From Pantoea sp. (GTDB lineage: Bacteria > Pseudomonadota > Gammaproteobacteria > Enterobacterales > Enterobacteriaceae), in NCBI RefSeq assembly GCF_028283705.1, contig NZ_JAPWKD010000032.1:62001-126000 (forward strand): a DNA stretch of 64,000 bases. The letters are read 5' to 3'. The notes below the pieces were generated by a model. That model was not told the origin of the DNA and did no database searches. It was given only the letters and a program-made list of their open reading frames with translations. Below, one piece after another: positions 1-64,000 of this stretch (position 1 is its first letter; every line of letters begins with the position of its first letter). The position numbers were made by a program, and so were the translations under genes.

Positions 1-1
1 G

Positions 2-427
2 GGTTTTGACACCCGGCTGCTGGTGGTCGATCCACAGCATTCGGTTTTTTTTGATTACTGGCATAGCCGTGATAACCAGCTGCGCAGCGAACGTGGCAGC
101 ATGGTTGAAGGCATTGGCCGCCCACGCGTTGAACCCTCGTTCATGCCGGATGTCATTGATGAAATGATGAAAGTGCCGGACGTCGCAACCATTGCAGCGA
201 TGCTGAAACTGGAGCAGATTTTAGGACGCCGACCGGGAGCTTCCACTGGCACTAACTTCTGGGGCATGATGCAGGTGGCGAAGCGTATGCGGGCCCAGGG
301 GGAGCAAGGGTCACTGGTGACCATTTTATGCGACAGTGGCGAGCGTTATCCGGATACCTATTACGATCCCCAATGGGTGGCTGATCACATTGGCGATATC
401 GCGCCGTGGGTGCGTGAACTGCAATAA
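2..427 (+). CDS. PLP-dependent cysteine synthase family protein, C-terminal part
   Basis: The reading frame is open from the window edge to a TAA stop, so only the last 141 or so residues are visible. The text resembles the C-terminal half of fold-type II pyridoxal-phosphate enzymes related to cysteine synthase and cystathionine beta-synthase. It has a glycine-rich stretch (RRPGASTGTNFWG) that looks like the phosphate-holding loop, followed by TILCDSGERYPDTYY, which closely matches the conserved CysK/CysM C-terminal signature. The substrate cannot be told from this fragment. The gene is convergent with cof, and E. coli lacks a counterpart at this spot. The PLP lysine is not within the window. 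Confidence 0.75.
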   Translation, partial: GFDTRLLVVDPQHSVFFDYWHSRDNQLRSERGSMVEGIGRPRVEPSFMPDVIDEMMKVPDVATIAAMLKLEQILGRRPGASTGTNFWGMMQVAKRMRAQGEQGSLVTILCDSGERYPDTYYDPQWVADHIGDIAPWVRELQ

Positions 428-450
428 AAAACCGGACATCCTGTCCGGTT
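428..450. terminator. Bidirectional terminator between the PLP enzyme gene and cof
   Basis: A 9-bp perfect stem (430-438 with 442-450, three-base loop) is flanked by an A-run on its left. On the minus strand this gives a hairpin followed by a T-run, a classic intrinsic terminator for cof. On the plus strand the T tract is short, so termination there is probably weaker. Confidence 0.75.
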
Positions 451-461
451 CACTGCAAACC

Positions 462-1286
462 TCAGCATTCGGGGGAATAATCGAGGTGTGGTGTGGTCAT
501 CCAGTGATTTAAATAGTGAGACACCGCCTGTGTCTCGCAATGGCCAATAACCGGTAAATGGGGCAACACCGCTTTCAATTGATGCATGGCGTTGCCCATA
601 ATGAAGCCGTTACCTACCTGCTCCAGCATTTCGCGATCGTTCATGGCATCGCCAAACGCCATGCAATCCGCTAACGACAGTGAAAGGTGCTGGCACAGCC
701 ATGTCAGCGCAGCACCCTTGTGGCAACCCAACGGCAGTACTTCCAGACAATCCCAGGCAGAAAAACAAATATTCGCACGTTCGCCCAGCGCTTCACGCAG
801 TTCGATTTCCAGGGCACGCAGTGTTTCATGCGGGGCAATAAAGCAGATTTTGGTCACTTCATGAGCTGACATTTTCTTCAGGTCACGCAGCTGATACTGG
901 AAACCACTCATCACATGCGCTTCGCGTACAAAGGGCAACGGTTTGTCGGTAAACCAGCCTTCATCATTAAATACATGGATAGACGCGGGAGTTTGCCAGT
1001 GGCGATGAAGCACCTCTTCGGCGATCGATGGCGGCAAATCGCAGCCAAATAACAGGTTGCCATCCAGATCGTGCACGCGCGTGCCATTCCCGGTAATCAG
1101 CCATGCAGGCAGCGTAATCAGCTCCTTCACCACCGGTTGCATATCCAGCAAATGACGTCCGGTGGCAAAGGTCAGCGTGACGTCACGATGGTGTAAGGCG
1201 TGCAGACTGGCGAGCGTTTCTTTGCCTAAGCGATGTGTTGGCAGCAACAGCGTGCCATCCATATCAAATGCCGCGAGGCGGACCAT
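462..1286 (-). CDS. cof: HMP-PP phosphatase Cof (HAD family)
   Basis: This 274-residue protein belongs to the Cof-type haloacid dehalogenase hydrolases. Motif I (DMDGTLL) sits at residues 8-14 with the nucleophile and acid/base aspartates at 8 and 10, and motif IV ([11 protein letters not shown]) lies near residues 215-225. In E. coli, Cof hydrolyses the thiamine-pathway intermediate HMP-pyrophosphate and other small phosphates in the cytoplasm. The start follows a good Shine-Dalgarno (CAGGAG). It is divergent from ybaE, the same arrangement as in E. coli, which supports orthology. Substrate range is inferred from the family only. Confidence 0.9.
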
Positions 1287-1379
1287 GCGAGTTCTCCTGT
1301 CGGTTAGAGACCTTTACTATCGCCTGGTAATTACGGAACTAATAGTGAATACTTTTAGAAAACTGTTCCGGGTTTAGAT

Positions 1380-3107
1380 ATGCGCCAGCTTAATCGGGTC
1401 AATCAATTTCAGCGTCTCTGGCAACTTAGCCAGGGTGAAACGCAGCATCTGAGTGTCGCGACGATGGCACAGCACTGTTTTTGCAGTGAACGCCATATCC
1501 GCACCCTGTTACGGCAATGGCAGGAGGCCGACTGGCTGCGCTGGCAGGGCACTGCGGGACGCGGTAAACAGGGAACTCTGACCTTTCTCACCACCCCGGA
1601 TCAGCTACGCCAGCAACTTTTGCAGCAGCAACTTGCGGCAGGGGAAGCAACGCAGGCATTGCAGGTGCTGGATGTGCAACCGGAGCATTTGCTAACGATG
1701 CTGCGCCCATTGATGGGTGGACAATGGCTCAATCAGGCCCCGGTACTGCGTATTCCTTACTATCGGCCCCTCGAAGCGCTGCTGCCGCTGCATCTGACCG
1801 GGCGCGCCGAACAACACCTCGCCCGTCAGATCTTTTCCGGGCTGACGCGCTTTCGGGACAATAATGTTGAAGGCGACTTAGCCCATCACTGGCAGCATGA
1901 TGAAAGTGGCTGCGACTGGTTTTTCTGGCTGCGCCCGCAGCTCAGCTGGCATAACGATGAACCGCTGTATGCCACGCAACTGGTCACGCAGTTACACAAG
2001 ATTCTGCGTAGCGCACCGGGATTACGCTTGCTGGCTTCGGTTGAAAGCATCACTGCCCCTCACCCGCTGGCGCTGCGTATCCGCCTGCGCCACAGTGATT
2101 ATTGGCTGCCACAACGACTGGCGCATCAGTTTTGCCTGTTGCCACACCCGGAGCTTGCTACCATCGGCAGCGGTGCGTGGAAACTGGCGCATTTCACCGA
2201 TGAACTGGTGCGACTGGAAAGCCACCCGCGCTGGCATCTGCAACGGCCACTGATCCAGGCCGTTGAATACTGGATCACCCCGCAATTGTTTGATCGTACC
2301 CTTGGCACCAGTTGTCGCCATCCGGTGCAAATTGCTATTGGTGATCCTGACGAGCTTGATGCTCTGCGCCCGGTCGATCGCAGCATCAGCCTGGGATTCT
2401 GCTACCTGGCACCGCGCATCTCATCCCGGCTCAGCTCAGCACAAGCCAAAACCCTGATTTCACTGATTCAGCGTAGCGGCATGATTCAGCAGTTACCGCT
2501 GGATGAGGGGCTCATCACGCCAAGCCTGGAGCTGCTGCCCGGCTGGCCAGTCCCCCCACCCGCCGAAGAAAATGCGCCGCTGCCCGCCACACTGACACTG
2601 CATTATCATCTGCCGGTTGAGCTTCATGTGATGACTGAAGCACTGAAACCCCTGCTGGCCAGCTATGGTTGCCAGCTGACCTGCATATTCCATGATGTGA
2701 AAAGCTGGCGCGATGAACGCGAGCTGGCCGATGCAGACGTGGTGATGGGTGATCGTCTGATTGGCGATGCGCCACTGTTTACCCTGATCAGCTGGCTGGA
2801 AAACGATCCGGTATGGCAACCGCTCAGGGGTGCGCACAGTGACATCCATTTACGTCAACATTTGCGCGAGATCGCTCAACAACAGAACCCGGATCAGCGT
2901 GCTATTCTTAGCCACCAGCTGTTTGAGCAACTGATGCGCGCCGGTTATCTGCTGCCATTATTTAATTATCGCTACCAGATTTCAGCCCCGCCCGGCGTGG
3001 AAGGCATTCAACTCAATAGCCTGGGCTGGTTCGACTTCACGCGTGCCTGGATACCACCACCAGCCGCAGTCGATACTGTTCATCACACACCCGAGCCATT
3101 ACCATAG
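1380..3107 (+). CDS. ybaE: SgrR-family transcriptional regulator YbaE
   Basis: The protein has 575 residues and the two-part build of SgrR: an N-terminal winged-helix DNA-binding region (about 1-110, with [12 protein letters not shown] looking like the recognition region) followed by a solute-binding-protein-like domain (SBP_bac_5 type, roughly 160 onward). No signal peptide is present, so the binding domain is cytoplasmic and probably senses a small ligand. Position between cof and queC matches E. coli ybaE, whose product is near the same size. The ligand and target genes are unknown. Confidence 0.85.
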
Positions 3108-3133
3108 CGGCTCGGTTTTATACGGAAGAAAAG

Positions 3134-3829
3134 ATGAAAAGAGCCGTTGTAGTTTTTAGTGGCGGACAAGACTCCACCACCTGCTTAATTCAGGCGTTGC
3201 AACAATATGATGAAGTGCATTGCGTCACCTTTGATTATGGTCAGCGCCATCGTGAAGAAATTGAGGTGGCATCCGAACTGGCACATAAGCTCGGTGCCCG
3301 GGCGCACAAAGTGCTGGATGTGACGTTGCTGAACGAATTAGCCGTCAGTAGCCTGACGCGCGATAACATCCCGGTCCCGGCTTATGATCCTGAAGCCAGT
3401 GGTTTGCCAAGCACCTTTGTGCCGGGTCGCAATATCCTGTTTTTAACGCTGGCCTCAATTTATGCCTATCAGGTTGAAGCCGAAGCGGTGATCACCGGCG
3501 TGTGCGAAACTGACTTCTCCGGCTACCCTGACTGCCGCGATGAGTTTGTTAAGGCCCTGAATAACGCCGTCAGTCTGGGAATGGCGCGCAATATTCGTTT
3601 CGAAACACCGCTGATGTGGCTGAACAAAGCCGAAACCTGGGCGCTGGCCGACTACTGGCAGCAACTGCCACTGGTACGTGCTGAAACGCTGACCTGCTAT
3701 AACGGCGTAAAAGGCGATGGTTGTGGCGAATGTGCCGCCTGCCATTTACGTGCGCGTGGTCTGGCGGATTACCAGGCGAATGCAGCGGCGATTATGGCGC
3801 AGATGAAACAGAAAAGTGCTCTGGCCTGA
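3134..3829 (+). CDS. queC: 7-cyano-7-deazaguanine (preQ0) synthase QueC
   Basis: QueC converts 7-carboxy-7-deazaguanine to preQ0 using ATP and ammonia, a step on the way to queuosine in tRNA. The 231-residue product shows the PP-loop ATP site FSGGQDSTT near the N-terminus and a zinc site of four cysteines at 188, 197, 200 and 203, the same spacing as the E. coli enzyme. It follows ybaE by 26 bp. Two later queuosine genes, tgt and queA, lie at 44.6-46.9 kb in this same window. Confidence 0.96.
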
Positions 3830-3843
3830 TCCCTCCGAAATCG

Positions 3844-3864
3844 GCTGGCGTCGCTGACGCCAGC
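3844..3864. terminator. Hairpin between convergent queC and fadM
   Basis: A perfect 9-bp GC-rich stem with a three-base loop (3844-3852 with 3856-3864) lies between two converging genes. There is no clear T-run on either side, so termination may be weak or Rho-assisted. Confidence 0.45.
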
Positions 3865-3872
3865 TCTGTCAG

Positions 3873-4271
3873 CTAAACCATCAGTGCCGCCAGACGTTCA
3901 CGCAGTTCCCCTTCCATCGGCACTGCTTTTTGCGTGCGCAAATCAATACAAACAAAAGTTAATGCCGCATCAGCAACCGGCGAACCATCGCTGGCCAGCA
4001 ATACACGTTGCGAAATGACACCACTCTTGCCATTCAATTGAGCAATCTCACTCTCAATGGTCAGTACGTCGCCCAGCACAGCCGGGCGGCGATAGTTAAT
4101 GTTGATATTCACCACCACAAAGGCGAGTTTCTGCTGTACCAGCCAGTTAAACGCATCGACATCTTCCAGCCACTGCCAGCGCGCTTCCTCCAGAAACTCC
4201 AGGTAACGCGCGTTGTTAACATGCTGATAGACATCAAGATGGTAGCCGCGCACTTTGATTGTGGTCTGCAT
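3873..4271 (-). CDS. fadM: Long-chain acyl-CoA thioesterase III FadM
   Basis: This is a 132-residue hotdog-fold thioesterase of the YbgC/FadM (4HBT) type. The hallmark DVYQHVNNARYLEF begins with the likely catalytic aspartate at residue 13. In E. coli FadM hydrolyses unsaturated long-chain acyl-CoA by-products of beta-oxidation. The start is preceded by AGGAG. The gene sits between queC and ybaV as in E. coli, and length is typical. Confidence 0.92.
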   Translation of the reverse strand: MQTTIKVRGYHLDVYQHVNNARYLEFLEEARWQWLEDVDAFNWLVQQKLAFVVVNININYRRPAVLGDVLTIESEIAQLNGKSGVISQRVLLASDGSPVADAALTFVCIDLRTQKAVPMEGELRERLAALMV

Positions 4272-4373
4272 TGTTGCTCCTGATTAGGCTGAGAATGACA
4301 ACTGGTTGGACCTGTTGAGCATAGCACAGCGTAAATGCAGGTCTGCTTCATCCTTCATGAGTCGCGAGCTTTC

Positions 4374-4736
<363 letters not shown>

Positions 4737-4780
4737 TCACAGCATGGGTAAAGGCTCAAAAGCGGATAATCAGAAATGGA

Positions 4781-4802
4781 AAAGGCCGCATAAGCGGCCT
4801 TT
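4781..4802 (-). terminator. Intrinsic terminator of ppiD
   Basis: A perfect 9-bp stem (4781-4789 with 4794-4802) with a four-base loop lies just after the ppiD stop on the minus strand and is followed on that strand by a T-rich stretch. Confidence 0.75.
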
Positions 4803-4837
4803 GGTTGTTTCAGCGGTTCTGATTTTTTTTGCGAGGC

Positions 4838-6706
4838 TTACTGCATTTGTGCGGCTGCGCCGTACTTGATTTTGGCGTCTTTACGCAGGTTTTCCAGCAG
4901 GGCTTCGAAGGCGATCTGCGCGTTATTCTGCGTCACACCTTTCACCATCTGGTCAATCTGCGGCTGCGGCATGCTACCCGCGCTGACTTTATCCAGGGCT
5001 ACCAGTACCACATTGCCCTGCATATCTTCGCTCACACCCCAGGACGGTTTGTTATCCGCTGGCTGTGGCAGATTAAATGCTGACTGCGCGACCGGATCCT
5101 GCGCATTGCGATCAACCGATTTGCTGGCGCTGAGCGTCAGACCGGCGGCCTGCAACACATCCTGCTTACCGGCATTGAGATCGGCCAACAGTTTGTTCGC
5201 CTGCTCTTTCGCCTGCTGCGTGGCTTTATCATGTTTCAGAGTATCGGCGATTTGCGCTTTCACCTGATCCAGCGGTTTCACTGCTTCTGGCTTATGTTCG
5301 CTGATACGCAGTACAAACGCGCGATCACCATCGACTGAAATGATGTCCGAGTTATTGCCCGGCGCACCGTTCTGACCCACGAGACCACCGTTGAAAATCG
5401 CCTGTTTAACCGCGTCGAAATCCAGATCCTGCGGTACGCTGTCCTGGCTAAACCAGTCAGTCTCCACCACTTTCAGACCTGAAGCCTCAGCGGCACCCGC
5501 CAGGGATTCGTTATCGTTGCTGGCCGCTTCGCTGACTTTCTGCTGCATTTTATAGAAGGCATCCACCGCTTTTTCCTGCTTCACTTTGTCAGCAACGGCA
5601 GCATGTACTTCTGCCAGCGGTTTCACCTGCTCCGGCTGGATGTCATCCAGACGCGCAATCAGGAAGCCCACGGATGACTTGATGACACCAGAGAGCTGAC
5701 CTTTTTCCGTCAGATTGGCGTTTTTGAGTTCATCAGGGGTAGTGTTCGGTTCCAGCCAGCCCATGTCACCGCCTTTACGGGCGGAGATCGGGTCGATAGA
5801 TTTGCTCTTCGCCAGCGTCGCAAAATCTTCGCCTTTTTTCAGCGCATCCAGCACGGCGTTAGCATCTGCTTCAGTTTTAGTCTGAATCACGCTGTAACGG
5901 TTACGCTGCGGCTGAGAATAATCGGCTTTGTGCTGATCGAACCAGCTCTGGATATCCGCTTCGCTGGCCGTTTCCTGCAGGCTGGCAGCATCCATTTTGA
6001 TATAGCTCACACGGAACTGCTCAGGCGCCATAAAGCTGCTCTGATGCTGCTGGTAATACTGGCTGATTTCATCGTCAGTCACGGTTTGTTTTGCCGCCAG
6101 CGCATTGACATCAATCGTCGCCTGACGAATTTCACGTTGCTGTGCCACCAGGTCAACCAGTTTGCTGGTTTCGCCTTTCAGCATGAAATCGGTGTTGGCC
6201 ACAGCGTTGATCAGCTGCTGTGTCGCCAGCTGCTTACGCAGTGCTTCAGCATATTGGTCAGCGGTGAACCCCATGCTGCTGATCAGGCCGTTATATTTGA
6301 CGTTGTCGAACTTACCATTGGTCTGGAAAGCCTGCTGACTGAAAATCGCCTGCTTGACCTGGTCATCGCTGATACCAATGTGTAAATCTTTGATGTACTG
6401 ATCAAGCAGAGCCTGATCAATCAACTGAGAAAGCGCCTGCTGGCGCATCTGCTGCATATAGCCTTCGTTGCTGGCCAGCTGCGAGAATTGATCACCCAGC
6501 ATCTGTTGCTGGCGATTGCGCTCATTGTTATAAGCCTGTTCCAGCTCTGCCCGGCTGATTTCGTGGCCGTTCACTTTGGCAGCATAATCACTGTTACCGC
6601 CAATCAGGTAGTTGCCCACCCCGGTCAGTACAAAGGACAGGATAATCAATCCCAGAATGATTTTGAGCACGACGTGATTTCCCGCCGCACGTAAATTGTC
6701 CATCAT
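4838..6706 (-). CDS. ppiD: Periplasmic folding chaperone PpiD
   Basis: PpiD is an inner-membrane-anchored chaperone that meets polypeptides leaving the SecYEG channel. The start MMDNLRA was chosen because it matches the E. coli N-terminus and yields 622 residues (E. coli 623); the frame stays open 50 codons further upstream, but that part lacks family resemblance. A single transmembrane helix lies at about 15-35, a SurA-like N-terminal chaperone region follows, and a parvulin domain spans about 265-355 (GGDMGWL, SSVGFLIARLDDI). The E. coli parvulin domain is catalytically inactive. It sits between hupB and ybaV as in E. coli. Confidence 0.95.
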   Translation of the reverse strand: MMDNLRAAGNHVVLKIILGLIILSFVLTGVGNYLIGGNSDYAAKVNGHEISRAELEQAYNNERNRQQQMLGDQFSQLASNEGYMQQMRQQALSQLIDQALLDQYIKDLHIGISDDQVKQAIFSQQAFQTNGKFDNVKYNGLISSMGFTADQYAEALRKQLATQQLINAVANTDFMLKGETSKLVDLVAQQREIRQATIDVNALAAKQTVTDDEISQYYQQHQSSFMAPEQFRVSYIKMDAASLQETASEADIQSWFDQHKADYSQPQRNRYSVIQTKTEADANAVLDALKKGEDFATLAKSKSIDPISARKGGDMGWLEPNTTPDELKNANLTEKGQLSGVIKSSVGFLIARLDDIQPEQVKPLAEVHAAVADKVKQEKAVDAFYKMQQKVSEAASNDNESLAGAAEASGLKVVETDWFSQDSVPQDLDFDAVKQAIFNGGLVGQNGAPGNNSDIISVDGDRAFVLRISEHKPEAVKPLDQVKAQIADTLKHDKATQQAKEQANKLLADLNAGKQDVLQAAGLTLSASKSVDRNAQDPVAQSAFNLPQPADNKPSWGVSEDMQGNVVLVALDKVSAGSMPQPQIDQMVKGVTQNNAQIAFEALLENLRKDAKIKYGAAAQMQ

Positions 6707-6840
6707 GGTATGACAACACTCCGCTGTAGTGTGAATGTAAAGCTCTGACACGATGTCATCATCGTGCAGCTGCAGTTCAGGCTGGCAGCTGGCAACCCTG
6801 CGGAGACAAGAGCCAAAGGCTTTTTGCTGCGCATCAGAAT

Positions 6841-6868
6841 AAAAAAGGCACATCAAAAATGATGTGCC
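6841..6868 (-). terminator. Intrinsic terminator of hupB
   Basis: An 8-bp perfect stem (6847-6854 with 6861-6868) is followed on the minus strand by six T residues. It lies in the ppiD upstream region, downstream of hupB, so ppiD needs its own promoter. Confidence 0.85.
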
Positions 6869-6943
6869 CGTATGTTACATGAGAACGGCTTTTGCGTCCT
6901 CAATCCATCGAAGAAAATGCTTCAACGGATGTGACAACAGTCA

Positions 6944-7216
6944 TTAATTGACAGCGTCTTTCAGTGCCTTACCAGCACGGAAGCCCGGCACTTTACCAGC
7001 CGGAATGGTGATTTCTTTACCGGTTTGCGGGTTACGGCCGGTGCGAGCAGCGCGCTCACGAACAGAGAAAGTACCGAAACCAACCAGTGCCACTTCATCA
7101 CCGCCTTTCAGCGCATCAGAAACGGAGCCCATGAATGCATCTAATACACGTCCCGCTGCCGCTTTAGAAATATCCGCATCCGCAGCAATTTTGTCGATCA
7201 ACTGTGACTTATTCAC
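6944..7216 (-). CDS. hupB: DNA-binding protein HU-beta
   Basis: HU-beta is a histone-like nucleoid protein that pairs with HU-alpha and bends DNA without sequence preference. The 90-residue product carries the DNA-arm signature [18 protein letters not shown] and the conserved end [13 protein letters not shown] chose the GTG at 7214-7216 because it gives the exact E. coli length and N-terminus and because the GAGGGG ribosome site is nine bases upstream; an in-frame ATG three codons earlier (7223-7225) lies right against that site and would be poorly spaced. Confidence 0.95.
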
Positions 7217-7363
7217 TCTATTCATCCCCTCTTTTATTATTCACATCGTATCCGAGCTTCCCGCCGGGTACGAACGCGCAGCCAGTTATATCAAGCCTTT
7301 CGAGCCGAAACAACGGTATTCATCTTAATCGTTGATCCAGCAGCCCCCTAACTTAGCGGCACA

Positions 7364-7400
7364 AAAAAAGGCTGGCAAGCACCATTTGGCCTGCCAGCCT
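7364..7400 (-). terminator. Intrinsic terminator of lon
   Basis: A 9-bp stem (7370-7378 with 7392-7400) with a loop that can extend the pairing is followed on the minus strand by seven T residues. It separates lon from hupB. Confidence 0.85.
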
Positions 7401-7429
7401 CGCTTTTTAGCGGTTTTTGCCGTTAATCA

Positions 7430-9784
7430 CTATTTTGCGGTCGCAACCAGCATCCCGTAAGGCGCATTTTCCAGCGCCAGGTTCAGCACCTCTTCAATGC
7501 GTTTCACCGGATGAATGGTCAGATCGGCAATCACGTTCTGTGGAATTTCTTCCAGATCGCGTTTGTTCTCATCCGGGATCAGCACCGTTTTGATGCCACC
7601 ACGGTGTGCTGCCAGCAGTTTCTCTTTCAAGCCACCAATTGGCAGTACCTGACCACGCAGCGTGATCTCACCGGTCATCGCCACATCAGAACGCACCGGG
7701 TTGCCGGTCAGACAGGACACCAGCGCAGTACACATCGCGATACCTGCGCTCGGACCATCTTTCGGCGTCGCACCTTCCGGCACGTGAACGTGGATATCAC
7801 GTTTCTCGTAGAAATCGCCGTTAATACCCAGTTTTTCAGCGCGAGCACGAACCACGGTCAAAGCGGCCTGGATGGATTCCTGCATCACTTCACCCAGTGA
7901 ACCGGTATAGGTCAGTTTACCTTTACCCGGTACACAGGCGGTTTCGATGGTCAGCAGATCACCACCCACTTCTGTCCACGCCAGACCCGTCACCTGACCT
8001 ACTCGGTTTTCGCTGTCGGCACGGCCATAGTCAAAGCGTTGTACCCCAAGGAAATCTTTGAGGTTGTCACCGTTGATGCTGATGTGTTTTTTCTCTTTAT
8101 CCATCAGCAACGCTTTCACCGCTTTACGGCACAATTTGGAGAGTTCACGCTCCAGGCTACGCACGCCAGCTTCACGGGTGTAGTAGCGGATGATGCCCAT
8201 AATCGCGCTGTCATCGACGCTGATTTCTTTCTCTTTCAGCGCATTACGCTCAATCTGTTTCGGCAGCAGGTGCTGTTTCGCGATGTTCAGTTTTTCATCT
8301 TCGGTATAACCGGAAAGACGAATCACTTCCATACGGTCAAGCAGCGGCGCCGGGATGTTCATTGAGTTTGAGGTCGCTACGAACATCACGTCTGACAGAT
8401 CGTAATCCACTTCGAGATAGTGATCGTTAAAGGCGATGTTCTGTTCCGGATCCAGTACCTCAAGCAGCGCAGAAGCAGGATCGCCACGCATGTCCGAAGA
8501 CATTTTGTCGATCTCATCCAGCAGGAACAGCGGGTTTTTCACCCCGACTTTCGCCATTTTCTGGATCAGTTTGCCCGGCATAGAACCAATATAGGTACGA
8601 CGATGACCGCGGATTTCCGCTTCATCACGCACGCCACCCAGCGCCATACGGACATACTTACGGCCTGTCGCTTTGGCGATAGACTGGCCCAGAGAGGTTT
8701 TACCTACCCCCGGCGGTCCGACCAGACACAGGATCGGTCCTTTGATTTTGCTGACGCGACTTTGCACCGCAAGATACTCAAGGATACGGTCTTTCACGCG
8801 TTCCAGGCCGTAGTGATCGGTATCCAGCGTTTCCTGAGCTTTGCGCAGATCTTTCTTCACTTTGCTGCGCGCATTCCACGGTACCTGCACCATCCAGTCG
8901 ATGTAGCCACGTACCACGGTTGCTTCAGCCGACATCGGTGACATCATTTTCAGCTTCTGCAGCTCAGCTTCGGCTTTTTCGCGCGCTTCGTCTGGCATTT
9001 TTGCCGCTTCGATTTTGCGTTTCAGCGCTTCATATTCATCAGGCGCATCGTCCATCTCGCCCAATTCTTTCTGAATCGCTTTCATCTGCTCATTCAGGTA
9101 ATACTCGCGCTGGCTTTTCTCCATCTGCTTTTTCACGCGGTTGCGAATACGCTTCTCAACCTGCAGCAGATCGATTTCAGACTCCATCATTGCCATCAGA
9201 TATTCCAGACGCTCGTTAACGTCGGACATCTCCAGCACGGATTGTTTGTCTGCCAGTTTCAACGGCATATGCGCCGCAACGGTGTCAGCCAGACGGGCTG
9301 CATCGTCAATGCTATTCAGTGAGGTCAGGACCTCAGGAGGAATTTTTTTGTTGAGCTTGATGTAGCCTTCAAATTGATTGATAGCGGTACGGACCAGCAC
9401 TTCCTGTTCGCGCTCTTCAATTTCCGGCGAGATCAGATATTCAGCCTGGGCTACAAAGTGGTCGCCGTTGTCTGCCAGCGTGGTGATATGGGCACGCTGT
9501 AAACCTTCAACCAGCACTTTGACCGTGCCGTCCGGCAGCTTCAGCATTTGCAATACCGAAGCGACGGTCCCTACAGAGAAGAGATCGTTAATACCAGGTT
9601 CATCCGTTGAAGCCTCTTTCTGTGCAACCAGCATGATCTTTTTATCATGATCCATCGCGGCTTCGAGGCACCGAATCGATTTTTCCCGACCAACAAACAA
9701 CGGAATTACCATGTGCGGATAAACCACCACGTCGCGCAACGGCAACACGGGGATTTCAATGCGTTCAGAACGCTCAGGATTCAT
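7430..9784 (-). CDS. lon: ATP-dependent protease Lon (La)
   Basis: Lon is a soluble homohexameric AAA+ protease that removes misfolded proteins and regulators such as SulA and RcsA. All 784 residues are present: N-terminal substrate-binding domain (about 10-200), Walker [12 protein letters not shown] near 356, Walker [10 protein letters not shown] near 420, and the C-terminal protease domain with catalytic serine in DGPSAGIAM near 679 and lysine in [10 protein letters not shown] near 722. The ribosome site is GAGAG. A sigma-32-like promoter is upstream, so heat-shock control is likely. It lies between clpX and hupB as in E. coli. Confidence 0.98.
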
Positions 9785-9870
9785 AGAGCTCTCTCTTAGT
9801 TTAATGTCCGCCAGGTGATGGGAACCGCCTGAACACAGTCAATTTGCAGTTAAACCCACAGGATATTGAG

Positions 9871-9898
9871 TATATGGGGATGCTTATCCGACATTCAA
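9871..9898 (-). promoter_or_regulatory. Sigma-32 (heat shock) promoter of lon
   Basis: On the minus strand TTGAAT (-35, at 9893-9898) and CCCCATATA (-10, at 9871-9879) are separated by 13 bases, matching the sigma-32 consensus CTTGAA...CCCCATnT and resembling the E. coli lon promoter. The leader to the ATG would be roughly 80 nucleotides. Confidence 0.8.
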
Positions 9899-9920
9899 TG
9901 TCACAGGCGTGAGAAAAACA

Positions 9921-9943
9921 AAAGGGGAAAGATTTTCCCCTTT
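9921..9943 (-). terminator. Intrinsic terminator of clpX
   Basis: A 10-bp stem (9921-9930 with 9934-9943) with a three-base loop and T-rich flanks on both sides lies just after the clpX stop, upstream of the lon promoter. Confidence 0.8.
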
Positions 9944-9974
9944 TTTAAGATAACAACGTGGTTTAATTGTTTAT

Positions 9975-11246
9975 TTATTCGCCAGAAGCCTGCGCTTCAT
10001 GCTTACCATAAATCAACATCGGCTCTGATTGACCATCGATAACCGACTCATCAATCACTACTTTCTCCACGTCTTCCATTGAAGGCAGGTCGTACATGGT
10101 TTCGAGTAACGCACCTTCCACGATTGAACGCAGACCACGCGCACCGGTTTTACGTGACATCGCTTTCTTAGCAATCGCTGTCAGCGCTTCATCACGGAAC
10201 TCCAGCTCGACACCTTCCAGGTTAAACAACGCCTGGTACTGTTTGGTCAGCGCATTTTTCGGCTCACGCAGGATCTGAATCAGGGCTTCTTCACTCAGCT
10301 CGTTTAGCGTAGCAACCACTGGCAGACGACCAATGAACTCAGGAATCAGACCGAACTTGATCAGATCTTCTGGCTCCACCTGTGACAGCAGTTCACCTTC
10401 GCTGGCTTTCTGTGACTTGCCTTTCACCGTCGCTCCGAAACCAATACCTGAACCGGTTTCTACGCGCTGGGAAATCACTTTGTCGAGACCGGCGAATGCG
10501 CCACCACAGATGAACAGGATCTTCGAGGTATCAACCTGCAAAAATTCCTGCTGCGGGTGCTTACGGCCACCCTGCGGCGGTACGGCAGCCACGGTGCCTT
10601 CGATCAGTTTCAGCAACGCCTGCTGCACGCCTTCGCCCGATACGTCACGGGTGATTGACGGGTTGTCAGACTTGCGTGAAATCTTGTCAATTTCATCGAT
10701 GTAAACAATGCCGCGCTGGGCTTTCTGCACATCGTAATCGCATTTCTGCAGCAGTTTCTGGATGATGTTTTCCACATCTTCGCCCACATACCCCGCTTCA
10801 GTCAGCGTGGTTGCATCGGCCATGGTAAACGGCACATCCAGCAAACGTGCCAGCGTTTCCGCCAGCAGGGTTTTCCCGCTACCGGTTGGACCGATCAGCA
10901 GAATGTTACTTTTGCCCAGCTCGATACCATTGCTGGTATCACCATTGCGCAAACGCTTGTAGTGGTTGTACACCGCCACAGCCAGCACCTTTTTCGCCTT
11001 TTCCTGACCGATGACATAATCATCGAGATGATGGCGGATTTCATGCGGCGTCGGCAGCGCACTGCGCTCGCGATGCGGGGCAACCTCTTTAATCTCTTCG
11101 CGAATGATGTCGTTACATAAATCGACACATTCGTCGCAGATATACACTGACGGCCCGGCAATCAGCTTACGCACTTCATGCTGGCTTTTGCCGCAAAAAG
11201 AGCAGTACAGCAACTTACCTGAACCGTCTTTGCGCTTATCTGTCAT
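9975..11246 (-). CDS. clpX: ATP-dependent Clp protease ATP-binding subunit ClpX
   Basis: ClpX is the hexameric unfoldase that feeds tagged or specific substrates to ClpP. The 423-residue protein has the N-terminal zinc-binding dimer domain (CSFCGK and CDECVDLC), Walker [13 protein letters not shown], the pore loop [10 protein letters not shown], Walker [11 protein letters not shown], and the IGF-type ClpP-docking sequence [10 protein letters not shown]. Length equals or nearly equals that of E. coli. It lies 129 bp after clpP, in the usual clpP-clpX order, with an AGAGG ribosome site. Confidence 0.98.
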
Positions 11247-11375
11247 CAGCTAACCTCTTTTCGTTCTCAGGCCATACTGGCGTACGGCACTGGCCGTGCA
11301 TTTACGGCCGATATTCATTCAACCCACCTGCCCTTCGTCCTGTTAACTATAGCGCAGGAGCCGGGCAGATGTGTC

Positions 11376-11999
11376 TTATTGGCGATGCGTCAAAATGGAG
11401 TCGACCAGGCCATACTCTACCGCTTCACTGGCAGAGAGGAAACGATCGCGCTCAGTGTCGCGCTCGATCTGCTCCAGCGATTTACCGGTATGCTCAGCCA
11501 TCAGCTCATTCATACGCTGCTTAACTTTCAGAATCTCACGCGCATGGATTTCAATATCCGTAGCCTGCCCCTGATAACCACCCAGCGGTTGGTGAATCAT
11601 GACACGCGAGTTAGGCAGGCAGAAGCGTTTGCCTTTCGTGCCTGCGGTCAGCAGGAACGCACCCATCGAACAAGCCTGGCCCATACAAATGGTGCTTACG
11701 TCAGGCTTGATGAATTTCATTGTGTCATAAATTGACATACCGGCGGTAATCACACCACCCGGTGAGTTAATGTAGAGGTAGATATCCTTCTCAGGATTCT
11801 CCGCTTCCAGAAACAGCATCTGCGCCACGATCAGGTTAGCCATATGATCTTCAACCTGGCCGGTCAGGAAGATCACACGCTCTTTGAGCAGGCGGGAATA
11901 GATGTCGTAAGAACGCTCGCCGCGCGAGGTTTGTTCGACCACCATTGGCACCAGCGCCATCTGCGGTGCAGTAAATTCACGATCGCCACTGTATGACAT
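11376..11999 (-). CDS. clpP: ATP-dependent Clp protease proteolytic subunit ClpP
   Basis: ClpP forms the tetradecameric serine protease chamber used by ClpX and ClpA. The start MSYSGDRE was chosen over an in-frame ATG 11 codons upstream because it has a strong AGGAG site and gives 207 residues, the E. coli length. By that alignment the catalytic triad is Ser111 (in QACSMGAF), His136 (MIHQPLGG) and Asp185. The residue just before the nucleophile is Cys where E. coli has Ala, a small change next to the active site. The N-terminal propeptide of about 14 residues is expected to be removed. Confidence 0.97.
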
Positions 12000-12283
12000 T
12001 ACCGTCTCCTGGATAAATTTCGTTGGCAACATTCTGTACCGATTTTACGTGAGGCGTGCGACGAAAACCATGCGCTGCCTCCTCACTCCGACACCAACAG
12101 GACGGTTAATCAGTCAGTTTCACTGTCTTCATGCATTCTCCCTGTATCTGGGGATGCTGCCCAGTTATTTCAAGCATAACAACCTTTTCCCTAATCGCTA
12201 ACACGGAAAAAGAGCTTAGCGAATAATTTGCCGATTAATTAATCAAATAGAAGACAAATCCAGGGACTTTAGCGAAAAAAATA
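12000..12283. other. Intergenic region between clpP and the tig terminator
   Basis: About 280 bases hold the sigma-32-like clpP promoter described separately and an AT-rich segment (about 12190-12260). No additional open reading frame with a credible ribosome site was seen. Confidence 0.6.
12146..12174 (-). promoter_or_regulatory. Sigma-32 (heat shock) promoter of clpP
   Basis: The minus strand reads CTTGAA (12169-12174), 15 bases, then CCCCAGAT (12146-12153). This matches the sigma-32 pattern with one change in the -10 element. It implies a leader of about 140 nucleotides before clpP and co-induction with lon. Confidence 0.75.
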
Positions 12284-12313
12284 AAAAGCCCGCGACTTTT
12301 TGGTCGCGGGCTT
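12284..12313 (-). terminator. Intrinsic terminator of tig
   Basis: An 11-bp GC-rich stem (12286-12296 with 12303-12313) is followed on the minus strand by a T-rich run. It is placed 24 bases after the tig stop. Confidence 0.9.
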
Positions 12314-12336
12314 CGCACTTCGTGTTAACTAACGAA

Positions 12337-13641
12337 TCAGGCTGAAGCAGTCTGGTTCATCAGTTCCTGGAAGTTAGTCGCTTTGTCGGTAACTTTTGCT
12401 TTTTCCAGCACCGCTTCTACTGCTTGTTCTTCCAGCGCTACGTTGCGCATGTTGTTCATCAGCTCGTTGTTCTTGCTGTAGAACTCGATTACTTCCTGCG
12501 GATCTTCGTACGCAGAAGCCATCTCTTCGATCAGCGCTTTAACGCGGGTTTCATCAGCCTGCAGCTCGTTGGTGCGAATCACTTCGCCCAGCAGCAGACC
12601 CACAACAACGCGGCGTTTCGCCTGCTCTTCGAACAGCTCGCGCGGCAGTTCCAGCGCTTGCTTCTCGTTGCCACCGAAACGCTGAGCCGCCTGGCGACGC
12701 AGAACATCGATCTCGCTGTCGATCAGGGCAGCCGGCACGTCGATAGCATTGGCGTTAACCAGGCCGTCGATCGCCTGAGACTTCAGACGGTTACGGATTG
12801 CGCCTTTCAGCTCGCGCTCCATGTTCTTACGTACTTCAGTACGCAGACCTGCTACTGAACCATCTTCCACGCCGAAACGCTGGATGAATTCTTCGGTCAG
12901 TTCCGGCAGTTCACGTACTTCAACTTTCTTCAGTACGATTTCGAACTTCGCGTCTTTACCTTTCAGGTTTTCCGCGTGGTAATCTTCCGGGAATTTCACG
13001 TCGATGGTGAAGGTTTCACCGGCTTTGTGACCCACAACGCCTTCTTCAAAGCCCGGGATCATGCGGCCCTGGCCCATGGCCAGAACGAAGTCAGAGGCTT
13101 TACCACCTTCGAACTCTTCGCCGTCAACAGAACCGGTGAAGTCGATGGTCGCGCGATCTTCAGCACCAGCGGCTGCATCGCTCTCTTTCCAGGTTGCCTG
13201 CTGCTTGCGCAGGGTTTCCAGCATGGTATCGACGTCAGCGTCGGTCACTTCAACAACCGGCTTTTCAACTTCGATGGTGTCGAGGCCTTTCAGCTCAACT
13301 TCCGGATAGACTTCGAATTCAACCGTAAAGGTGAAGTCTTCACCCAGCTTGTATTCACCTGGAACGTAGTTCGGTGCACCAGCCGGATTAATTTTTTCTT
13401 TAATGATGGCGTCAACAAAGTTGCGCTGCATCAGATCGCCCAGCACGTCCTGGCGAACAGATGCACCGTAGCGCTGAGCTACGATCTGCATCGGCACTTT
13501 GCCTTTACGGAAACCATCGATACGGACTTTCTTCGCCACATCCACCAGTTCTTTCTTCACTGCGCTTTCGATGCTGTCAGCTGCAACAGTAATCGTAATG
13601 CGACGGCCCAGACCCTGAGTGGTTTCTACTGAAACTGTCAT
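12337..13641 (-). CDS. tig: Trigger factor
   Basis: Trigger factor is the ribosome-bound chaperone with peptidyl-prolyl isomerase activity that meets nascent chains at the exit tunnel. The 434-residue product has the N-terminal ribosome-binding domain with the signature GFRKGKVP near 43-50 (the ribosome contact loop), the FKBP-like isomerase domain at about 150-245 ([18 protein letters not shown]), and the helical C-terminal chaperone domain. The ribosome site is GAGGT. Order tig-clpP-clpX-lon is that of E. coli. Confidence 0.98.
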
Positions 13642-13792
13642 CTTGCTACCTCAAAAAATCACGTGCTCGGTCAACTTCAGACACCACACATATGAAATGC
13701 GCCGTATCCAACTAACGGGAGGGCATCTGCTGACAGAACCTGTTCCCTGTTGTCAGAAGCTCCCGAAGACATTCCGGAAAAATAGACGCCGC

Positions 13793-13821
13793 ATTATAGC
13801 GGCATCACCGGGGCGAGTCGA
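13793..13821 (-). promoter_or_regulatory. Putative sigma-70 promoter of tig
   Basis: The minus strand has a perfect TATAAT (13793-13798) and, 17 bases upstream, TCGACT (13816-13821), four of six matches to the -35 consensus. It would give a leader of about 145 nucleotides. Confidence 0.5.
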
Positions 13822-13900
13822 GGCTGCAAAGTCACCACTTTTAAACGGTTTTGCTGCTTTTTTGCGCCGCAGATCGCGTTTAGGAGCAAATAAGGAAGAG

Positions 13901-13922
13901 AAAACGGCCCGCAGGCCGTTTT
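13901..13922 (-). terminator. Intrinsic terminator of bolA
   Basis: A perfect 9-bp stem with AAAA/TTTT ends (13901-13909 with 13914-13922) lies directly after the bolA stop codon; T residues follow on the minus strand. Confidence 0.75.
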
Positions 13923-13943
13923 ATATAGATTAAGTAAGAAAAA

Positions 13944-14258
13944 TCAGGCGAGCGTACCAGCACCACGACAATTAGGGGAAGCCAGCACCGTGTCCTGTAA
14001 GCCATCCCACTCTTTTTGTGTGTAAGTATGCAGTGCCAGCGCATGTACGCCTCCTGCAAACTCAGCCGTTAGCTCACTGTAAATGGAGCGATGGCGGGCT
14101 AAAAAACGCTGGCCGGTAAAGCAGTCACTGACGATCACCACCTTAAAGTGACTTTCAGAACCAGCAGGCACGTTATGACGGTAGCTTTCATCATGCACTT
14201 CGAGGTGTGCAGGGTCGAATGCCTTACGCAGCTTTTCTTCTATTTCTTCGCGAATCAT
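13944..14258 (-). CDS. bolA: Stress-induced morphogen BolA
   Basis: BolA is a small cytoplasmic regulator that partners with monothiol glutaredoxins and affects cell shape and envelope genes on stress. The start MIREEIEE was taken over an upstream in-frame ATG (44 codons earlier) because it matches the E. coli N-terminus and gives 104 residues. The family core [18 protein letters not shown] and the C-terminal histidine in HALALHTYT are present. A weak AGGAGTG ribosome site precedes it. It lies between tig and yajG as in E. coli. Confidence 0.95.
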
Positions 14259-14528
14259 TGTTAACACTCCTCTACGGCGAGCGCTGTGCCTCATCTGTTT
14301 AAATATTAGTAGGTTTTTAACCATTTCCGCAGGGAAGCTGGAAAAAATAATGTGCGCTGCGCATCTTAACCTGCCTGCCACGCAGGTCAACGGGGGTTTA
14401 TCTCAGTCAATCTGAAAAAAGCCTTTACAATCAATTTCCACTGGCGGAGGGCTTTTTTCGCTGTCATGCAATGCTATGATGGCCGCAGTTTTGCAAACCA
14501 ACCTATATACCCGCTAACGAGAATGAGT

Positions 14529-15107
14529 ATGTTGAAAAAACTGTTATTCCCTCTGCTGGCTGCATTTATTTTGGCCGGCTGCGCCAGCAATAATACGACG
14601 CTGAATATCGAACCAAAAATTCAGCTGCCACAGCAGGATCCAAGCCTGATGGGCGTGACCGTCAGCATCAATGGCGCCGATCAACGTAGCGATCAGGCAC
14701 TGGCAAAAGTAAACCGCGACGGCCAGCTGGTCACCCTCACACCATCCCGTGACCTGCGTTTCCTGCTGCAGGAAGTGCTGGAGAAACAGATGACCGCACG
14801 TGGCTATATGGTTGGCCCGAATGGCGCGGTTGATCTGCAAATTGTGGTTAATGGTCTGTATGCCGATGTGACACAGGGCAACGTGCGTTACAGCATTACC
14901 ACTAAAGCGGACATTTCTATTATTGCTACCGCGAAAAATGGTAACAAACAGATTAAAAACTACCGCCAGACCTACAGCGTAGAAGGCGCATTCACTGCGA
15001 CCAACGACAAGATCACCAACGCGGTTAACTCCACGCTTGGCGACGTGATTGCTGATATGGCGCAGGATACCAGCGTACATAACTTCATCAAACAGAACGC
15101 CCGTTAA
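14529..15107 (+). CDS. yajG: Lipoprotein YajG
   Basis: This is a 192-residue predicted lipoprotein, the same length as E. coli YajG. The signal peptide ends in a lipobox LAGC with the lipidated cysteine at residue 18; the residue after it is Ala, which favours outer-membrane sorting. Most of the mature part is highly like E. coli (DPSLMGVTVSINGADQR). The ATG at 14529 was chosen by alignment; an in-frame ATG two codons earlier is possible. Function is unknown. It sits just ahead of ampG on the same strand. Confidence 0.92.
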   Translation: MLKKLLFPLLAAFILAGCASNNTTLNIEPKIQLPQQDPSLMGVTVSINGADQRSDQALAKVNRDGQLVTLTPSRDLRFLLQEVLEKQMTARGYMVGPNGAVDLQIVVNGLYADVTQGNVRYSITTKADISIIATAKNGNKQIKNYRQTYSVEGAFTATNDKITNAVNSTLGDVIADMAQDTSVHNFIKQNAR

Positions 15108-15121
15108 TCTCGCCGTTCTTC

Positions 15122-15143
15122 GCCCGGCCTCCTCTGGCCGGGC
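15122..15143 (+). terminator. GC-rich hairpin between yajG and ampG
   Basis: An 8-bp perfect stem (15122-15129 with 15136-15143) follows the yajG stop but lacks a T-run, so it may only attenuate or protect the yajG 3' end rather than stop transcription into ampG. Confidence 0.45.
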
Positions 15144-15160
15144 TTCACTTCAGGTTGGCT

Positions 15161-16654
15161 ATGACTTCTCACTATCTGCGCATTTTTACCCAACGTAACG
15201 CCGCCGTTTTACTGCTGCTGGGTTTCGCTTCCGGACTGCCACTGGCGTTAACTGCAGGGACATTGCAGGCATGGATGACCGTTGAGAACGTTGATCTGAA
15301 AACCATTGGTTTTTTCTCCCTTGTCGGCCAGGCCTATGTGTTCAAGTTCCTGTGGTCACCGATGATGGACCGTTACACCCCACCTTTTCTTGGCCGTCGC
15401 CGTGGCTGGTTGCTGGTTACGCAACTGGCGCTCATCGGTGGCATTATCGCGATGGGCTATATGCAGCCCTCACGCGATTTAACGCTGCTGGCGACCCTTG
15501 CAGTGCTGGTCGCCTTCTGCTCCGCCTCACAGGATATTGTGTTTGATGCGTGGAAAACCGACATACTGCCGCCCGAAGAGCGCGGCAGCGGCGCGGCAAT
15601 TACCGTATTAGGTTATCGCCTGGCGATGCTGATTTCCGGCGGCCTCGCGCTTTGGCTGGCCGATCGCTACCTGGGCTGGCAGGCCACTTACTGGTTGATG
15701 GCCGGACTGATGGTGCCTGGCCTGATCGCCACATTGCTGGCGAAAGAGCCGGCGGTCCCGGCCAATGAGCCGCACAGCCTGCGCCAGGCGGTTTCGCTGC
15801 CACTGAAAGACTTCTTCCTGCGCAACAATGCCTGGTTGCTCATCACGCTAATCATCCTTTATAAGCTGGGCGATGCGTTCGCAGCCTCACTCACCACCAC
15901 GTTCCTGATCCGGGGCGTCGGTTTTAATGCAGGCGATGTCGGGCTGGTCAATAAAACCCTTGGCTTACTGGCTACCATCGTGGGTGCGCTGTATGGCGGC
16001 ATGTTAATGCAACGCCTGAGCCTGTTCCGCGCGCTGATGATCTTTGGCGTGTTACAGGCGGTCTCCAACTTTGCTTACTGGTTGCTGGCGGTCACTCCAC
16101 CGCATTTGTGGAGTATGGCCAGCGCGGTATTTATCGAGAACCTGTGCGGTGGGATGGGCACGGCAGCCTTTGTCGCGCTGCTGATGACGCTCTGCAATAA
16201 ATCCTTTTCCGCCACCCAGTTCGCCCTGCTCTCGGCACTTTCTGCCGTTGGCAGGGTATATGTCGGCCCTGCGGCTGGCTGGCTGGTTGAACTCTGGGGC
16301 TGGTCAACGTTTTACGCCTTTACGGTCTTCGCAGGCGTACCGGGCCTGCTGCTGCTCTGGGTATGCCGTAACACGCTTCAGGCGATCCAGGAAAGCGGCG
16401 AATTTATCACCCGTAGCTATTGCCCGCAGGGGTATCGCTGGACCGTACGCCTGTTCAGCCTCGGATGTGCATTGCTGGCTCTGTGGTTGCTGGCGCTGGC
16501 GCTCGGCGCCGCAGGAATCTGGCAGAGCGGGAATTTGGTCACACATCTGTTTGAGGCAGGAATGGCCCTGGCCTTAATCGCCGTGGCATTTGGGGTGACA
16601 CTGGATTACCTGGCGCTGCGAAAACACCCGCGGATAAAACAGCATCAGTCTTAA
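15161..16654 (+). CDS. ampG: Muropeptide permease AmpG
   Basis: AmpG is the inner-membrane major-facilitator protein that imports GlcNAc-anhydromuropeptides for cell-wall recycling and thereby feeds AmpR-controlled beta-lactamase induction. The 497-residue product shows many hydrophobic helices (about 12-14) and strongly conserved stretches such as GFASGLPLALT near the N-terminus and LCGGMGTAAFVALLM in the middle. The ATG at 15161 was chosen; a TTG two codons earlier is in frame. Position downstream of yajG is as in E. coli. Confidence 0.96.
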   Translation: MTSHYLRIFTQRNAAVLLLLGFASGLPLALTAGTLQAWMTVENVDLKTIGFFSLVGQAYVFKFLWSPMMDRYTPPFLGRRRGWLLVTQLALIGGIIAMGYMQPSRDLTLLATLAVLVAFCSASQDIVFDAWKTDILPPEERGSGAAITVLGYRLAMLISGGLALWLADRYLGWQATYWLMAGLMVPGLIATLLAKEPAVPANEPHSLRQAVSLPLKDFFLRNNAWLLITLIILYKLGDAFAASLTTTFLIRGVGFNAGDVGLVNKTLGLLATIVGALYGGMLMQRLSLFRALMIFGVLQAVSNFAYWLLAVTPPHLWSMASAVFIENLCGGMGTAAFVALLMTLCNKSFSATQFALLSALSAVGRVYVGPAAGWLVELWGWSTFYAFTVFAGVPGLLLLWVCRNTLQAIQESGEFITRSYCPQGYRWTVRLFSLGCALLALWLLALALGAAGIWQSGNLVTHLFEAGMALALIAVAFGVTLDYLALRKHPRIKQHQS

Positions 16655-17012
16655 TCACTATATTGTGGTTGGCGAAATAATTGACGAAAAAATATCTGCG
16701 ACTAATTTTAGTAGATAGCATTTTTTCGCAACGACAAAAAGAAACATTATATTAACAATCTCAGAAAATATTAAAAACCGGTGAGCAATTATTTTGTAGC
16801 TTTCTTATCGCATAAATGATGCAAAATTGTTAAATAAATGGGTATTAAAAGTACGGTTTATGCTTTCCCTGTTTTTACTGCGGTTACTATCATTTGTTTT
16901 TGTTATATTGACGCCAACTGCTTGTCTCTTTTAATAATTTGTCACCCTGCGCAACATCTGTGACACCCTTAGCAAAAGGTGTCAACAGGCTCCTGACACA
17001 TCCTTAAGCTGG
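16655..17012. other. AT-rich region between ampG and the cyoA promoter
   Basis: This 360-base region has no credible gene. An imperfect hairpin at about 16684-16729, with A-rich left and T-rich right arms, could be the ampG terminator. Sequence near 16829-16845 (TGTTAAATAAATGGG) resembles the ArcA-binding pattern GTTAATTAAATGTTA; ArcA represses cyo in E. coli, so a role is plausible but was not tested. The rest is AT-rich leader. Confidence 0.4.
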
Positions 17013-17041
17013 TTTACACTGTATAAACCTTCCCGTAAAAT
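17013..17041 (+). promoter_or_regulatory. Sigma-70 promoter of cyoABCDE
   Basis: TTTACA at 17013-17018 and TAAAAT at 17036-17041 are exactly 17 bases apart, each with five of six consensus matches. The start would fall near 17048, leaving a leader of about 43 nucleotides before the cyoA ATG. Confidence 0.7.
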
Positions 17042-17090
17042 GCGCGCACACTTAAACGACAATAGAGCCCTTTGTCATTGAGGTCGTTAA

Positions 17091-18002
17091 ATGAGACTCA
17101 GGAAATACAATAAAAGTTTGGGGATTTTGTCATTAATTGCAGGCGCTGTATTACTCAGCGGCTGCGATAGTGCGTTGTTAAATCCCAAAGGACAGATTGC
17201 ACTGGAGCAACGTTCGTTGATTCTGACAGCTTTCGGCTTGATGTTGATCGTCGTTATCCCCGCAGTCTTTATGGCGGTATTTTTTGCCTGGAAATATCGG
17301 GCGACCAATACCGAAGCGAAGTATAGCCCCAACTGGTCACACTCTAACAAAGTGGAAGCCGTGGTCTGGACCATTCCAATCCTGATCATTCTCTTCCTCG
17401 GCGTTCTGACCTGGAAATCAACCCACGCGCTGGAGCCGAGCAAACCGCTGGCTTCTGACGTGAAACCGGTTGAGATCGATGTCGTGGCGCTGGACTGGAA
17501 ATGGCTGTTTATCTACCCGGAACAGGGTATTGCAACCGTTAACCAAATTGCCTTCCCGGCAAACACGCCAGTCAGCTTCAAAATTACTTCCAACTCCGTC
17601 ATGAACTCCTTCTTTATTCCTACGCTGGGTAGCCAGATCTACGCGATGGCGGGCATGCAGACCAAACTGCACCTGATCGCCAACGAGCCGGGAATTTTCG
17701 ACGGTATCTCTGCTAACTTCAGTGGTCGCGGTTTCTCTGGTATGAAGTTCAAAGCCATTGCTACCAAAGACGACGCGGAATTCCAGCAGTGGGTCGCCAA
17801 AGTTAAAGCGGCACCTGACACGCTGACCACCATGGATGATTTCGAGAAACTGGCTGCGCCAAGCGAAAATCACCCGGTGGAATATTTCTCAACAGCCAAT
17901 CCAGAACTGTTCAAGCAAGTTATTGATAAGTTCAAGATGAGCCACGGGAAGATGGACATGCCTGCAGGCATGGACATGAGTCACGCCGGAGCCGAGGAAT
18001 AA
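17091..18002 (+). CDS. cyoA: Cytochrome bo3 ubiquinol oxidase subunit II
   Basis: Subunit II of the proton-pumping ubiquinol oxidase. It is a lipoprotein with lipobox LSGC (Cys25), two transmembrane helices (about 40-65 and 85-110) and a periplasmic cupredoxin-like domain that, as in other quinol oxidases, lacks the CuA ligands. The product has 303 residues, slightly shorter than E. coli (315). The C-terminal tail is rich in Met, His and Gly. First gene of a tight cyoABCDE operon. Confidence 0.97.
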
Positions 18003-18006
18003 TACG

Positions 18007-19989
18007 ATGTTCGGAAAATTAACACTGGATGCAGTGCCGTACCATGAGCCGATTATCATGGTCACGGTTGCCGGTATCATCATAGGTGGTCTGGCTGTCA
18101 TTGCAGCCATCACCTACTTTGGTAAATGGCAATATCTCTGGTCTGAATGGCTGACGTCAATCGACCATAAAAAACTGGGTGTCATGTACATCATCATGGC
18201 GTTTGTCATGCTGCTGCGCGGCTTCGCCGATGCGGTGATGATGCGTACCCAACAGGTTATGGCTTCCGCCGGGGAAGCAGGCATACTCCCACCACACCAC
18301 TACGACCAGATCTTCACCGCCCACGGCGTGATCATGATCTTCTTCGTGGCGATGCCTTTCGTGGTCGGTCTGATGAACATCGCGGTACCGCTGCAAATCG
18401 GTGCACGTGACGTTGCCTTCCCGTTCCTGAACAACCTGAGCTTCTGGTTCACTGCGATCGGTGTGATCCTGGTTAACCTGTCGCTGGGTGTGGGCGAGTT
18501 CGCGCAGACTGGCTGGCTGGCCTATCCGCCGCTTTCGGGTGCGGAGTACAGTCCTGGGGTCGGGGTCGATTACTGGATCTGGAGTCTTCAGCTATCCGGT
18601 ATCGGGACCACGCTGACCGGTATCAACTTCTTCGTGACCATTCTGAAGATGCGTGCGCCGGGCATGGACCTGTTCAAAATGCCGGTATTTACCTGGGCTT
18701 CCCTGTGTACTAACGTCCTGATCATCGCTGCGTTCCCGGTTCTGACCGTTACGCTGGCACTGTTGACCCTCGACCGTTACCTCGGCTTCCATTTCTTCAC
18801 CAATGAAATGGGCGGTAACATGATGATGTACGTCAACCTGATTTGGGTCTGGGGTCACCCGGAAGTATACATCCTCGTTCTGCCGGTATTTGGTGTCTTC
18901 GCTGAAGTCACTGCGACCTTCTCGAAAAAGCGTCTGTTTGGTTACACCTCTCTGGTGTGGGCGACCATCGCGATTACCGTACTGTCGTTCATCGTTTGGC
19001 TGCACCACTTCTTCACCATGGGTGCGGGCGCGAACGTAAACGCCTTCTTCGGTATCATGACGATGATCATCGCGATTCCGACCGGCGTGAAAATCTTTAA
19101 CTGGCTGTTCACCATGTATCAGGGTCGTGTCGAGTTCCACTCAGCAATGCTGTGGACTATCGGCTTCCTGGTCACCTTCTCTATCGGTGGTATGACAGGT
19201 GTTCTGCTGGCGGTACCGGGTGCGGACTTCGTCCTGCACAACAGCCTGTTCCTGATTGCGCACTTCCACAACGTCATCATCGGTGGTGTGGTGTTCGGTT
19301 GTATGGCTGGCGTGACCTACTGGTTCCCGAAAGCCTTCGGCTTCACCCTGAACGAGACCTGGGGCAAACGCGCCTTCTGGTTCTGGATCATCGGCTTCTT
19401 CGTTGCGTTTATGCCGCTGTACGCGCTGGGCTTCATGGGTATGACCCGTCGTATCAGCCAGGACATCGATCCGCAGTTCCACTCACTGCTGGTAGTTGCC
19501 GCTTGCGGTGCTGCGCTGATTGCCTGTGGCATCCTGTGCCAGCTGATCATGTTTTACGTTTCTGTGCGTGACCGCGACCAGAACCGTGACCTGACCGGTG
19601 ACCCGTGGGGTGGTCGTACGCTGGAGTGGGCAACCTCTTCACCGCCGCCGTTCTACAACTTTGCTGTAATCCCGCACGTTCACGAGCGCGATGCTTTCTG
19701 GGAAATGAAAGAGAAAGGCGAAGCGTATCAGCAGCCGGCTAAATATGAAGAAATTCATATGCCGAAAAACAGTGGTGCTGCCATTGTTATCGCTGCCTTC
19801 GGTACGATCTTCGGTTTCGCGGCTATCTGGCACATCTGGTGGCTGGTGGTTGTTGCCTTCCTGGGCATGATCATCTCCTGGATTGTGAAGAGTTTCGATG
19901 AAGACGTGGATTACTACGTACCGGTTGCGGAAATCGAGCAGATCGAGAAGAAGCACTTTGACGAAATCAGCAAAGCAGGTCTGAAATAA
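18007..19989 (+). CDS. cyoB: Cytochrome bo3 ubiquinol oxidase subunit I
   Basis: This is the catalytic haem-copper subunit, holding low-spin haem b, haem o3 and CuB. The 660-residue protein has about 15 transmembrane helices. Ligand motifs are visible: the CuB/cross-link region WGHPEVYI, the HHFFTMG pair, and HFHNVIIGG with haem histidines. It starts four bases after the cyoA stop and overlaps cyoC by one base (TAATG), indicating coupled translation. Confidence 0.98.
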
Positions 19990-20606
19990 TGTCAACTCAA
20001 ACTGTGACGACACACCACCACGACGCCCATGCGGAGCATGGGCATCACGATGCAGGAGCCAATAAAGTCTTTGGTTTCTGGATCTACCTGATGAGTGACT
20101 GCATCATCTTCGCAACCCTGTTTGCGACTTATGCAGTCATGGTCAACAACACTGCCGGTGGCCCGGCAGGTAAAGATATCTTCGAACTGCCGTTTGTACT
20201 GGTAGAAACCGCGCTGCTGCTGCTGAGCTCCATTACCTACGGTATGGCAGTTATCGCGATGAACAACCAGAACAAGGGCGCGGTCATCAGCTGGCTGGCG
20301 TTGACCTTCCTGTTCGGTGCCGGATTTATCGGGATGGAAATCTATGAATTCCATCACCTGATCATGGAAGGCTTCGGTCCAGACCGTAGCGGCTTCCTGT
20401 CGGCATTCTTTACCCTGGTTGGTACGCACGGTCTGCACGTCACCTCTGGTCTGATCTGGATGGCTGTTCTGATGTTCCAGATCTCCAAACGTGGCCTGTC
20501 GGCGACTAACCGCACTCGTATCATGTGTCTGAGCCTGTTCTGGCACTTCCTCGATGTGGTGTGGATCTGCGTATTCACCATTGTTTATCTGATGGGGGCC
20601 ATGTAA
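19989..20606 (+). CDS. cyoC: Cytochrome bo3 ubiquinol oxidase subunit III
   Basis: Subunit III supports assembly and stability of the bo3 oxidase. The product has 205 residues, a His/Ala-rich cytoplasmic N-terminus (residues 8-25) and five predicted transmembrane helices, typical of quinol oxidases, with conserved stretches [10 protein letters not shown] and [14 protein letters not shown]. The ATG overlaps the cyoB stop by one base, and its own stop overlaps the cyoD start by one base. Confidence 0.97.
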
Positions 20607-20935
20607 TGAGTCATTCTGTAACTGACCATGGTGCATCTCACGGTAGCGTGAAGTCCTACATGATTGGCTTCATCCTGTCGATCATCCTGACGGCAATCCC
20701 GTTCTGGATGGTGATGGATGGCAGCGCTTCTCACGGCACCATTCTGGGTGTGGTTCTGGTGTGTGCGGTGGTTCAGGTGCTGGTGCATCTGGTTTACTTC
20801 CTGCATCTGGACAGCAAATCTGAGGGTGGCTGGAACATGGTGGCCATTGTCTTTGCGGCAGTTATTATCCTGATTGTCGTCGTAGGCTCACTGTGGATTA
20901 TGTGGAACCTCAACTACAACATGATGGTCCACTAA
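20606..20935 (+). CDS. cyoD: Cytochrome bo3 ubiquinol oxidase subunit IV
   Basis: Small membrane subunit that helps CuB binding and complex assembly. It has 109 residues, equal to E. coli, with three transmembrane helices (about 17-37, 46-66, 79-101). I used the ATG at 20606, which overlaps the cyoC stop (TAATG); the frame is open further upstream inside cyoC but that part shows no family resemblance. Confidence 0.96.
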
Positions 20936-20944
20936 GAGTCGCTC

Positions 20945-21835
20945 ATGATGATTAAGCAATACCTGCAAGTAACAAAACCAGGAATTATTTTCGGCAATTT
21001 AATTTCTGTGATCGGTGGATTCCTGCTGGCCTCCAAAGGCAGCATTGATTACACCCTGTTCCTCATCTCACTGGTTGGTGTATCGCTGGTCGTTGCATCA
21101 GGTTGTGTTTTCAACAACGTGATTGACCGCGATATCGATATCAAGATGGAGAGAACGCGGAATCGAGTGCTGGTGAAAGGCCTGATCTCGGCGAAAGTAA
21201 GCCTGGTTTATGCAACCGCATTAGGTATTGCTGGCTTTGCGTTGCTTTATTTCGGAGCTAACCCGCTGGCCATGTGGCTGGCGGTGCTGGGCTTCGTGGT
21301 ATACGTCGGCATTTACAGCCTCTACATGAAGCGTAATTCAGTCTACGGTACGCTGATTGGTAGCCTTTCCGGCGCAATGCCGCCGGTAATTGGCTACTGC
21401 GCGGTAACCAACGAGTTTGATGCTGGCGCGCTGATTCTGCTGGCGATCTTTAGCCTGTGGCAGATGCCGCATTCCTATGCGATTGCCATCTTCCGCTTTA
21501 AAGATTACCAGGCAGCGAATATCCCGGTTCTGCCGGTAGTGAAAGGCATTTCAGTGGCGAAGAATCATATTACGCTGTATATCCTGGCGTTTATGATTGC
21601 CACCCTGATGCTTTCGCTGGGCGGTTACGCTGGTTACAAATATCTGGTGGTTGCTGCGGCAGTGAGTGTCTGGTGGCTTGGGATGGCGCTTTCAGGTTAC
21701 AAAACCTCAAACGACAAAGTTTGGGCGCGTAAACTGTTTGTGTTCTCAATTGTTGCTGTCACCGCATTGAGCGTGATGATGTCGGTGGACTTTATGACCC
21801 CGGCGTCAAAAGACCTGCTGACTTACGTCTGGTAA
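20945..21835 (+). CDS. cyoE: Protohaem IX farnesyltransferase (haem O synthase)
   Basis: CyoE attaches farnesyl diphosphate to haem B to make haem O, the cofactor of the bo3 oxidase. The 296-residue product is a UbiA-type prenyltransferase with about nine transmembrane helices and the Asp-rich substrate site NNVIDRDID (residues 60-68) plus conserved [12 protein letters not shown]. It lies nine bases after cyoD and ends the operon at a strong terminator. The isoprenoid substrate is made by ispA at 32 kb in this window. Confidence 0.97.
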
Positions 21836-21854
21836 TTTAGCTCCGCAAGACCAT

Positions 21855-21886
21855 GAAAGGGCGCGAATTTCGCGCCCTTTCTTTTT
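21855..21886 (+). terminator. Intrinsic terminator of the cyo operon
   Basis: A perfect 12-bp stem with a three-base loop (21855-21866 with 21870-21881) is followed by five T residues. Confidence 0.93.
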
Positions 21887-21967
21887 GTTACCACTGCTTA
21901 AGAACAATTGTTTTACCCGCCCTGCCCTGCTCCCTAAAATAAGTGCAGCAAACTTACAGAGGTTGGA

Positions 21968-23332
21968 ATGAACGACAATAAAATGACTCCAGTAGAGCTG
22001 CGCGCTACATGGGGCTTAGGTACGGTTTTTTCCCTGCGTATGCTGGGAATGTTTATGGTGCTGCCGGTACTCACCACTTATGGCATGGCGTTACAGGGTG
22101 CCAGTGAAACGTTGATTGGTCTGGCAATTGGTATTTATGGCCTGGCACAGGCGGTTTTTCAGATCCCTTTTGGCTTACTCTCCGACCGTATCGGTCGTAA
22201 ACCACTGATCGTCGGCGGCCTGCTGCTGTTTGTGCTGGGTAGCGTGATTGCTGCTACGACCACATCCATCTGGGGTGTCATTCTTGGCCGTGCGTTGCAA
22301 GGTTCGGGTGCCATCGCGGCTGCGGTGATGGCCCTGCTGTCTGACCTCACCCGCGAACAGAACCGCACCAAAGCGATGGCCTTTATCGGCATCAGCTTTG
22401 GCGTCACCTTTGCCATCGCCATGGTGATTGGCCCGATTGTGACCCATGCACTGGGTCTGCACGCACTGTTCTGGATGATTGCCATTCTTGCCAGCCTTGG
22501 CATTGTCATTACTTTGCTGGTGGTACCCAATGCGCCGCATCATGTGCTGAACCGTGAATCCGGGATGGTGAAAGGCAGCATTCGTGCGGTATTGACCAAC
22601 ACCAGGTTGGTGAAACTCAATATCGGCATTCTGTGTCTGCATATCCTGCTGATGTCGAGCTTTGTAGCCTTGCCGGGTCAGTTTGAGCAGGCTGGCCTGC
22701 CAGCCTCTGAGCACTGGAAGGTTTATCTGGTGACCATGCTGATCTCCTTCGTCAGCGTGATTCCGTTCATCATTTATGCCGAAGCGAAACGCCGCATGAA
22801 ACGCGTCTTCGTCAGTTGCGTCGCCTTAATTGTCATCGCTGAAATCGTGCTATGGGGTGCAGGCAATCACTTCTGGACGCTGGTGATTGGCGTGCAACTG
22901 TTCTTCCTCGCCTTTAACCTGATGGAAGCGATTCTGCCGTCATTGATCAGCAAAGAATCGCCGCCGGGTTACAAAGGCACCGCGATGGGTATCTACTCCA
23001 CCAGCCAGTTCCTTGGGGTGGCGATTGGCGGCAGCATGGGCGGTTGGGTATTTGGTCATTTTGACGCACAAACGGTGTTTCTGGTCGGCGCGGTGGTGGC
23101 AGCCATCTGGTTATTTGTCAGTATGTCAATGCAGGAACCGCCCTACGTCAGCAGCTTGCGTCTGGTGCTGAGCGATGCGGTGCTGGCGGTGCCGAACCTG
23201 GAAAAACGTCTGAAAGCACAGCCGGGCGTTGCCTCGGTGTTTATCGTGCCGGAAGAGAAAAGTGCTTATATCAAGATAGACAGCAAGGTGACGAGCCGCG
23301 TCGAACTGGAAGCGCTGCTCGCCAGCAGTTAA
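21968..23332 (+). CDS. yajR: MFS transporter YajR
   Basis: This 454-residue major-facilitator protein has 12 transmembrane helices and motif A between helices 2 and 3 (GLLSDRIGRKP). Unlike most MFS members it carries a soluble C-terminal domain (about 390-454) with a ferredoxin-like YAM fold, matching E. coli YajR in length. It is thought to be a proton-driven drug/solute exporter; the substrate is unknown. The ribosome site GAGG precedes the ATG. It is the next gene after cyoE, as in E. coli. Confidence 0.94.
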   Translation: MNDNKMTPVELRATWGLGTVFSLRMLGMFMVLPVLTTYGMALQGASETLIGLAIGIYGLAQAVFQIPFGLLSDRIGRKPLIVGGLLLFVLGSVIAATTTSIWGVILGRALQGSGAIAAAVMALLSDLTREQNRTKAMAFIGISFGVTFAIAMVIGPIVTHALGLHALFWMIAILASLGIVITLLVVPNAPHHVLNRESGMVKGSIRAVLTNTRLVKLNIGILCLHILLMSSFVALPGQFEQAGLPASEHWKVYLVTMLISFVSVIPFIIYAEAKRRMKRVFVSCVALIVIAEIVLWGAGNHFWTLVIGVQLFFLAFNLMEAILPSLISKESPPGYKGTAMGIYSTSQFLGVAIGGSMGGWVFGHFDAQTVFLVGAVVAAIWLFVSMSMQEPPYVSSLRLVLSDAVLAVPNLEKRLKAQPGVASVFIVPEEKSAYIKIDSKVTSRVELEALLASS

Positions 23333-23336
23333 AACC

Positions 23337-23363
23337 AAGCCCGACCTTTGCGTCGGGCTTGTT
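23337..23363. terminator. Terminator between convergent yajR and adhP
   Basis: A perfect 9-bp stem (23337-23345 with 23352-23360) is followed by a T-rich stretch on the plus strand and T-containing sequence on the minus strand. It lies a few bases from both stop codons. Confidence 0.8.
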
Positions 23364-23365
23364 GT

Positions 23366-24406
23366 TTACAGCGACATATCTACCACGATACGCCCTTCGA
23401 TTTTACCCGCATGCATACGCGCAAAGATGTCGTTGATGTTGACCAGCGGCTCCACGGCGACATTGGCTTTCACCTTGTGGCGACCCGCAAAATCGAGCGC
23501 TTCCTGCAAATCTTTACGGGTACCAACGATCGAGCCGCGCACCGTAATGCCGTCCAGCACCATATCAAAGATCGACAGATCAAACTTGCCCGGTGGCAGA
23601 CCATTCAGCACCATGGTACCGCCGCGACGCATGGTCCCCAGCGCCTGTTCAAACGCTTTAGGTGACACCGCCGTCACCAGCACACCATGCGCACCGCCAA
23701 AGCTTTCATGGAACACTTTGGCCGGATCGACATTTTTCGCATTGGCGACCACGCTGGCACCGAGGCGTTTCGCAAACGCCAGCTTCTCGTCATCAATATC
23801 GACAGCGGCAACATTCAGCCCCATGGCTACCGCGTACTGAACCGCCATATGCCCCAGCCCGCCAATACCGGAAATCACCACCCAGTCACCCGGCTTGGTA
23901 TCGGTCATTTTCAGCCCTTTGTACACCGTCACACCGGCACATAAAATCGGCGCGATTTCATTGAATTCGATGTTATCAGGCAGGATACCAACGTAGTTTG
24001 CATCCGCGAGGCAATATTCAGCAAAGCTGCCATTAACCGAGTAGCCCGCGTTTTGCTGCGACAGGCACAGCGTCTCCCAGCTATCAAGACAGTATTCGCA
24101 ATGGCCGCAAGCCGAGTAGAGCCAGGGCACACCGACACGATCGCCCATTTTCAGATGTTTCACGCCCTCACCTATCGCCACGATTTGACCAACGCCTTCA
24201 TGGCCAGGAATAAACGGCGGATTCGGTTTGATCGGCCAGTCACCTTCGGCAGCATGCAGGTCGGTATGGCAAACCCCGGTGGCGGCGATTTTCACCAGCA
24301 CCTGGCCCGGTCCAACGGACGGTACCGGCACGTCTTCAATCACCAATGGTTCACCGAATGATTTCACAACTGCCGCTTTCATCGTGCTTTTGATCTTCAT
24401 AGTCAT
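23366..24406 (-). CDS. adhP: Zinc-dependent alcohol dehydrogenase (AdhP type)
   Basis: This medium-chain NAD-dependent alcohol dehydrogenase (346 residues) oxidises primary alcohols such as ethanol to aldehydes. Catalytic zinc ligands lie in GVCHTDLH and GHEGVG, the structural zinc site is [15 protein letters not shown], and the NAD-binding glycine motif is [10 protein letters not shown] started at the ATG nine bases after GGAG rather than an in-frame ATG five codons upstream. It lies 32 bases after the aldehyde dehydrogenase gene and is probably cotranscribed with it from the sigma-54 promoter. E. coli has no such pair between yajR and yajQ. Confidence 0.9.
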
Positions 24407-24438
24407 CAATTCACTCTCCAAAAGGGTCTGATGTGGGC

Positions 24439-25959
24439 CTAAAAGAGGCCCAGTGGTGCGATGTCGTAGCTAACAAGCAGGTTTTTGGTTTGCTGATAGG
24501 CGTTGAGCGCCATCTTATGGGTTTCGCGTCCCACCCCGGATTGCTTGTAACCGCCGAAAGCAGCGTGTGCCGGGTAGATGTGGTAGCAGTTGGTCCAGAC
24601 GCGACCGGCTTTAATACTACGCCCCATGCGATAAGCCAGATTAGTGTTTCGTGTCCAGACGCCTGCACCGAGGCCAAATTGCGTCTGGTTAGCAATCTCC
24701 AGCGCTTCGGCTTCATCTTTAAAGGTGGTGACACCGATCACCGGCCCAAAGATCTCCTCCTGGAAGCAACGCATCTGGTTGTCACCTTTGATCAACGTCG
24801 GCTGAATGTAGAAGCCGTTATCAAACGCAGGTGCAATGCTGGCGCGTTCACCGCCGGTGAGGATCTGGCCGCCTTCCTGACGCGCTATATCAATATAGGA
24901 GAGAATCTTATCGAACTGCTGACGGGAAGCCTGGGCACCGATCATAGTTTCGGTATCCAGCGGATCGCCGCGGCGAATTGTGGCGATCTTCGCCATCACG
25001 CGCTCCATAAAGGGAGCGTAGATCGACTCATGGATCAGGGCGCGTGACGGGCAAGTACAGACTTCGCCCTGGTTGAAGAAACCCAGCACCAGTCCTTCCA
25101 CTGCTTTCTCGATAAATTCCGGTTCACCGTCCATCACATCGGCAAAATAGATGTTGGGTGACTTACCGCCCAGCTCCACGGTACAGGGAATAATGTTCTC
25201 CGCAGCACAGGCCATGATATGACGGCCCACCGGTGTCGAGCCGGTAAAGGCGATTTTGGCGATGCGTTTACTGGTCGCCAGCGCTTCACCGGCTTCGCGG
25301 CCAAAGCCCTGCACCACGTTAAGCACACCCGCCGGGAACAAATCGCCAATTAACTCCAGCAGCAGCGTAATACCCAGCGGGGTCTGCTCAGCCGGTTTCA
25401 ACACCACGCAGTTACCCGCCGCCAGCGCCGGAGCCAGTTTCCACGCTGCCATCAGCAGTGGGAAATTCCACGGGATAATTTGCCCGACCACACCCAATGG
25501 CTCGTGGAAATGATAGGCAACGGTATGTTCATCAATCTCTGCCGTGCTGCCTTCCTGCGCCCGCAGGCAACCCGCGAAGTAGCGGAAGTGGTCAGCTGCC
25601 AGCGGCAGATCCGCATTCAGGGTTTCACGGATGGGCTTACCGTTATCCCAACTTTCGGCAACGGCCAGCATTTCCAGATTGGCTTCAATCCGGTCGGCCA
25701 CCTGTAACAGCAGGTTAGCACGGTGCTGGGCACTGGTTTTTCCCCAGGCGTCGGCGGCCTGATGAGCAGCGTCCAGTGCTAAGTCGATATCACGCGCGTC
25801 CGAACGGGGGAACTGCGCAATATCGCTGCCATCAACTGGCGAGGTGTTGGTGAAATATTGGCCGCTCCGCGGCTCTATGAATTTGCCCGCAATGTAGTTG
25901 CCGTAAGTCGCTTTAAAAGAAACCAAAGCGCCGGGCGTGCCGGGATGTGCATAACGCAT
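24439..25959 (-). CDS. aldB: NAD(P)-dependent aldehyde dehydrogenase (AldB/ExaC type)
   Basis: The 506-residue enzyme closely resembles E. coli AldB and Pseudomonas ExaC, which oxidise acetaldehyde and similar aldehydes to acids. Seen motifs: PWNFPLLM, the conserved glutamate in VELGGKSPN, the catalytic cysteine in [12 protein letters not shown] (near residue 303), and the family end [18 protein letters not shown]. It is the first gene after the sigma-54 promoter, followed by adhP, so the operon can carry ethanol through acetaldehyde to acetate. The best substrate is inferred. Confidence 0.92.
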
Positions 25960-26051
25960 CGCAAACTCCTTAATGTAGGGTCAGATGTTCTGGAGCTGGC
26001 AGCGGCAACCTGAGGGTCACAGGTTGAACAGCCCGCTGCCGGATGGGTTAT

Positions 26052-26067
26052 TGCACCAGACGTGCCA
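26052..26067 (-). promoter_or_regulatory. Sigma-54 promoter of the aldB-adhP operon
   Basis: The minus strand reads TGGCACG, four bases, GTGCA, one mismatch from the sigma-54 consensus TGGCACGnnnnTTGCW, with correctly spaced GG (-24) and GC (-12). The transcript would start near 26041 and run about 80 bases before the aldB ATG. Confidence 0.82.
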
Positions 26068-26107
26068 GTTTTTTTTAGTTGGCGATAATCTAAAAAATGA
26101 TAATGTT

Positions 26108-26120
26108 AATCAGTCGGTTA
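26108..26120. promoter_or_regulatory. Putative IHF site
   Basis: AATCAGTCGGTTA matches the IHF core consensus WATCARnnnnTTR at every defined position and is next to AT-rich DNA. It lies between the sigma-54 promoter and the inverted-repeat activator site, where a bend would help the activator reach the polymerase. Confidence 0.55.
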
Positions 26121-26174
26121 TAAATGGATTACCCCTGACGAGCGCATGGGATAGTGCGGTAAAAATCGCCATCT

Positions 26175-26226
26175 GTGTTGCATATCGCAACACCAAAAAA
26201 ACCAAATAGCTACAATGTCGCAACAC
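26175..26226. promoter_or_regulatory. Putative AcoR-type enhancer (upstream activator sites)
   Basis: A perfect inverted repeat GTGTTGC-5-GCAACAC spans 26175-26193. A second GCAACAC half-site lies at 26220-26226, 33 bp (three helix turns) further. The sites are about 110-165 bp upstream of the sigma-54 promoter and just before the activator gene, the expected place for bacterial enhancer-binding protein sites. Confidence 0.6.
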
Positions 26227-26249
26227 TTTGCTAAGGCATGAGGTTACCA

Positions 26250-28028
26250 ATGCAGGGAAATTCATCCGTCGCGATTGCACCAGCCGTAGATTCCACTCCG
26301 CTTCTGAGCGATTCCTGGTTCCGCAGCCAGCTTTACGGTCTTGATCGCACCGCTGATGATTTTCCCCGTGTACGCCAGGGCGAACTGGCAGACCTTCTGG
26401 CGAATAATCTTGGGTTACAGCAGTTTGCCCAGCCAGTGATCAAACAGCTGGCGCAAAAGATGGCAGAACTGCAATCGGTTGTGATTCTCTCCGATGCCAG
26501 TGGCATGGTGCTACATACCTTTGGCGATATGCAGTCGATGGAAAAAGCACAACGTTATGCGCTGGCACCCGGCAATTTATGGAGCGAATGCGGACGCGGC
26601 ACCAATGCCATCGGTACCGCGCTGGCGATTGATGACGGCTGCGAAATCGATGGTCATCAGCATTTCCTGACGCGCAATCAGGGGCTGTACTGCGCCGCCA
26701 TGCCGCTGCAGATGCCCAATGGTCAGATTGCGGGCGTGCTGGATATCTCCGGCCCGGCCCACTTCCCTCACCCGCAAACCTTTAGTTGGGTAAAAGCTGC
26801 CGCGAAACAAATTGAGTATCTGTGGGTGAAGCAGAGTCTGCATCCACAGCAGTGGCTGATGAGCCTGCATCGCGAACCGCAGGGCATTGATACCAGCGAC
26901 GAGCTGCTGCTGGTGTTTTCCGATAATGTATTGATGGCAGCTAATCGCCTGGCAATGCGGGAACTGGCACTCAGCGCTGAGCAGCTCGGTTGTCTGACTT
27001 TCCAGCAACTGTTCCCGCAGCAGGAGCAGGCTGCCAACACCATCCCGCTGCCACTGCATTATGGCGCGCAAGCCTGGTTCTTCCGTCTGCGCGCACCGCA
27101 TCGCACCCATTTTGCTACCCCGGCCGATCCGCACAGCGACCTGCCCTTCTCGCTACGTCGTGACGGCGAAAAAATGGTGCGTCTGCTAAATGCCGGGGTT
27201 TCATTGTGTATTCACGGTGAAACCGGCAGCGGCAAAGAGTATGTCAGCCGGGCATTGCATCAGCAGAGCCGCTGGCGTGAGGGTAAATTTGTCGCCATTA
27301 ACTGTGCCGCCATCCCCGAATCGCTGATTGAGTCCGAATTGTTTGGCTATCAGCCGGGTGCCTTCACCGGTGCAGGTAAAAATGGCTACATCGGTAAGAT
27401 CCGTGAAGCCGATGGGGGCGTGCTGTTCCTCGATGAAATTGGCGATATGCCGCTGGCACTGCAAACCCGTTTGCTGCGGGTATTGCAGGAAAAAGAGGTA
27501 GCACCGCTGGGCTCCAGCCGCAGCTGGCCGGTAAACTTTGCGGTGATTTGTGCCACCCACCGCGATCTGGCGCAACGCGTTGCTGAAGGTGAGTTCCGGG
27601 AAGATTTACTTTATCGCCTGCAGGAATTCTCGATGACCATCCCGCCGTTGCGTGAATGGCCGGATCTCACCGGGTTCATTCACCGCCTGTGGCTTGAGCT
27701 GGGGGGCGGAGAACGCGACATCCAGCTGGCACCCGCGTTGCTGGCTTCCCTGGCACAGCTTCCCTGGCCGGGCAATGTGCGTCAGCTACGCAGCCTGCTG
27801 CGCGTGTTACTGGCGCTGGCAGATGAAGGGGAAGAAGTCAGTGAAGTGCATTTGCCAGCCGAATACCGCAGGGCGGCCCCGGTGGCTGAGGACAGGCAAA
27901 GTCATGATGAACGGCTGATCGCCGCAACGTTGCAACGCTTTAACGGCAATATCAGCAAAACCGCCGAGGCGTTAGGTGTCGCGCGCAGCACGCTGTATCG
28001 TCGTGCTGCACGCGACAAACGCGATTAA
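26250..28028 (+). CDS. Sigma-54-dependent Fis-family activator (AcoR type)
   Basis: This is a 592-residue bacterial enhancer-binding protein. Its N-terminal half has a GAF-type sensor domain (about 60-220), as in AcoR, the activator of acetoin catabolism. The central AAA+ domain has Walker A GETGSGKE, the sigma-54 contact loop GAFTGAG and Walker [12 protein letters not shown]. The C-terminus is a Fis-type helix-turn-helix ([18 protein letters not shown]). I used the ATG at 26250, five bases after GAGGT; an in-frame ATG four codons earlier lacks spacing. It is divergent from aldB-adhP and probably activates them in response to an alcohol, aldehyde or acetoin-like signal. Its stop overlaps the yajQ stop tail to tail. 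Confidence 0.9.
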
Positions 28029-28516
28029 TCGCGGAAGTTTTTGAACTGGAAAGGCTGGCCGAGGTTGCCGCCGCGCACCAGTGCCATAGCGCCTTGCAGA
28101 TCGTCACGCGACTTACCGGTCACGCGCAGTTCATCACCCTGAATCTGGGTCTGCACTTTGAGTTTGCTGTCTTTAATCAGCTTAACCAGTTTCTTCGCCA
28201 CGTCGCTTTCGATGCCTTTTTTCAGCTTGGCTTCGACGCTCCAGCTTTTGCCGCTGTGCTCGATCTCTTCCGGGACGTCAATCGCTGCCCCTTCAATCCC
28301 GCGCTTCAGCAGTTTTTCTCTTAAAATATCCACCAGCTGTTTGACCTGAAAATCAGACTCCGTGGTGATTTTGATGGTCTCATTCTTTTCGTTCAGCTCA
28401 ATGCTGGCGCTGACGTTACGGAAATCAAAACGGGTAGACAGTTCACGGCTGGCATTTTCCACCGCATTACGGACTTCCTGCAATTCGACTTCGGAAACGA
28501 TATCGAAAGATGGCAT
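28025..28516 (-). CDS. yajQ: YajQ family nucleotide-binding protein
   Basis: This 163-residue protein has two ferredoxin-like domains and equals E. coli YajQ in length. YajQ binds nucleic acids or nucleotides, and homologues in Xanthomonas bind cyclic di-GMP. The start [10 protein letters not shown] was chosen for its AGGAG site and family match; the open frame extends 93 codons further upstream without resemblance. Conserved segments include SRFDF-like STRFDFRN and [16 protein letters not shown]. Its TAA and that of the convergent activator gene share the bases TTAA. Confidence 0.95.
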
Positions 28517-28642
28517 CTTGTCTTCTCCTGACGCTAAAGTGACATGCATAATACGCGTCTTGTCACGCGAATAAAACACGCTACACCGAAAGCTATAATT
28601 GATGGTGAGTGTAAAAACAATAACCCGCCAGCGGGAGGCAAT

Positions 28643-29620
28643 ATGAAAATTACCGTGTTGGGTTGCGGCGCCCTGGGTCAGATTTGGCTCGCCGCACTCG
28701 CACGCCAGGGACATGATGTTCAGGGCTGGTTGCGGGTGCCTCAACCCTATTGTTCGGTCAATGTGATCGATCCTGAAGGACAGGTCAGCAACCACACTTT
28801 TATCGCCAATGACCCGCTGTTTCTGGCGGAGAGCCAGCTATTGCTGGTGACGTTGAAGGCACCCCAGGTCTCACCGGCGGTGAAGAACCTGCAAAGCGTA
28901 CTGCCCGCCCATGCGCCGATTCTGCTGCTGCACAACGGCATGGGCACGCTGGATGAGCTAAAAGATATCCCGCAGCCGCTGCTGCGCGGCATTACCACCC
29001 ATGCGGCGATGCGCGATGGCACGGTGATCAAACATGTGGCGCAGGGCATTACTCATATCGGCCCGACCAGCCGCGAGAGTGAGGCGCTAAGCGATATTGC
29101 CGATATCCTCCATCAGGCCCTGCCGGATGTCGCCTGGCATAACCACATCGCCGCTGCCTGCTGGCGCAAGCTGGCGGTAAACTGCGTAATCAATCCCATG
29201 ACAGTGGAACACGATTGCCAGAATGGCGCGCTGCGCGCTTATCCCGAACAGATCGCAACATTGTGCGAAGAAATCGCTTGGGTGATGGAGCGCGAAGGCC
29301 ATCATATTGCCGTCGATAATTTGCGCGACATCATCTATGACGTGATCGACACCACCGCCGCTAACGTTTCATCGATGCTGCAGGATGTACGTGCGCAACG
29401 TCAGACCGAAATTGATTACATCACCGGCTACCTGCTGCGCCGTGCACGGGCGCAGGGCATCGCGTTGCCGGAGAACACCCGAATGTATGACCTGATTAAA
29501 CGCAAGGAGTCCCAATATGAGCACGAACGCATCGGTTCTGGTATGTCTGGCGACATGGGAGTGAAGAGACCGAAGCCGTCACCATTATCGATCTGCTGGT
29601 GCGCGGCGGTATTGAGGTAA
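28643..29620 (+). CDS. panE: 2-dehydropantoate 2-reductase PanE, abnormal C-terminus
   Basis: PanE reduces ketopantoate to pantoate with NADPH in coenzyme A synthesis. The N-terminus has the Rossmann motif GCGALGQIW, the catalytic lysine is in [15 protein letters not shown], and the end of the ketopantoate reductase domain is at [14 protein letters not shown]. As read, the protein has 325 residues against 303 in E. coli, because the last 20 or so residues run through a one-base insertion near 29553. Removing that base would end the protein at a TGA at 29562-29564 (E. coli-like ending) and also restores the overlapping yajL. Catalytic parts are intact, so activity may survive. GGAGG is the ribosome site. 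Confidence 0.9.
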
Positions 29621-30114
29621 CAACCGCCGCCGTGAATAACGGCGATGGGCTTGAGGTCCGCTGTTCACGCGGAGTACGTCTGCTGGCCGATACGCCTTTT
29701 TCGACAGTGCGCGACCGGTTGTTTGATGTCATTGTATTGCCCGGGGGCGCGAAAGGCGCCGAAGGCTTCCGAGACGATCCCCAACTGGTGGCGGCCGTTC
29801 GTCGGTTTAAACATCAAGGCAAGCTGGTGGCGGCAATCTGCGCGGCGCCCGCTCTGGTGTTACAGCACCACCAGGTGTTCCCCTCCGTCGCCATGACCGG
29901 CTTTCCGGCATTAAAAGATTGTATCCCGCCGCAAGCCTGGCGCGACCAGCGCTGGGTCTATATCAAGGAAAGCAATCTCTTGACCAGCCAGGGACCGGGA
30001 ACCGCAATGGATTTTTCGCTTAAGATCATTGATATTCTGCTGGGTAAGGACAAGGCGGCAGAGGTGGCGGCGCAATTGGTGTTGCCGTCGGGTGTCGACA
30101 ACTATCGGGATTAA
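29517..30114 (+). pseudogene. yajL: yajL (DJ-1/PfpI superfamily), frameshifted near its start
   Basis: YajL is a DJ-1 family protein in E. coli, described as a chaperone and glyoxal-damage deglycase. A perfect AAGGAG precedes the ATG at 29517, and the first 12 codons match the family, but the frame hits TGA at codon 16. From about 29555 the family text continues in the +1 frame ([14 protein letters not shown], then MRGGIEV at 29599 on to 30114), with the conserved nucleophile cysteine in AAICAAPA and LTSQGPGTA intact. One extra base near 29553 explains everything. Whether the change is genuine or a sequence error cannot be told here. The gene start overlaps panE, as in E. coli. Confidence 0.85.
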
Positions 30115-30263
30115 AATGGTGCGTGTGCGTCAACAACCCTTTGAATCTGGAAGGAATTATAGACGCGCCACAATGACTACAGAGGTTTGCCGGCGGCTAG
30201 CGGCGATGCGGTACTGAGGGGCGACGGCGGCATTGCGCGTACCGCCCCGCCCGCCCGGGTCCC
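30115..30263. other. GC-rich spacer between convergent yajL and thiI
   Basis: The part at about 30176-30262 is strikingly GC-rich compared with its surroundings and can form a hairpin through GCGGTAC and GTACCGC arms (about 30205-30245). No T-run terminator is evident. It sits between two genes that both carry frameshifts. Confidence 0.4.
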
Positions 30264-31714
30264 TTACGGCCGGTAAACTTTGACGTTGGTAAATCCCTGT
30301 TCACGCAGATACAGCGCCTGTAAACGGCTCATCACGCCCCGATCGCAGTACAGCAGATAGGATTTGCTCTGGTCCAGTTCGCCGAACTGGGTGCTGAGTT
30401 TGTAGAACGGCAACGCCTTCACTTCCACTCTTGTCCAGTGTCAGCGGCTGGCTTTCCTGTTCATCCAGCGGGCGGATATCCAGCACCATATCGTTATTCG
30501 ACATTGACGCCACCGTTTCCACTTCCGCCACTTCTTCATTGGTTTGTTCGATAATGTCCCGGATATCGATGCTTGCTCGCTTCGGCCACCACGCGATCGA
30601 GAATGGCGAAATCGAAATGCTGTTCTTCCGCTTCGATCTTCGCTTTCACCGCTTTCACCGTCGGGCTTTTCGAAATCACGCCACAATATTCCGGCATGGT
30701 ACGGGCAAAATCTTCGGTGCCAATTTCACGCGCCAGTTTGATGATGTGCTCTTTGTCGTGCGAAATCAGCGGACGCAGAATCAGTGTGTCCGATGCGTTG
30801 TCGATCAAACGCAGGTTGGTTAGCGTCTGGCTCGATACCTGGCCTAGCGCCTCGCCGGTGACCAGCGCCTGCACGCCGTAGCGTTCAGCAACCATTGACG
30901 CGGCACGCACCATCATACGCTTCAGCACCACGCCCATCTGGCCGTCATCGACCTTCTCCAGAATCTCGCCCACCACCGGTTCAAAATTGATGGCGACAAA
31001 ACGCACGCGATGCGAACGACCAAAACGCTGCCACAGATAATGCGCCACCTGACGTACGCCAATTTCATGCGCTGCGCCGCCGAGGTTGAAGAAGCAATAA
31101 TGCACGCGGCAGCCACGACGCATCAGCATATAGCTGGAGACGCCGGAGTCAAAACCACCGGAAATTAGCGACAGCACATCTTCCTGGGTACCAATCGGGA
31201 AGCCGCCCAGCCCCTCATAACGACCGGTGATCAGCAACAGGCGATCATTTTCAATCTCCAGATTGACCGTTTCATCCGGGTGATTCAGCTGCACGCGCGC
31301 GCTTTCGATATGCTGGTTCAGACCACCACCGACATAACGCTCCACATCCTGCGAGCTAAAGTCGTGTTTGCCACGGCGCTTCACACGCACACAGAAGCTT
31401 TTGCCTTCGAGACGGTCACGATATAACGCCAGCGTCTGTTCGAAGATGTTATGCATGTCGGTGTATTCATGATCTTCCACCGCCAGCACATGATGAATGC
31501 CAGGAATGCGCGTCAGCTCGGCAATCACCGTTTCGCGCAGCGACTCATTCTTCGCCCGTACCACAATATGGTCCCAGTGACGCACAACCGCGACGTCATC
31601 ATCCAGGGTACGAAGAATGTTACGAATGTTCCCGGTCAGAATCTTGATAAAGCGCAGTCGCACCGACTGACTCTTGATGGTGATTTCGGGGAAGAGCTTG
31701 ATGATAAACTTCAT
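30264..31714 (-). pseudogene. thiI: tRNA 4-thiouridine synthase / thiamine sulfurtransferase ThiI, two frameshifts
   Basis: ThiI transfers sulfur to uridine 8 of tRNA and to the thiazole of thiamine. The start [10 protein letters not shown] matches E. coli. The ferredoxin-like/THUMP region and PP-loop domain ([13 protein letters not shown]; Cys in [12 protein letters not shown]) are intact, but the frame breaks near 30572 and a product of 392 residues would result. The text resumes in another frame (EVETVASMSNNDM), breaks again near 30429, and ends with the rhodanese part ([17 protein letters not shown]). The span is 1451 bases, exactly two more than the 483 codons of E. coli thiI, so both are single-base insertions. 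As read, the rhodanese cysteine domain is lost. Sequence error is a real alternative. Confidence 0.85.
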
Positions 31715-31949
31715 GGCGACACAGGTTCGTTTGGGCAAATAAGTGCTAAAAGCATCGGCACTTAGCTGTTAAAATCATATAATTGCGGGTTAAGCAGGAG
31801 CACCCGCATCCGAGGCGCGAGAGTATATCACCTTTGTCAGGTGACTTCTTCTGCAACCGCAGTCACATTCATTATTTTGCTAATTAATCCTCGTCGGCTA
31901 CCATGACCGACTGCAAGATGATGTCCCAACCTGTGAGTCGACACTGATT

Positions 31950-32192
31950 ATGCCGAAAAAAGCCGAAGCGCCCGCCAGTTTTGAAAGCGCAATACAGCAG
32001 CTGGAACAGATCGTCAGCCGCCTGGAGAGTGGTGAGCTGCCGCTGGAAGAGGCGCTGAAAGAATTTGAACGCGGCGTTCAGCTGGCACGTAGTGGTCAGC
32101 AAACCCTGCAACAAGCAGAGCAGCGCGTGCAGATTCTGCTCAGCGATGATAAAGACGCTGCGCTCGCCCCTTTTACCCCGGAAGATAACTGA
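31950..32192 (+). CDS. xseB: Exodeoxyribonuclease VII small subunit
   Basis: The small subunit of exonuclease VII, which with XseA degrades single-stranded DNA to oligonucleotides. The 80-residue, mostly helical product has the family signature [20 protein letters not shown]. First gene of xseB-ispA-dxs; its TGA stop overlaps the ispA ATG by one base. The ribosome site is weak. It is divergent from thiI across a 235-base region. Confidence 0.96.
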
Positions 32193-33091
32193 TGGATTTT
32201 CCTGAACTGCTGAGCGCCTATCACGAACGGGTGAACCTTGCGCTGACGCGCCTGTTAGATCCACTTCCTTTTCAGAGTTCTCCTCTGGTGAATGCCATGC
32301 AATATGGGGCACTATTAGGCGGTAAACGTCTGCGCCCTTTTCTGGTCTACGCCACGGGTGAGATGCTAAAGGCCGATCCGGCCAGCCTGGACGCGCCCGC
32401 TGCGGCGGTTGAATGTATCCATGCTTACTCTTTAATTCATGACGATCTGCCCGCGATGGATGACGATGCGTTGCGCCGTGGGCAGCCAACCTGCCATATT
32501 AAATATGGTGAAGACACGGCGATTCTCGCTGGCGATGCCCTGCAAACTCTGGCGTTTTCTATTCTGGCCGACCAGCCTATGCCTGGCGTCAGTGCAGAAG
32601 CCCGTATTAGCATGATCTCGGAACTGGCGCAGGCCAGTGGCGTGGCAGGGATGTGCGGTGGACAAGCGCTGGATCTTGCCGCTGAAGGGAAAAACATTGA
32701 CCTGGCGAAGCTGGAGCAGATCCACCGCCATAAAACCGGCGCACTGATTCGCGCCGCAGTGCGCCTTGGCGCGCTGACGGCAGGTGTGCAAGGCCGCGCT
32801 GCCCTTCCGGTGCTGGACGTGTATGCTAATGCCATCGGGCTGGCGTTTCAGGTCCAGGATGACATTCTGGATGTGGTTGGCGATACCGCCGTACTGGGTA
32901 AAACCCAGGGTGCCGACGAGGCACTCGGCAAGAGCACCTATCCGGCGCTGATGGGGCTGGATAATGCCCGTCAAAAAGCCTGGGACCTCTATCAGGAGGC
33001 GCTGGGCGCGCTGGATATTCTGGCCGCGCAATCATTCAACACCACAGCATTACAAGCGCTGGCTAGCTTCATAATTGAACGCGATAAATAA
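32192..33091 (+). CDS. ispA: Farnesyl diphosphate synthase
   Basis: IspA condenses IPP with DMAPP and then geranyl diphosphate to give farnesyl diphosphate for quinones, undecaprenyl carrier and haem O. The 299-residue enzyme has both Asp-rich motifs, [10 protein letters not shown] (about 85-94) and [10 protein letters not shown] (about 223-232), and the conserved GGKRLRP. It is translationally coupled to xseB and followed 19 bases later by dxs, which supplies precursor at the start of the MEP pathway. Confidence 0.97.
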
Positions 33092-33110
33092 CTTTCATAA
33101 TGAGTCTCTG

Positions 33111-34976
33111 ATGAGTTTTGATATTGCAAAATACCCGACACTGGCGCTGGCAGGCACGGTACAGGAATTACGTTTACTGCCAAAAGAGAAGCTTCCGGCT
33201 TTGTGTGACGAGCTGCGTCAGTATCTGCTGGACAGCGTCAGCCGCTCCAGTGGTCACTTCGCTTCGGGTCTGGGCGTCGTCGAGCTAACAGTGGCGCTGC
33301 ATTATGTTTACAACACCCCGTTTGACCATCTGGTGTGGGACGTCGGCCATCAGGCTTATCCGCATAAAATTCTGACCGGACGCCGCGATCGCATCGGCAC
33401 CATTCGGCAGAAAAATGGCCTGCATCCCTTCCCGTGGCGCGAAGAGAGCGAATATGACGTACTGAGCGTCGGTCACTCATCCACCTCCATCAGCGCCGCT
33501 CTGGGTATGGCTGCCGCTGCCGAACGTGAAGGCAAAGGCCGCCGCACCGCCGCCATCATTGGCGATGGTGCGATCACCGCAGGCATGGCGTTTGAGGCCA
33601 TGAACCACGCGGGCGACATTAAGCCGGATATGCTGGTGGTCCTCAACGATAACGAGATGTCGATCTCTGAAAACGTGGGGGCGCTCAACAACCGTCTGGC
33701 GCAAATTCTTTCCGGTAAAACCTATTCCCGCCTGCGCGAAGGTGGCAAACGGGTGCTCGACAACCTGCCGCCGATTAAAGAACTGGTCAAACGTACCGAA
33801 GAACATCTGAAAGGTATGGTGGTGCCGGGGACGCTGTTTGAAGAACTCGGTTTTAACTACATCGGCCCGGTAGACGGTCACGATGTACTGGCGCTGGTCA
33901 GTACGCTGAAGAACATGCGTGACCTGAAAGGCCCGCAGTTCCTGCACATCATGACCAAAAAAGGCAAAGGCTACGCCCCGGCGGAAGAAGATCCGATCAC
34001 CTGGCATGCGGTCCCCAAATTCGATCCGGCCAGCGGTTCCTTGCCGAAAAGCGCGGGCGGTTTACCGAGCTATTCAAAAGTATTCGGCAGCTGGCTGTGC
34101 GAGATAGCTGCGGATGACCCCCGTCTGATGGCGATCACCCCGGCGATGCGTGAAGGCTCCGGCATGGTCGGTTTTTCCCGCGACTATCCACAGCAATACT
34201 TCGACGTCGCGATTGCGGAACAGCACGCGGTGACCTTCGCTGCGGGTATGGCTATCGGCGGCTACAAACCGATCGTGGCGATTTACTCCACCTTCCTGCA
34301 ACGTGCTTACGATCAGGTGATCCACGATGTGGCGATCCAGAAGCTGCCGGTGCTGTTTGCCATCGATCGCGGCGGTATTGTCGGCGCGGATGGACAAACC
34401 CACCAGGGTGCGTTTGATCTGGCGTATCTGCGTTGCATTCCGGGAATGGTGATCATGACACCCAGCGACGAGAACGAATGTCGCCTGATGTTGTACACCG
34501 GTTACCATTATCAGGAGGGTCCGAGTGCAGTGCGTTATCCGCGTGGCACCGGCACCGGAGCAACGCTGGACCCGCTGGCAAGCCTGCCGCTGGGCAAAGG
34601 CGTGGTGAAGCGCCAGGGCGAGAAACTGGCTATTCTCAACTTCGGCACACTGCTACCCGAAGCGGCAGCGGCGGCAGAAGCATTGAATGCCACCCTGGTC
34701 GATATGCGTTTTGTTAAACCGCTGGATGAAGCGTTGATCGCTGAATTGGCGGGCAGCCACGACGCGCTGATCACCCTGGAAGAAGGGGCGATCATGGGCG
34801 GCGCGGGCAGCGGCGTAAACGAGTTTGTCATGGCGAAACGCCTCGGCATCCCGGTACTGAACCTCGGCCTGCCCGATGAGTTCATCCCGCAGGGTACCCA
34901 GGAAGAAGTGCGTCATGATTATCAGCTGGATGCCGCCGGTATTCAGCAGCAAATCACCGCCTGGCTGGCACAATAG
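33111..34976 (+). CDS. dxs: 1-deoxy-D-xylulose-5-phosphate synthase
   Basis: Dxs makes DXP from pyruvate and glyceraldehyde-3-phosphate, the entry to the MEP isoprenoid pathway and to thiamine and pyridoxal synthesis. The start MSFDIAKYP was selected by family match; the frame opens 12 codons earlier inside ispA. The product has 621 residues with the thiamine diphosphate motif [15 protein letters not shown]...NDNEMS (about 153-184) and the conserved transketolase glutamate region [14 protein letters not shown]. Its operon partners are xseB and ispA. Confidence 0.98.
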
Positions 34977-34984
34977 TCCCCTAC

Positions 34985-35006
34985 CCGCTCATCGACCGAT
35001 GAGCGG
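34985..35006 (+). terminator. Hairpin downstream of dxs
   Basis: A perfect 10-bp stem with a two-base loop (34985-34994 with 34997-35006) follows the dxs stop. There is no T-run, so efficiency is uncertain. Confidence 0.45.
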
Positions 35007-35007
35007 A

Positions 35008-35053
35008 CCTGCTGCTATGCTTAGGGATTGATTTCCCTTAAGCATCGCAGCAG
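35008..35053 (+). promoter_or_regulatory. Long hairpin touching the yajO ribosome site
   Basis: Bases 35008-35027 can pair with 35033-35053 (about 18 pairs, one mismatch and one bulge). The right arm ends in CAGG, the first part of the CAGGAG ribosome site (35051-35056) of yajO. It may be a terminator-like element or may limit yajO translation; no ligand aptamer was recognised. Confidence 0.4.
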
Positions 35054-35061
35054 GAGCCTTC

Positions 35062-36036
35062 ATGAAAACCATCCCCTTAGGCAACACCGACTTACAGGTT
35101 TCACGCCTGTGTTTAGGCTGCATGACCTTTGGCGATCCGATGCGTGGTAATCACGCCTGGACGCTGCCGGAGGAAAGTGGCCGCCCCCTGATTAAACAGG
35201 CACTCGACGCCGGAATTAATTTTTTCGATACCGCCAATTCCTATTCCGATGGCAGCAGTGAAGAGATTGTCGGACGGGCGTTGAAAGATTTTGCCCGCCG
35301 CGAAGATATCGTTGTCGCCACTAAGGTTTATTTTCCGCTGAGTAATCTGTCGCAGGGCTTATCACGCAAAAATATCCTGCAATCGATTGATGACAGCCTG
35401 GCACGCCTCGGCATGGAGTATGTCGATCTGCTGCAGATTCACCGCTGGGATTACGACACGCCGATTGAAGAAACGCTGGAGGCGCTGCATGACGTGGTTA
35501 AAGCAGGTAAAGCGCGTTATATCGGCGCATCATCAATGCATGCGTCGCAATTTGAGCAGGCGCTCCAGTTGCAGGCGCGTGAAGGCTGGACGCGTTTTGT
35601 TAGCATGCAGGATCAATACAACCTGATTCAGCGTGAGGAAGAGAATGAAATGCATCCACTGTGCCTGCGTGAAGGGATTGCGGTACTGCCGTGGAGCCCG
35701 CTGGCGCGCGGCAAACTGACACGCCCATGGGGAGAAACCACCGCACGTTCCGTTTCGGATAATGTGATGGCAAAACTCTACAGCAACACCGAAGAGAATG
35801 ATGCCGCCATCGCGGAACGTCTTGCCACCATCGCCGCCGATAAAGGCGTGACGCGTGCTCAGGTTGCGCTGGCGTGGCTGTTACATAAACCAGCAGTGAC
35901 TGCGCCGATTATCGGTGCTTCACGCGCCGAGCAGTTTGATGAGCTGGTGAAAGCGGTGGATGTGGAACTAAGTTCAACCGATATCGCCGAACTGGAGACG
36001 GTTTATCAACCGCACCCGGTGGTGGGGTTCGAATAG
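35062..36036 (+). CDS. yajO: Aldo/keto reductase YajO
   Basis: This 324-residue NADPH-dependent aldo/keto reductase has the same length as E. coli YajO. The TIM-barrel signature includes FFDTANSYSDG (catalytic Asp and Tyr), the lysine in VVATKVYFPL and the histidine in LLQIHRWD. E. coli YajO has been linked to xylulose phosphate chemistry near dxs, but its natural substrate is not certain. It lies next to dxs as in E. coli and is convergent with pgpA, two bases apart. Confidence 0.94.
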   Translation: MKTIPLGNTDLQVSRLCLGCMTFGDPMRGNHAWTLPEESGRPLIKQALDAGINFFDTANSYSDGSSEEIVGRALKDFARREDIVVATKVYFPLSNLSQGLSRKNILQSIDDSLARLGMEYVDLLQIHRWDYDTPIEETLEALHDVVKAGKARYIGASSMHASQFEQALQLQAREGWTRFVSMQDQYNLIQREEENEMHPLCLREGIAVLPWSPLARGKLTRPWGETTARSVSDNVMAKLYSNTEENDAAIAERLATIAADKGVTRAQVALAWLLHKPAVTAPIIGASRAEQFDELVKAVDVELSSTDIAELETVYQPHPVVGFE

Positions 36037-36037
36037 C

Positions 36038-36532
36038 TTAAGCCATCGCATGCCCTAACCCGTACAAAATCGCCGCGGAAATGACCCCGGCGATAATGTC
36101 ATCGACCATAATCCCCATGCCGCCATGCACATTCTGATCGAACCAGCGGATCGGCCAGGGCTTCCACATATCCAGAATGCGGAAAATGACAAAGCCCGCC
36201 AGCACCCACTGCCAGCTCATCATCGGTATCGCCATCAGCGTGATCCACATGCCGATAAACTCGTCCCAGACGATGCTGCCATGGTCGTGAACACCCATAT
36301 CTTTGGCAGTTCGATGACACAAATACACCCCCACGCTGATGCCGATCAGCACCACCAGGGAATAAATCTGGAGCGGTAAAAAGGTCATCAGCCACCAGAA
36401 AGGGATCGCCGCCAGCGATCCCATGGTGCCCGGCACGACCGGGCTGAGGCCACTGCCAAATCCGGTCGCCAGCAGATGCCACGGATTGGACATCCGCAGG
36501 CGACCTTTCGCCACATCTTTATTTAACGTCAA
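36038..36532 (-). CDS. pgpA: Phosphatidylglycerophosphatase A
   Basis: PgpA removes phosphate from phosphatidylglycerophosphate in the inner membrane to form phosphatidylglycerol. Family text is strong: [12 protein letters not shown], the metal-binding [10 protein letters not shown], and [10 protein letters not shown] near the end, with about four membrane segments. I propose a TTG start at 36530-36532: it aligns with the E. coli N-terminus and has AAGGA nine bases upstream, giving 164 residues and overlap with the thiL 3' end. A downstream ATG at 36493 would give 151 residues. The frame extends further up inside thiL without resemblance. Confidence 0.9.
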
Positions 36533-37496
36533 AGTGATCAAATCCTTTGTAATTGAAGCTGACCGGTTTGCCATGTTCCAGCAACGTGAGTCCATCCGCT
36601 TCCGGCGCTATCTGACCAATGCAGGTATAGGGAACACCGAGATGGCCCAGCGCCACATCCAGCGCGCCACGATTCACTTCCGGCACGGTAAAGCACAGTT
36701 CGTAGTCTTCACCGCCAGTGAGCGCCCAGCGCTGCACCTGCGGCAACTCGAAATGGTCACGCAGCACCGCTGAGAGCGGCAATGCATCCAGATTGAGTCG
36801 TGCACCAACGCGGCTGGCTTGCAGGATATGGCCAAGATCGGAAAGCAATCCGTCTGACACATCAATGGCCGAGGTCGCCAGATTACGCAGTGCCTGCCCC
36901 TGTAGTACACGCGGCATTGGGCGCAGATGGCGCTTAATCAGGGTTTCATGCACCGCCGGATCAGACAGACGGTAGCGATGCTGCAACAGCGCCAGACCGG
37001 CTGCGCTATCTCCCAGCGTACCGGTGACAAAAATCCAGTCACCTGGCTTCGCACCGGAGCGTTTCAGCGCCCGCCCTGTCGGCACCAGGCCGTGAATACC
37101 CAGCGTCATGCTTAACGGGCCACGGGTGGTATCACCGCCGATCAGCTGCATATCGTAGTAATCAAGCAGCTCGAACAGGCTATCGCTGAACGCCGCCAGC
37201 CAGCTTTCGTTGACTTGCGGCAGCGTCAGTGCCAGCGTCAGCCATGCCGGATCGGCTCCCATTGCCGCCAGATCGCTCAGATTGACCGCGACAGCTTTGT
37301 AGCCCAAATCGGCAGGATGGATATCACGCAGGAAATGCACGCCTTCCACCAGCGTGTCGGTGCTGATGGCCAGCGTCTGTTTTTCTGGCACGTTCAGTAA
37401 CGCGCAGTCATCACCAATGCCCTTCTCCACATCGCGGCGGGAGCTGGTGACGCGGTTAAAATAACGTGCGATCAGTTCGAATTCACCACAGGACAT
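36519..37496 (-). CDS. thiL: Thiamine-monophosphate kinase
   Basis: ThiL phosphorylates thiamine monophosphate to the active cofactor. The 325-residue PurM-like protein has GIGDDCALL near residue 27, [10 protein letters not shown] and [12 protein letters not shown], the Mg/ATP-binding segments, all in place. It lies between nusB and pgpA as in E. coli, and its 3' end overlaps pgpA by 14 bases, suggesting coupled translation. With cof, thiI and dxs it is one of several thiamine-linked genes in this window. Confidence 0.97.
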
Positions 37497-37512
37497 AAGT
37501 CAGGTCTCAATG

Positions 37513-37535
37513 AAAAAAGGCCGGGAATCCGGCCT
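37513..37535 (-). terminator. Hairpin with T-run after nusB
   Basis: A perfect 7-bp stem with a four-base loop (37518-37524 with 37529-37535) is followed by six T residues on the minus strand. It lies between nusB and thiL, so it may attenuate rather than fully end the rib-nusB-thiL-pgpA transcript. Confidence 0.75.
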
Positions 37536-37541
37536 CTTGCA

Positions 37542-37961
37542 TTATTTTCTGTTGGGTCTGATCTGTGGAGCGGCTTTATCCAGCACGCCGTTGACAAATT
37601 TATGGCTGTCTTCCGCGCCGAATACTTTTGCCAGCTCGATACCTTCGTTGATGGCCACTTTGTACGGCACATCAGCACGCTTGCTCAGCTCATACAGCGA
37701 AATACGCAGGATGGCTTTCTCAACCTGGCCCAGCTCTTCCAGCTGGCGCGACAGGTAAGGTTTCATCAAACCATCCAGGTATGCGCTGTTGGTCGCCACA
37801 CCGCCCAGCAGTTCGCGGAAGTAGCTAATATCGACGTCTTTGACGTCTTGTTCCGCCAGAAACTGGTATTCCACATCGGCAATGTCGTTGTTAGACAACT
37901 GCCAGGAGTAAAGCGCCTGGACAGCGCACTCACGGGCGCGACGACGAGCAGCAGGTTTCAC
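37542..37961 (-). CDS. nusB: Transcription antitermination protein NusB
   Basis: NusB binds boxA RNA with ribosomal protein S10 and assembles the rRNA antitermination complex. The 139-residue, all-helical product begins with the Arg-rich [20 protein letters not shown] and carries conserved ILRISLYEL and [14 protein letters not shown]. It is 19 bases after ribE in the conserved nrdR-ribD-ribE-nusB-thiL-pgpA cluster. Confidence 0.98.
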
Positions 37962-37980
37962 AAAATTCCCCTTACAAAAA

Positions 37981-38451
37981 TCAGGCTTTGATGGCTTTCA
38001 ATACGTTAATCATTTCGAGTGCAGTCAGGGCCGCTTCGGCACCTTTATTACCCGCTTTCGTGCCGGCGCGTTCAATCGCCTGCTCGATGTTTTCGGTGGT
38101 CAGCACGCCGAAGGTAACCGGGATTTCGCTGGTCATCGCCACATTAGCGATACCTGAGCTGGCTTCACCGGCCACATATTCGAAGTGCGCCGTGCCCCCA
38201 CGGATCACGGTGCCCAGCGCGACGATCGCGTCATGTTTACCGGAATTTGCCAATGCCCGCGCCGCCAGCGGCAGTTCATAAGCGCCCGGTACCCAGACGA
38301 TGGTGATGTTTTCGTCTTTCACCTGGCCAATACGCTTCAGCGCATCAACCGCACCGTCCAGCAGGCTGTCATTAATGAAGTTGTTAAAACGCGCAATTAC
38401 GATGGCGATGTTAGCATCAGGCGTGGCAACAGGAGCTTCGATAACTTTCAT
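37981..38451 (-). CDS. ribE: 6,7-dimethyl-8-ribityllumazine synthase
   Basis: Lumazine synthase joins the dihydroxybutanone phosphate and the ribityl-aminouracil in the next-to-last step of riboflavin synthesis, and assembles as an icosahedral 60-mer in most bacteria. The 156-residue product shows [28 protein letters not shown] and [10 protein letters not shown], the substrate-binding segments (the catalytic His lies in HFEYV). Called ribE in E. coli and ribH elsewhere. Between ribD and nusB. Confidence 0.97.
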
Positions 38452-38523
38452 ACATATCCTTTGGGAGTTGTTTTGTAGCCCCGCAGAAGGGGGCGGATTC
38501 TATCATACTCTTTGGCGACGCGC

Positions 38524-39636
38524 TCAGGCTTTTCCATGTGGAGTCAGGGTCAGACGCAGGTCTTCGCCCACCTGGCGCACATCGCTAAAATTCAGGGCAG
38601 GAACATCGGCAAGACGCTCCAGACCCGGCAGTTCACACAGGCCGCGTGCGGCATTACCCAGCAGCTTCGGTGCCAGATAAATAATCAGCTCATCCACCAA
38701 TCCGGCCTGTAACAACGCACCGGCAAGCGACGCACCGGCTTCAACCCAGACGCTGTTAATCTGGCGCTGACCAAGCAACATCATCATTGCCACCAAATCC
38801 AGCTGACCTTCACGCTGCGGCACGGCAATCTGGCTGACACTTGCAGGCCAGGCTTGTTGATCCGCCTGGCTACGCATCAGCCAGGTTTCGCCCGGCTGGT
38901 CAATCAACTGATGTTGCGGCGTCACGCGCTGCTGACTATCGATCACTACCCGCACCGGCTGGCGCAGCGAGTTTTCATCCAGTTGCTGGCGCACTTCGTC
39001 ATTCAGTTCGCCCCAGCGCACCGTGAGCGACGGATTATCCGCCAGCACCGTGCTGCTGGTGCTAAGAATAGCTGAACTTTGGGCACGAAAACGTTGCACA
39101 TCGCGCCTTGCCGCTGCAGAAGTGATCCACTGGCTTTCGCCACTTGCCATCGCGGTACGACCATCCAGCGAGGCACCCAGTTTGAGCTGGATCCACGGAA
39201 ATCCGGTACGCATGCGTTTCAGGAAGCCGCGATTGAGCGCTTCAGCCTCATTCATCATCAAACCGTGGCTCACCTCAATGCCTGCCTGCTGCAAACGGTA
39301 AAGGCCTCGACCGGCCACCTGCGGATTGGGATCCTGCATCGCAGCCACTACGCGGCTGACACCGGCGGCGATCAACGCATCACAACAAGGCGGGGTACGA
39401 CCATGATGGCTACAGGGTTCGAGCGTGACATAGGCGGTAGCGCCACGGGCTTTATCGCCGGCCATACGCAGCGCATGAACTTCTGCGTGGGGTTCTCCGG
39501 CACGCTGATGCCAGCCTTCACCGACAATCTCGCCATCACGCACAATCACACAGCCGACATTGGGGTTCGGTGTGGTAGTAAAACGTCCGCGACGCGCCAG
39601 TTCCAGCGCGCGCGCCATATAGCGTTCGTCGGTCAT
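38524..39636 (-). CDS. ribD: Bifunctional pyrimidine deaminase/reductase RibD
   Basis: RibD carries out the second and third steps of riboflavin synthesis. The N-terminal deaminase (about 1-145) has the zinc motifs HAEVHAL and EPCSHHGRTPPCC; the C-terminal reductase (about 146-365) includes KLGASLDGRTA and the end VWVEAGASLAGALLQAGLVD. Length 370 residues is typical. Its ATG lies four bases past the nrdR stop, so the two are coupled. Confidence 0.97.
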   Translation of the reverse strand: MTDERYMARALELARRGRFTTTPNPNVGCVIVRDGEIVGEGWHQRAGEPHAEVHALRMAGDKARGATAYVTLEPCSHHGRTPPCCDALIAAGVSRVVAAMQDPNPQVAGRGLYRLQQAGIEVSHGLMMNEAEALNRGFLKRMRTGFPWIQLKLGASLDGRTAMASGESQWITSAAARRDVQRFRAQSSAILSTSSTVLADNPSLTVRWGELNDEVRQQLDENSLRQPVRVVIDSQQRVTPQHQLIDQPGETWLMRSQADQQAWPASVSQIAVPQREGQLDLVAMMMLLGQRQINSVWVEAGASLAGALLQAGLVDELIIYLAPKLLGNAARGLCELPGLERLADVPALNFSDVRQVGEDLRLTLTPHGKA

Positions 39637-39639
39637 GAA

Positions 39640-40089
39640 TTAATCCTGTAAGCGGGCGATCTCTTCGCCAAAATCACGAATATCTTCAAAACTGCGGTAA
39701 ACCGACGCGAAACGGATGTAAGCCACTTTATCGAGCTTCTTCAGTTCATCCATCACCAGATTGCCGATCAGTTTACTGGGAATTTCGCGCTCCCCGGTGG
39801 CGCGCAGCTGCGTTTTAATATGATTAACCGCGCTTTCCACCGCATCGGCGCTGACAGGCCGCTTCTCCAGCGCCTTCATCATGCCGCTGCTGAGCTTATC
39901 TTCGTTAAAGGGTTCACGCACATCGTTGCTTTTTACCACGCGCGGCATCACCAGCTCAGCCACTTCAAAGGTGGTAAAACGCTCATGGCACACCAGACAC
40001 TGGCGACGACGACGCACTGATGAGCCTTCACTGACCAGGCGCGAATCAATCACTTTGGTGTCCACAGCGGAGCAGAATGGGCAATGCAT
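39640..40089 (-). CDS. nrdR: Transcriptional repressor NrdR
   Basis: NrdR represses ribonucleotide reductase genes when dATP/ATP bind its ATP-cone. The start MHCPFCSAV was chosen by family match and gives 149 residues. The N-terminal zinc ribbon has Cys3, Cys6, Cys31 and Cys34, followed by the ATP-cone (about 46-136; [14 protein letters not shown]). The frame stays open 20 codons upstream without resemblance. First gene of the nrdR-ribDE-nusB-thiL-pgpA cluster. Confidence 0.97.
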
Positions 40090-40185
40090 GACGTTTCCTG
40101 TCGCGAGAATTTGGGCCATACAGTGTAGCGCCGATCTCGATTTCAACAAAATGCGTTGACATGAAAAGCACGGTAATGGTTAAAA

Positions 40186-40250
40186 CAGCGTGATAAATCA
40201 CGCCGCCACGATTCAGTGCACGGGTTGTCGCGGCGCGATTTATCGCGCAA
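40186..40250. repeat. Palindromic extragenic repeat pair (divergent units)
   Basis: A reverse unit at 40186-40209 (GCGTGAT-AA-ATCACGC core) and a forward unit at 40227-40248 (core GCGCGATTTATCGCGC) lie back to back in the nrdR-yajI gap. The core recurs at 40861, 49861 and 52161. Confidence 0.75.
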
Positions 40251-40284
40251 CATGAGGTTTTCCCAACAATGGAAAGGACATTGC

Positions 40285-40836
40285 ATGACGATCAGGATGT
40301 TATGGGCGCCGGCAGCGCTTTCTTTGCTGGTTTTGAGTGGTTGTAGTTCAACCCCGGTTTCACCGCAGGTCAAACAACTGCATCAGGAAGTCAGTCAGCT
40401 AAATCAGCAAATGCGTCAGCTAACCAATCAGGCCAGCGCGCTGGAAATTCAGGGGCAGTTGAATAGCCAATCCAGCCAGGGCGCATGGTTGCTACCCCAG
40501 GCCAACACGCCGGTGGAGCTGCAAACCCAGCTGGGCAAATTACGCCTGTCACTCACACACGTAGAGGGTGAAGCCAGCGGCAGTCGTGCCAATCTGAATA
40601 TTCGCTCAACGGACGACAAACCGGTTCCGGCGCTGAACGCAACCGTGGTCTGGGGTGAAATGGACCCGGCCAGCGGCAAACCGCTAAATGCAGACAGCCT
40701 GAGCCAGACCATCAGCGTGCCCGCCAGCCTGATGCCACGCAGTTCCGTGACTGTACCGCTGCGCCTCAGCGGACTGTCTCCTGAACAGCTCGGCTATATC
40801 CGTGTTCATGATGTGACCAGCGCGACGACACCCTAA
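40285..40836 (+). CDS. yajI: Lipoprotein YajI (DUF3251)
   Basis: This is a 183-residue predicted lipoprotein with lipobox LSGC and Cys20. After it comes a short coiled-coil-like segment rich in Gln and Leu (about 28-60) and then a beta-rich C-terminal domain. It sits divergent from nrdR, as yajI does in E. coli. The ATG at 40285 follows AAAGGA; the frame is open 23 codons further upstream through the repeat, which is unlikely to be coding. Function unknown. Confidence 0.85.
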   Translation: MTIRMLWAPAALSLLVLSGCSSTPVSPQVKQLHQEVSQLNQQMRQLTNQASALEIQGQLNSQSSQGAWLLPQANTPVELQTQLGKLRLSLTHVEGEASGSRANLNIRSTDDKPVPALNATVVWGEMDPASGKPLNADSLSQTISVPASLMPRSSVTVPLRLSGLSPEQLGYIRVHDVTSATTP

Positions 40837-40860
40837 TCGCCAGTGAGTTTGCAGCGATTC

Positions 40861-40888
40861 GTAGTGGCGCGATTTATCGCGCCACTAC
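40861..40888. repeat. Palindromic extragenic repeat, single perfect unit
   Basis: Two 13-base arms separated by TT (40861-40873 and 40876-40888) form a perfect 28-base palindrome with the same core as the other units. It lies 24 bases after the yajI stop and could also act as its transcript end. Confidence 0.8.
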
Positions 40889-40908
40889 TGAAATGCAGAA
40901 CATCTGTC

Positions 40909-41175
40909 TCACTCTTTTTTTCTGTTAAGCCTGCGCTCAATAAGTCTGATAGCTATGGGATAACCAATAATCGTCGTTAATGTGCAAATGATGAGCAAAG
41001 CAATGCCGACAACCCCCTCGACATCATTTTCACCAAACAGATTTGCTATCTTATTCCAGAACGCATATTCACTCGCAGTAGCAGGAGATGAAGGACATAC
41101 CAACAAAAACGAGATAATGAATAGTGTTACACCAATCGCTATCTTAAACCCCATCGGGACACATCTGGCTGCCAT
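40909..41175 (-). CDS. Small membrane protein of unknown function
   Basis: I do not recognise this 88-residue protein. It has two clear hydrophobic helices (about 9-30 and 52-73), a polar loop containing ASEYAFWNKIANLFGENDVEG between them, and a very basic tail (RLIERRLNRKKE), so an inner-membrane hairpin with cytoplasmic C-terminus is likely. AAGGG lies nine bases before the ATG; an in-frame ATG seven codons on (MGFKIA) is an alternative. It stands in an AT-rich pocket between the yajI repeat and secF, where E. coli carries other genes, and looks like an acquired or lineage-specific gene. Confidence 0.6.
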   Translation of the reverse strand: MAARCVPMGFKIAIGVTLFIISFLLVCPSSPATASEYAFWNKIANLFGENDVEGVVGIALLIICTLTTIIGYPIAIRLIERRLNRKKE

Positions 41176-41366
41176 GCAAAATCACCCTTACCAATAAACC
41201 ACAGTTATTTTATGGTTAAATCAACGAAAATTTGCGCCCTTTTAATAAATTAACCTGAGTCAAATCACATTTCATAAAAGAGTCGTCATTCGTTGGAATA
41301 ACTGAATTCTGGATGTCAGGAGGAAGATCTACGGAGAATGGTCAGAATTTCACCTGAATTTGATAA
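41176..41366. other. AT-rich spacer upstream of the small membrane protein
   Basis: About 190 bases between the small membrane-protein gene and the secF terminator. It is AT-rich and should hold the promoter of the small gene; I see no clear -35/-10 pair or other feature. Confidence 0.35.
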
Positions 41367-41398
41367 AAAAAACCGCATCCTGAACCAGGACGCGGTTT
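41367..41398 (-). terminator. Intrinsic terminator of the sec operon
   Basis: A 13-bp stem with one mismatch (41370-41382 with 41386-41398) is followed on the minus strand by a run of eight T residues. It lies 31 bases after the secF stop. Confidence 0.9.
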
Positions 41399-41429
41399 AC
41401 GTTTACTTTAACACTTTTACTGTCGCAAA

Positions 41430-42398
41430 TTACGGCATGATCGAAGGCTGATCGGCGCCCTCTTTCTCCACTTTCTGCACCAGCATATGTTCACGCTTCA
41501 TGCCCAGTTTCAGCGCCAGCGCTGAAGAGACATAGATTGATGAGATGGTACCAATGGTCACACCAATCAACATGGTCAGCGAGAAGCCTCTCAGCAGCGC
41601 ACCACCAAAGATGAACAGGATCAGGATCATCGCCAGCGTAGTCAGCGAGGTGATCAGGGTACGGCTCAGCGTCTGGGTCAGCGACACGTTGGTGATATCG
41701 TAAGAAGAACCGCGGCGGATCTTACGGAAGTTCTCACGAATACGGTCGGAAACCACGATTTTATCGTTGAGCGAGTAACCAATCACCGACATCAGCGACG
41801 CGACGATAGTCAGATCGATCTCGATGTGCGCCAGCGACAAAATGCCACAGGTGATGATCACGTCGTGCGCCAGCGCCAGCACGGTACCCAGTGCCAGACG
41901 CCACTCAAAACGAATACCGATATAGATCAGAATCGCAATCAGTGCCGACATCAGTGCCATCGCCCCCGCCTGCGCCAGATCGCTGCCCACACTCGGGCCG
42001 ACGAACTCGATACGCTTCACGGTGGCGTTCTGCTGTGCGGTTTCGTTAATCACCGACACCACTTTGTTGCCCAGTTCCTGACCCGCCGGGCCCTGAACCG
42101 GAGCCATGCGTACCATCACGTCACGGCTGCTGCCAAAGTTCTGCACCAGGGGTTCCTGGAAGCCTGCTTTCACCAGCGCAACGCGCAGGGTATCCAGCTC
42201 GGCTGGTTTTTCCAGGTTGATCTCAATCACCGTCCCGCCGGTAAAATCGAGGCCCCAGTTGAAGCCTCGCACGCTGACGATGGCGATAGACGCCAGAATC
42301 AGCAGACCGGAGATGATAAAGGCCAGCGTGTCCCAGCGCATAAAGTCAACGACCTTACGCCCATGGTTCAGCTGTTCAATACTGTATTCCTGTGCCAC
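41430..42398 (-). CDS. secF: Protein translocase subunit SecF
   Basis: SecF with SecD and YajC uses the proton gradient to aid late steps of export through SecYEG. The GTG start (42396-42398) was chosen because it gives the family N-terminus [15 protein letters not shown] and has GGAG six bases upstream; 322 residues against 323 in E. coli. There are six transmembrane helices and a periplasmic P4-like domain after helix 1 ([12 protein letters not shown]). The open frame extends 52 codons into secD without resemblance. It starts 10 bases after the secD stop. Confidence 0.97.
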
Positions 42399-42408
42399 AA
42401 CGCACTCC

Positions 42409-44256
42409 TTAGATAGACAGCTTGTTGATGCGTTTGCCGCCGTACACCAGGTTAACGATGGCACGGGTGCCGACGATAGCGGTAAACATGGAGGTGGCGA
42501 TACCGATAGCAGTGGTGATCGCAAAACCTTTGATTGAACCGGTACCGACCGCATAAAGAATGATGACTTTAATCAGCGTGGTCACGTTAGCATCGACGAT
42601 ACTGGAGAAGGCACCTTTGTACCCCTCATGAATCGCCTGCTGCACGGAACGCCCGTTACGTAACTCTTCTTTAATACGTTCGTTAATCAGTACGTTCGCA
42701 TCCACCGCTACCGCCAGCGTCAGCACGATACCGGCAATACCCGGCATGGTGAGCGTGGCTCCCGGCAGCAGTGACATGATGCCGACAATCAGCACCAGGT
42801 TACACAGCAGAGCACTGGTGGCGATCAGACCGAATTTCTTATAGAACACCACCATAAAGATGATGGAGGCGATCAGACCCCACAGGCAGGCTTCGAGACC
42901 TTGTGTGATGTTCTGCTGACCCATAGTTGGGCCGATAGTACGCTCTTCCACAATCTGAATCGGCGCAATCAGCGCACCGGCACGCAGCAGCAGCGACAGC
43001 TGACGAGCTTCGTTCGGGTTGCTGATGCCGGTGATACGGAAGCTGTTACCGAGGCGCGACTGGATGTTCGCCACGTTAATCACTTCTTCCTGTTTCACCA
43101 GAATCGCACGACCGTTGGCATCTTTCTTACCACTGTCCTTGTACTCCACGAACAGGGTCGCCATCGGCTTACCGATGTTGTCCTTGGTGAAGTTAGACAT
43201 GATGTTACCGCCCGCGCCATCCAGTGAAATGTTCACCTGTGGCTGGTTGTACTCATCCATGCTCGACGTGGAATCCGTGATGTGGTCACCGGTCAGAATC
43301 ACGCGTTTGTACAGCACAACCGGCTGACCATCACGCGTCATTTTCACTTCAGAGTCACCCGGAACACGGCCGCTGGCCGCAGCGCTCGGGTCAACGGTGG
43401 TGTTAACCAGACGGAATTCGAGGGTTGCGGTTGCACCCAGAATCTCTTTGGCACGCGCCGTATCCTGAATACCTGGCAACTCAACCACAATGCGGTCAGA
43501 ACCCTGACGCTGCACCAGCGGTTCGGCTACGCCGAGTTGGTTAACACGGTTACGCAGGATATTGATGTTCTGCTGAACCGCATACTCACGCGCTTCGCTC
43601 AGGCGAGCATCGGTCATCACCGCACGCAGGGTATCGCTACCCTGGCTTGAGATCACCAGATCACGGTGACGCGAAGACAGGTAGCTGATGGCCGCATCAC
43701 GGCTGGTGCCGTCACGGAAACGGATTTCCACGCCATAGTTCGCGATTTTATTCACGGTAACGTAGGGGATGCCTTTATCACGCAGGTCACTGCGCAGGCC
43801 GTCGGCGTTCTGCTCCTGCAGTTTGCCCAGAGCGGTATCCATATCCACTTCCATCAGGAAGTGTACGCCGCCGCGCAGATCAAGACCGAGTTTCATCGGT
43901 TCTGCGGACAGCATGCTCAGCCAGCGCGGGGTAGCCGGAGCCAGGTTGAGCGCAACAACGTAGTTCTCGCCAAGCACATTGGTAATCGCTTCACGGGCGC
44001 GCAGCTGCACATCCGTATTAGCAAAGCGCGCAAGAATCGCGCCATTTTCCAGAACGAGGGATTTGCTCTGAATATTATCTTTTTGTAATGCAGTCTGGAT
44101 CTGATCCAACGTTTGCTCACTGGCGGCGCCACCGCGCGCACCAGTGATTTGAACGGCCGGATCCTCACCATAAAGGTTGGGAAGCGCATAGAGCAGGCCG
44201 ACGAGAATCACGACGACCAGCATGATGTACTTCCACAAAGGATAACGGTTTAACAC
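42409..44256 (-). CDS. secD: Protein translocase subunit SecD
   Basis: SecD has 615 residues, equal to E. coli, with six transmembrane helices and a large periplasmic region after the first ([15 protein letters not shown] marks the P1 base). Conserved Asp and Arg residues in helices 4-6 ([17 protein letters not shown]) form the proton path. It begins with GTG, as in E. coli. The operon order tgt-yajC-secD-secF is intact. Confidence 0.98.
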
Positions 44257-44281
44257 GGCAGTTTCCTTCGGGAAGAAAAAA

Positions 44282-44614
44282 TTACAGCGCCTTCATGGTG
44301 CCTTTCGGCAGAACGGCAGCCACGAAATCACGTTTAATCACTACTTCAGTGGTGTCGTTCAGGGCGATAGAGATGTAGCCAGTTTCTGCCACTTTGGTCA
44401 CGCGACCCACTAAACCACCGCTGGTCAGCACTTCATCCCCTTTGGAGATGGAATCCATCAATTTCTTGTGATCTTTCGAACGCTTCTGCTGCGGACGCAG
44501 AATCATGAAGTAAAAGATCAGACCAAAGACCACCAGCATGATCACCAGAGAATAAGGACTTCCCTGAGACGGTGCGCCTGCTGCAGCCACAGCGTCAGAA
44601 ATGAAAAAGCTCAT
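44282..44614 (-). CDS. yajC: Sec translocon accessory protein YajC
   Basis: YajC is a small single-span membrane protein that binds SecDF (and the AcrB efflux pump). The 110-residue product has one transmembrane helix (about 20-40), the family sequence [13 protein letters not shown] right after it, and a small soluble domain ([14 protein letters not shown]). It lies 25 bases before secD and after tgt. Confidence 0.96.
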
Positions 44615-44638
44615 TAAATTTCCCTCATTGATGAATTA

Positions 44639-45793
<1,155 letters not shown>

Positions 45794-45860
45794 TTAAGTC
45801 CGTGCCTGCGCCCGGAAAAAAAGCCGCACGGATAGCGTCCGGCCGGGTTAATGCTCAAAT

Positions 45861-46928
45861 TTAGGCCGACGACTTGCCTGCGCCATGCGGATTACGGGTG
45901 ATGAACATGGCATCCCCGTAGCTAAAGAAACGATACTGCTCCGCGACCGCCGCATGATAGGCAGCCATGGTGTGCTGATAACCGGCAAACGCCGACACCA
46001 GCATAATCAGGGTAGATTCCGGCAGATGGAAATTGGTGATGAGGGCATCAATCACCTGGTACTGATAACCGGGATAGATAAAAATCTGGGTATCATCGAA
46101 GAACGGTGCAATCAGCGCATCCTTGCTTGCCTGCGCTGCACTTTCCAGCGACCGCACCGAGGTGGTGCCAACCGCGACCACTTTATTACCCCGTGCTTTA
46201 CAGGCCAGTACCGCATCCACCACGTCCTGCGGCACTTCGGCGTATTCCGCGTGCATGGTGTGATCTTCGATGGTTTCCACCCGCACCGGCTGGAATGTGC
46301 CCGCCCCCACGTGCAGCGTGACAAAGGCCATTTCGACGCCTTTGGCTTTCAGCGCCTCCAGTAAAGGCTCGTCAAAGTGCAGGCCCGCTGTCGGCGCGGC
46401 CACCGCACCCGGACGCGCGCTGTACACTGTCTGGTACAACTCACGATCAGCATCTTCATCCGGACGATCAATATAAGGCGGCAACGGCATATGGCCGACG
46501 CTATTCAGGATATCCAGCACCGCACGGTCGTCTTCAAACACGATCTCGAACAACGCACCATGGCGCGCCACCATGGTGGCTTTGACGTTTTCATCATCGC
46601 CCAGCAACAATTCGGTACCCGGCTTCGGTGCTTTTGAAGCACGCACATGCGCCAGCACGCGTTTGTCATCCAGCATGCGCTCCACCAGCATTTCGATTTT
46701 GCCGCCGCTGGCCTTGCGACCAAAAACGCGCGCGGGAATGACGCGGGTGTTGTTGAAAACCAACAGATCGCCCGGATTGAGTTTATCCAGTACATCGGTA
46801 AACACACCGTGGCTGAGCACACCGCTCGGGCCATCCAGCGACAACAGACGGCAACCGCTACGCTGCGCCTGGGGATAATGGGCGATCAAAGATTCCGGCA
46901 ACTCAAAGGCAAAATCGGCTACACGCAT
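45861..46928 (-). CDS. queA: S-adenosylmethionine:tRNA ribosyltransferase-isomerase
   Basis: QueA moves the ribosyl part of SAM onto preQ1 in tRNA to form epoxyqueuosine. The 355-residue product has the family segments [35 protein letters not shown] and [11 protein letters not shown]. First gene of queA-tgt-yajC-secDF; 97 bases separate it from tgt. It is divergent from acpH. Confidence 0.97.
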
Positions 46929-47019
46929 ACTTCACTTCTTCAGGACTAAAAACAGGCGGCATAGTTTAGCGGAAAAGCGACTAATTCTGAACAACTGGCT
47001 GCGTCTCGTTGATTCTGGC

Positions 47020-47025
47020 TATAAT
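47020..47025 (+). promoter_or_regulatory. Perfect -10 hexamer directly before acpH
   Basis: TATAAT lies only five bases before the acpH ATG, with no Shine-Dalgarno in between. A start at the normal distance would fall on or next to the ATG, pointing to a leaderless message. The -35 region is poor (about 46996-47002). Confidence 0.45.
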
Positions 47026-47030
47026 GCGCC

Positions 47031-47612
47031 ATGAACTTTCTTGCTCACCTTCATCTGGCCCATCTGGCTGACAGCTCACTGCTCGGTAACTTAATGGCCG
47101 ACTTTGTGCGCGGTAACCCACATGAGGACTGGCCGACCCCGGTTGCCGATGGCATCATGCTGCACCGGCGTCTCGACATCATGACCGATAATTTGCCGGA
47201 AGTACGCGAAGCGCGTCAGTGGTTCCGTGCCGAAACCCGACGTGTCGCGCCGATTACGCTGGACGTTATCTGGGACCATTTCCTGGCACGTCACTGGGAT
47301 AAAATACATCCAGAGCAATCGCTGGTGGCCTTTACCGCCGATGCCGAGCGGGACATTGTTCCTCAGTTGAACGGCACACCGGAAGGGTTTATCGAGCTTA
47401 ATGACGTGATGTGGCGCGATCGCTGGTTTGAACATTATGCTGAACCCGCGCGTCTGGCGCGGGTACTGAATGGCATGGCACTGCGCCGCCCGCGCCTCAA
47501 AGCACTGCGCGACTCATATCAGGATTTCGTTGAACACTATGCCGGGCTGGAGCAACAGTTCTTTCAGTTCTATCCGCGTCTGATGGCGCTGGCACGCACG
47601 CAACAGCTATAA
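47031..47612 (+). CDS. acpH: Acyl carrier protein phosphodiesterase
   Basis: AcpH hydrolyses holo-ACP to apo-ACP and 4'-phosphopantetheine in the cytoplasm. The 193-residue product begins [20 protein letters not shown], very close to E. coli, and contains the HD-like residues in [10 protein letters not shown] and the core [16 protein letters not shown]. There is no ribosome site before the ATG and no credible downstream start. It is divergent from queA, as in E. coli. Confidence 0.95.
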
Positions 47613-47763
47613 CGCATTCCGAATCCATCGCCCCTCTTGCCAGCCGCTTTTATCTGCGGCTTAATGAAGCCTTTCTTAACTTTCGTTACCTGGATCACAC
47701 AGCCCATTCGCCTGTCCGGGCGATTTAAACCATTTCGCCTGTCGCAAATCATAAGAGGGAAAG

Positions 47764-48576
47764 ATGTCATCAGCATCACTTACTGAACTTGACGCGCGTT
47801 ATCACTATGCCTGTGATGTCGCCAAAGCTGCCGCCAGTCGCGCGCTTTCCTGGTATCAGCAGCGCCACCAACTGGTGATTGAGCATAAGAAGGACCTCCA
47901 GGATGTGGTCAGTGAAGCCGATCGCAATGTGGAACAACTGATTAAATCCCTGATTGCCGAGCGCTTTCCCGAAGACGCGGTGCTGGGCGAAGAAAGCGGC
48001 GGCGAGACGGAAGGTGCGCGCTTTATCTGGGTGGTGGATCCGATCGATGGCACCAGCTGTTTTATTAATGGTCTGCATAACTGGTGCGTGTCGCTGGCCA
48101 TCGTGTGTGAAAATGAAGCGGTGATTGGCGTGGTGTGCGATCCCAATCATCACGAATTGTTTCATGCCTGCCGCGGCAAAGGTGCCTGGGTTAATGACAA
48201 ACGTATCCAGGTACATAGCGCCCGGCAGCTGGATCAGGGGGTGCTGGGTATCAGCAGCTCCAACAGCCAGCCGCCAGCCCCCCTTACAAACTTTATTTCT
48301 GCCCTGCTGCAACAGGGTGGCATGTTTATCCGTACCGGCTCGGGTGCGCTGATGAGCGCCTGGGCCGCTGCCGGGCGTCTGATCGGCTATTTCGAAGCCC
48401 ATATGCACCCGTGGGACGGTTTGCCAGGCATCGTCCTGATGCGTGAGGCAGGCGGCGTCACCAATGATTATCTGCACAACGACGGGCTGAAAAACGGCAA
48501 TCCGGTGCTGCTTACCAATGCGACGCTCTATCCACAGCTGAAAGCGATGCTGCCAGCCTCCTCTGCCCGCTTATAA
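47764..48576 (+). CDS. Inositol monophosphatase family protein
   Basis: This 270-residue protein has the metal-dependent lithium-sensitive phosphatase motifs: the glutamate pair in VLGEESGG, motif A WVVDPIDGTSCF (about 90-101) and motif B HPWDGLPGIVLMREAGG (about 219-235). Members act on inositol phosphate, histidinol phosphate or PAP, and the substrate cannot be fixed from sequence. It is cytosolic (no signal). AGAGGGA precedes the ATG, and the histidine acid phosphatase gene begins 12 bases after it, so the two form a likely operon. Not present between acpH and proY in E. coli. Confidence 0.85.
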   Translation: MSSASLTELDARYHYACDVAKAAASRALSWYQQRHQLVIEHKKDLQDVVSEADRNVEQLIKSLIAERFPEDAVLGEESGGETEGARFIWVVDPIDGTSCFINGLHNWCVSLAIVCENEAVIGVVCDPNHHELFHACRGKGAWVNDKRIQVHSARQLDQGVLGISSSNSQPPAPLTNFISALLQQGGMFIRTGSGALMSAWAAAGRLIGYFEAHMHPWDGLPGIVLMREAGGVTNDYLHNDGLKNGNPVLLTNATLYPQLKAMLPASSARL

Positions 48577-48588
48577 AAGGATTCACCG

Positions 48589-49857
48589 ATGTCCATGCGA
48601 TCGTCTTTGCTGCTGGTCAGTGCGCTGTGGCTGTTGATCGGTAGCAGTCAGGCTGCCGATCACTATCAGCTGGAAAAAGTGGTGGAGCTCAGCCGACACG
48701 GCGTGCGTCCCCCCACTCCCGGCAATCGTAAAGAGATCGAAGCGGCAACCGATCGCCCCTGGACACGCTGGGTCACTGCCGACGGTGAACTGACCGGACA
48801 CGGTTACGCCGCAGTGGTGAACAAAGGTCGTTGGGAAGGCGAGCACTATCGACAGCTCGGTCTGCTGACCCAGGGCTGTCCTGCTGGCGACGAAATTTAC
48901 GTGCGTGCCAGCCCCAAACAGCGCACGCGCGCCACCGCACAGGCGCTGGTTGATGGTGCATTTCCTGGCTGTGGGGTCGCGATACATCATGTTGATGGCG
49001 ATACCGACCCACTGTTCCAGTCGGAGGATTTGCCCTTTGCTGACCTCGATCCCTCCCGGGAATATGCTGCGATGGTGGCTAAAGCCGGTGATCTGGCGGC
49101 ACTGCAACAGCAGCTGCAACCCGCTGTGCAGCAGCTTAAACAGGCGGTTTGTGCGCCCGGTAACCACTGCGCTCAGTTTGATCGCCCGTGGCAGCTGAAA
49201 CAAACCAAAAAAGGACACACTTATGTACAGGGCCTGAGCGTGCTGGCCAGTATGGTGGAAACTCTGCGGCTGGGCTGGAGCGAGAACCTGCCGCTCAGCC
49301 AGCTGGCATGGGGCAATATCACCGCCTCCAGCCAGATCACCGCACTGTTACCGATTTTGACCGCCAGCTATGATCTCAGCAACGACGTCCCTTATCTGGC
49401 ACAGCGCCGTGGGTCGATTTTGCTGGATGCCATCATTAAAGGGCTGGAACAGGGTGTCGGCCCGGCACAGAACGCTTCACCGGCTACCCGCTGGCTGCTA
49501 TTGGTGGCGCACGATACCAATATCGCTCGTGTGCGAACGCTGATGAATTTCAGCTGGCAGTTGCCGGGGTATTCCCGTGGCAATGTTCCACCCGGCAGTA
49601 GCCTGGTGTTCGAACGCTGGCGCGATACGCAAACTGGCGAGCGTTTTTTACATATCTACTTCCAGGCACAAAGTCTGGATGATCTGCGGCACTTAGCCCC
49701 GGTCGACGATCGCCATCCGTTGCTGCGCGAGGAGTGGCATGAGAAAAACTGTCGAATTACCGATGTCGGCACCTTGTGTCCTTATCAATCGACACTGAAT
49801 ACCTTCAGCCAGGCGCTGGATAAGCAGGCGATAATCCCGGTCAATTACCCACAATGA
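48589..49857 (+). CDS. Periplasmic histidine acid phosphatase (phytase/AppA-like)
   Basis: The 422-residue protein has a signal peptide (cleavage likely after SSQA, about residue 22) and the branch-2 histidine phosphatase motifs RHGVRPP (nucleophile His, about 36) and HDTN (about 305) with the AppA-like region PPGSSLVFERW following. Several Cys pairs fit periplasmic disulfides. RHGVRPPT is closer to phytase AppA (RHGVRAPT) than to glucose-1-phosphatase Agp. It likely frees phosphate from phytate or sugar phosphates outside the inner membrane. It follows the inositol-phosphatase-like gene by 12 bases with an AAGGA site. Confidence 0.85.
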   Translation: MSMRSSLLLVSALWLLIGSSQAADHYQLEKVVELSRHGVRPPTPGNRKEIEAATDRPWTRWVTADGELTGHGYAAVVNKGRWEGEHYRQLGLLTQGCPAGDEIYVRASPKQRTRATAQALVDGAFPGCGVAIHHVDGDTDPLFQSEDLPFADLDPSREYAAMVAKAGDLAALQQQLQPAVQQLKQAVCAPGNHCAQFDRPWQLKQTKKGHTYVQGLSVLASMVETLRLGWSENLPLSQLAWGNITASSQITALLPILTASYDLSNDVPYLAQRRGSILLDAIIKGLEQGVGPAQNASPATRWLLLVAHDTNIARVRTLMNFSWQLPGYSRGNVPPGSSLVFERWRDTQTGERFLHIYFQAQSLDDLRHLAPVDDRHPLLREEWHEKNCRITDVGTLCPYQSTLNTFSQALDKQAIIPVNYPQ

Positions 49858-49860
49858 CGT

Positions 49861-49937
49861 GTCGCAGCGCGATTTATCGCGCTCTTTTATCGGCATTTTT
49901 ATGTTCGGTAAAACGGCGTGATAAATTACGCCGCTAC
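49861..49937. repeat. Palindromic extragenic repeat pair (convergent units)
   Basis: A forward unit at 49861-49882 and a reverse unit at 49913-49937 face each other directly after the acid phosphatase stop. Each has the core GCGNGATTTATCGCGC (forward) or its complement with minor changes. Confidence 0.75.
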
Positions 49938-50191
49938 GGTTAATTTATATTCACCCGGCTTACCAGCCAAAATCACAATCATTAAAATCTCGAAAGTCAT
50001 TTGCCAGAGCCATCTGAGAATTATCTATATTTTCCGTCAGAGGTACGCATTCCGTTTACCTCGCGTTAACCTTTAAACGTCAATCATCCCTTGATTCATT
50101 ATTTTTTTACCCTTGTTTTTCGGCGACAGGATGCGCCGATTTATTTTTTTCGCCTCAGGCGTCAGGATATTTAAGAGCAACGGGTGGCCTT
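49938..50191. other. Spacer upstream of the acyltransferase gene
   Basis: About 250 bases without a gene, AT-rich in its middle part. It follows the repeat pair and should contain the acyltransferase promoter; no convincing promoter pair was picked out. Confidence 0.4.
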
Positions 50192-52144
50192 ATGACCAAA
50201 TCGGGTAATTTCGGTTATCGCGCGGATATTGACGGCCTGCGCGCCGTCGCGATCTTATCAGTGGTGTTGTTCCATTCAGGTGTGACCTTCCTGCCCGGTG
50301 GTTTTATTGGCGTAGATATTTTCTTTGTTATTTCTGGATTTTTAATTGGTGGCATTATCAGCCGGGAAATAACCGAAGCGCGTTTCTCCTTTTATCAATT
50401 CTACTTACGACGTATACGACGCATTGCCCCGGCATTGTTTTTTATGATGGCGGTCCTGCTATTACTCGGCTATCTCCTGCTTTCCCCGCTCGAATTCAGT
50501 CAGCTGGCAAAATACAGCGTGGCGGTATTTATTTCCGTGCCCAATATGCTGCTGATGAAAAGTGGCGACTACTTCAGCACCGATTCCGATTTAAACCCGC
50601 TGCTGATGACCTGGTCACTCGGCATCGAAGAACAGTTCTACGTGGTGTTGCCCTTTATTTTGCTACTGACCGCACGCTTCAGACGCTCCATGCCAGGGGT
50701 GATTCTGGTGATCAGCATCGCCTCGTTAATCGCCTGCCTGTGGATGACCCCGGTTAACAGTACCCGCGCGTTCTATCTGCTGCCGACCCGCGCCTGGGAG
50801 CTGGGTGCCGGGGTGCTGCTGGCACTGTGGCAACCACAGCCAATAGAGGGGCGCGCCGCCAACGGGTGTAATCTGCTCGGCTGGCTGCTGATTGTGGCCT
50901 CCGCCATGCTGCTGGCCAACAACAGTGACTTCCCCGGCTGGCTGGCCATGATTCCGGTGGCGGCAGGTTGCCTGATGATCGGCGCACGCGGTCGCCTGAA
51001 CCAGCTGCTGCTGGAAAACCGCGTGATGCGCTTTATCGGTACCGTCTCCTACTCCTGGTATTTATGGCACTGGCCTCTGCTCAGCCTGGCGCGCATTTGT
51101 AGCGATCATCCGTTAACGGTCTGGCAGGGTCTGGCGATTAGCGCCCTGGCGTTGCTGATTGCCTGGATCTCCTGGCGCTTTGTTGAGCAACCTTTCCGTC
51201 ATCCGCAACGTGCCACCCGCCTGGTGATCCCGGTTTACTGTGCCTCCTCACTGTTGGCCGCCGGTGCGATGGTGATCCTGTGGCAAACCGGCGGCCTGAA
51301 GTATCGCGTCAGCGAACAGGTGGTCAACGGTGAGTCGTGGAAAATTTCGGCACAGCGCAACCCATGCCTGCTGGACTACGGCGCCAATTTCCCGTCATTG
51401 AATGCGCAGTGCCATCCGGACACCGATCAGCCCGGTATTGCCTTAATCGGCGATAGCCATGCCGCCGCGCTGCGCACCCCGGTCGCGGGTTATGCATTGC
51501 GCCAGCACAAACCGCTGTTTCAGCTAACAAAAGCCTCCTGTCCGTTTTTGATTGATGCGACGCGGGTGGTGGTTCAGGAACCCGCCCATGCCCAGCAGTG
51601 CGTCGATTTTAATCGCGAGGTACTAAAAATGGTGCTGAGTGACAAGATTGACGAAGTAGTGATCAGTGCCTACTGGGCATCCGGCATGAGCATCCTGCCG
51701 GGCTCCGGTTTCCGTGAGCTGGCGCATCCGGAAAAAAGCAATCTGGAGGCGTTAAAATTCGGTATGGATAAGGTGGTGGCGGCACTGCAACAGGCCGGGA
51801 AGAAAGTCACCATCATTGAGGATGCCCCATCGCTGGATATCGATCCTCTGCGCTACAGCAACAACCGTAATATCCCGATTCGCCGTGAACTGAGCGACTG
51901 GCTGGGACGCTGGGATACCCCGCCATTGAGCACGGCACGCACCAAACTCTTCCAGTACCCGGAAGCGGCGGTGGATAAACTGCTGCAAAGCTATGCCAGT
52001 GCCGGTGTGCGGGTGCTGTCTTTGCGTGAAAACCTTTGTAATGACCATGGTTGCCTGTTTGCCAATAACGGCTTGCCGTTGTATTACGACAACAACCATC
52101 TCAGTCCCTATGGTGGCGAGATTGCGTTAGGAAAGAACTGGTGA
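50192..52144 (+). CDS. Membrane O-acyltransferase with SGNH domain (OafB/OatA-like)
   Basis: The 650-residue protein joins an N-terminal acyltransferase-3 membrane domain (about 10-350, ten or so helices; it starts YRADIDGLRAVAILSVVLFH) to a C-terminal SGNH hydrolase-like domain (about 400-650) with the nucleophile block GDSHAAAL near 428 and the catalytic Asp/His block DNNHLSPYGG near the end. Such fusions O-acetylate lipopolysaccharide O-antigen or other surface glycans. The protein ends soon after the last catalytic block. No glycan cluster is nearby, so it may modify a glycan made elsewhere. Not in E. coli at this place. Confidence 0.85.
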   Translation: MTKSGNFGYRADIDGLRAVAILSVVLFHSGVTFLPGGFIGVDIFFVISGFLIGGIISREITEARFSFYQFYLRRIRRIAPALFFMMAVLLLLGYLLLSPLEFSQLAKYSVAVFISVPNMLLMKSGDYFSTDSDLNPLLMTWSLGIEEQFYVVLPFILLLTARFRRSMPGVILVISIASLIACLWMTPVNSTRAFYLLPTRAWELGAGVLLALWQPQPIEGRAANGCNLLGWLLIVASAMLLANNSDFPGWLAMIPVAAGCLMIGARGRLNQLLLENRVMRFIGTVSYSWYLWHWPLLSLARICSDHPLTVWQGLAISALALLIAWISWRFVEQPFRHPQRATRLVIPVYCASSLLAAGAMVILWQTGGLKYRVSEQVVNGESWKISAQRNPCLLDYGANFPSLNAQCHPDTDQPGIALIGDSHAAALRTPVAGYALRQHKPLFQLTKASCPFLIDATRVVVQEPAHAQQCVDFNREVLKMVLSDKIDEVVISAYWASGMSILPGSGFRELAHPEKSNLEALKFGMDKVVAALQQAGKKVTIIEDAPSLDIDPLRYSNNRNIPIRRELSDWLGRWDTPPLSTARTKLFQYPEAAVDKLLQSYASAGVRVLSLRENLCNDHGCLFANNGLPLYYDNNHLSPYGGEIALGKNW

Positions 52145-52160
52145 GAAACCACAAAAATAC

Positions 52161-52248
52161 GTAGCGGCGCGATTTATCGCGCAATGCCGGGATGGGTAGA
52201 CACCGTCACTGGACAAAACAAAAATAACGCGATAAATCGCGCCGCTAC
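52161..52248. repeat. Palindromic extragenic repeat pair (convergent units)
   Basis: A forward unit GTAGCGGCGCGATTTATCGC at 52161-52182 and its near-exact reverse complement at 52227-52248 enclose 44 bases. This is the cleanest pair in the window and sits between the acyltransferase stop and the proY terminator. Confidence 0.82.
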
Positions 52249-52257
52249 CCCCTAAAT

Positions 52258-52285
52258 AAATTGGGCGGCCTGGGCCGCCCAATTT
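52258..52285. terminator. Strong terminator after proY
   Basis: A perfect 13-bp stem with a two-base loop (52258-52270 with 52273-52285) abuts the proY stop codon; A/T-rich flanks supply T residues on both strands. Confidence 0.88.
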
Positions 52286-52286
52286 A

Positions 52287-53639
52287 TTATTTATTTCGCT
52301 TCGCCAGCGGCCATGCCAGCATCAGCAGCACTATCCAGGCAAAACCGACATACAGCGACACGCGCGTATCCGGGAAGTAACCAATCAGGGCGATGATAAA
52401 GGCAAGGAACACCACTCCAACCCACGCCGTGGCACTGCCGCCAGGCAAGGCAAACTTCAGCTTACCCACTTCCTGCTGGCTAATCTTGCGGCGGAAGGCA
52501 ATCTGCGACAGCAGAATCATGATCCACACCCAGACGGTAGCAAAGGTCGCCAGGGAGGCGATCACCAGAAAGACCTTCTCCGGCATCAGGTAGTTGAGAT
52601 AGACCGCAACCAGCATGGCAAGCATCATCACCAGCACCGTGACCCACGGAATACCGCGTTCTGAGACCTTCATAAACATCTTCGGTGCATGGCCCTGCTG
52701 CGCCATGCCGTGCAGCATACGTCCGACACCAAATACATCACTGTTAATCGCAGACAGAGAAGCCGTCAGCACCACGAAGTTCAGGATTGACGCCGCTGCG
52801 GCAATGCCGAGATGCTGGAAGGTCAACACAAAAGGACTGCCAGAAGTACCGACCTGATTCCACGGGTAGATCGACATAATCACAAACAGCGTACCCACGT
52901 AGAACACCAGAATACGCCACGGCACCGAGTTGATGGCACGCGGAATCGACTTCTCCGGATCTTTCGCTTCGCCGGCGGTGATACCGATGATTTCAATCCC
53001 ACCATAGGCAAACATCACCATCTGCAACGACAGCAACATCCCTACCACGCCATGCGCAAAGAAGCCGCCATTGGTCCACAAATTATGGATACCGGTTGGC
53101 TGCCCACCGTTGCCGATGCCCCAGAAAATCATGCCAAAACCGGCAATAATCATCACGATGATGGTGGCGACTTTGAAGAAGGAGAACCAGAACTCCACTT
53201 CACCAAACACCTTCACGCTCATCAGGTTAATCGCGCCGATAATCAGCACCACGCTCAGCACCCAAATCCAGTGCGGGACCTCAGGGAACCACACCCCCAT
53301 GTAGATACCAAAAGCTGTCACGTCGGCGATCGCCACGATCAGAATCTCGAAGCAATAAGTCCAGCCGGTGATGTAACCGGCCAGCGGGCCAAGATAATCC
53401 TGCGCATAGCGCGAAAATGAACTGGCCTGCGGATTGTTGACCGACATCTCGCCCAGCGCACGCATGATGACATAAGCCACCGCGCCGCCAATGATGTACG
53501 CCAGCAACACGCTGGGACCGGCCATTTTGATGGCATCAGCCGAGCCATAAAACAGCCCGGTGCCAATCGCTGACCCCAGCGCCATAAAACGGATATGGCG
53601 CGTGCTCAGTCCGCGTTTGAGCTTATTGGTTTCTTGCAT
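52287..53639 (-). CDS. proY: Proline-specific permease ProY
   Basis: ProY is an amino-acid permease of the APC family with 12 transmembrane helices; the product has 450 residues. It is nearly identical by eye to E. coli ProY over long stretches ([39 protein letters not shown]). In enterobacteria its transport of proline is often cryptic. The start [10 protein letters not shown] has AAGGT nine bases upstream; an in-frame ATG six codons earlier is less well placed. It follows brnQ, as in E. coli. Confidence 0.94.
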
Positions 53640-53665
53640 AACAACAGTACCTTGCAAATGAAAAA

Positions 53666-53685
53666 ACCACGGGCAGGCCCGTGGT
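53666..53685 (-). terminator. Intrinsic terminator of brnQ
   Basis: A perfect 9-bp stem with a two-base loop (53666-53674 with 53677-53685) is followed on the minus strand by a run of T residues. It lies between brnQ and proY. Confidence 0.88.
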
Positions 53686-53706
53686 CGAAATTAACAGCAA
53701 TGTCGC

Positions 53707-55026
53707 TTACTGGTGAACGGCGACTTGTTCGCGTCCTTTTACGCGATCCACCACCGCCGCGATCAGCAGCATCACCAGCGAAGGCGGCAACCAGGAAAGT
53801 CCCTGATCGGCCAGCGGCAGGTGCTGACTGAATAACGGCAGCGCGTCTTTAAAACTGGTGGTTTTGATGGCATCAATAATACCGAACAGCAGGCTGACCA
53901 ACATCGCCGGAGCGATAATGCGGCTGCTTTTGTTCCACCAGCTCAGGGTGAAGCTCAGCACCACCAGCACGATGCACGGCGGATAAATGGCCGTCAGCAC
54001 CGGAATCGAAATCTGGATCAGATGGCTCAGGCCGAGGTTCGACACCACCATAGAGAACAGACCGAGGATAAAGACCAGGGCTTTATACGATAACGGCAGG
54101 TATTGCGCAAAAAATTCTGCACAGGCACAGGTCAGGCCAACAGCCGTCACCATACAGGCTACGAAGATCAGCGCAGCCAGGAAGAAGCTGCCCATGCCGC
54201 CGAAAGTCTGTTGTACATAAGCATGTAAAATCGCCGCGCCGTTGGCATTCTGATCAACAATCGCGCCGCTGTCTGAACCCAGCTTGAACAGGCAGAGATA
54301 AACCAGTGTCAGACCGACACCGGCGATGATCCCCGCCAGCATGGTGTAACGGGTCAGCAGGCGCGCATCTTCCACACCGCGTGAACGGGCAGCGTTGACG
54401 ATAACAATACCGAACACCAGCGCGCCCAGCGTATCCATGGTCAGATAGCCGTTAACAAAACCGCTGGAGAAGGCAGCACGCTGATAATCCGCCGTCGCCG
54501 GAGAGAGACCACCGGCAGGCCACAGGAGCGCGGCGATGCCCAGCACCGTCAGCGCAACAATTTTCAGCGGTGCCAGGAAATGACCCACGGTATCCAGCAA
54601 TTTGCCCGGATAGAGGGAAATGACGATCACCAGCGAGAAGTAGATCAGGCTGTAAATAAACAGCGGCAGCGCACCATCACCAGTCAGCGGGGCAATGCCC
54701 ACTTCAAAGGATACGGTTGCGGTACGCGGCGTCGCGAACAGCGGGCCAACAGCCAGATAGCACACGGTCGCCAGCAGCAGACCGGCGGCTTTGCCAATCG
54801 GCGAGCTAAGGGCATCGATACCGCCGCCCACACGCGCCAGGGCGATGACGGTCATCACCGGCAGACCTACCGCGGTAATCAGAAAACCAATAGCGGCAGT
54901 CCAGACGTGTTCGCCAGACTGAATACCTACCATCGGTGGGAAAATGATGTTTCCTGCGCCGACAAACAGGGCAAACGTCATGAAGCCCAGCGCGAGGATA
55001 TCCTTCGGGGTTAAACGATATGTCAT
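53707..55026 (-). CDS. brnQ: Branched-chain amino acid transporter BrnQ (LIV-II)
   Basis: BrnQ imports leucine, isoleucine and valine with sodium or protons. The 439-residue protein has about 12 transmembrane helices and the family N-terminus [19 protein letters not shown]. It lies upstream of proY as in E. coli, but here a MetE-like and a PstS-like gene separate it from phoR. The ribosome site is weak. Confidence 0.96.
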
Positions 55027-55390
55027 AAACTTCTGTACTGCCTGTAACTGATGTTGCGGTGGAAGTTGGGTTCGTGTTGTCCCCTGACCGCGCTAAAAAC
55101 AACGACTTATCAGGCAATGCCAGTGCGTTATGCTCGCCGTATACTCAAAGCGCAGGTGATTTAAACTGCTTTTCTTCTGTTCACAGAGGGATGGATTGAC
55201 AACGGGCCGTAGTAAAACGTTTATAGCGAAGAAAGGCAATACGGGATCGGAAAACCAGAAGGATATAGCACGAATCAGGTGAAAAGCAGTGAATCAGTAT
55301 AGATAAGGTCGATAACGCATCAGATGATTTGCTGAAACTTTCCACAGCGCGAGAGATATACGTGCAAAACTTGCTTTCTACATGCACAAA
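55027..55390. other. Long region upstream of brnQ
   Basis: About 360 bases between the MetE-like gene terminator and brnQ. I looked for a Leu/Ile/Val-rich leader peptide with an attenuator on the minus strand and found none. A 68-codon frame at 55181-55387 (minus) lacks a ribosome site and family resemblance. Confidence 0.4.
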
Positions 55391-55409
55391 AGGCGCGATT
55401 TACGCGCCT
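55391..55409 (-). terminator. Terminator of the MetE-like gene
   Basis: A perfect 7-bp GC stem with a five-base loop (55391-55397 with 55403-55409) is followed on the minus strand by TTTTGT. It lies 20 bases after the stop. Confidence 0.65.
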
Positions 55410-55429
55410 GTTTGCACAACTTTACAGCA

Positions 55430-56536
55430 TCACCACACCTGATTTGCGATATCGACTACGAGGCGAATTTTTTGCCACTGCTGTTCCTCGCTCAGGCTGT
55501 TGCCCTCTTCGGTGGAAGCAAAACCACACTGCGGGCTGAGACAAATCTGCTCCAGGCTGACGAATTGCGCCGCTTCCTGCAAACGCGCTTTCACCTGTGC
55601 CGGATCTTCCAGCTCACCGGTTTTAGTGGTAATCAGGCCCAGTACCACCTGTTGATGGCCCGGCTTAATAAAGCGCAGCGGCTCAAAACCGCCTGAACGC
55701 TCGTTGTCATATTCAAGGAAGAAAGCATCGATATTCACGCCACCAAACAGGATTTCAGCCACCGGCTCATAGCCGCCTTCCGAGATCCAGGTTGAACGGA
55801 AGTTACCGCGACACACATGCAGTCCCACTGTCAGATCCGCCGGTTTACCTTCCAGCGCCGTATTCAGCACCTGAGCGTAGATGTGCGCCAGTTCCTGTGG
55901 ATCTTCGCCACGCTCACGGATCTGCTGTTGCTGATCCACCGAGCACAGGTAGGCCCAGACGGTATCATCCAGTTGCAGATAACGGCAGCCCGCAGCGTAA
56001 AACGCCTTGATGGCATCTTTGTAGGTCTGCGCCAGATCGGCGAAATAGTCTTTCAGATCCGGATAGACGGCGGCATCGATCACTTTACGACCACCACGGA
56101 AGTGCAGCACGCTTGGGCTGGGGATGGTCATCTTCGGTACCGCATCACCGGCAATGCTTTGCAGGAAACGGAAATGTTCCAGCATCGGGTGATTGGGGTT
56201 AAACGCCACTTTGCCAGTCACTTTGACGCCACGCGCTTTGGTCTGCACGCCGTTGAATTGAATGCCCTGCTCGGCTTCGTAACGCTCCACGCCCAGCAGA
56301 CTGTCAAAGAAGTCAAAGTGCCACCATGCACGACGGAACTCACCATCAGTCACCACTTTCAGGCCATTAGCACGCTGCTGCTCCACGACATAGCGGATGG
56401 CCTCATCTTCTACCTGACGCAGCTGGGCGGCATCAATCTCACCCTGAGCAAACTGCTCACGCGCCTGCTTGATCGCAGCGGGGCGCAGAAAACTGCCGAC
56501 GGTATCGGCGCGGAACGGGGCGGTAACTCGTTGCAT
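55430..56536 (-). CDS. Cobalamin-independent methionine synthase-like protein (MetE C-domain type)
   Basis: The 368-residue protein matches the catalytic C-terminal domain of MetE and the stand-alone YxjG/YxjH-type proteins. Visible are the N-terminal TVGSFLRP, the LQLDDTVWAYL strand, GLHVCRGNFRS with the zinc-binding His-Cys, and LSPQCGFAST with the second zinc Cys. It probably transfers a methyl group to homocysteine, though the methyl donor of such short forms is uncertain. The ATG at 56536 is five bases after AGGAG; a GTG two codons earlier also fits. Upstream lie two MetR-type boxes, supporting a methionine role. Inserted between brnQ and phoR relative to E. coli. Confidence 0.87.
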   Translation of the reverse strand: MQRVTAPFRADTVGSFLRPAAIKQAREQFAQGEIDAAQLRQVEDEAIRYVVEQQRANGLKVVTDGEFRRAWWHFDFFDSLLGVERYEAEQGIQFNGVQTKARGVKVTGKVAFNPNHPMLEHFRFLQSIAGDAVPKMTIPSPSVLHFRGGRKVIDAAVYPDLKDYFADLAQTYKDAIKAFYAAGCRYLQLDDTVWAYLCSVDQQQQIRERGEDPQELAHIYAQVLNTALEGKPADLTVGLHVCRGNFRSTWISEGGYEPVAEILFGGVNIDAFFLEYDNERSGGFEPLRFIKPGHQQVVLGLITTKTGELEDPAQVKARLQEAAQFVSLEQICLSPQCGFASTEEGNSLSEEQQWQKIRLVVDIANQVW

Positions 56537-56601
56537 GATCACTCCTGGCTAAAGCCGTAAACGCATGGTTGCGTCAGGTAATAATTTCGTCTGGTTATTT
56601 T

Positions 56602-56619
56602 TAGCCATCTGGATGGCTA
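56602..56619. promoter_or_regulatory. Palindromic operator candidate upstream of the MetE-like gene
   Basis: TAGCCATC and GATGGCTA form a perfect inverted repeat with a two-base spacer, 66 bases upstream of the ATG. Read as 8-mers from 56603 to 56626 it gives three tandem units that partly match the MetJ box AGACGTCT (6, 5 and 5 of 8). The binding protein is unknown. Confidence 0.4.
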
Positions 56620-56660
56620 TATGGCTAAAGAGAGTGACATGCTAAGGGAAATTGGGCAAA

Positions 56661-56693
56661 CGAAGAAAATTCAGGTGACATGAAGAAAATTCA
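56661..56693. promoter_or_regulatory. Tandem MetR-type boxes
   Basis: TGAAGAAAATTCA at 56681-56693 is a perfect match to the LysR-type MetR box TGAAnnnnnTTCA, and CGAAGAAAATTCA at 56661-56673 matches with one change. The two are exactly 20 bp apart (two helix turns) and lie 125-157 bases upstream of the MetE-like gene. Confidence 0.6.
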
Positions 56694-56711
56694 TGTTGGG
56701 ATGCTCGTTCT

Positions 56712-57638
56712 TCAATTCCCCTCAATGGCTGCCCGCGCCAGCGCCATCTGGCTATCTGACAGCGGCAGGTAGCCTGCCTCACTGACGCGGCGCTGCCCCT
56801 GTGGCGACAATACCTGGTGCAGAAATGCAGATACCAGCGGTGCCAAAGGTTTACCGGGCGCTTTGTTGACGTAGATATAAAGAGGACGTGACCACGGATA
56901 GCGACCGCTGCGGATAGACTCTGCATCAGGCATCACGCTGTCGCCACTGGCGGTCACCACCGGTAAGGTTTTTACCCCACTCAGATGAAAACCAAAGCTG
57001 GCATAGCCGATACTGTTGGGCGTCGCCGCCACGGCCTGCACCACAGCTGCGGAACCGGGAAATTCGGATACATCGGCACGGAAATCACCTTTGCACAGCA
57101 CCTGCTGCTTGAAGAAACCCCAGGTGCCGGAAGCTGAGTTGCGCCCATAACGCTCGATGCTGCGCGTTTCCCAGCCGGGAAGGGTCAGCCCCACATCGCC
57201 CCAGCGCTGTACGGCGTGGGGTGCACCGCATAAACGCGTCACCGAAAACAGCGCATCAAGTTGCTGCGGTTCGATGCGCGTCAGCGGGTTGTCCTGATTC
57301 ACCACCACCACCAGCGCATCCATCGCCACCGGCACTGCCAGCGGCGGGTAGCCGTAGCGGGTAGTAAACAGCTGGCGCTCGTCTGCCTGCATTGGCCGGC
57401 TCATCGGACCGAGTTGCGCCGCTCCGGCAGCCAGCGCCGTGGGAGCGGTTGATGAGCCCGCCGCCTGTACCTGCACATTCACACCAGGCGACTGGCGGCT
57501 GAAATCCTCACCCCACAGCGTCATCAGATAACCGAGGGTATCGGAACCCACACTACTCAGATTGCCAGCCAGCATGGTTTGTTGCCCCTGTGCCAGGACA
57601 GAGAACGACAGCAAAATGAACAGCAGCAACGATTTCAT
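56712..57638 (-). CDS. PstS-like phosphate substrate-binding protein
   Basis: The 308-residue protein has a signal peptide (about 1-18) and a periplasmic binding-protein fold of the PstS (PBP-like 2) class, with phosphate-loop-like stretches VGSDTLGY, AAGSSTAPTAL and NSASGTWGFF. It begins 18 bases after the phoR stop, so phoB-phoR and this gene are likely one transcript induced by phosphate limitation. No permease or ATPase genes accompany it; it may serve the main Pst transporter encoded elsewhere or act in sensing. Absent from this place in E. coli. Confidence 0.85.
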   Translation of the reverse strand: MKSLLLFILLSFSVLAQGQQTMLAGNLSSVGSDTLGYLMTLWGEDFSRQSPGVNVQVQAAGSSTAPTALAAGAAQLGPMSRPMQADERQLFTTRYGYPPLAVPVAMDALVVVVNQDNPLTRIEPQQLDALFSVTRLCGAPHAVQRWGDVGLTLPGWETRSIERYGRNSASGTWGFFKQQVLCKGDFRADVSEFPGSAAVVQAVAATPNSIGYASFGFHLSGVKTLPVVTASGDSVMPDAESIRSGRYPWSRPLYIYVNKAPGKPLAPLVSAFLHQVLSPQGQRRVSEAGYLPLSDSQMALARAAIEGN

Positions 57639-57656
57639 GCGGGATTTCCGTGACAG

Positions 57657-58970
57657 TTATTGCGCCACATTCTCCCGTATCCCACTGGCGACAATCAACC
57701 TTGGCGGCAGGATAAAGCTGAAGCTCGTCTCCTGATGCGGCACACTGCTGATCTCAAGCCGCGTATTGTGGTGGCCGAGAGCATGTTTCACGATCGCCAG
57801 TCCCAGTCCGCTTCCCCCGGTGGCGCGTGAACGTGCTTTATCCACCCGATAAAAACGTTCGGTGAGACGGGGCAGATGTTCAGCACTGATACCCGGCCCG
57901 TTATCGCACACCTTAAACTCCGCGCCCTGCTTACTCCGCAGCCAGCTGATATCAATCCGCGTACCTTCCGGCGTATGGTTCACCGCGTTGTACACCAGAT
58001 TGGAGATTGCGCTACGTAGTTGCTCATCATTGCCGAGCACTTTGAGGTGCGGGTCAGTGTGGAAGTGAATCTCGTGTCGTCCCTGGCTGAGGGTTTCCGC
58101 CTCACGCTGCAACAGCAGCAGCATGGTTGGCACATCAACGGTCTCTTTCAGATCAATGGCGGGAGCGGCCTCAATGCGCGAAAGCGTCAGCAGTTGTTTC
58201 ACCAGGCTATCCATACGCCGGGTTTGCTCCTGCATGGTTTGCAACGCTTTATTGCGCGAACGTTCGTTCATTACCGAATCGTTCATCATTTCAAGGTAGC
58301 CCTGCAACACAGTGAGCGGCGTGCGCAGTTCATGGCTAACGTTGGCAAAGAAGCTACGTCGTGCGCCTTCCAGCTGGTGCATTTGCGTGACATCGCGCGC
58401 CACCATCAGCCACTGTCCTTCGCTGTAAGGCATCACGCGAAACTCCATATGATGCTGATTATTCAGCACCAGTGTCAGGGGCTTGTTGAAATCACGCTGG
58501 CGAATATAGCGGGAGAACTCAGGATAACGCAGCAGGTTGAGGATGTTCTGGCCGTTATCTTCCGGCCAGCGGAGACCGAGATGCTGCTGTGCCAGACCAT
58601 TACACCAGAAAATAGCCCCCTCTTCCGTGGTCAGCACCACCGCATCCGGCAGCGATTCTGCACCACTGCGAAAACGCTTGATCAGATTGCCTAACTCGCG
58701 GCGGCGGCGGCGGTTACGCAACTGCATTTGATACAGGCCGTAAAACAACGGTTCCCAGCTGGCACGCCCGCCGGGTGGCGTCATGGATCGATCAACCCAC
58801 AGCCAGTGCGACAGCCGCATCAGGTTCCAGAAATGCCATAACAGCACACCCAGTACCGAAGCCAGCAGCAGCCAGGGAAGATAACCAAACAGCAAACCGA
58901 GAATCAGCGCCGGCAGACAAACCAGCACCAGCTCGGTTAATAATCTCTTCCAGGAGAGTCGTTCCAGCAC
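57657..58970 (-). CDS. phoR: Phosphate regulon sensor histidine kinase PhoR
   Basis: PhoR is the membrane sensor kinase of the phosphate regulon. The 437-residue protein has two N-terminal hydrophobic segments (about 10-55), a charged linker and PAS domain (about 95-200), the H-box [13 protein letters not shown] with phospho-acceptor His213, and the ATPase N, G1 and G2 boxes ([17 protein letters not shown]). It starts with GTG, like E. coli, and lies 14 bases after phoB. Confidence 0.98.
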
Positions 58971-58984
58971 GGTATAAACTCCGT

Positions 58985-59674
58985 TTAGTAGCGGGCAGAG
59001 AAACGATACCCTGTTCCGCGTACGGTTTGTACCATGCGGTCGTGGCCGGAGACCTCCAGCGCTTTACGTAAACGACGGATATGTACATCGACAGTACGAT
59101 CTTCGACATACACATTGGTGCCCCAGACATGGTTCAGCAGCTGTTCGCGGCTGTAAACGCGTTCCGGGTGCGTCATAAAGAAGTGCAGCAGTTTATACTC
59201 GGTCGGCCCCATCTCCAGCGGCGTGGTCTCTGACATCACACGATGCGATGATGGGTCGAGGCTCAGCCCCTGCATCTCAATCACTTCTTCCACTGCCATC
59301 GGTGAAATACGGCGCATCACCGCTTTGATACGGGCCATCAGTTCTTTGGGGGAGAAAGGTTTGGTGATGTAATCATCCGCGCCCACTTCCAGACCACGTA
59401 CGCGATCTTCCTCTTCACCACGCGCTGTCAGCATCATCACCGGGATATCCCGCGTCATGGCTTCACGCTTCAGGTGTTTGATAAACTGGATACCGCTACC
59501 ACCGGGTAACATCCAGTCCAGCAAAATCAAATCTGGCCAGGGTTCAATCAGCTTCCCTACTGCGCTGTCATAATCTTCCGCCTCAATCGGCTGGTAATCG
59601 TTCTGTTCCAGCACGAAACATAACATTTCACGGATGGGAGCTTCGTCTTCCACAACCAAAATGCGCTTAGCCAT
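58985..59674 (-). CDS. phoB: Phosphate regulon response regulator PhoB
   Basis: PhoB activates phosphate-starvation genes by binding Pho boxes. The 229-residue protein equals E. coli in length: receiver domain with Glu9, Asp10 and phospho-acceptor Asp53 ([10 protein letters not shown]), and a C-terminal winged helix (about 130-229; [20 protein letters not shown]). The start was placed at [11 protein letters not shown], eight bases or so after GCAGGAG. A Pho box upstream indicates autoregulation. Confidence 0.98.
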
Positions 59675-59720
59675 TATTACTCCTGCTGATATGACGGCTG
59701 TCACTGAGATTTGCGGCGTC

Positions 59721-59752
59721 ATTATGCGTCAGTTTTATGACACTTTTATGAA
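59721..59752 (-). promoter_or_regulatory. Pho box and promoter of phoB
   Basis: The minus strand reads TTCATAAAAGTGTCATAAAA and on into CTGACG (59752 down to 59727), direct repeats of the CTGTCATA-type PhoB site with an 11-bp period. CATAAT at 59721-59726 is the -10. The layout is almost base for base that of the E. coli phoB promoter, where the Pho box replaces the -35. Confidence 0.85.
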
Positions 59753-59868
59753 AAAACCAACGGGTGGTCTGGAGTATAAAAACAGAAATGTGACAGCAGA
59801 AACAGGATTTTTGGCGGGTAGCATACGAATATGCTTCTCAGGTAACTATTAAGAAAAAATGATTTTTC

Positions 59869-59899
59869 CCGGGCCGGGAAGCTAACCTTCCCGACCCGG
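59869..59899 (-). terminator. Terminator after the unknown gene pair
   Basis: A 13-base GC-rich stem with one mismatch (59869-59881 with 59887-59899) follows the second unknown gene. The T-run on the minus strand starts about a dozen bases later, so the fit is imperfect. It separates the pair from the phoB promoter. Confidence 0.6.
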
Positions 59900-59926
59900 C
59901 AGACAGCGTAGCGTATCGGCGGCGGT

Positions 59927-60700
59927 TTAGCTGCTTATTTCCTTCATCTGCGCCTTCATTTCAGCAAACTCCTCTCCTTTCAGCAAATCATCCCGCAGAT
60001 TCAGGAAAGCCCGTAGCTTCATATTGTTGGCAAATTCCGGCGCGTTTTCCGACAGCGCCCAGGCATCATTCATACCAGCAAAGGACGCCGACGTGGTGGC
60101 TTTTTCAACCACATTTCCTTTGTTGTAAGCGGCGAGAATCACCTGAAAGAAGGTTGCCATAAACTTTCTCACATCACTGGGCCGGAATCCGTGGAGATAA
60201 AACATATGCGCACGTTCAAAAATAACCGGTCCTCCTCCTCGTAGTTCTAATTTTGCCGTGATCATTTTTCCCTTCACTGGTGAAAAAGGGGAATTTTCAA
60301 ACGGCAAAGTATTTATCCCCGAAAAAAAACTAAGCTGTTGCCTTAAACAGGTGAAGTAATCCCGGCTGCTTAATTTTCGCGTAGACGGGACCTGTTCAGC
60401 AGGAATAATAAAAACGCTACCGGCGGGAATTTTCACCTGGCCATGAGAACAGATATCATGCTCGCGACTTTTATCGTAGAGCGCAAAGAGAAATTGATTG
60501 AACTGCTCCGTCGTTATGCCATTGTCCTCCAGCATGTGGGAAAGTGATGCTCCTTCTTTGATACTCTGGTCACTACCAGTTTGCATCCCTGCTTCTGCAT
60601 TGCTAATACTACTGATATTATCAACCACCTGTGCCGCAGAGGCTTTATCGTCCCGTGATAATTTAGCCTCTGGTATTGGGATATTATTAATAGCAAACAT
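59927..60700 (-). CDS. Unknown protein, paralogue of the upstream neighbour (gene B)
   Basis: I do not recognise this 257-residue protein. GAGGG lies six bases before the ATG. No signal peptide or membrane helix is visible. The N-terminal 50 residues are polar and Ser/Ala/Asn-rich; the C-terminal half is probably helical. It is plainly related to the gene 35 bases upstream: both share an RAHxFYLxxFRPxDVxxF block (here about 165-182), a following FFxxIxxA helix, and a closing RDxLLxxxxFxxxKAQM block (about 236-252). It is cotranscribed with that gene. The AT-rich stretches and absence from the E. coli phoB-sbcD junction suggest acquisition. Secreted effector, toxin-like or defence roles are all open. 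Confidence 0.7.
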   Translation of the reverse strand: MFAINNIPIPEAKLSRDDKASAAQVVDNISSISNAEAGMQTGSDQSIKEGASLSHMLEDNGITTEQFNQFLFALYDKSREHDICSHGQVKIPAGSVFIIPAEQVPSTRKLSSRDYFTCLRQQLSFFSGINTLPFENSPFSPVKGKMITAKLELRGGGPVIFERAHMFYLHGFRPSDVRKFMATFFQVILAAYNKGNVVEKATTSASFAGMNDAWALSENAPEFANNMKLRAFLNLRDDLLKGEEFAEMKAQMKEISS

Positions 60701-60735
60701 ATTGATCCCTCATTCTCAAAATTATTGTCCGTTTT

Positions 60736-61653
60736 TTACCTGGGTACGGCGTCAGGTAAATGTTGCGGTGCAGGATGGTCATTTAACTCCATCTGGCTCA
60801 ATAATTGTTCCATCTCCTCGCAGGATTTCGCTTTTTCCGCCATCTGTGCTTTCAGCGCAGAGAACTTATCCGTTGCCAGCAGCTGATCACGCATGCTGAT
60901 AAACTCATCCTGCGTTATATCACCCGCAAATACCGGTGGGACGTCCGCCTGGTCCCAGTAATAATTCATACTCATCAGGGTAGTTATGGCTATGGCTTCA
61001 TCATGGGTTGTGACTTTCTGGCTGGCGGAAATAATGGCATCGAAAAAATCACGCAGGAAAGCGCTCACATCTTTTGGTCGGAAGGCATCAAGATAAAAGA
61101 AATGCGCGCGAGCATTCCCGGGTTCGGCACCCTCAACATAGGGAATTGATATTGTTGTCATTACCCCGTAGTTCGGCAGGCAATTTTCAGCGCGATAATT
61201 AAAATCGGGGTTCAGCACCATCGCTAAAAAATCTTCCCGCAACGAGGCTAAATAGGTCGGAGAGGGGCCAACAACAGGAGGGTGGGCGATAAATACCCAA
61301 CCTGGAGCGCGGTTATAAACCACCGCATCATCGTCTACAGTTCTTCCTCTGGTAGTAATAAACGTTGCGAAAAGCTCAGCAGTATCACCCGCAGGAACGA
61401 CATCGGCCCCAAAAGGCAGTAAGGACGATGTTCTTCCCGTCGCCCTGCCGTAAATCAGTTTTTCATACTCTTCTGGCCCCATCGTGACGGGCGCTTCTGT
61501 GTCGTATTGAGAGGTCGCAGACCCCATACGCTGTGCTGAATTCGCCACCACGACAATATTATCCCCAGCCGCAGAAGCTAAAGCATGGCTATCGGGTGCT
61601 GAACGCATGGCGGAGGTGGAGGTTACAGATTCGCTACGGTTAACAGGAAACAT
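60736..61653 (-). CDS. Unknown protein, paralogue of the downstream neighbour (gene A)
   Basis: I do not recognise this 305-residue protein. It has an excellent AAGGAG ribosome site. The first 50 residues are rich in Ser, Thr, Ala and Asn and low in charge and hydrophobic runs, a composition also seen in type III secreted effectors, but no Hrp box was found upstream. The centre and C-terminus align with gene B: GWVFI versus GSVFI, RAHFFYLDAFRPKDV versus RAHMFYLHGFRPSDV, and RDQLLATDKFSALKAQM versus RDDLLKGEEFAEMKAQM. The tail adds about 30 residues (EEMEQLLSQMELND). First gene of the pair, divergent from sbcD across 178 bases. Confidence 0.7.
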   Translation of the reverse strand: MFPVNRSESVTSTSAMRSAPDSHALASAAGDNIVVVANSAQRMGSATSQYDTEAPVTMGPEEYEKLIYGRATGRTSSLLPFGADVVPAGDTAELFATFITTRGRTVDDDAVVYNRAPGWVFIAHPPVVGPSPTYLASLREDFLAMVLNPDFNYRAENCLPNYGVMTTISIPYVEGAEPGNARAHFFYLDAFRPKDVSAFLRDFFDAIISASQKVTTHDEAIAITTLMSMNYYWDQADVPPVFAGDITQDEFISMRDQLLATDKFSALKAQMAEKAKSCEEMEQLLSQMELNDHPAPQHLPDAVPR

Positions 61654-61794
61654 ATTTATCTCCTTACGTTATCAGTGAGCCTTTATTTAACCTCTGATAT
61701 TTTTCCGCGCTGAATAGTTAACTTCTGAGGAATTGATGATTTTTCCGGCGCATTTGTTCGGCTAATACGCATGTCAGTGGCAGTCCCATCCGTA

Positions 61795-61800
61795 TATAAT
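61795..61800 (+). promoter_or_regulatory. Putative -10 element of sbcDC
   Basis: A perfect TATAAT lies 31 bases before the sbcD ATG; a weak -35 (ATGTCA, 61771-61776) stands 18 bases upstream of it. Confidence 0.45.
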
Positions 61801-61831
61801 CGCCCAACGCGAAATCTGGCAGGGAGCATCC

Positions 61832-63049
61832 ATGCGCATCATTCATACGGCGGACTGGCATCTGGGCCAGTTCTTTTACAGCAAAAGTCGTGCGGCGGAA
61901 CATCAAGCCTTTCTCGACTGGCTGCGCCAGCAAATTGAGCGGCATCAGGTGGATGCACTCATTATCGCCGGTGACCTGTTTGATACCGGTTCACCCCCGA
62001 GTTACGCACGTGAAATGTTTAACCGCTTTGTGGTGGCCTTACAGGCCAGCGGTTGCCAGCTGATTGTGCTGGCCGGTAACCATGATTCGGTAGCCACGCT
62101 GAATGAATCCCGTGAACTGCTCGCCTGCCTGAATACCCAGGTGATCACCAGCGCAACGCCGCAGGGCGAGCAGCAGGTACTGACGCTGAAACAGCGTGAC
62201 GGCTCGCCAGGCGCGGTGCTGTGCGCCATCCCTTATCTGCGTCCACGCGATATTTTGCGCAGCCAGGCCGGACAATCCGGACGGGAAAAACAGCTTTCGC
62301 TGCTGGAAGCCATCGAGCAGCATTATCAGCACTGCTTTGCCGCCGCTGAGGCACAGCGCGCGGCGTTGGGCGGCCAGCTGCCGATTATCGCCACCGGCCA
62401 TCTCACTACCGTGGGGGTGACCAAAAGTGATTCAGTACGCGATATCTATATCGGCACCCTGGATGCCTTCCCGGCCCAGGCCTTTCCCGCCGCGGATTAC
62501 ATCGCCCTCGGCCATATCCATCGTGCACAACGCATTGCCGACCGCGACCAAATTCGCTACAGCGGCTCCCCCATCCCGCTGAGTTTTGATGAGCTGGGTC
62601 GGGATAAAAGTGTGTTCCTGCTTGATTTCAGCACAGGCCTCGATGCCGTGACACCGCTGACCATCCCACTGTTTCAGCCGATGCAAATGCTGAAAGGTTC
62701 GCTGGCAGAGATTGAACAGCAGCTGGCCTCCTTTAAAAATAGTGATGCATCACAACCGGTGTGGCTGGACATTGAAATCACCACTCAGGAACATCTCAGC
62801 GATCTGCAACGACGGATTGAGCAACTGACAGAAGGCTTACCGGTGGAAGTGCTACTGGTCCGCCGCAGCCGTGAGCAACGTAGCCGCAGCCTGGCACGGC
62901 GGGATAATGAAACCCTGAGCGAATTGCAGGTTGAAGAGGTATTTGCACGTCGTCTGGCGCTGGAAGAAGATCTGGATACGGAACAGGCTGCGCGGCTCAC
63001 CCAACTGTTTCGCACCACCCTTGCCGCGCTGGAGAACCCTTCTGCATGA
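61832..63049 (+). CDS. sbcD: Exonuclease subunit SbcD
   Basis: SbcD is the Mre11-like nuclease subunit of SbcCD, which cuts DNA hairpins and protein-blocked ends. The 405-residue protein has the metallophosphoesterase motifs HTADWHLG (about 5-12), [15 protein letters not shown] (about 81-87), a later GHLTT and [14 protein letters not shown] precedes the ATG. The stop overlaps the sbcC start by four bases (ATGA), indicating coupling. It is divergent from gene A instead of phoB as in E. coli. Confidence 0.97.
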
Positions 63050-64000
63050 AAATCCTGACGCTGCGTTTTAAAAACCTCAACGCCCTGCGCGGTGAATGGT
63101 TTATTGATTTTCGTCGCGAGCCTTTTGCCAGCAATGGCCTGTTCGCCATCACCGGTGCCACCGGAGCGGGTAAAACCACCCTGCTCGATGCCATCTGTCT
63201 GGCACTTTATCACCAGACACCCCGCCTCGGCGTGTTGTCACAAACCCAGAACGAACTTATCACTCGCGATGCCACCGAATGTCTGGCCGAAGTAGAGTTT
63301 GAAATCAAAGGTGAAGCCTGGCGTGCCTTCTGGAGCCAGAACCGCGCCCGGGGTCAGGCCGATGGCAAATTGCAGGCTCCGCGTGTTGAACTGGCACGCT
63401 GCGCTGACAACCAAATCGTCGCCGACAAAGTGGGTGACAAACTCAGGCTGATCGAAACCTTATCTGGCCTCGATTTCGCCCGTTTTACCCGCTCGATGAT
63501 GTTGTCGCAGGGACAGTTCGCCGCCTTCCTCAATGCGAAACCCGGCGAACGCGCCGAGCTGCTGGAAGAACTGACCGGCACCGAGATTTACGGTCAGGTT
63601 TCGATGCAGGTTTTTGAGCGTTACAAAACCGCCCGTACCGATCTTGATACCCTGCGCGCCCGTGCCGGTGGCATGGTGCTGCTGGATGAAGCCCGACGGA
63701 CAGAACTGACTTCGCAACTGGAACAACTCAGCACCAGCGAAGCGACACTCAACCAGCAACTGATCACCACCCAGCAGCAGCAGCAGTGGTTAACCCTGGC
63801 CCGGCAACTGACCAATGAGCAGCAGCAGGCACAGCAGGGGCTTCACACCGCAGAAAGTGCGTGGCAGCAGGCAGAACCGGAACGCCAGCGACTGGCACGC
63901 GCCGAACCGGCGGAAAAACTGCGCGATAAGCTGCAACAGCGGGAACAATTACGCCAGGAACTGGCGGCACTGACGCAGCAATCACAGCAGTTACTGGAGC
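63046..64000 (+). CDS. sbcC: Exonuclease subunit SbcC, N-terminal part
   Basis: SbcC is the Rad50-like SMC ATPase partner of SbcD. About the first 318 residues are visible before the window ends. The ABC ATPase lobe has Walker [16 protein letters not shown] (about 33-47), a Q-loop in [12 protein letters not shown] and the start of the long coiled coil rich in Gln, Leu, Glu and Ala from about residue 220 on. The zinc hook and Walker B lie outside the window. ATGA overlap with sbcD. Confidence 0.96.

What the first reader, a model, noticed from the sequence alone, without database searches (positions are those of the whole stretch)
59927..61653. Two tandem paralogous genes of unknown function inserted between phoB and sbcD
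The 305- and 257-residue products share an RAHxFYLxxFRPxDVxxF block and a terminal RDxLLxxxxFxxxKAQM block, so they arose by duplication and diverged strongly. They occupy a junction where E. coli has phoB directly divergent from sbcD, have their own ribosome sites and a terminator, and look AT-richer in parts than the flanks. I match them to no known family. The polar, Ser/Thr-rich N-termini starting MFxxN could be secretion signals. Function is open; this is the best candidate here for something undescribed.
Basis: partly seen in the sequence, partly recalled or inferred. Interest (0 to 1): 0.75.

Follow-up and report, generated by a model that had tools for sequence, protein, structure and literature searches.

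The report
Orphan paralogue pair beside phoB
Two related protein genes that match no family we could search sit in a normally empty gap between two conserved genes; one other species of the genus was found to share the family, so this is a rare, real, uncharacterised accessory gene pair whose job is still open.

Summary
Two intact, co-oriented genes (305 and 257 aa) lie between phoB and sbcD. Their last ~115 residues are homologous (35%, E 8e-21); the middle parts not detectably. They have the lowest GC3 of 43 ORFs tabulated from the window. No credible match appeared in Pfam, NCBIfam, PHROGs, PADLOC, PDB sequences, plasmids, phages or viral contigs. In 61 genomes of the genus, one other carries the family (one copy, 76% identical, same junction); samples of family, order and class added none. 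In 39 of 40 other junctions fetched there is no such gene. The closest relative, G012, keeps the flanks but lacks everything between two 11-bp direct repeats, and the tree makes this a loss. The 305-aa orthologues are under purifying selection (dN/dS 0.32).

Function is not shown. The predicted folds are too weak to use. Best reading: a lineage-restricted orphan family, an exported-effector role being about as likely as an unspecified cytosolic one. Real and undescribed here, but of an ordinary kind.

The parts
60736..61653 (-). gene for the 305-aa protein (first gene of the pair)
   Evidence: ORF; orthologue in G013 at 76% identity, dN/dS 0.32
59927..60700 (-). gene for the 257-aa protein (second gene; C-terminal paralogue of the first)
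   Evidence: ORF; BLASTP E 8e-21
60829..61179 (-). conserved C-terminal domain of the 305-aa protein (about residues 159-275)
59933..60283 (-). conserved C-terminal domain of the 257-aa protein (about residues 140-256)
61660..61665 (-). ribosome-binding site of the 305-aa gene (AAGGAG)
   Evidence: read from the sequence
60707..60711 (-). ribosome-binding site of the 257-aa gene (GAGGG)
   Evidence: read from the sequence
59853..59899 (-). terminator-like hairpin (13 pairs, 59869-59899) with a T run nine bases after the stem
   Evidence: z -4.7; a shorter form is listed; a similar hairpin is in G013 (sequence)
59859..59869 (+). left copy of the 11-bp direct repeat ATGATTTTTCC bounding the cassette
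61736..61746 (+). right copy of the 11-bp direct repeat ATGATTTTTCC
58985..59674 (-). phoB (flanking gene, not part of the cassette)
   Evidence: gene name recalled
61832..63049 (+). sbcD (flanking gene, not part of the cassette)
   Evidence: gene name recalled

Best explanation
A two-gene accessory cassette of a lineage-restricted (orphan) protein family. Supported by the data: a member sat at this junction in the common ancestor of three close species; G013 now has only the 305-aa gene, G000 has both, and G012 lost everything between two 11-bp direct repeats; the 305-aa gene is kept by purifying selection. Inferred: the cassette came in horizontally from an unsampled source (low GC3, no relatives found), and the duplication predates the G000-G013 split. 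Inferred and much less sure: each protein has a flexible, Ser-rich, Leu-poor export-type N-terminal region followed by a conserved mixed alpha/beta C-terminal domain, and works as an exported effector against a host or competitor, expressed as a small operon. History about 0.8; effector role about 0.3.
For: Two intact ORFs with ribosome sites and a terminator-like hairpin; dN/dS 0.32 for the 305-aa orthologues, with dS near that of sbcD (0.44 against 0.35), which fits vertical descent; same junction in G013, no such gene in 39 of 40 other junctions fetched; one repeat copy and both flanks in G012; tree with G000 and G012 together and G013 outside. For export: the first 50 residues hold 10 and 7 Ser with 1 Leu each; Ser 7 or more with Leu 1 or fewer (cut-offs chosen after seeing the table) occurs in 2 of 43 ORFs, just these two; no hydrophobic segment, highest 19-residue Kyte-Doolittle mean 0.95 and 1.04; residues 1-65 are less conserved between orthologues (65%) than residues 66-275 (79-85%).
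Against: G000 has no secretin over the type III cut-off, and its one export-gate match is below the cut-off and lies beside an flhB-like gene, so flagellar (gene name recalled). Only 1 of the 12 genus genomes with such a secretin has the family. Both proteins meet 2 of 3 recalled type III signal rules, while 5 other ORFs of 43 meet all three. No hrp box, Pho box or PhoP box by recalled consensus in the junction, and no promoter-like site on the minus strand. Disordered N-termini are Ser-rich for many reasons. The folds are too weak to inform. Purifying selection was measured for the 305-aa gene only.
Confidence: 0.35

Rival explanations
1. Cytosolic accessory proteins (for example phage defence, stress or regulation) with no export; the Ser-rich N-terminus is only a flexible tail.
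For: No non-flagellar type III system detected in the own genome; the adjacent genes read as phoB and sbcD; no membrane span or Sec-like segment by hydropathy.
Against: No PADLOC family for any of 3 members at E up to 5 and no Pfam or NCBIfam family near its cut-off.
Confidence: 0.35
2. Very diverged members of a known family, whose relationship profiles from three sequences cannot show.
For: Only three sequences were found to build a profile from, and the orthologues already differ at 24% of residues; both weak models give the same order of elements in the C-terminal part, though each alignment held both sequences.
Against: Nothing near a cut-off in the four profile libraries and no PDB sequence at E up to 10. 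Foldseek best E in PDB is 0.33, on a poor model.
Confidence: 0.2
3. Cargo of a small mobile element: the 11-bp direct repeats are a target-site duplication and G012 shows the empty site.
For: Identical 11-bp repeats at the ends of the cassette and one copy in G012; a 14-nt inverted pair, 86% complementary, lies at 59840-59853 (outside the left repeat) and 61710-61723 (inside the right one) (pair I8).
Against: Neither protein matches a transposase or integrase family; G012 groups with G000 and the carrier G013 lies outside, so G012 reads as a loss; the T-rich repeat is a plausible slip site; no further protein copies in G000. The ends themselves were not searched elsewhere.
Confidence: 0.08
4. 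Chance ORFs, not genes.
For: Low GC3; no expression data.
Against: Purifying selection on the 305-aa gene, homology between the two, ribosome sites, hairpin.
Confidence: 0.02

Closest known systems
Lineage-restricted (orphan, taxonomically restricted) bacterial genes
   Same: Found in 2 of 61 genomes of the genus and nowhere credible in the other samples; low GC; at a conserved junction; no family match.
   Different: A tandem pair of strongly diverged paralogues of 257 and 305 aa, one of them with measurable purifying selection.
Type III secretion effectors (as a functional class; features recalled)
   Same: Ser-rich, Leu-poor, hydrophilic N-terminus and a separate C-terminal domain; patchy distribution; one carrier (G013) has two type III secretins over the cut-off.
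   Different: No non-flagellar type III system detected in the window's own genome; the cassette holds only these two genes; no regulatory box found; not all signal rules met.

Membership tests
Type III secretion effector | genome encodes a non-flagellar type III system | tested here: not met
   G000: secretin match below the cut-off only; export-gate match below the cut-off beside an flhB-like gene. The assembly is a draft of 34 contigs, so a lost plasmid is not excluded.
Type III secretion effector | N-terminal signal of recalled classical composition | tested here: inconclusive
   2 of 3 rules met by each protein; all three met by 5 other ORFs of 43.
Type III secretion effector | translocation into a host cell | not testable with these tools
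   needs an experiment
Orphan (lineage-restricted) gene family | no homologue outside a narrow lineage | tested here: met
   samples of the larger groups, not every genome.
Orphan (lineage-restricted) gene family | real coding sequence | tested here: met
   dN/dS 0.32 over 296 codons for the 305-aa gene; for the 257-aa gene only through homology to it.
Anti-phage defence system | match to a described defence protein family | tested here: not met
   no PADLOC family for any of 3 members at E up to 5.
Transposable element cargo | transposase or integrase, or further copies of the element | tested here: inconclusive
   no such family match for the two proteins and no further protein copy in G000, but the DNA ends were not searched elsewhere.
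Any known fold | structural match | tested here: inconclusive

The most novel reading that the evidence does not exclude
An undescribed family of exported effector proteins with a new C-terminal alpha/beta fold, kept as a diverging pair in one species, present singly in a second and precisely deleted in a third, delivered by a route other than a dedicated type III system (for example the flagellar export apparatus, or a type VI system, whose sheath gene is present in all three species).
Probability: 0.12. Interest if true: 0.55.

Novelty: new member of a known kind. Interest (0 to 1): 0.3.

Why it matters
As a protein family it is undescribed in the libraries searched here, and the three-species series (two genes, one gene, none at the same junction) is a clean case of gain, divergence and repeat-mediated loss of an accessory gene. 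If the proteins prove to be exported, they would be a new effector family. As it stands it is one of many orphan families that bacterial genomes carry.

Tried and rejected
Family libraries: Pfam and NCBIfam on the two window proteins, PHROGs and PADLOC on 3 members and PDB sequences with the profile gave chance-level rows or none (best E 0.022, PHROG 15444).

Wider searches: genome-contig scans with each protein found 17 and 34 pattern stretches and no relative (this method reaches close relatives only); viral contigs 532 pattern stretches and no relative with each of two alignments; plasmids none for either protein; phages none for the 305-aa protein (the 257-aa protein was not run against phages). 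In E. coli genomes 4 of 5426 matched, only over 43-44 bases before phoB. Rfam: none at gathering score. A 3-kb stretch of G013 around a secretin, sent to the plasmid collection in the hope of naming that genome, had no match.

Weak genome hits: 13.2-19.8 bits, 9.4-17.5 bits. I opened five of them: L058 (an ORF beside a type III ATPase-like gene in G027), L062 (a Met/Ser-rich ORF), L056 (another frame of a MocR-like regulator gene), L073 (antisense to a ribB-like gene) and L072 (antisense to an rpsA-like gene); these gene names are recalled from the translations. L007, L008, L009, L057, L074 and L076 were only re-scored; L059, L060 and L075 were not examined. I take all as chance.

Folds: Foldseek and VIA on the 257-aa model gave nothing standing out; the 305-aa model was not searched because its mean pLDDT is 34.9. 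Absence of a match there says nothing about the fold.

Regulatory boxes (hrp, Pho, PhoP; consensus recalled) were not found in the junction. Papers: four searches; I saw listings with the starts of abstracts and opened no paper; none held phoB, sbcD, intergenic and insertion together (0 papers). That is the only search behind any statement about print.

Script slips: one search left the window's own row empty and was redone; the phoB query was out of frame, so gap lengths there can be off by about 2 bases; one search had a wrong frame and was redone.

Full report
What is there. The window carries phoB (58985-59674, minus) and sbcD (61832-63049, plus; both names recalled), and between them two minus-strand genes, 60736-61653 (305 aa) and 59927-60700 (257 aa). 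They are 35 bases apart, each with a ribosome site. Downstream lies a strong hairpin (66 nt folded at -31.6 kcal/mol against a shuffle mean of -17.4, z -4.7); its T run starts nine bases after the stem, so I call it terminator-like. No promoter-like site was listed on the minus strand. GC3 is 0.49 and 0.46, the lowest two of 43 ORFs tabulated. The 43 were picked by me by eye from the 69 ORFs of at least 150 aa: I dropped most overlapping frames and also a few shorter ORFs that do not overlap, kept a few overlapping ones, took starts as listed, and cut phoB to its inner start.

Paralogy. BLASTP aligns residues 141-254 of the shorter with 160-273 of the longer protein at 35% identity, E 8e-21. 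Shuffle tests: 0 of 2000 as good for the C-terminal stretch, 24 of 2000 for the first 50 residues, 1218 of 2000 for the middle. So the C-terminal domain is shared, the very start perhaps, the middle not detectably.

Distribution. In G000, the genome of the window, these are the only two places found. In the genus sample, 2 of 61 genomes have a match at E 0.001: G000 and G013, the latter with one copy, 76% identical over residues 1-295. A profile of the three sequences rang in 7 of the same 61 at E 1; the five besides G000 and G013 scored 9.4-17.5 bits, the best (G035, E 0.003) being a wrong frame of another gene. Larger samples: family, 392 genomes with the 257-aa protein, own only (G013 seems not to have been drawn, since this protein finds its copy at E 5e-18); order, 394, own plus 3 weak rows; class, 369, own plus 1 weak row; relatives, 296, with the C-terminal profile, G000, G013 and 5 weak rows. 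The weak rows of these larger samples scored 13.2-19.8 bits. The five weak rows that I opened, from all these calls, were unrelated or antisense frames. Plasmids, phages and viral contigs gave nothing. The genus is not named by any search; that it is Pantoea-like is my recollection.

The junction. sbcD was found in 56 of 61 genus genomes. I fetched the phoB-sbcD junction of 40 of the 55 other genomes. In 37 the gap is 190-203 bases, in G025 251, in G012 281, and in G013 1370, the only one with a member. In the window it is 2157 bases.

Gain or loss. In G000 the cassette is bounded by ATGATTTTTCC at 59859-59869 and 61736-61746. G013 has the same two sites, the left one with one more T; G012 has one such site, with more Ts, and both flanks that the three species share, and no gene between; the flank sequences are absent from the four other genomes aligned. 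A tree of 7 genomes from 17.8 kb on the sbcD side puts G012 with G000 and G013 outside (support 1.000; identities 95.0% for G000-G012, 91.0% for G000-G013). The simplest history is presence in the ancestor of the three and loss in G012 by deletion between the short repeats. The paralogues (35%) are far more diverged than the 305-aa orthologues (76%), so I infer that the duplication is older than the split and that G013 lost the 257-aa gene; fast divergence after a later duplication is not excluded. Independent gains are possible but need more events.

Selection. The 305-aa orthologues give dN 0.141, dS 0.439, ratio 0.32 over 296 codons; sbcD in the same pair 0.022, 0.353, ratio 0.06; phoB shows no amino-acid change. 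So the gene is coding and maintained, but loosely. Part by part the ratio lies between 0.27 and 0.35; identity is lowest in residues 1-65 (65%) and in the last 21 codons compared (52%). The 257-aa gene has no orthologue to measure.

Function. No segment is hydrophobic enough for a membrane span or a Sec signal. The first 50 residues are Ser-rich and Leu-poor in both, which is what type III signals look like by recollection, but each protein meets 2 of the 3 rules I recalled, and 5 other ORFs of 43 met all three. The genome has an export gate beside an flhB-like gene and a type VI sheath gene (present in all three species, so it does not discriminate), but no secretin over the type III cut-off, whereas G013 has two. 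In the genus, 12 of 61 genomes pass that cut-off; 1 of the 12 carries the family and 1 of the other 49 does. The type III reading therefore has no genomic association behind it. I put an exported effector of some kind at about 0.3, a cytosolic accessory protein at about 0.35 spread over many roles, and a diverged known family at about 0.2.

Verdict. What it found is a real, narrow, uncharacterised gene family with a readable history, but nothing yet sets it apart from the many orphan families of bacterial genomes.

Noticed in passing
G013 contig C3, about 179355-180734 and 272372-273826: Two non-flagellar type III secretins over the family cut-off on one contig of the other carrier, G013; none over it in G000 or G012.
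   Followed up: partly
window 59800-59855: About 55 bases between phoB and the cassette, with a small inverted repeat, are shared by G000, G012 and G013 but absent from the four other junctions aligned.
   Followed up: no
G021:C4:119024-120213 and G033:C4:2869630-2870813: sbcD appears in two pieces in two genomes of the genus, which may be frameshifts or assembly errors.
   Followed up: no
L040 (G025), phoB-sbcD gap: This junction is 251 bases instead of about 195, without a member of the family.
   Followed up: no
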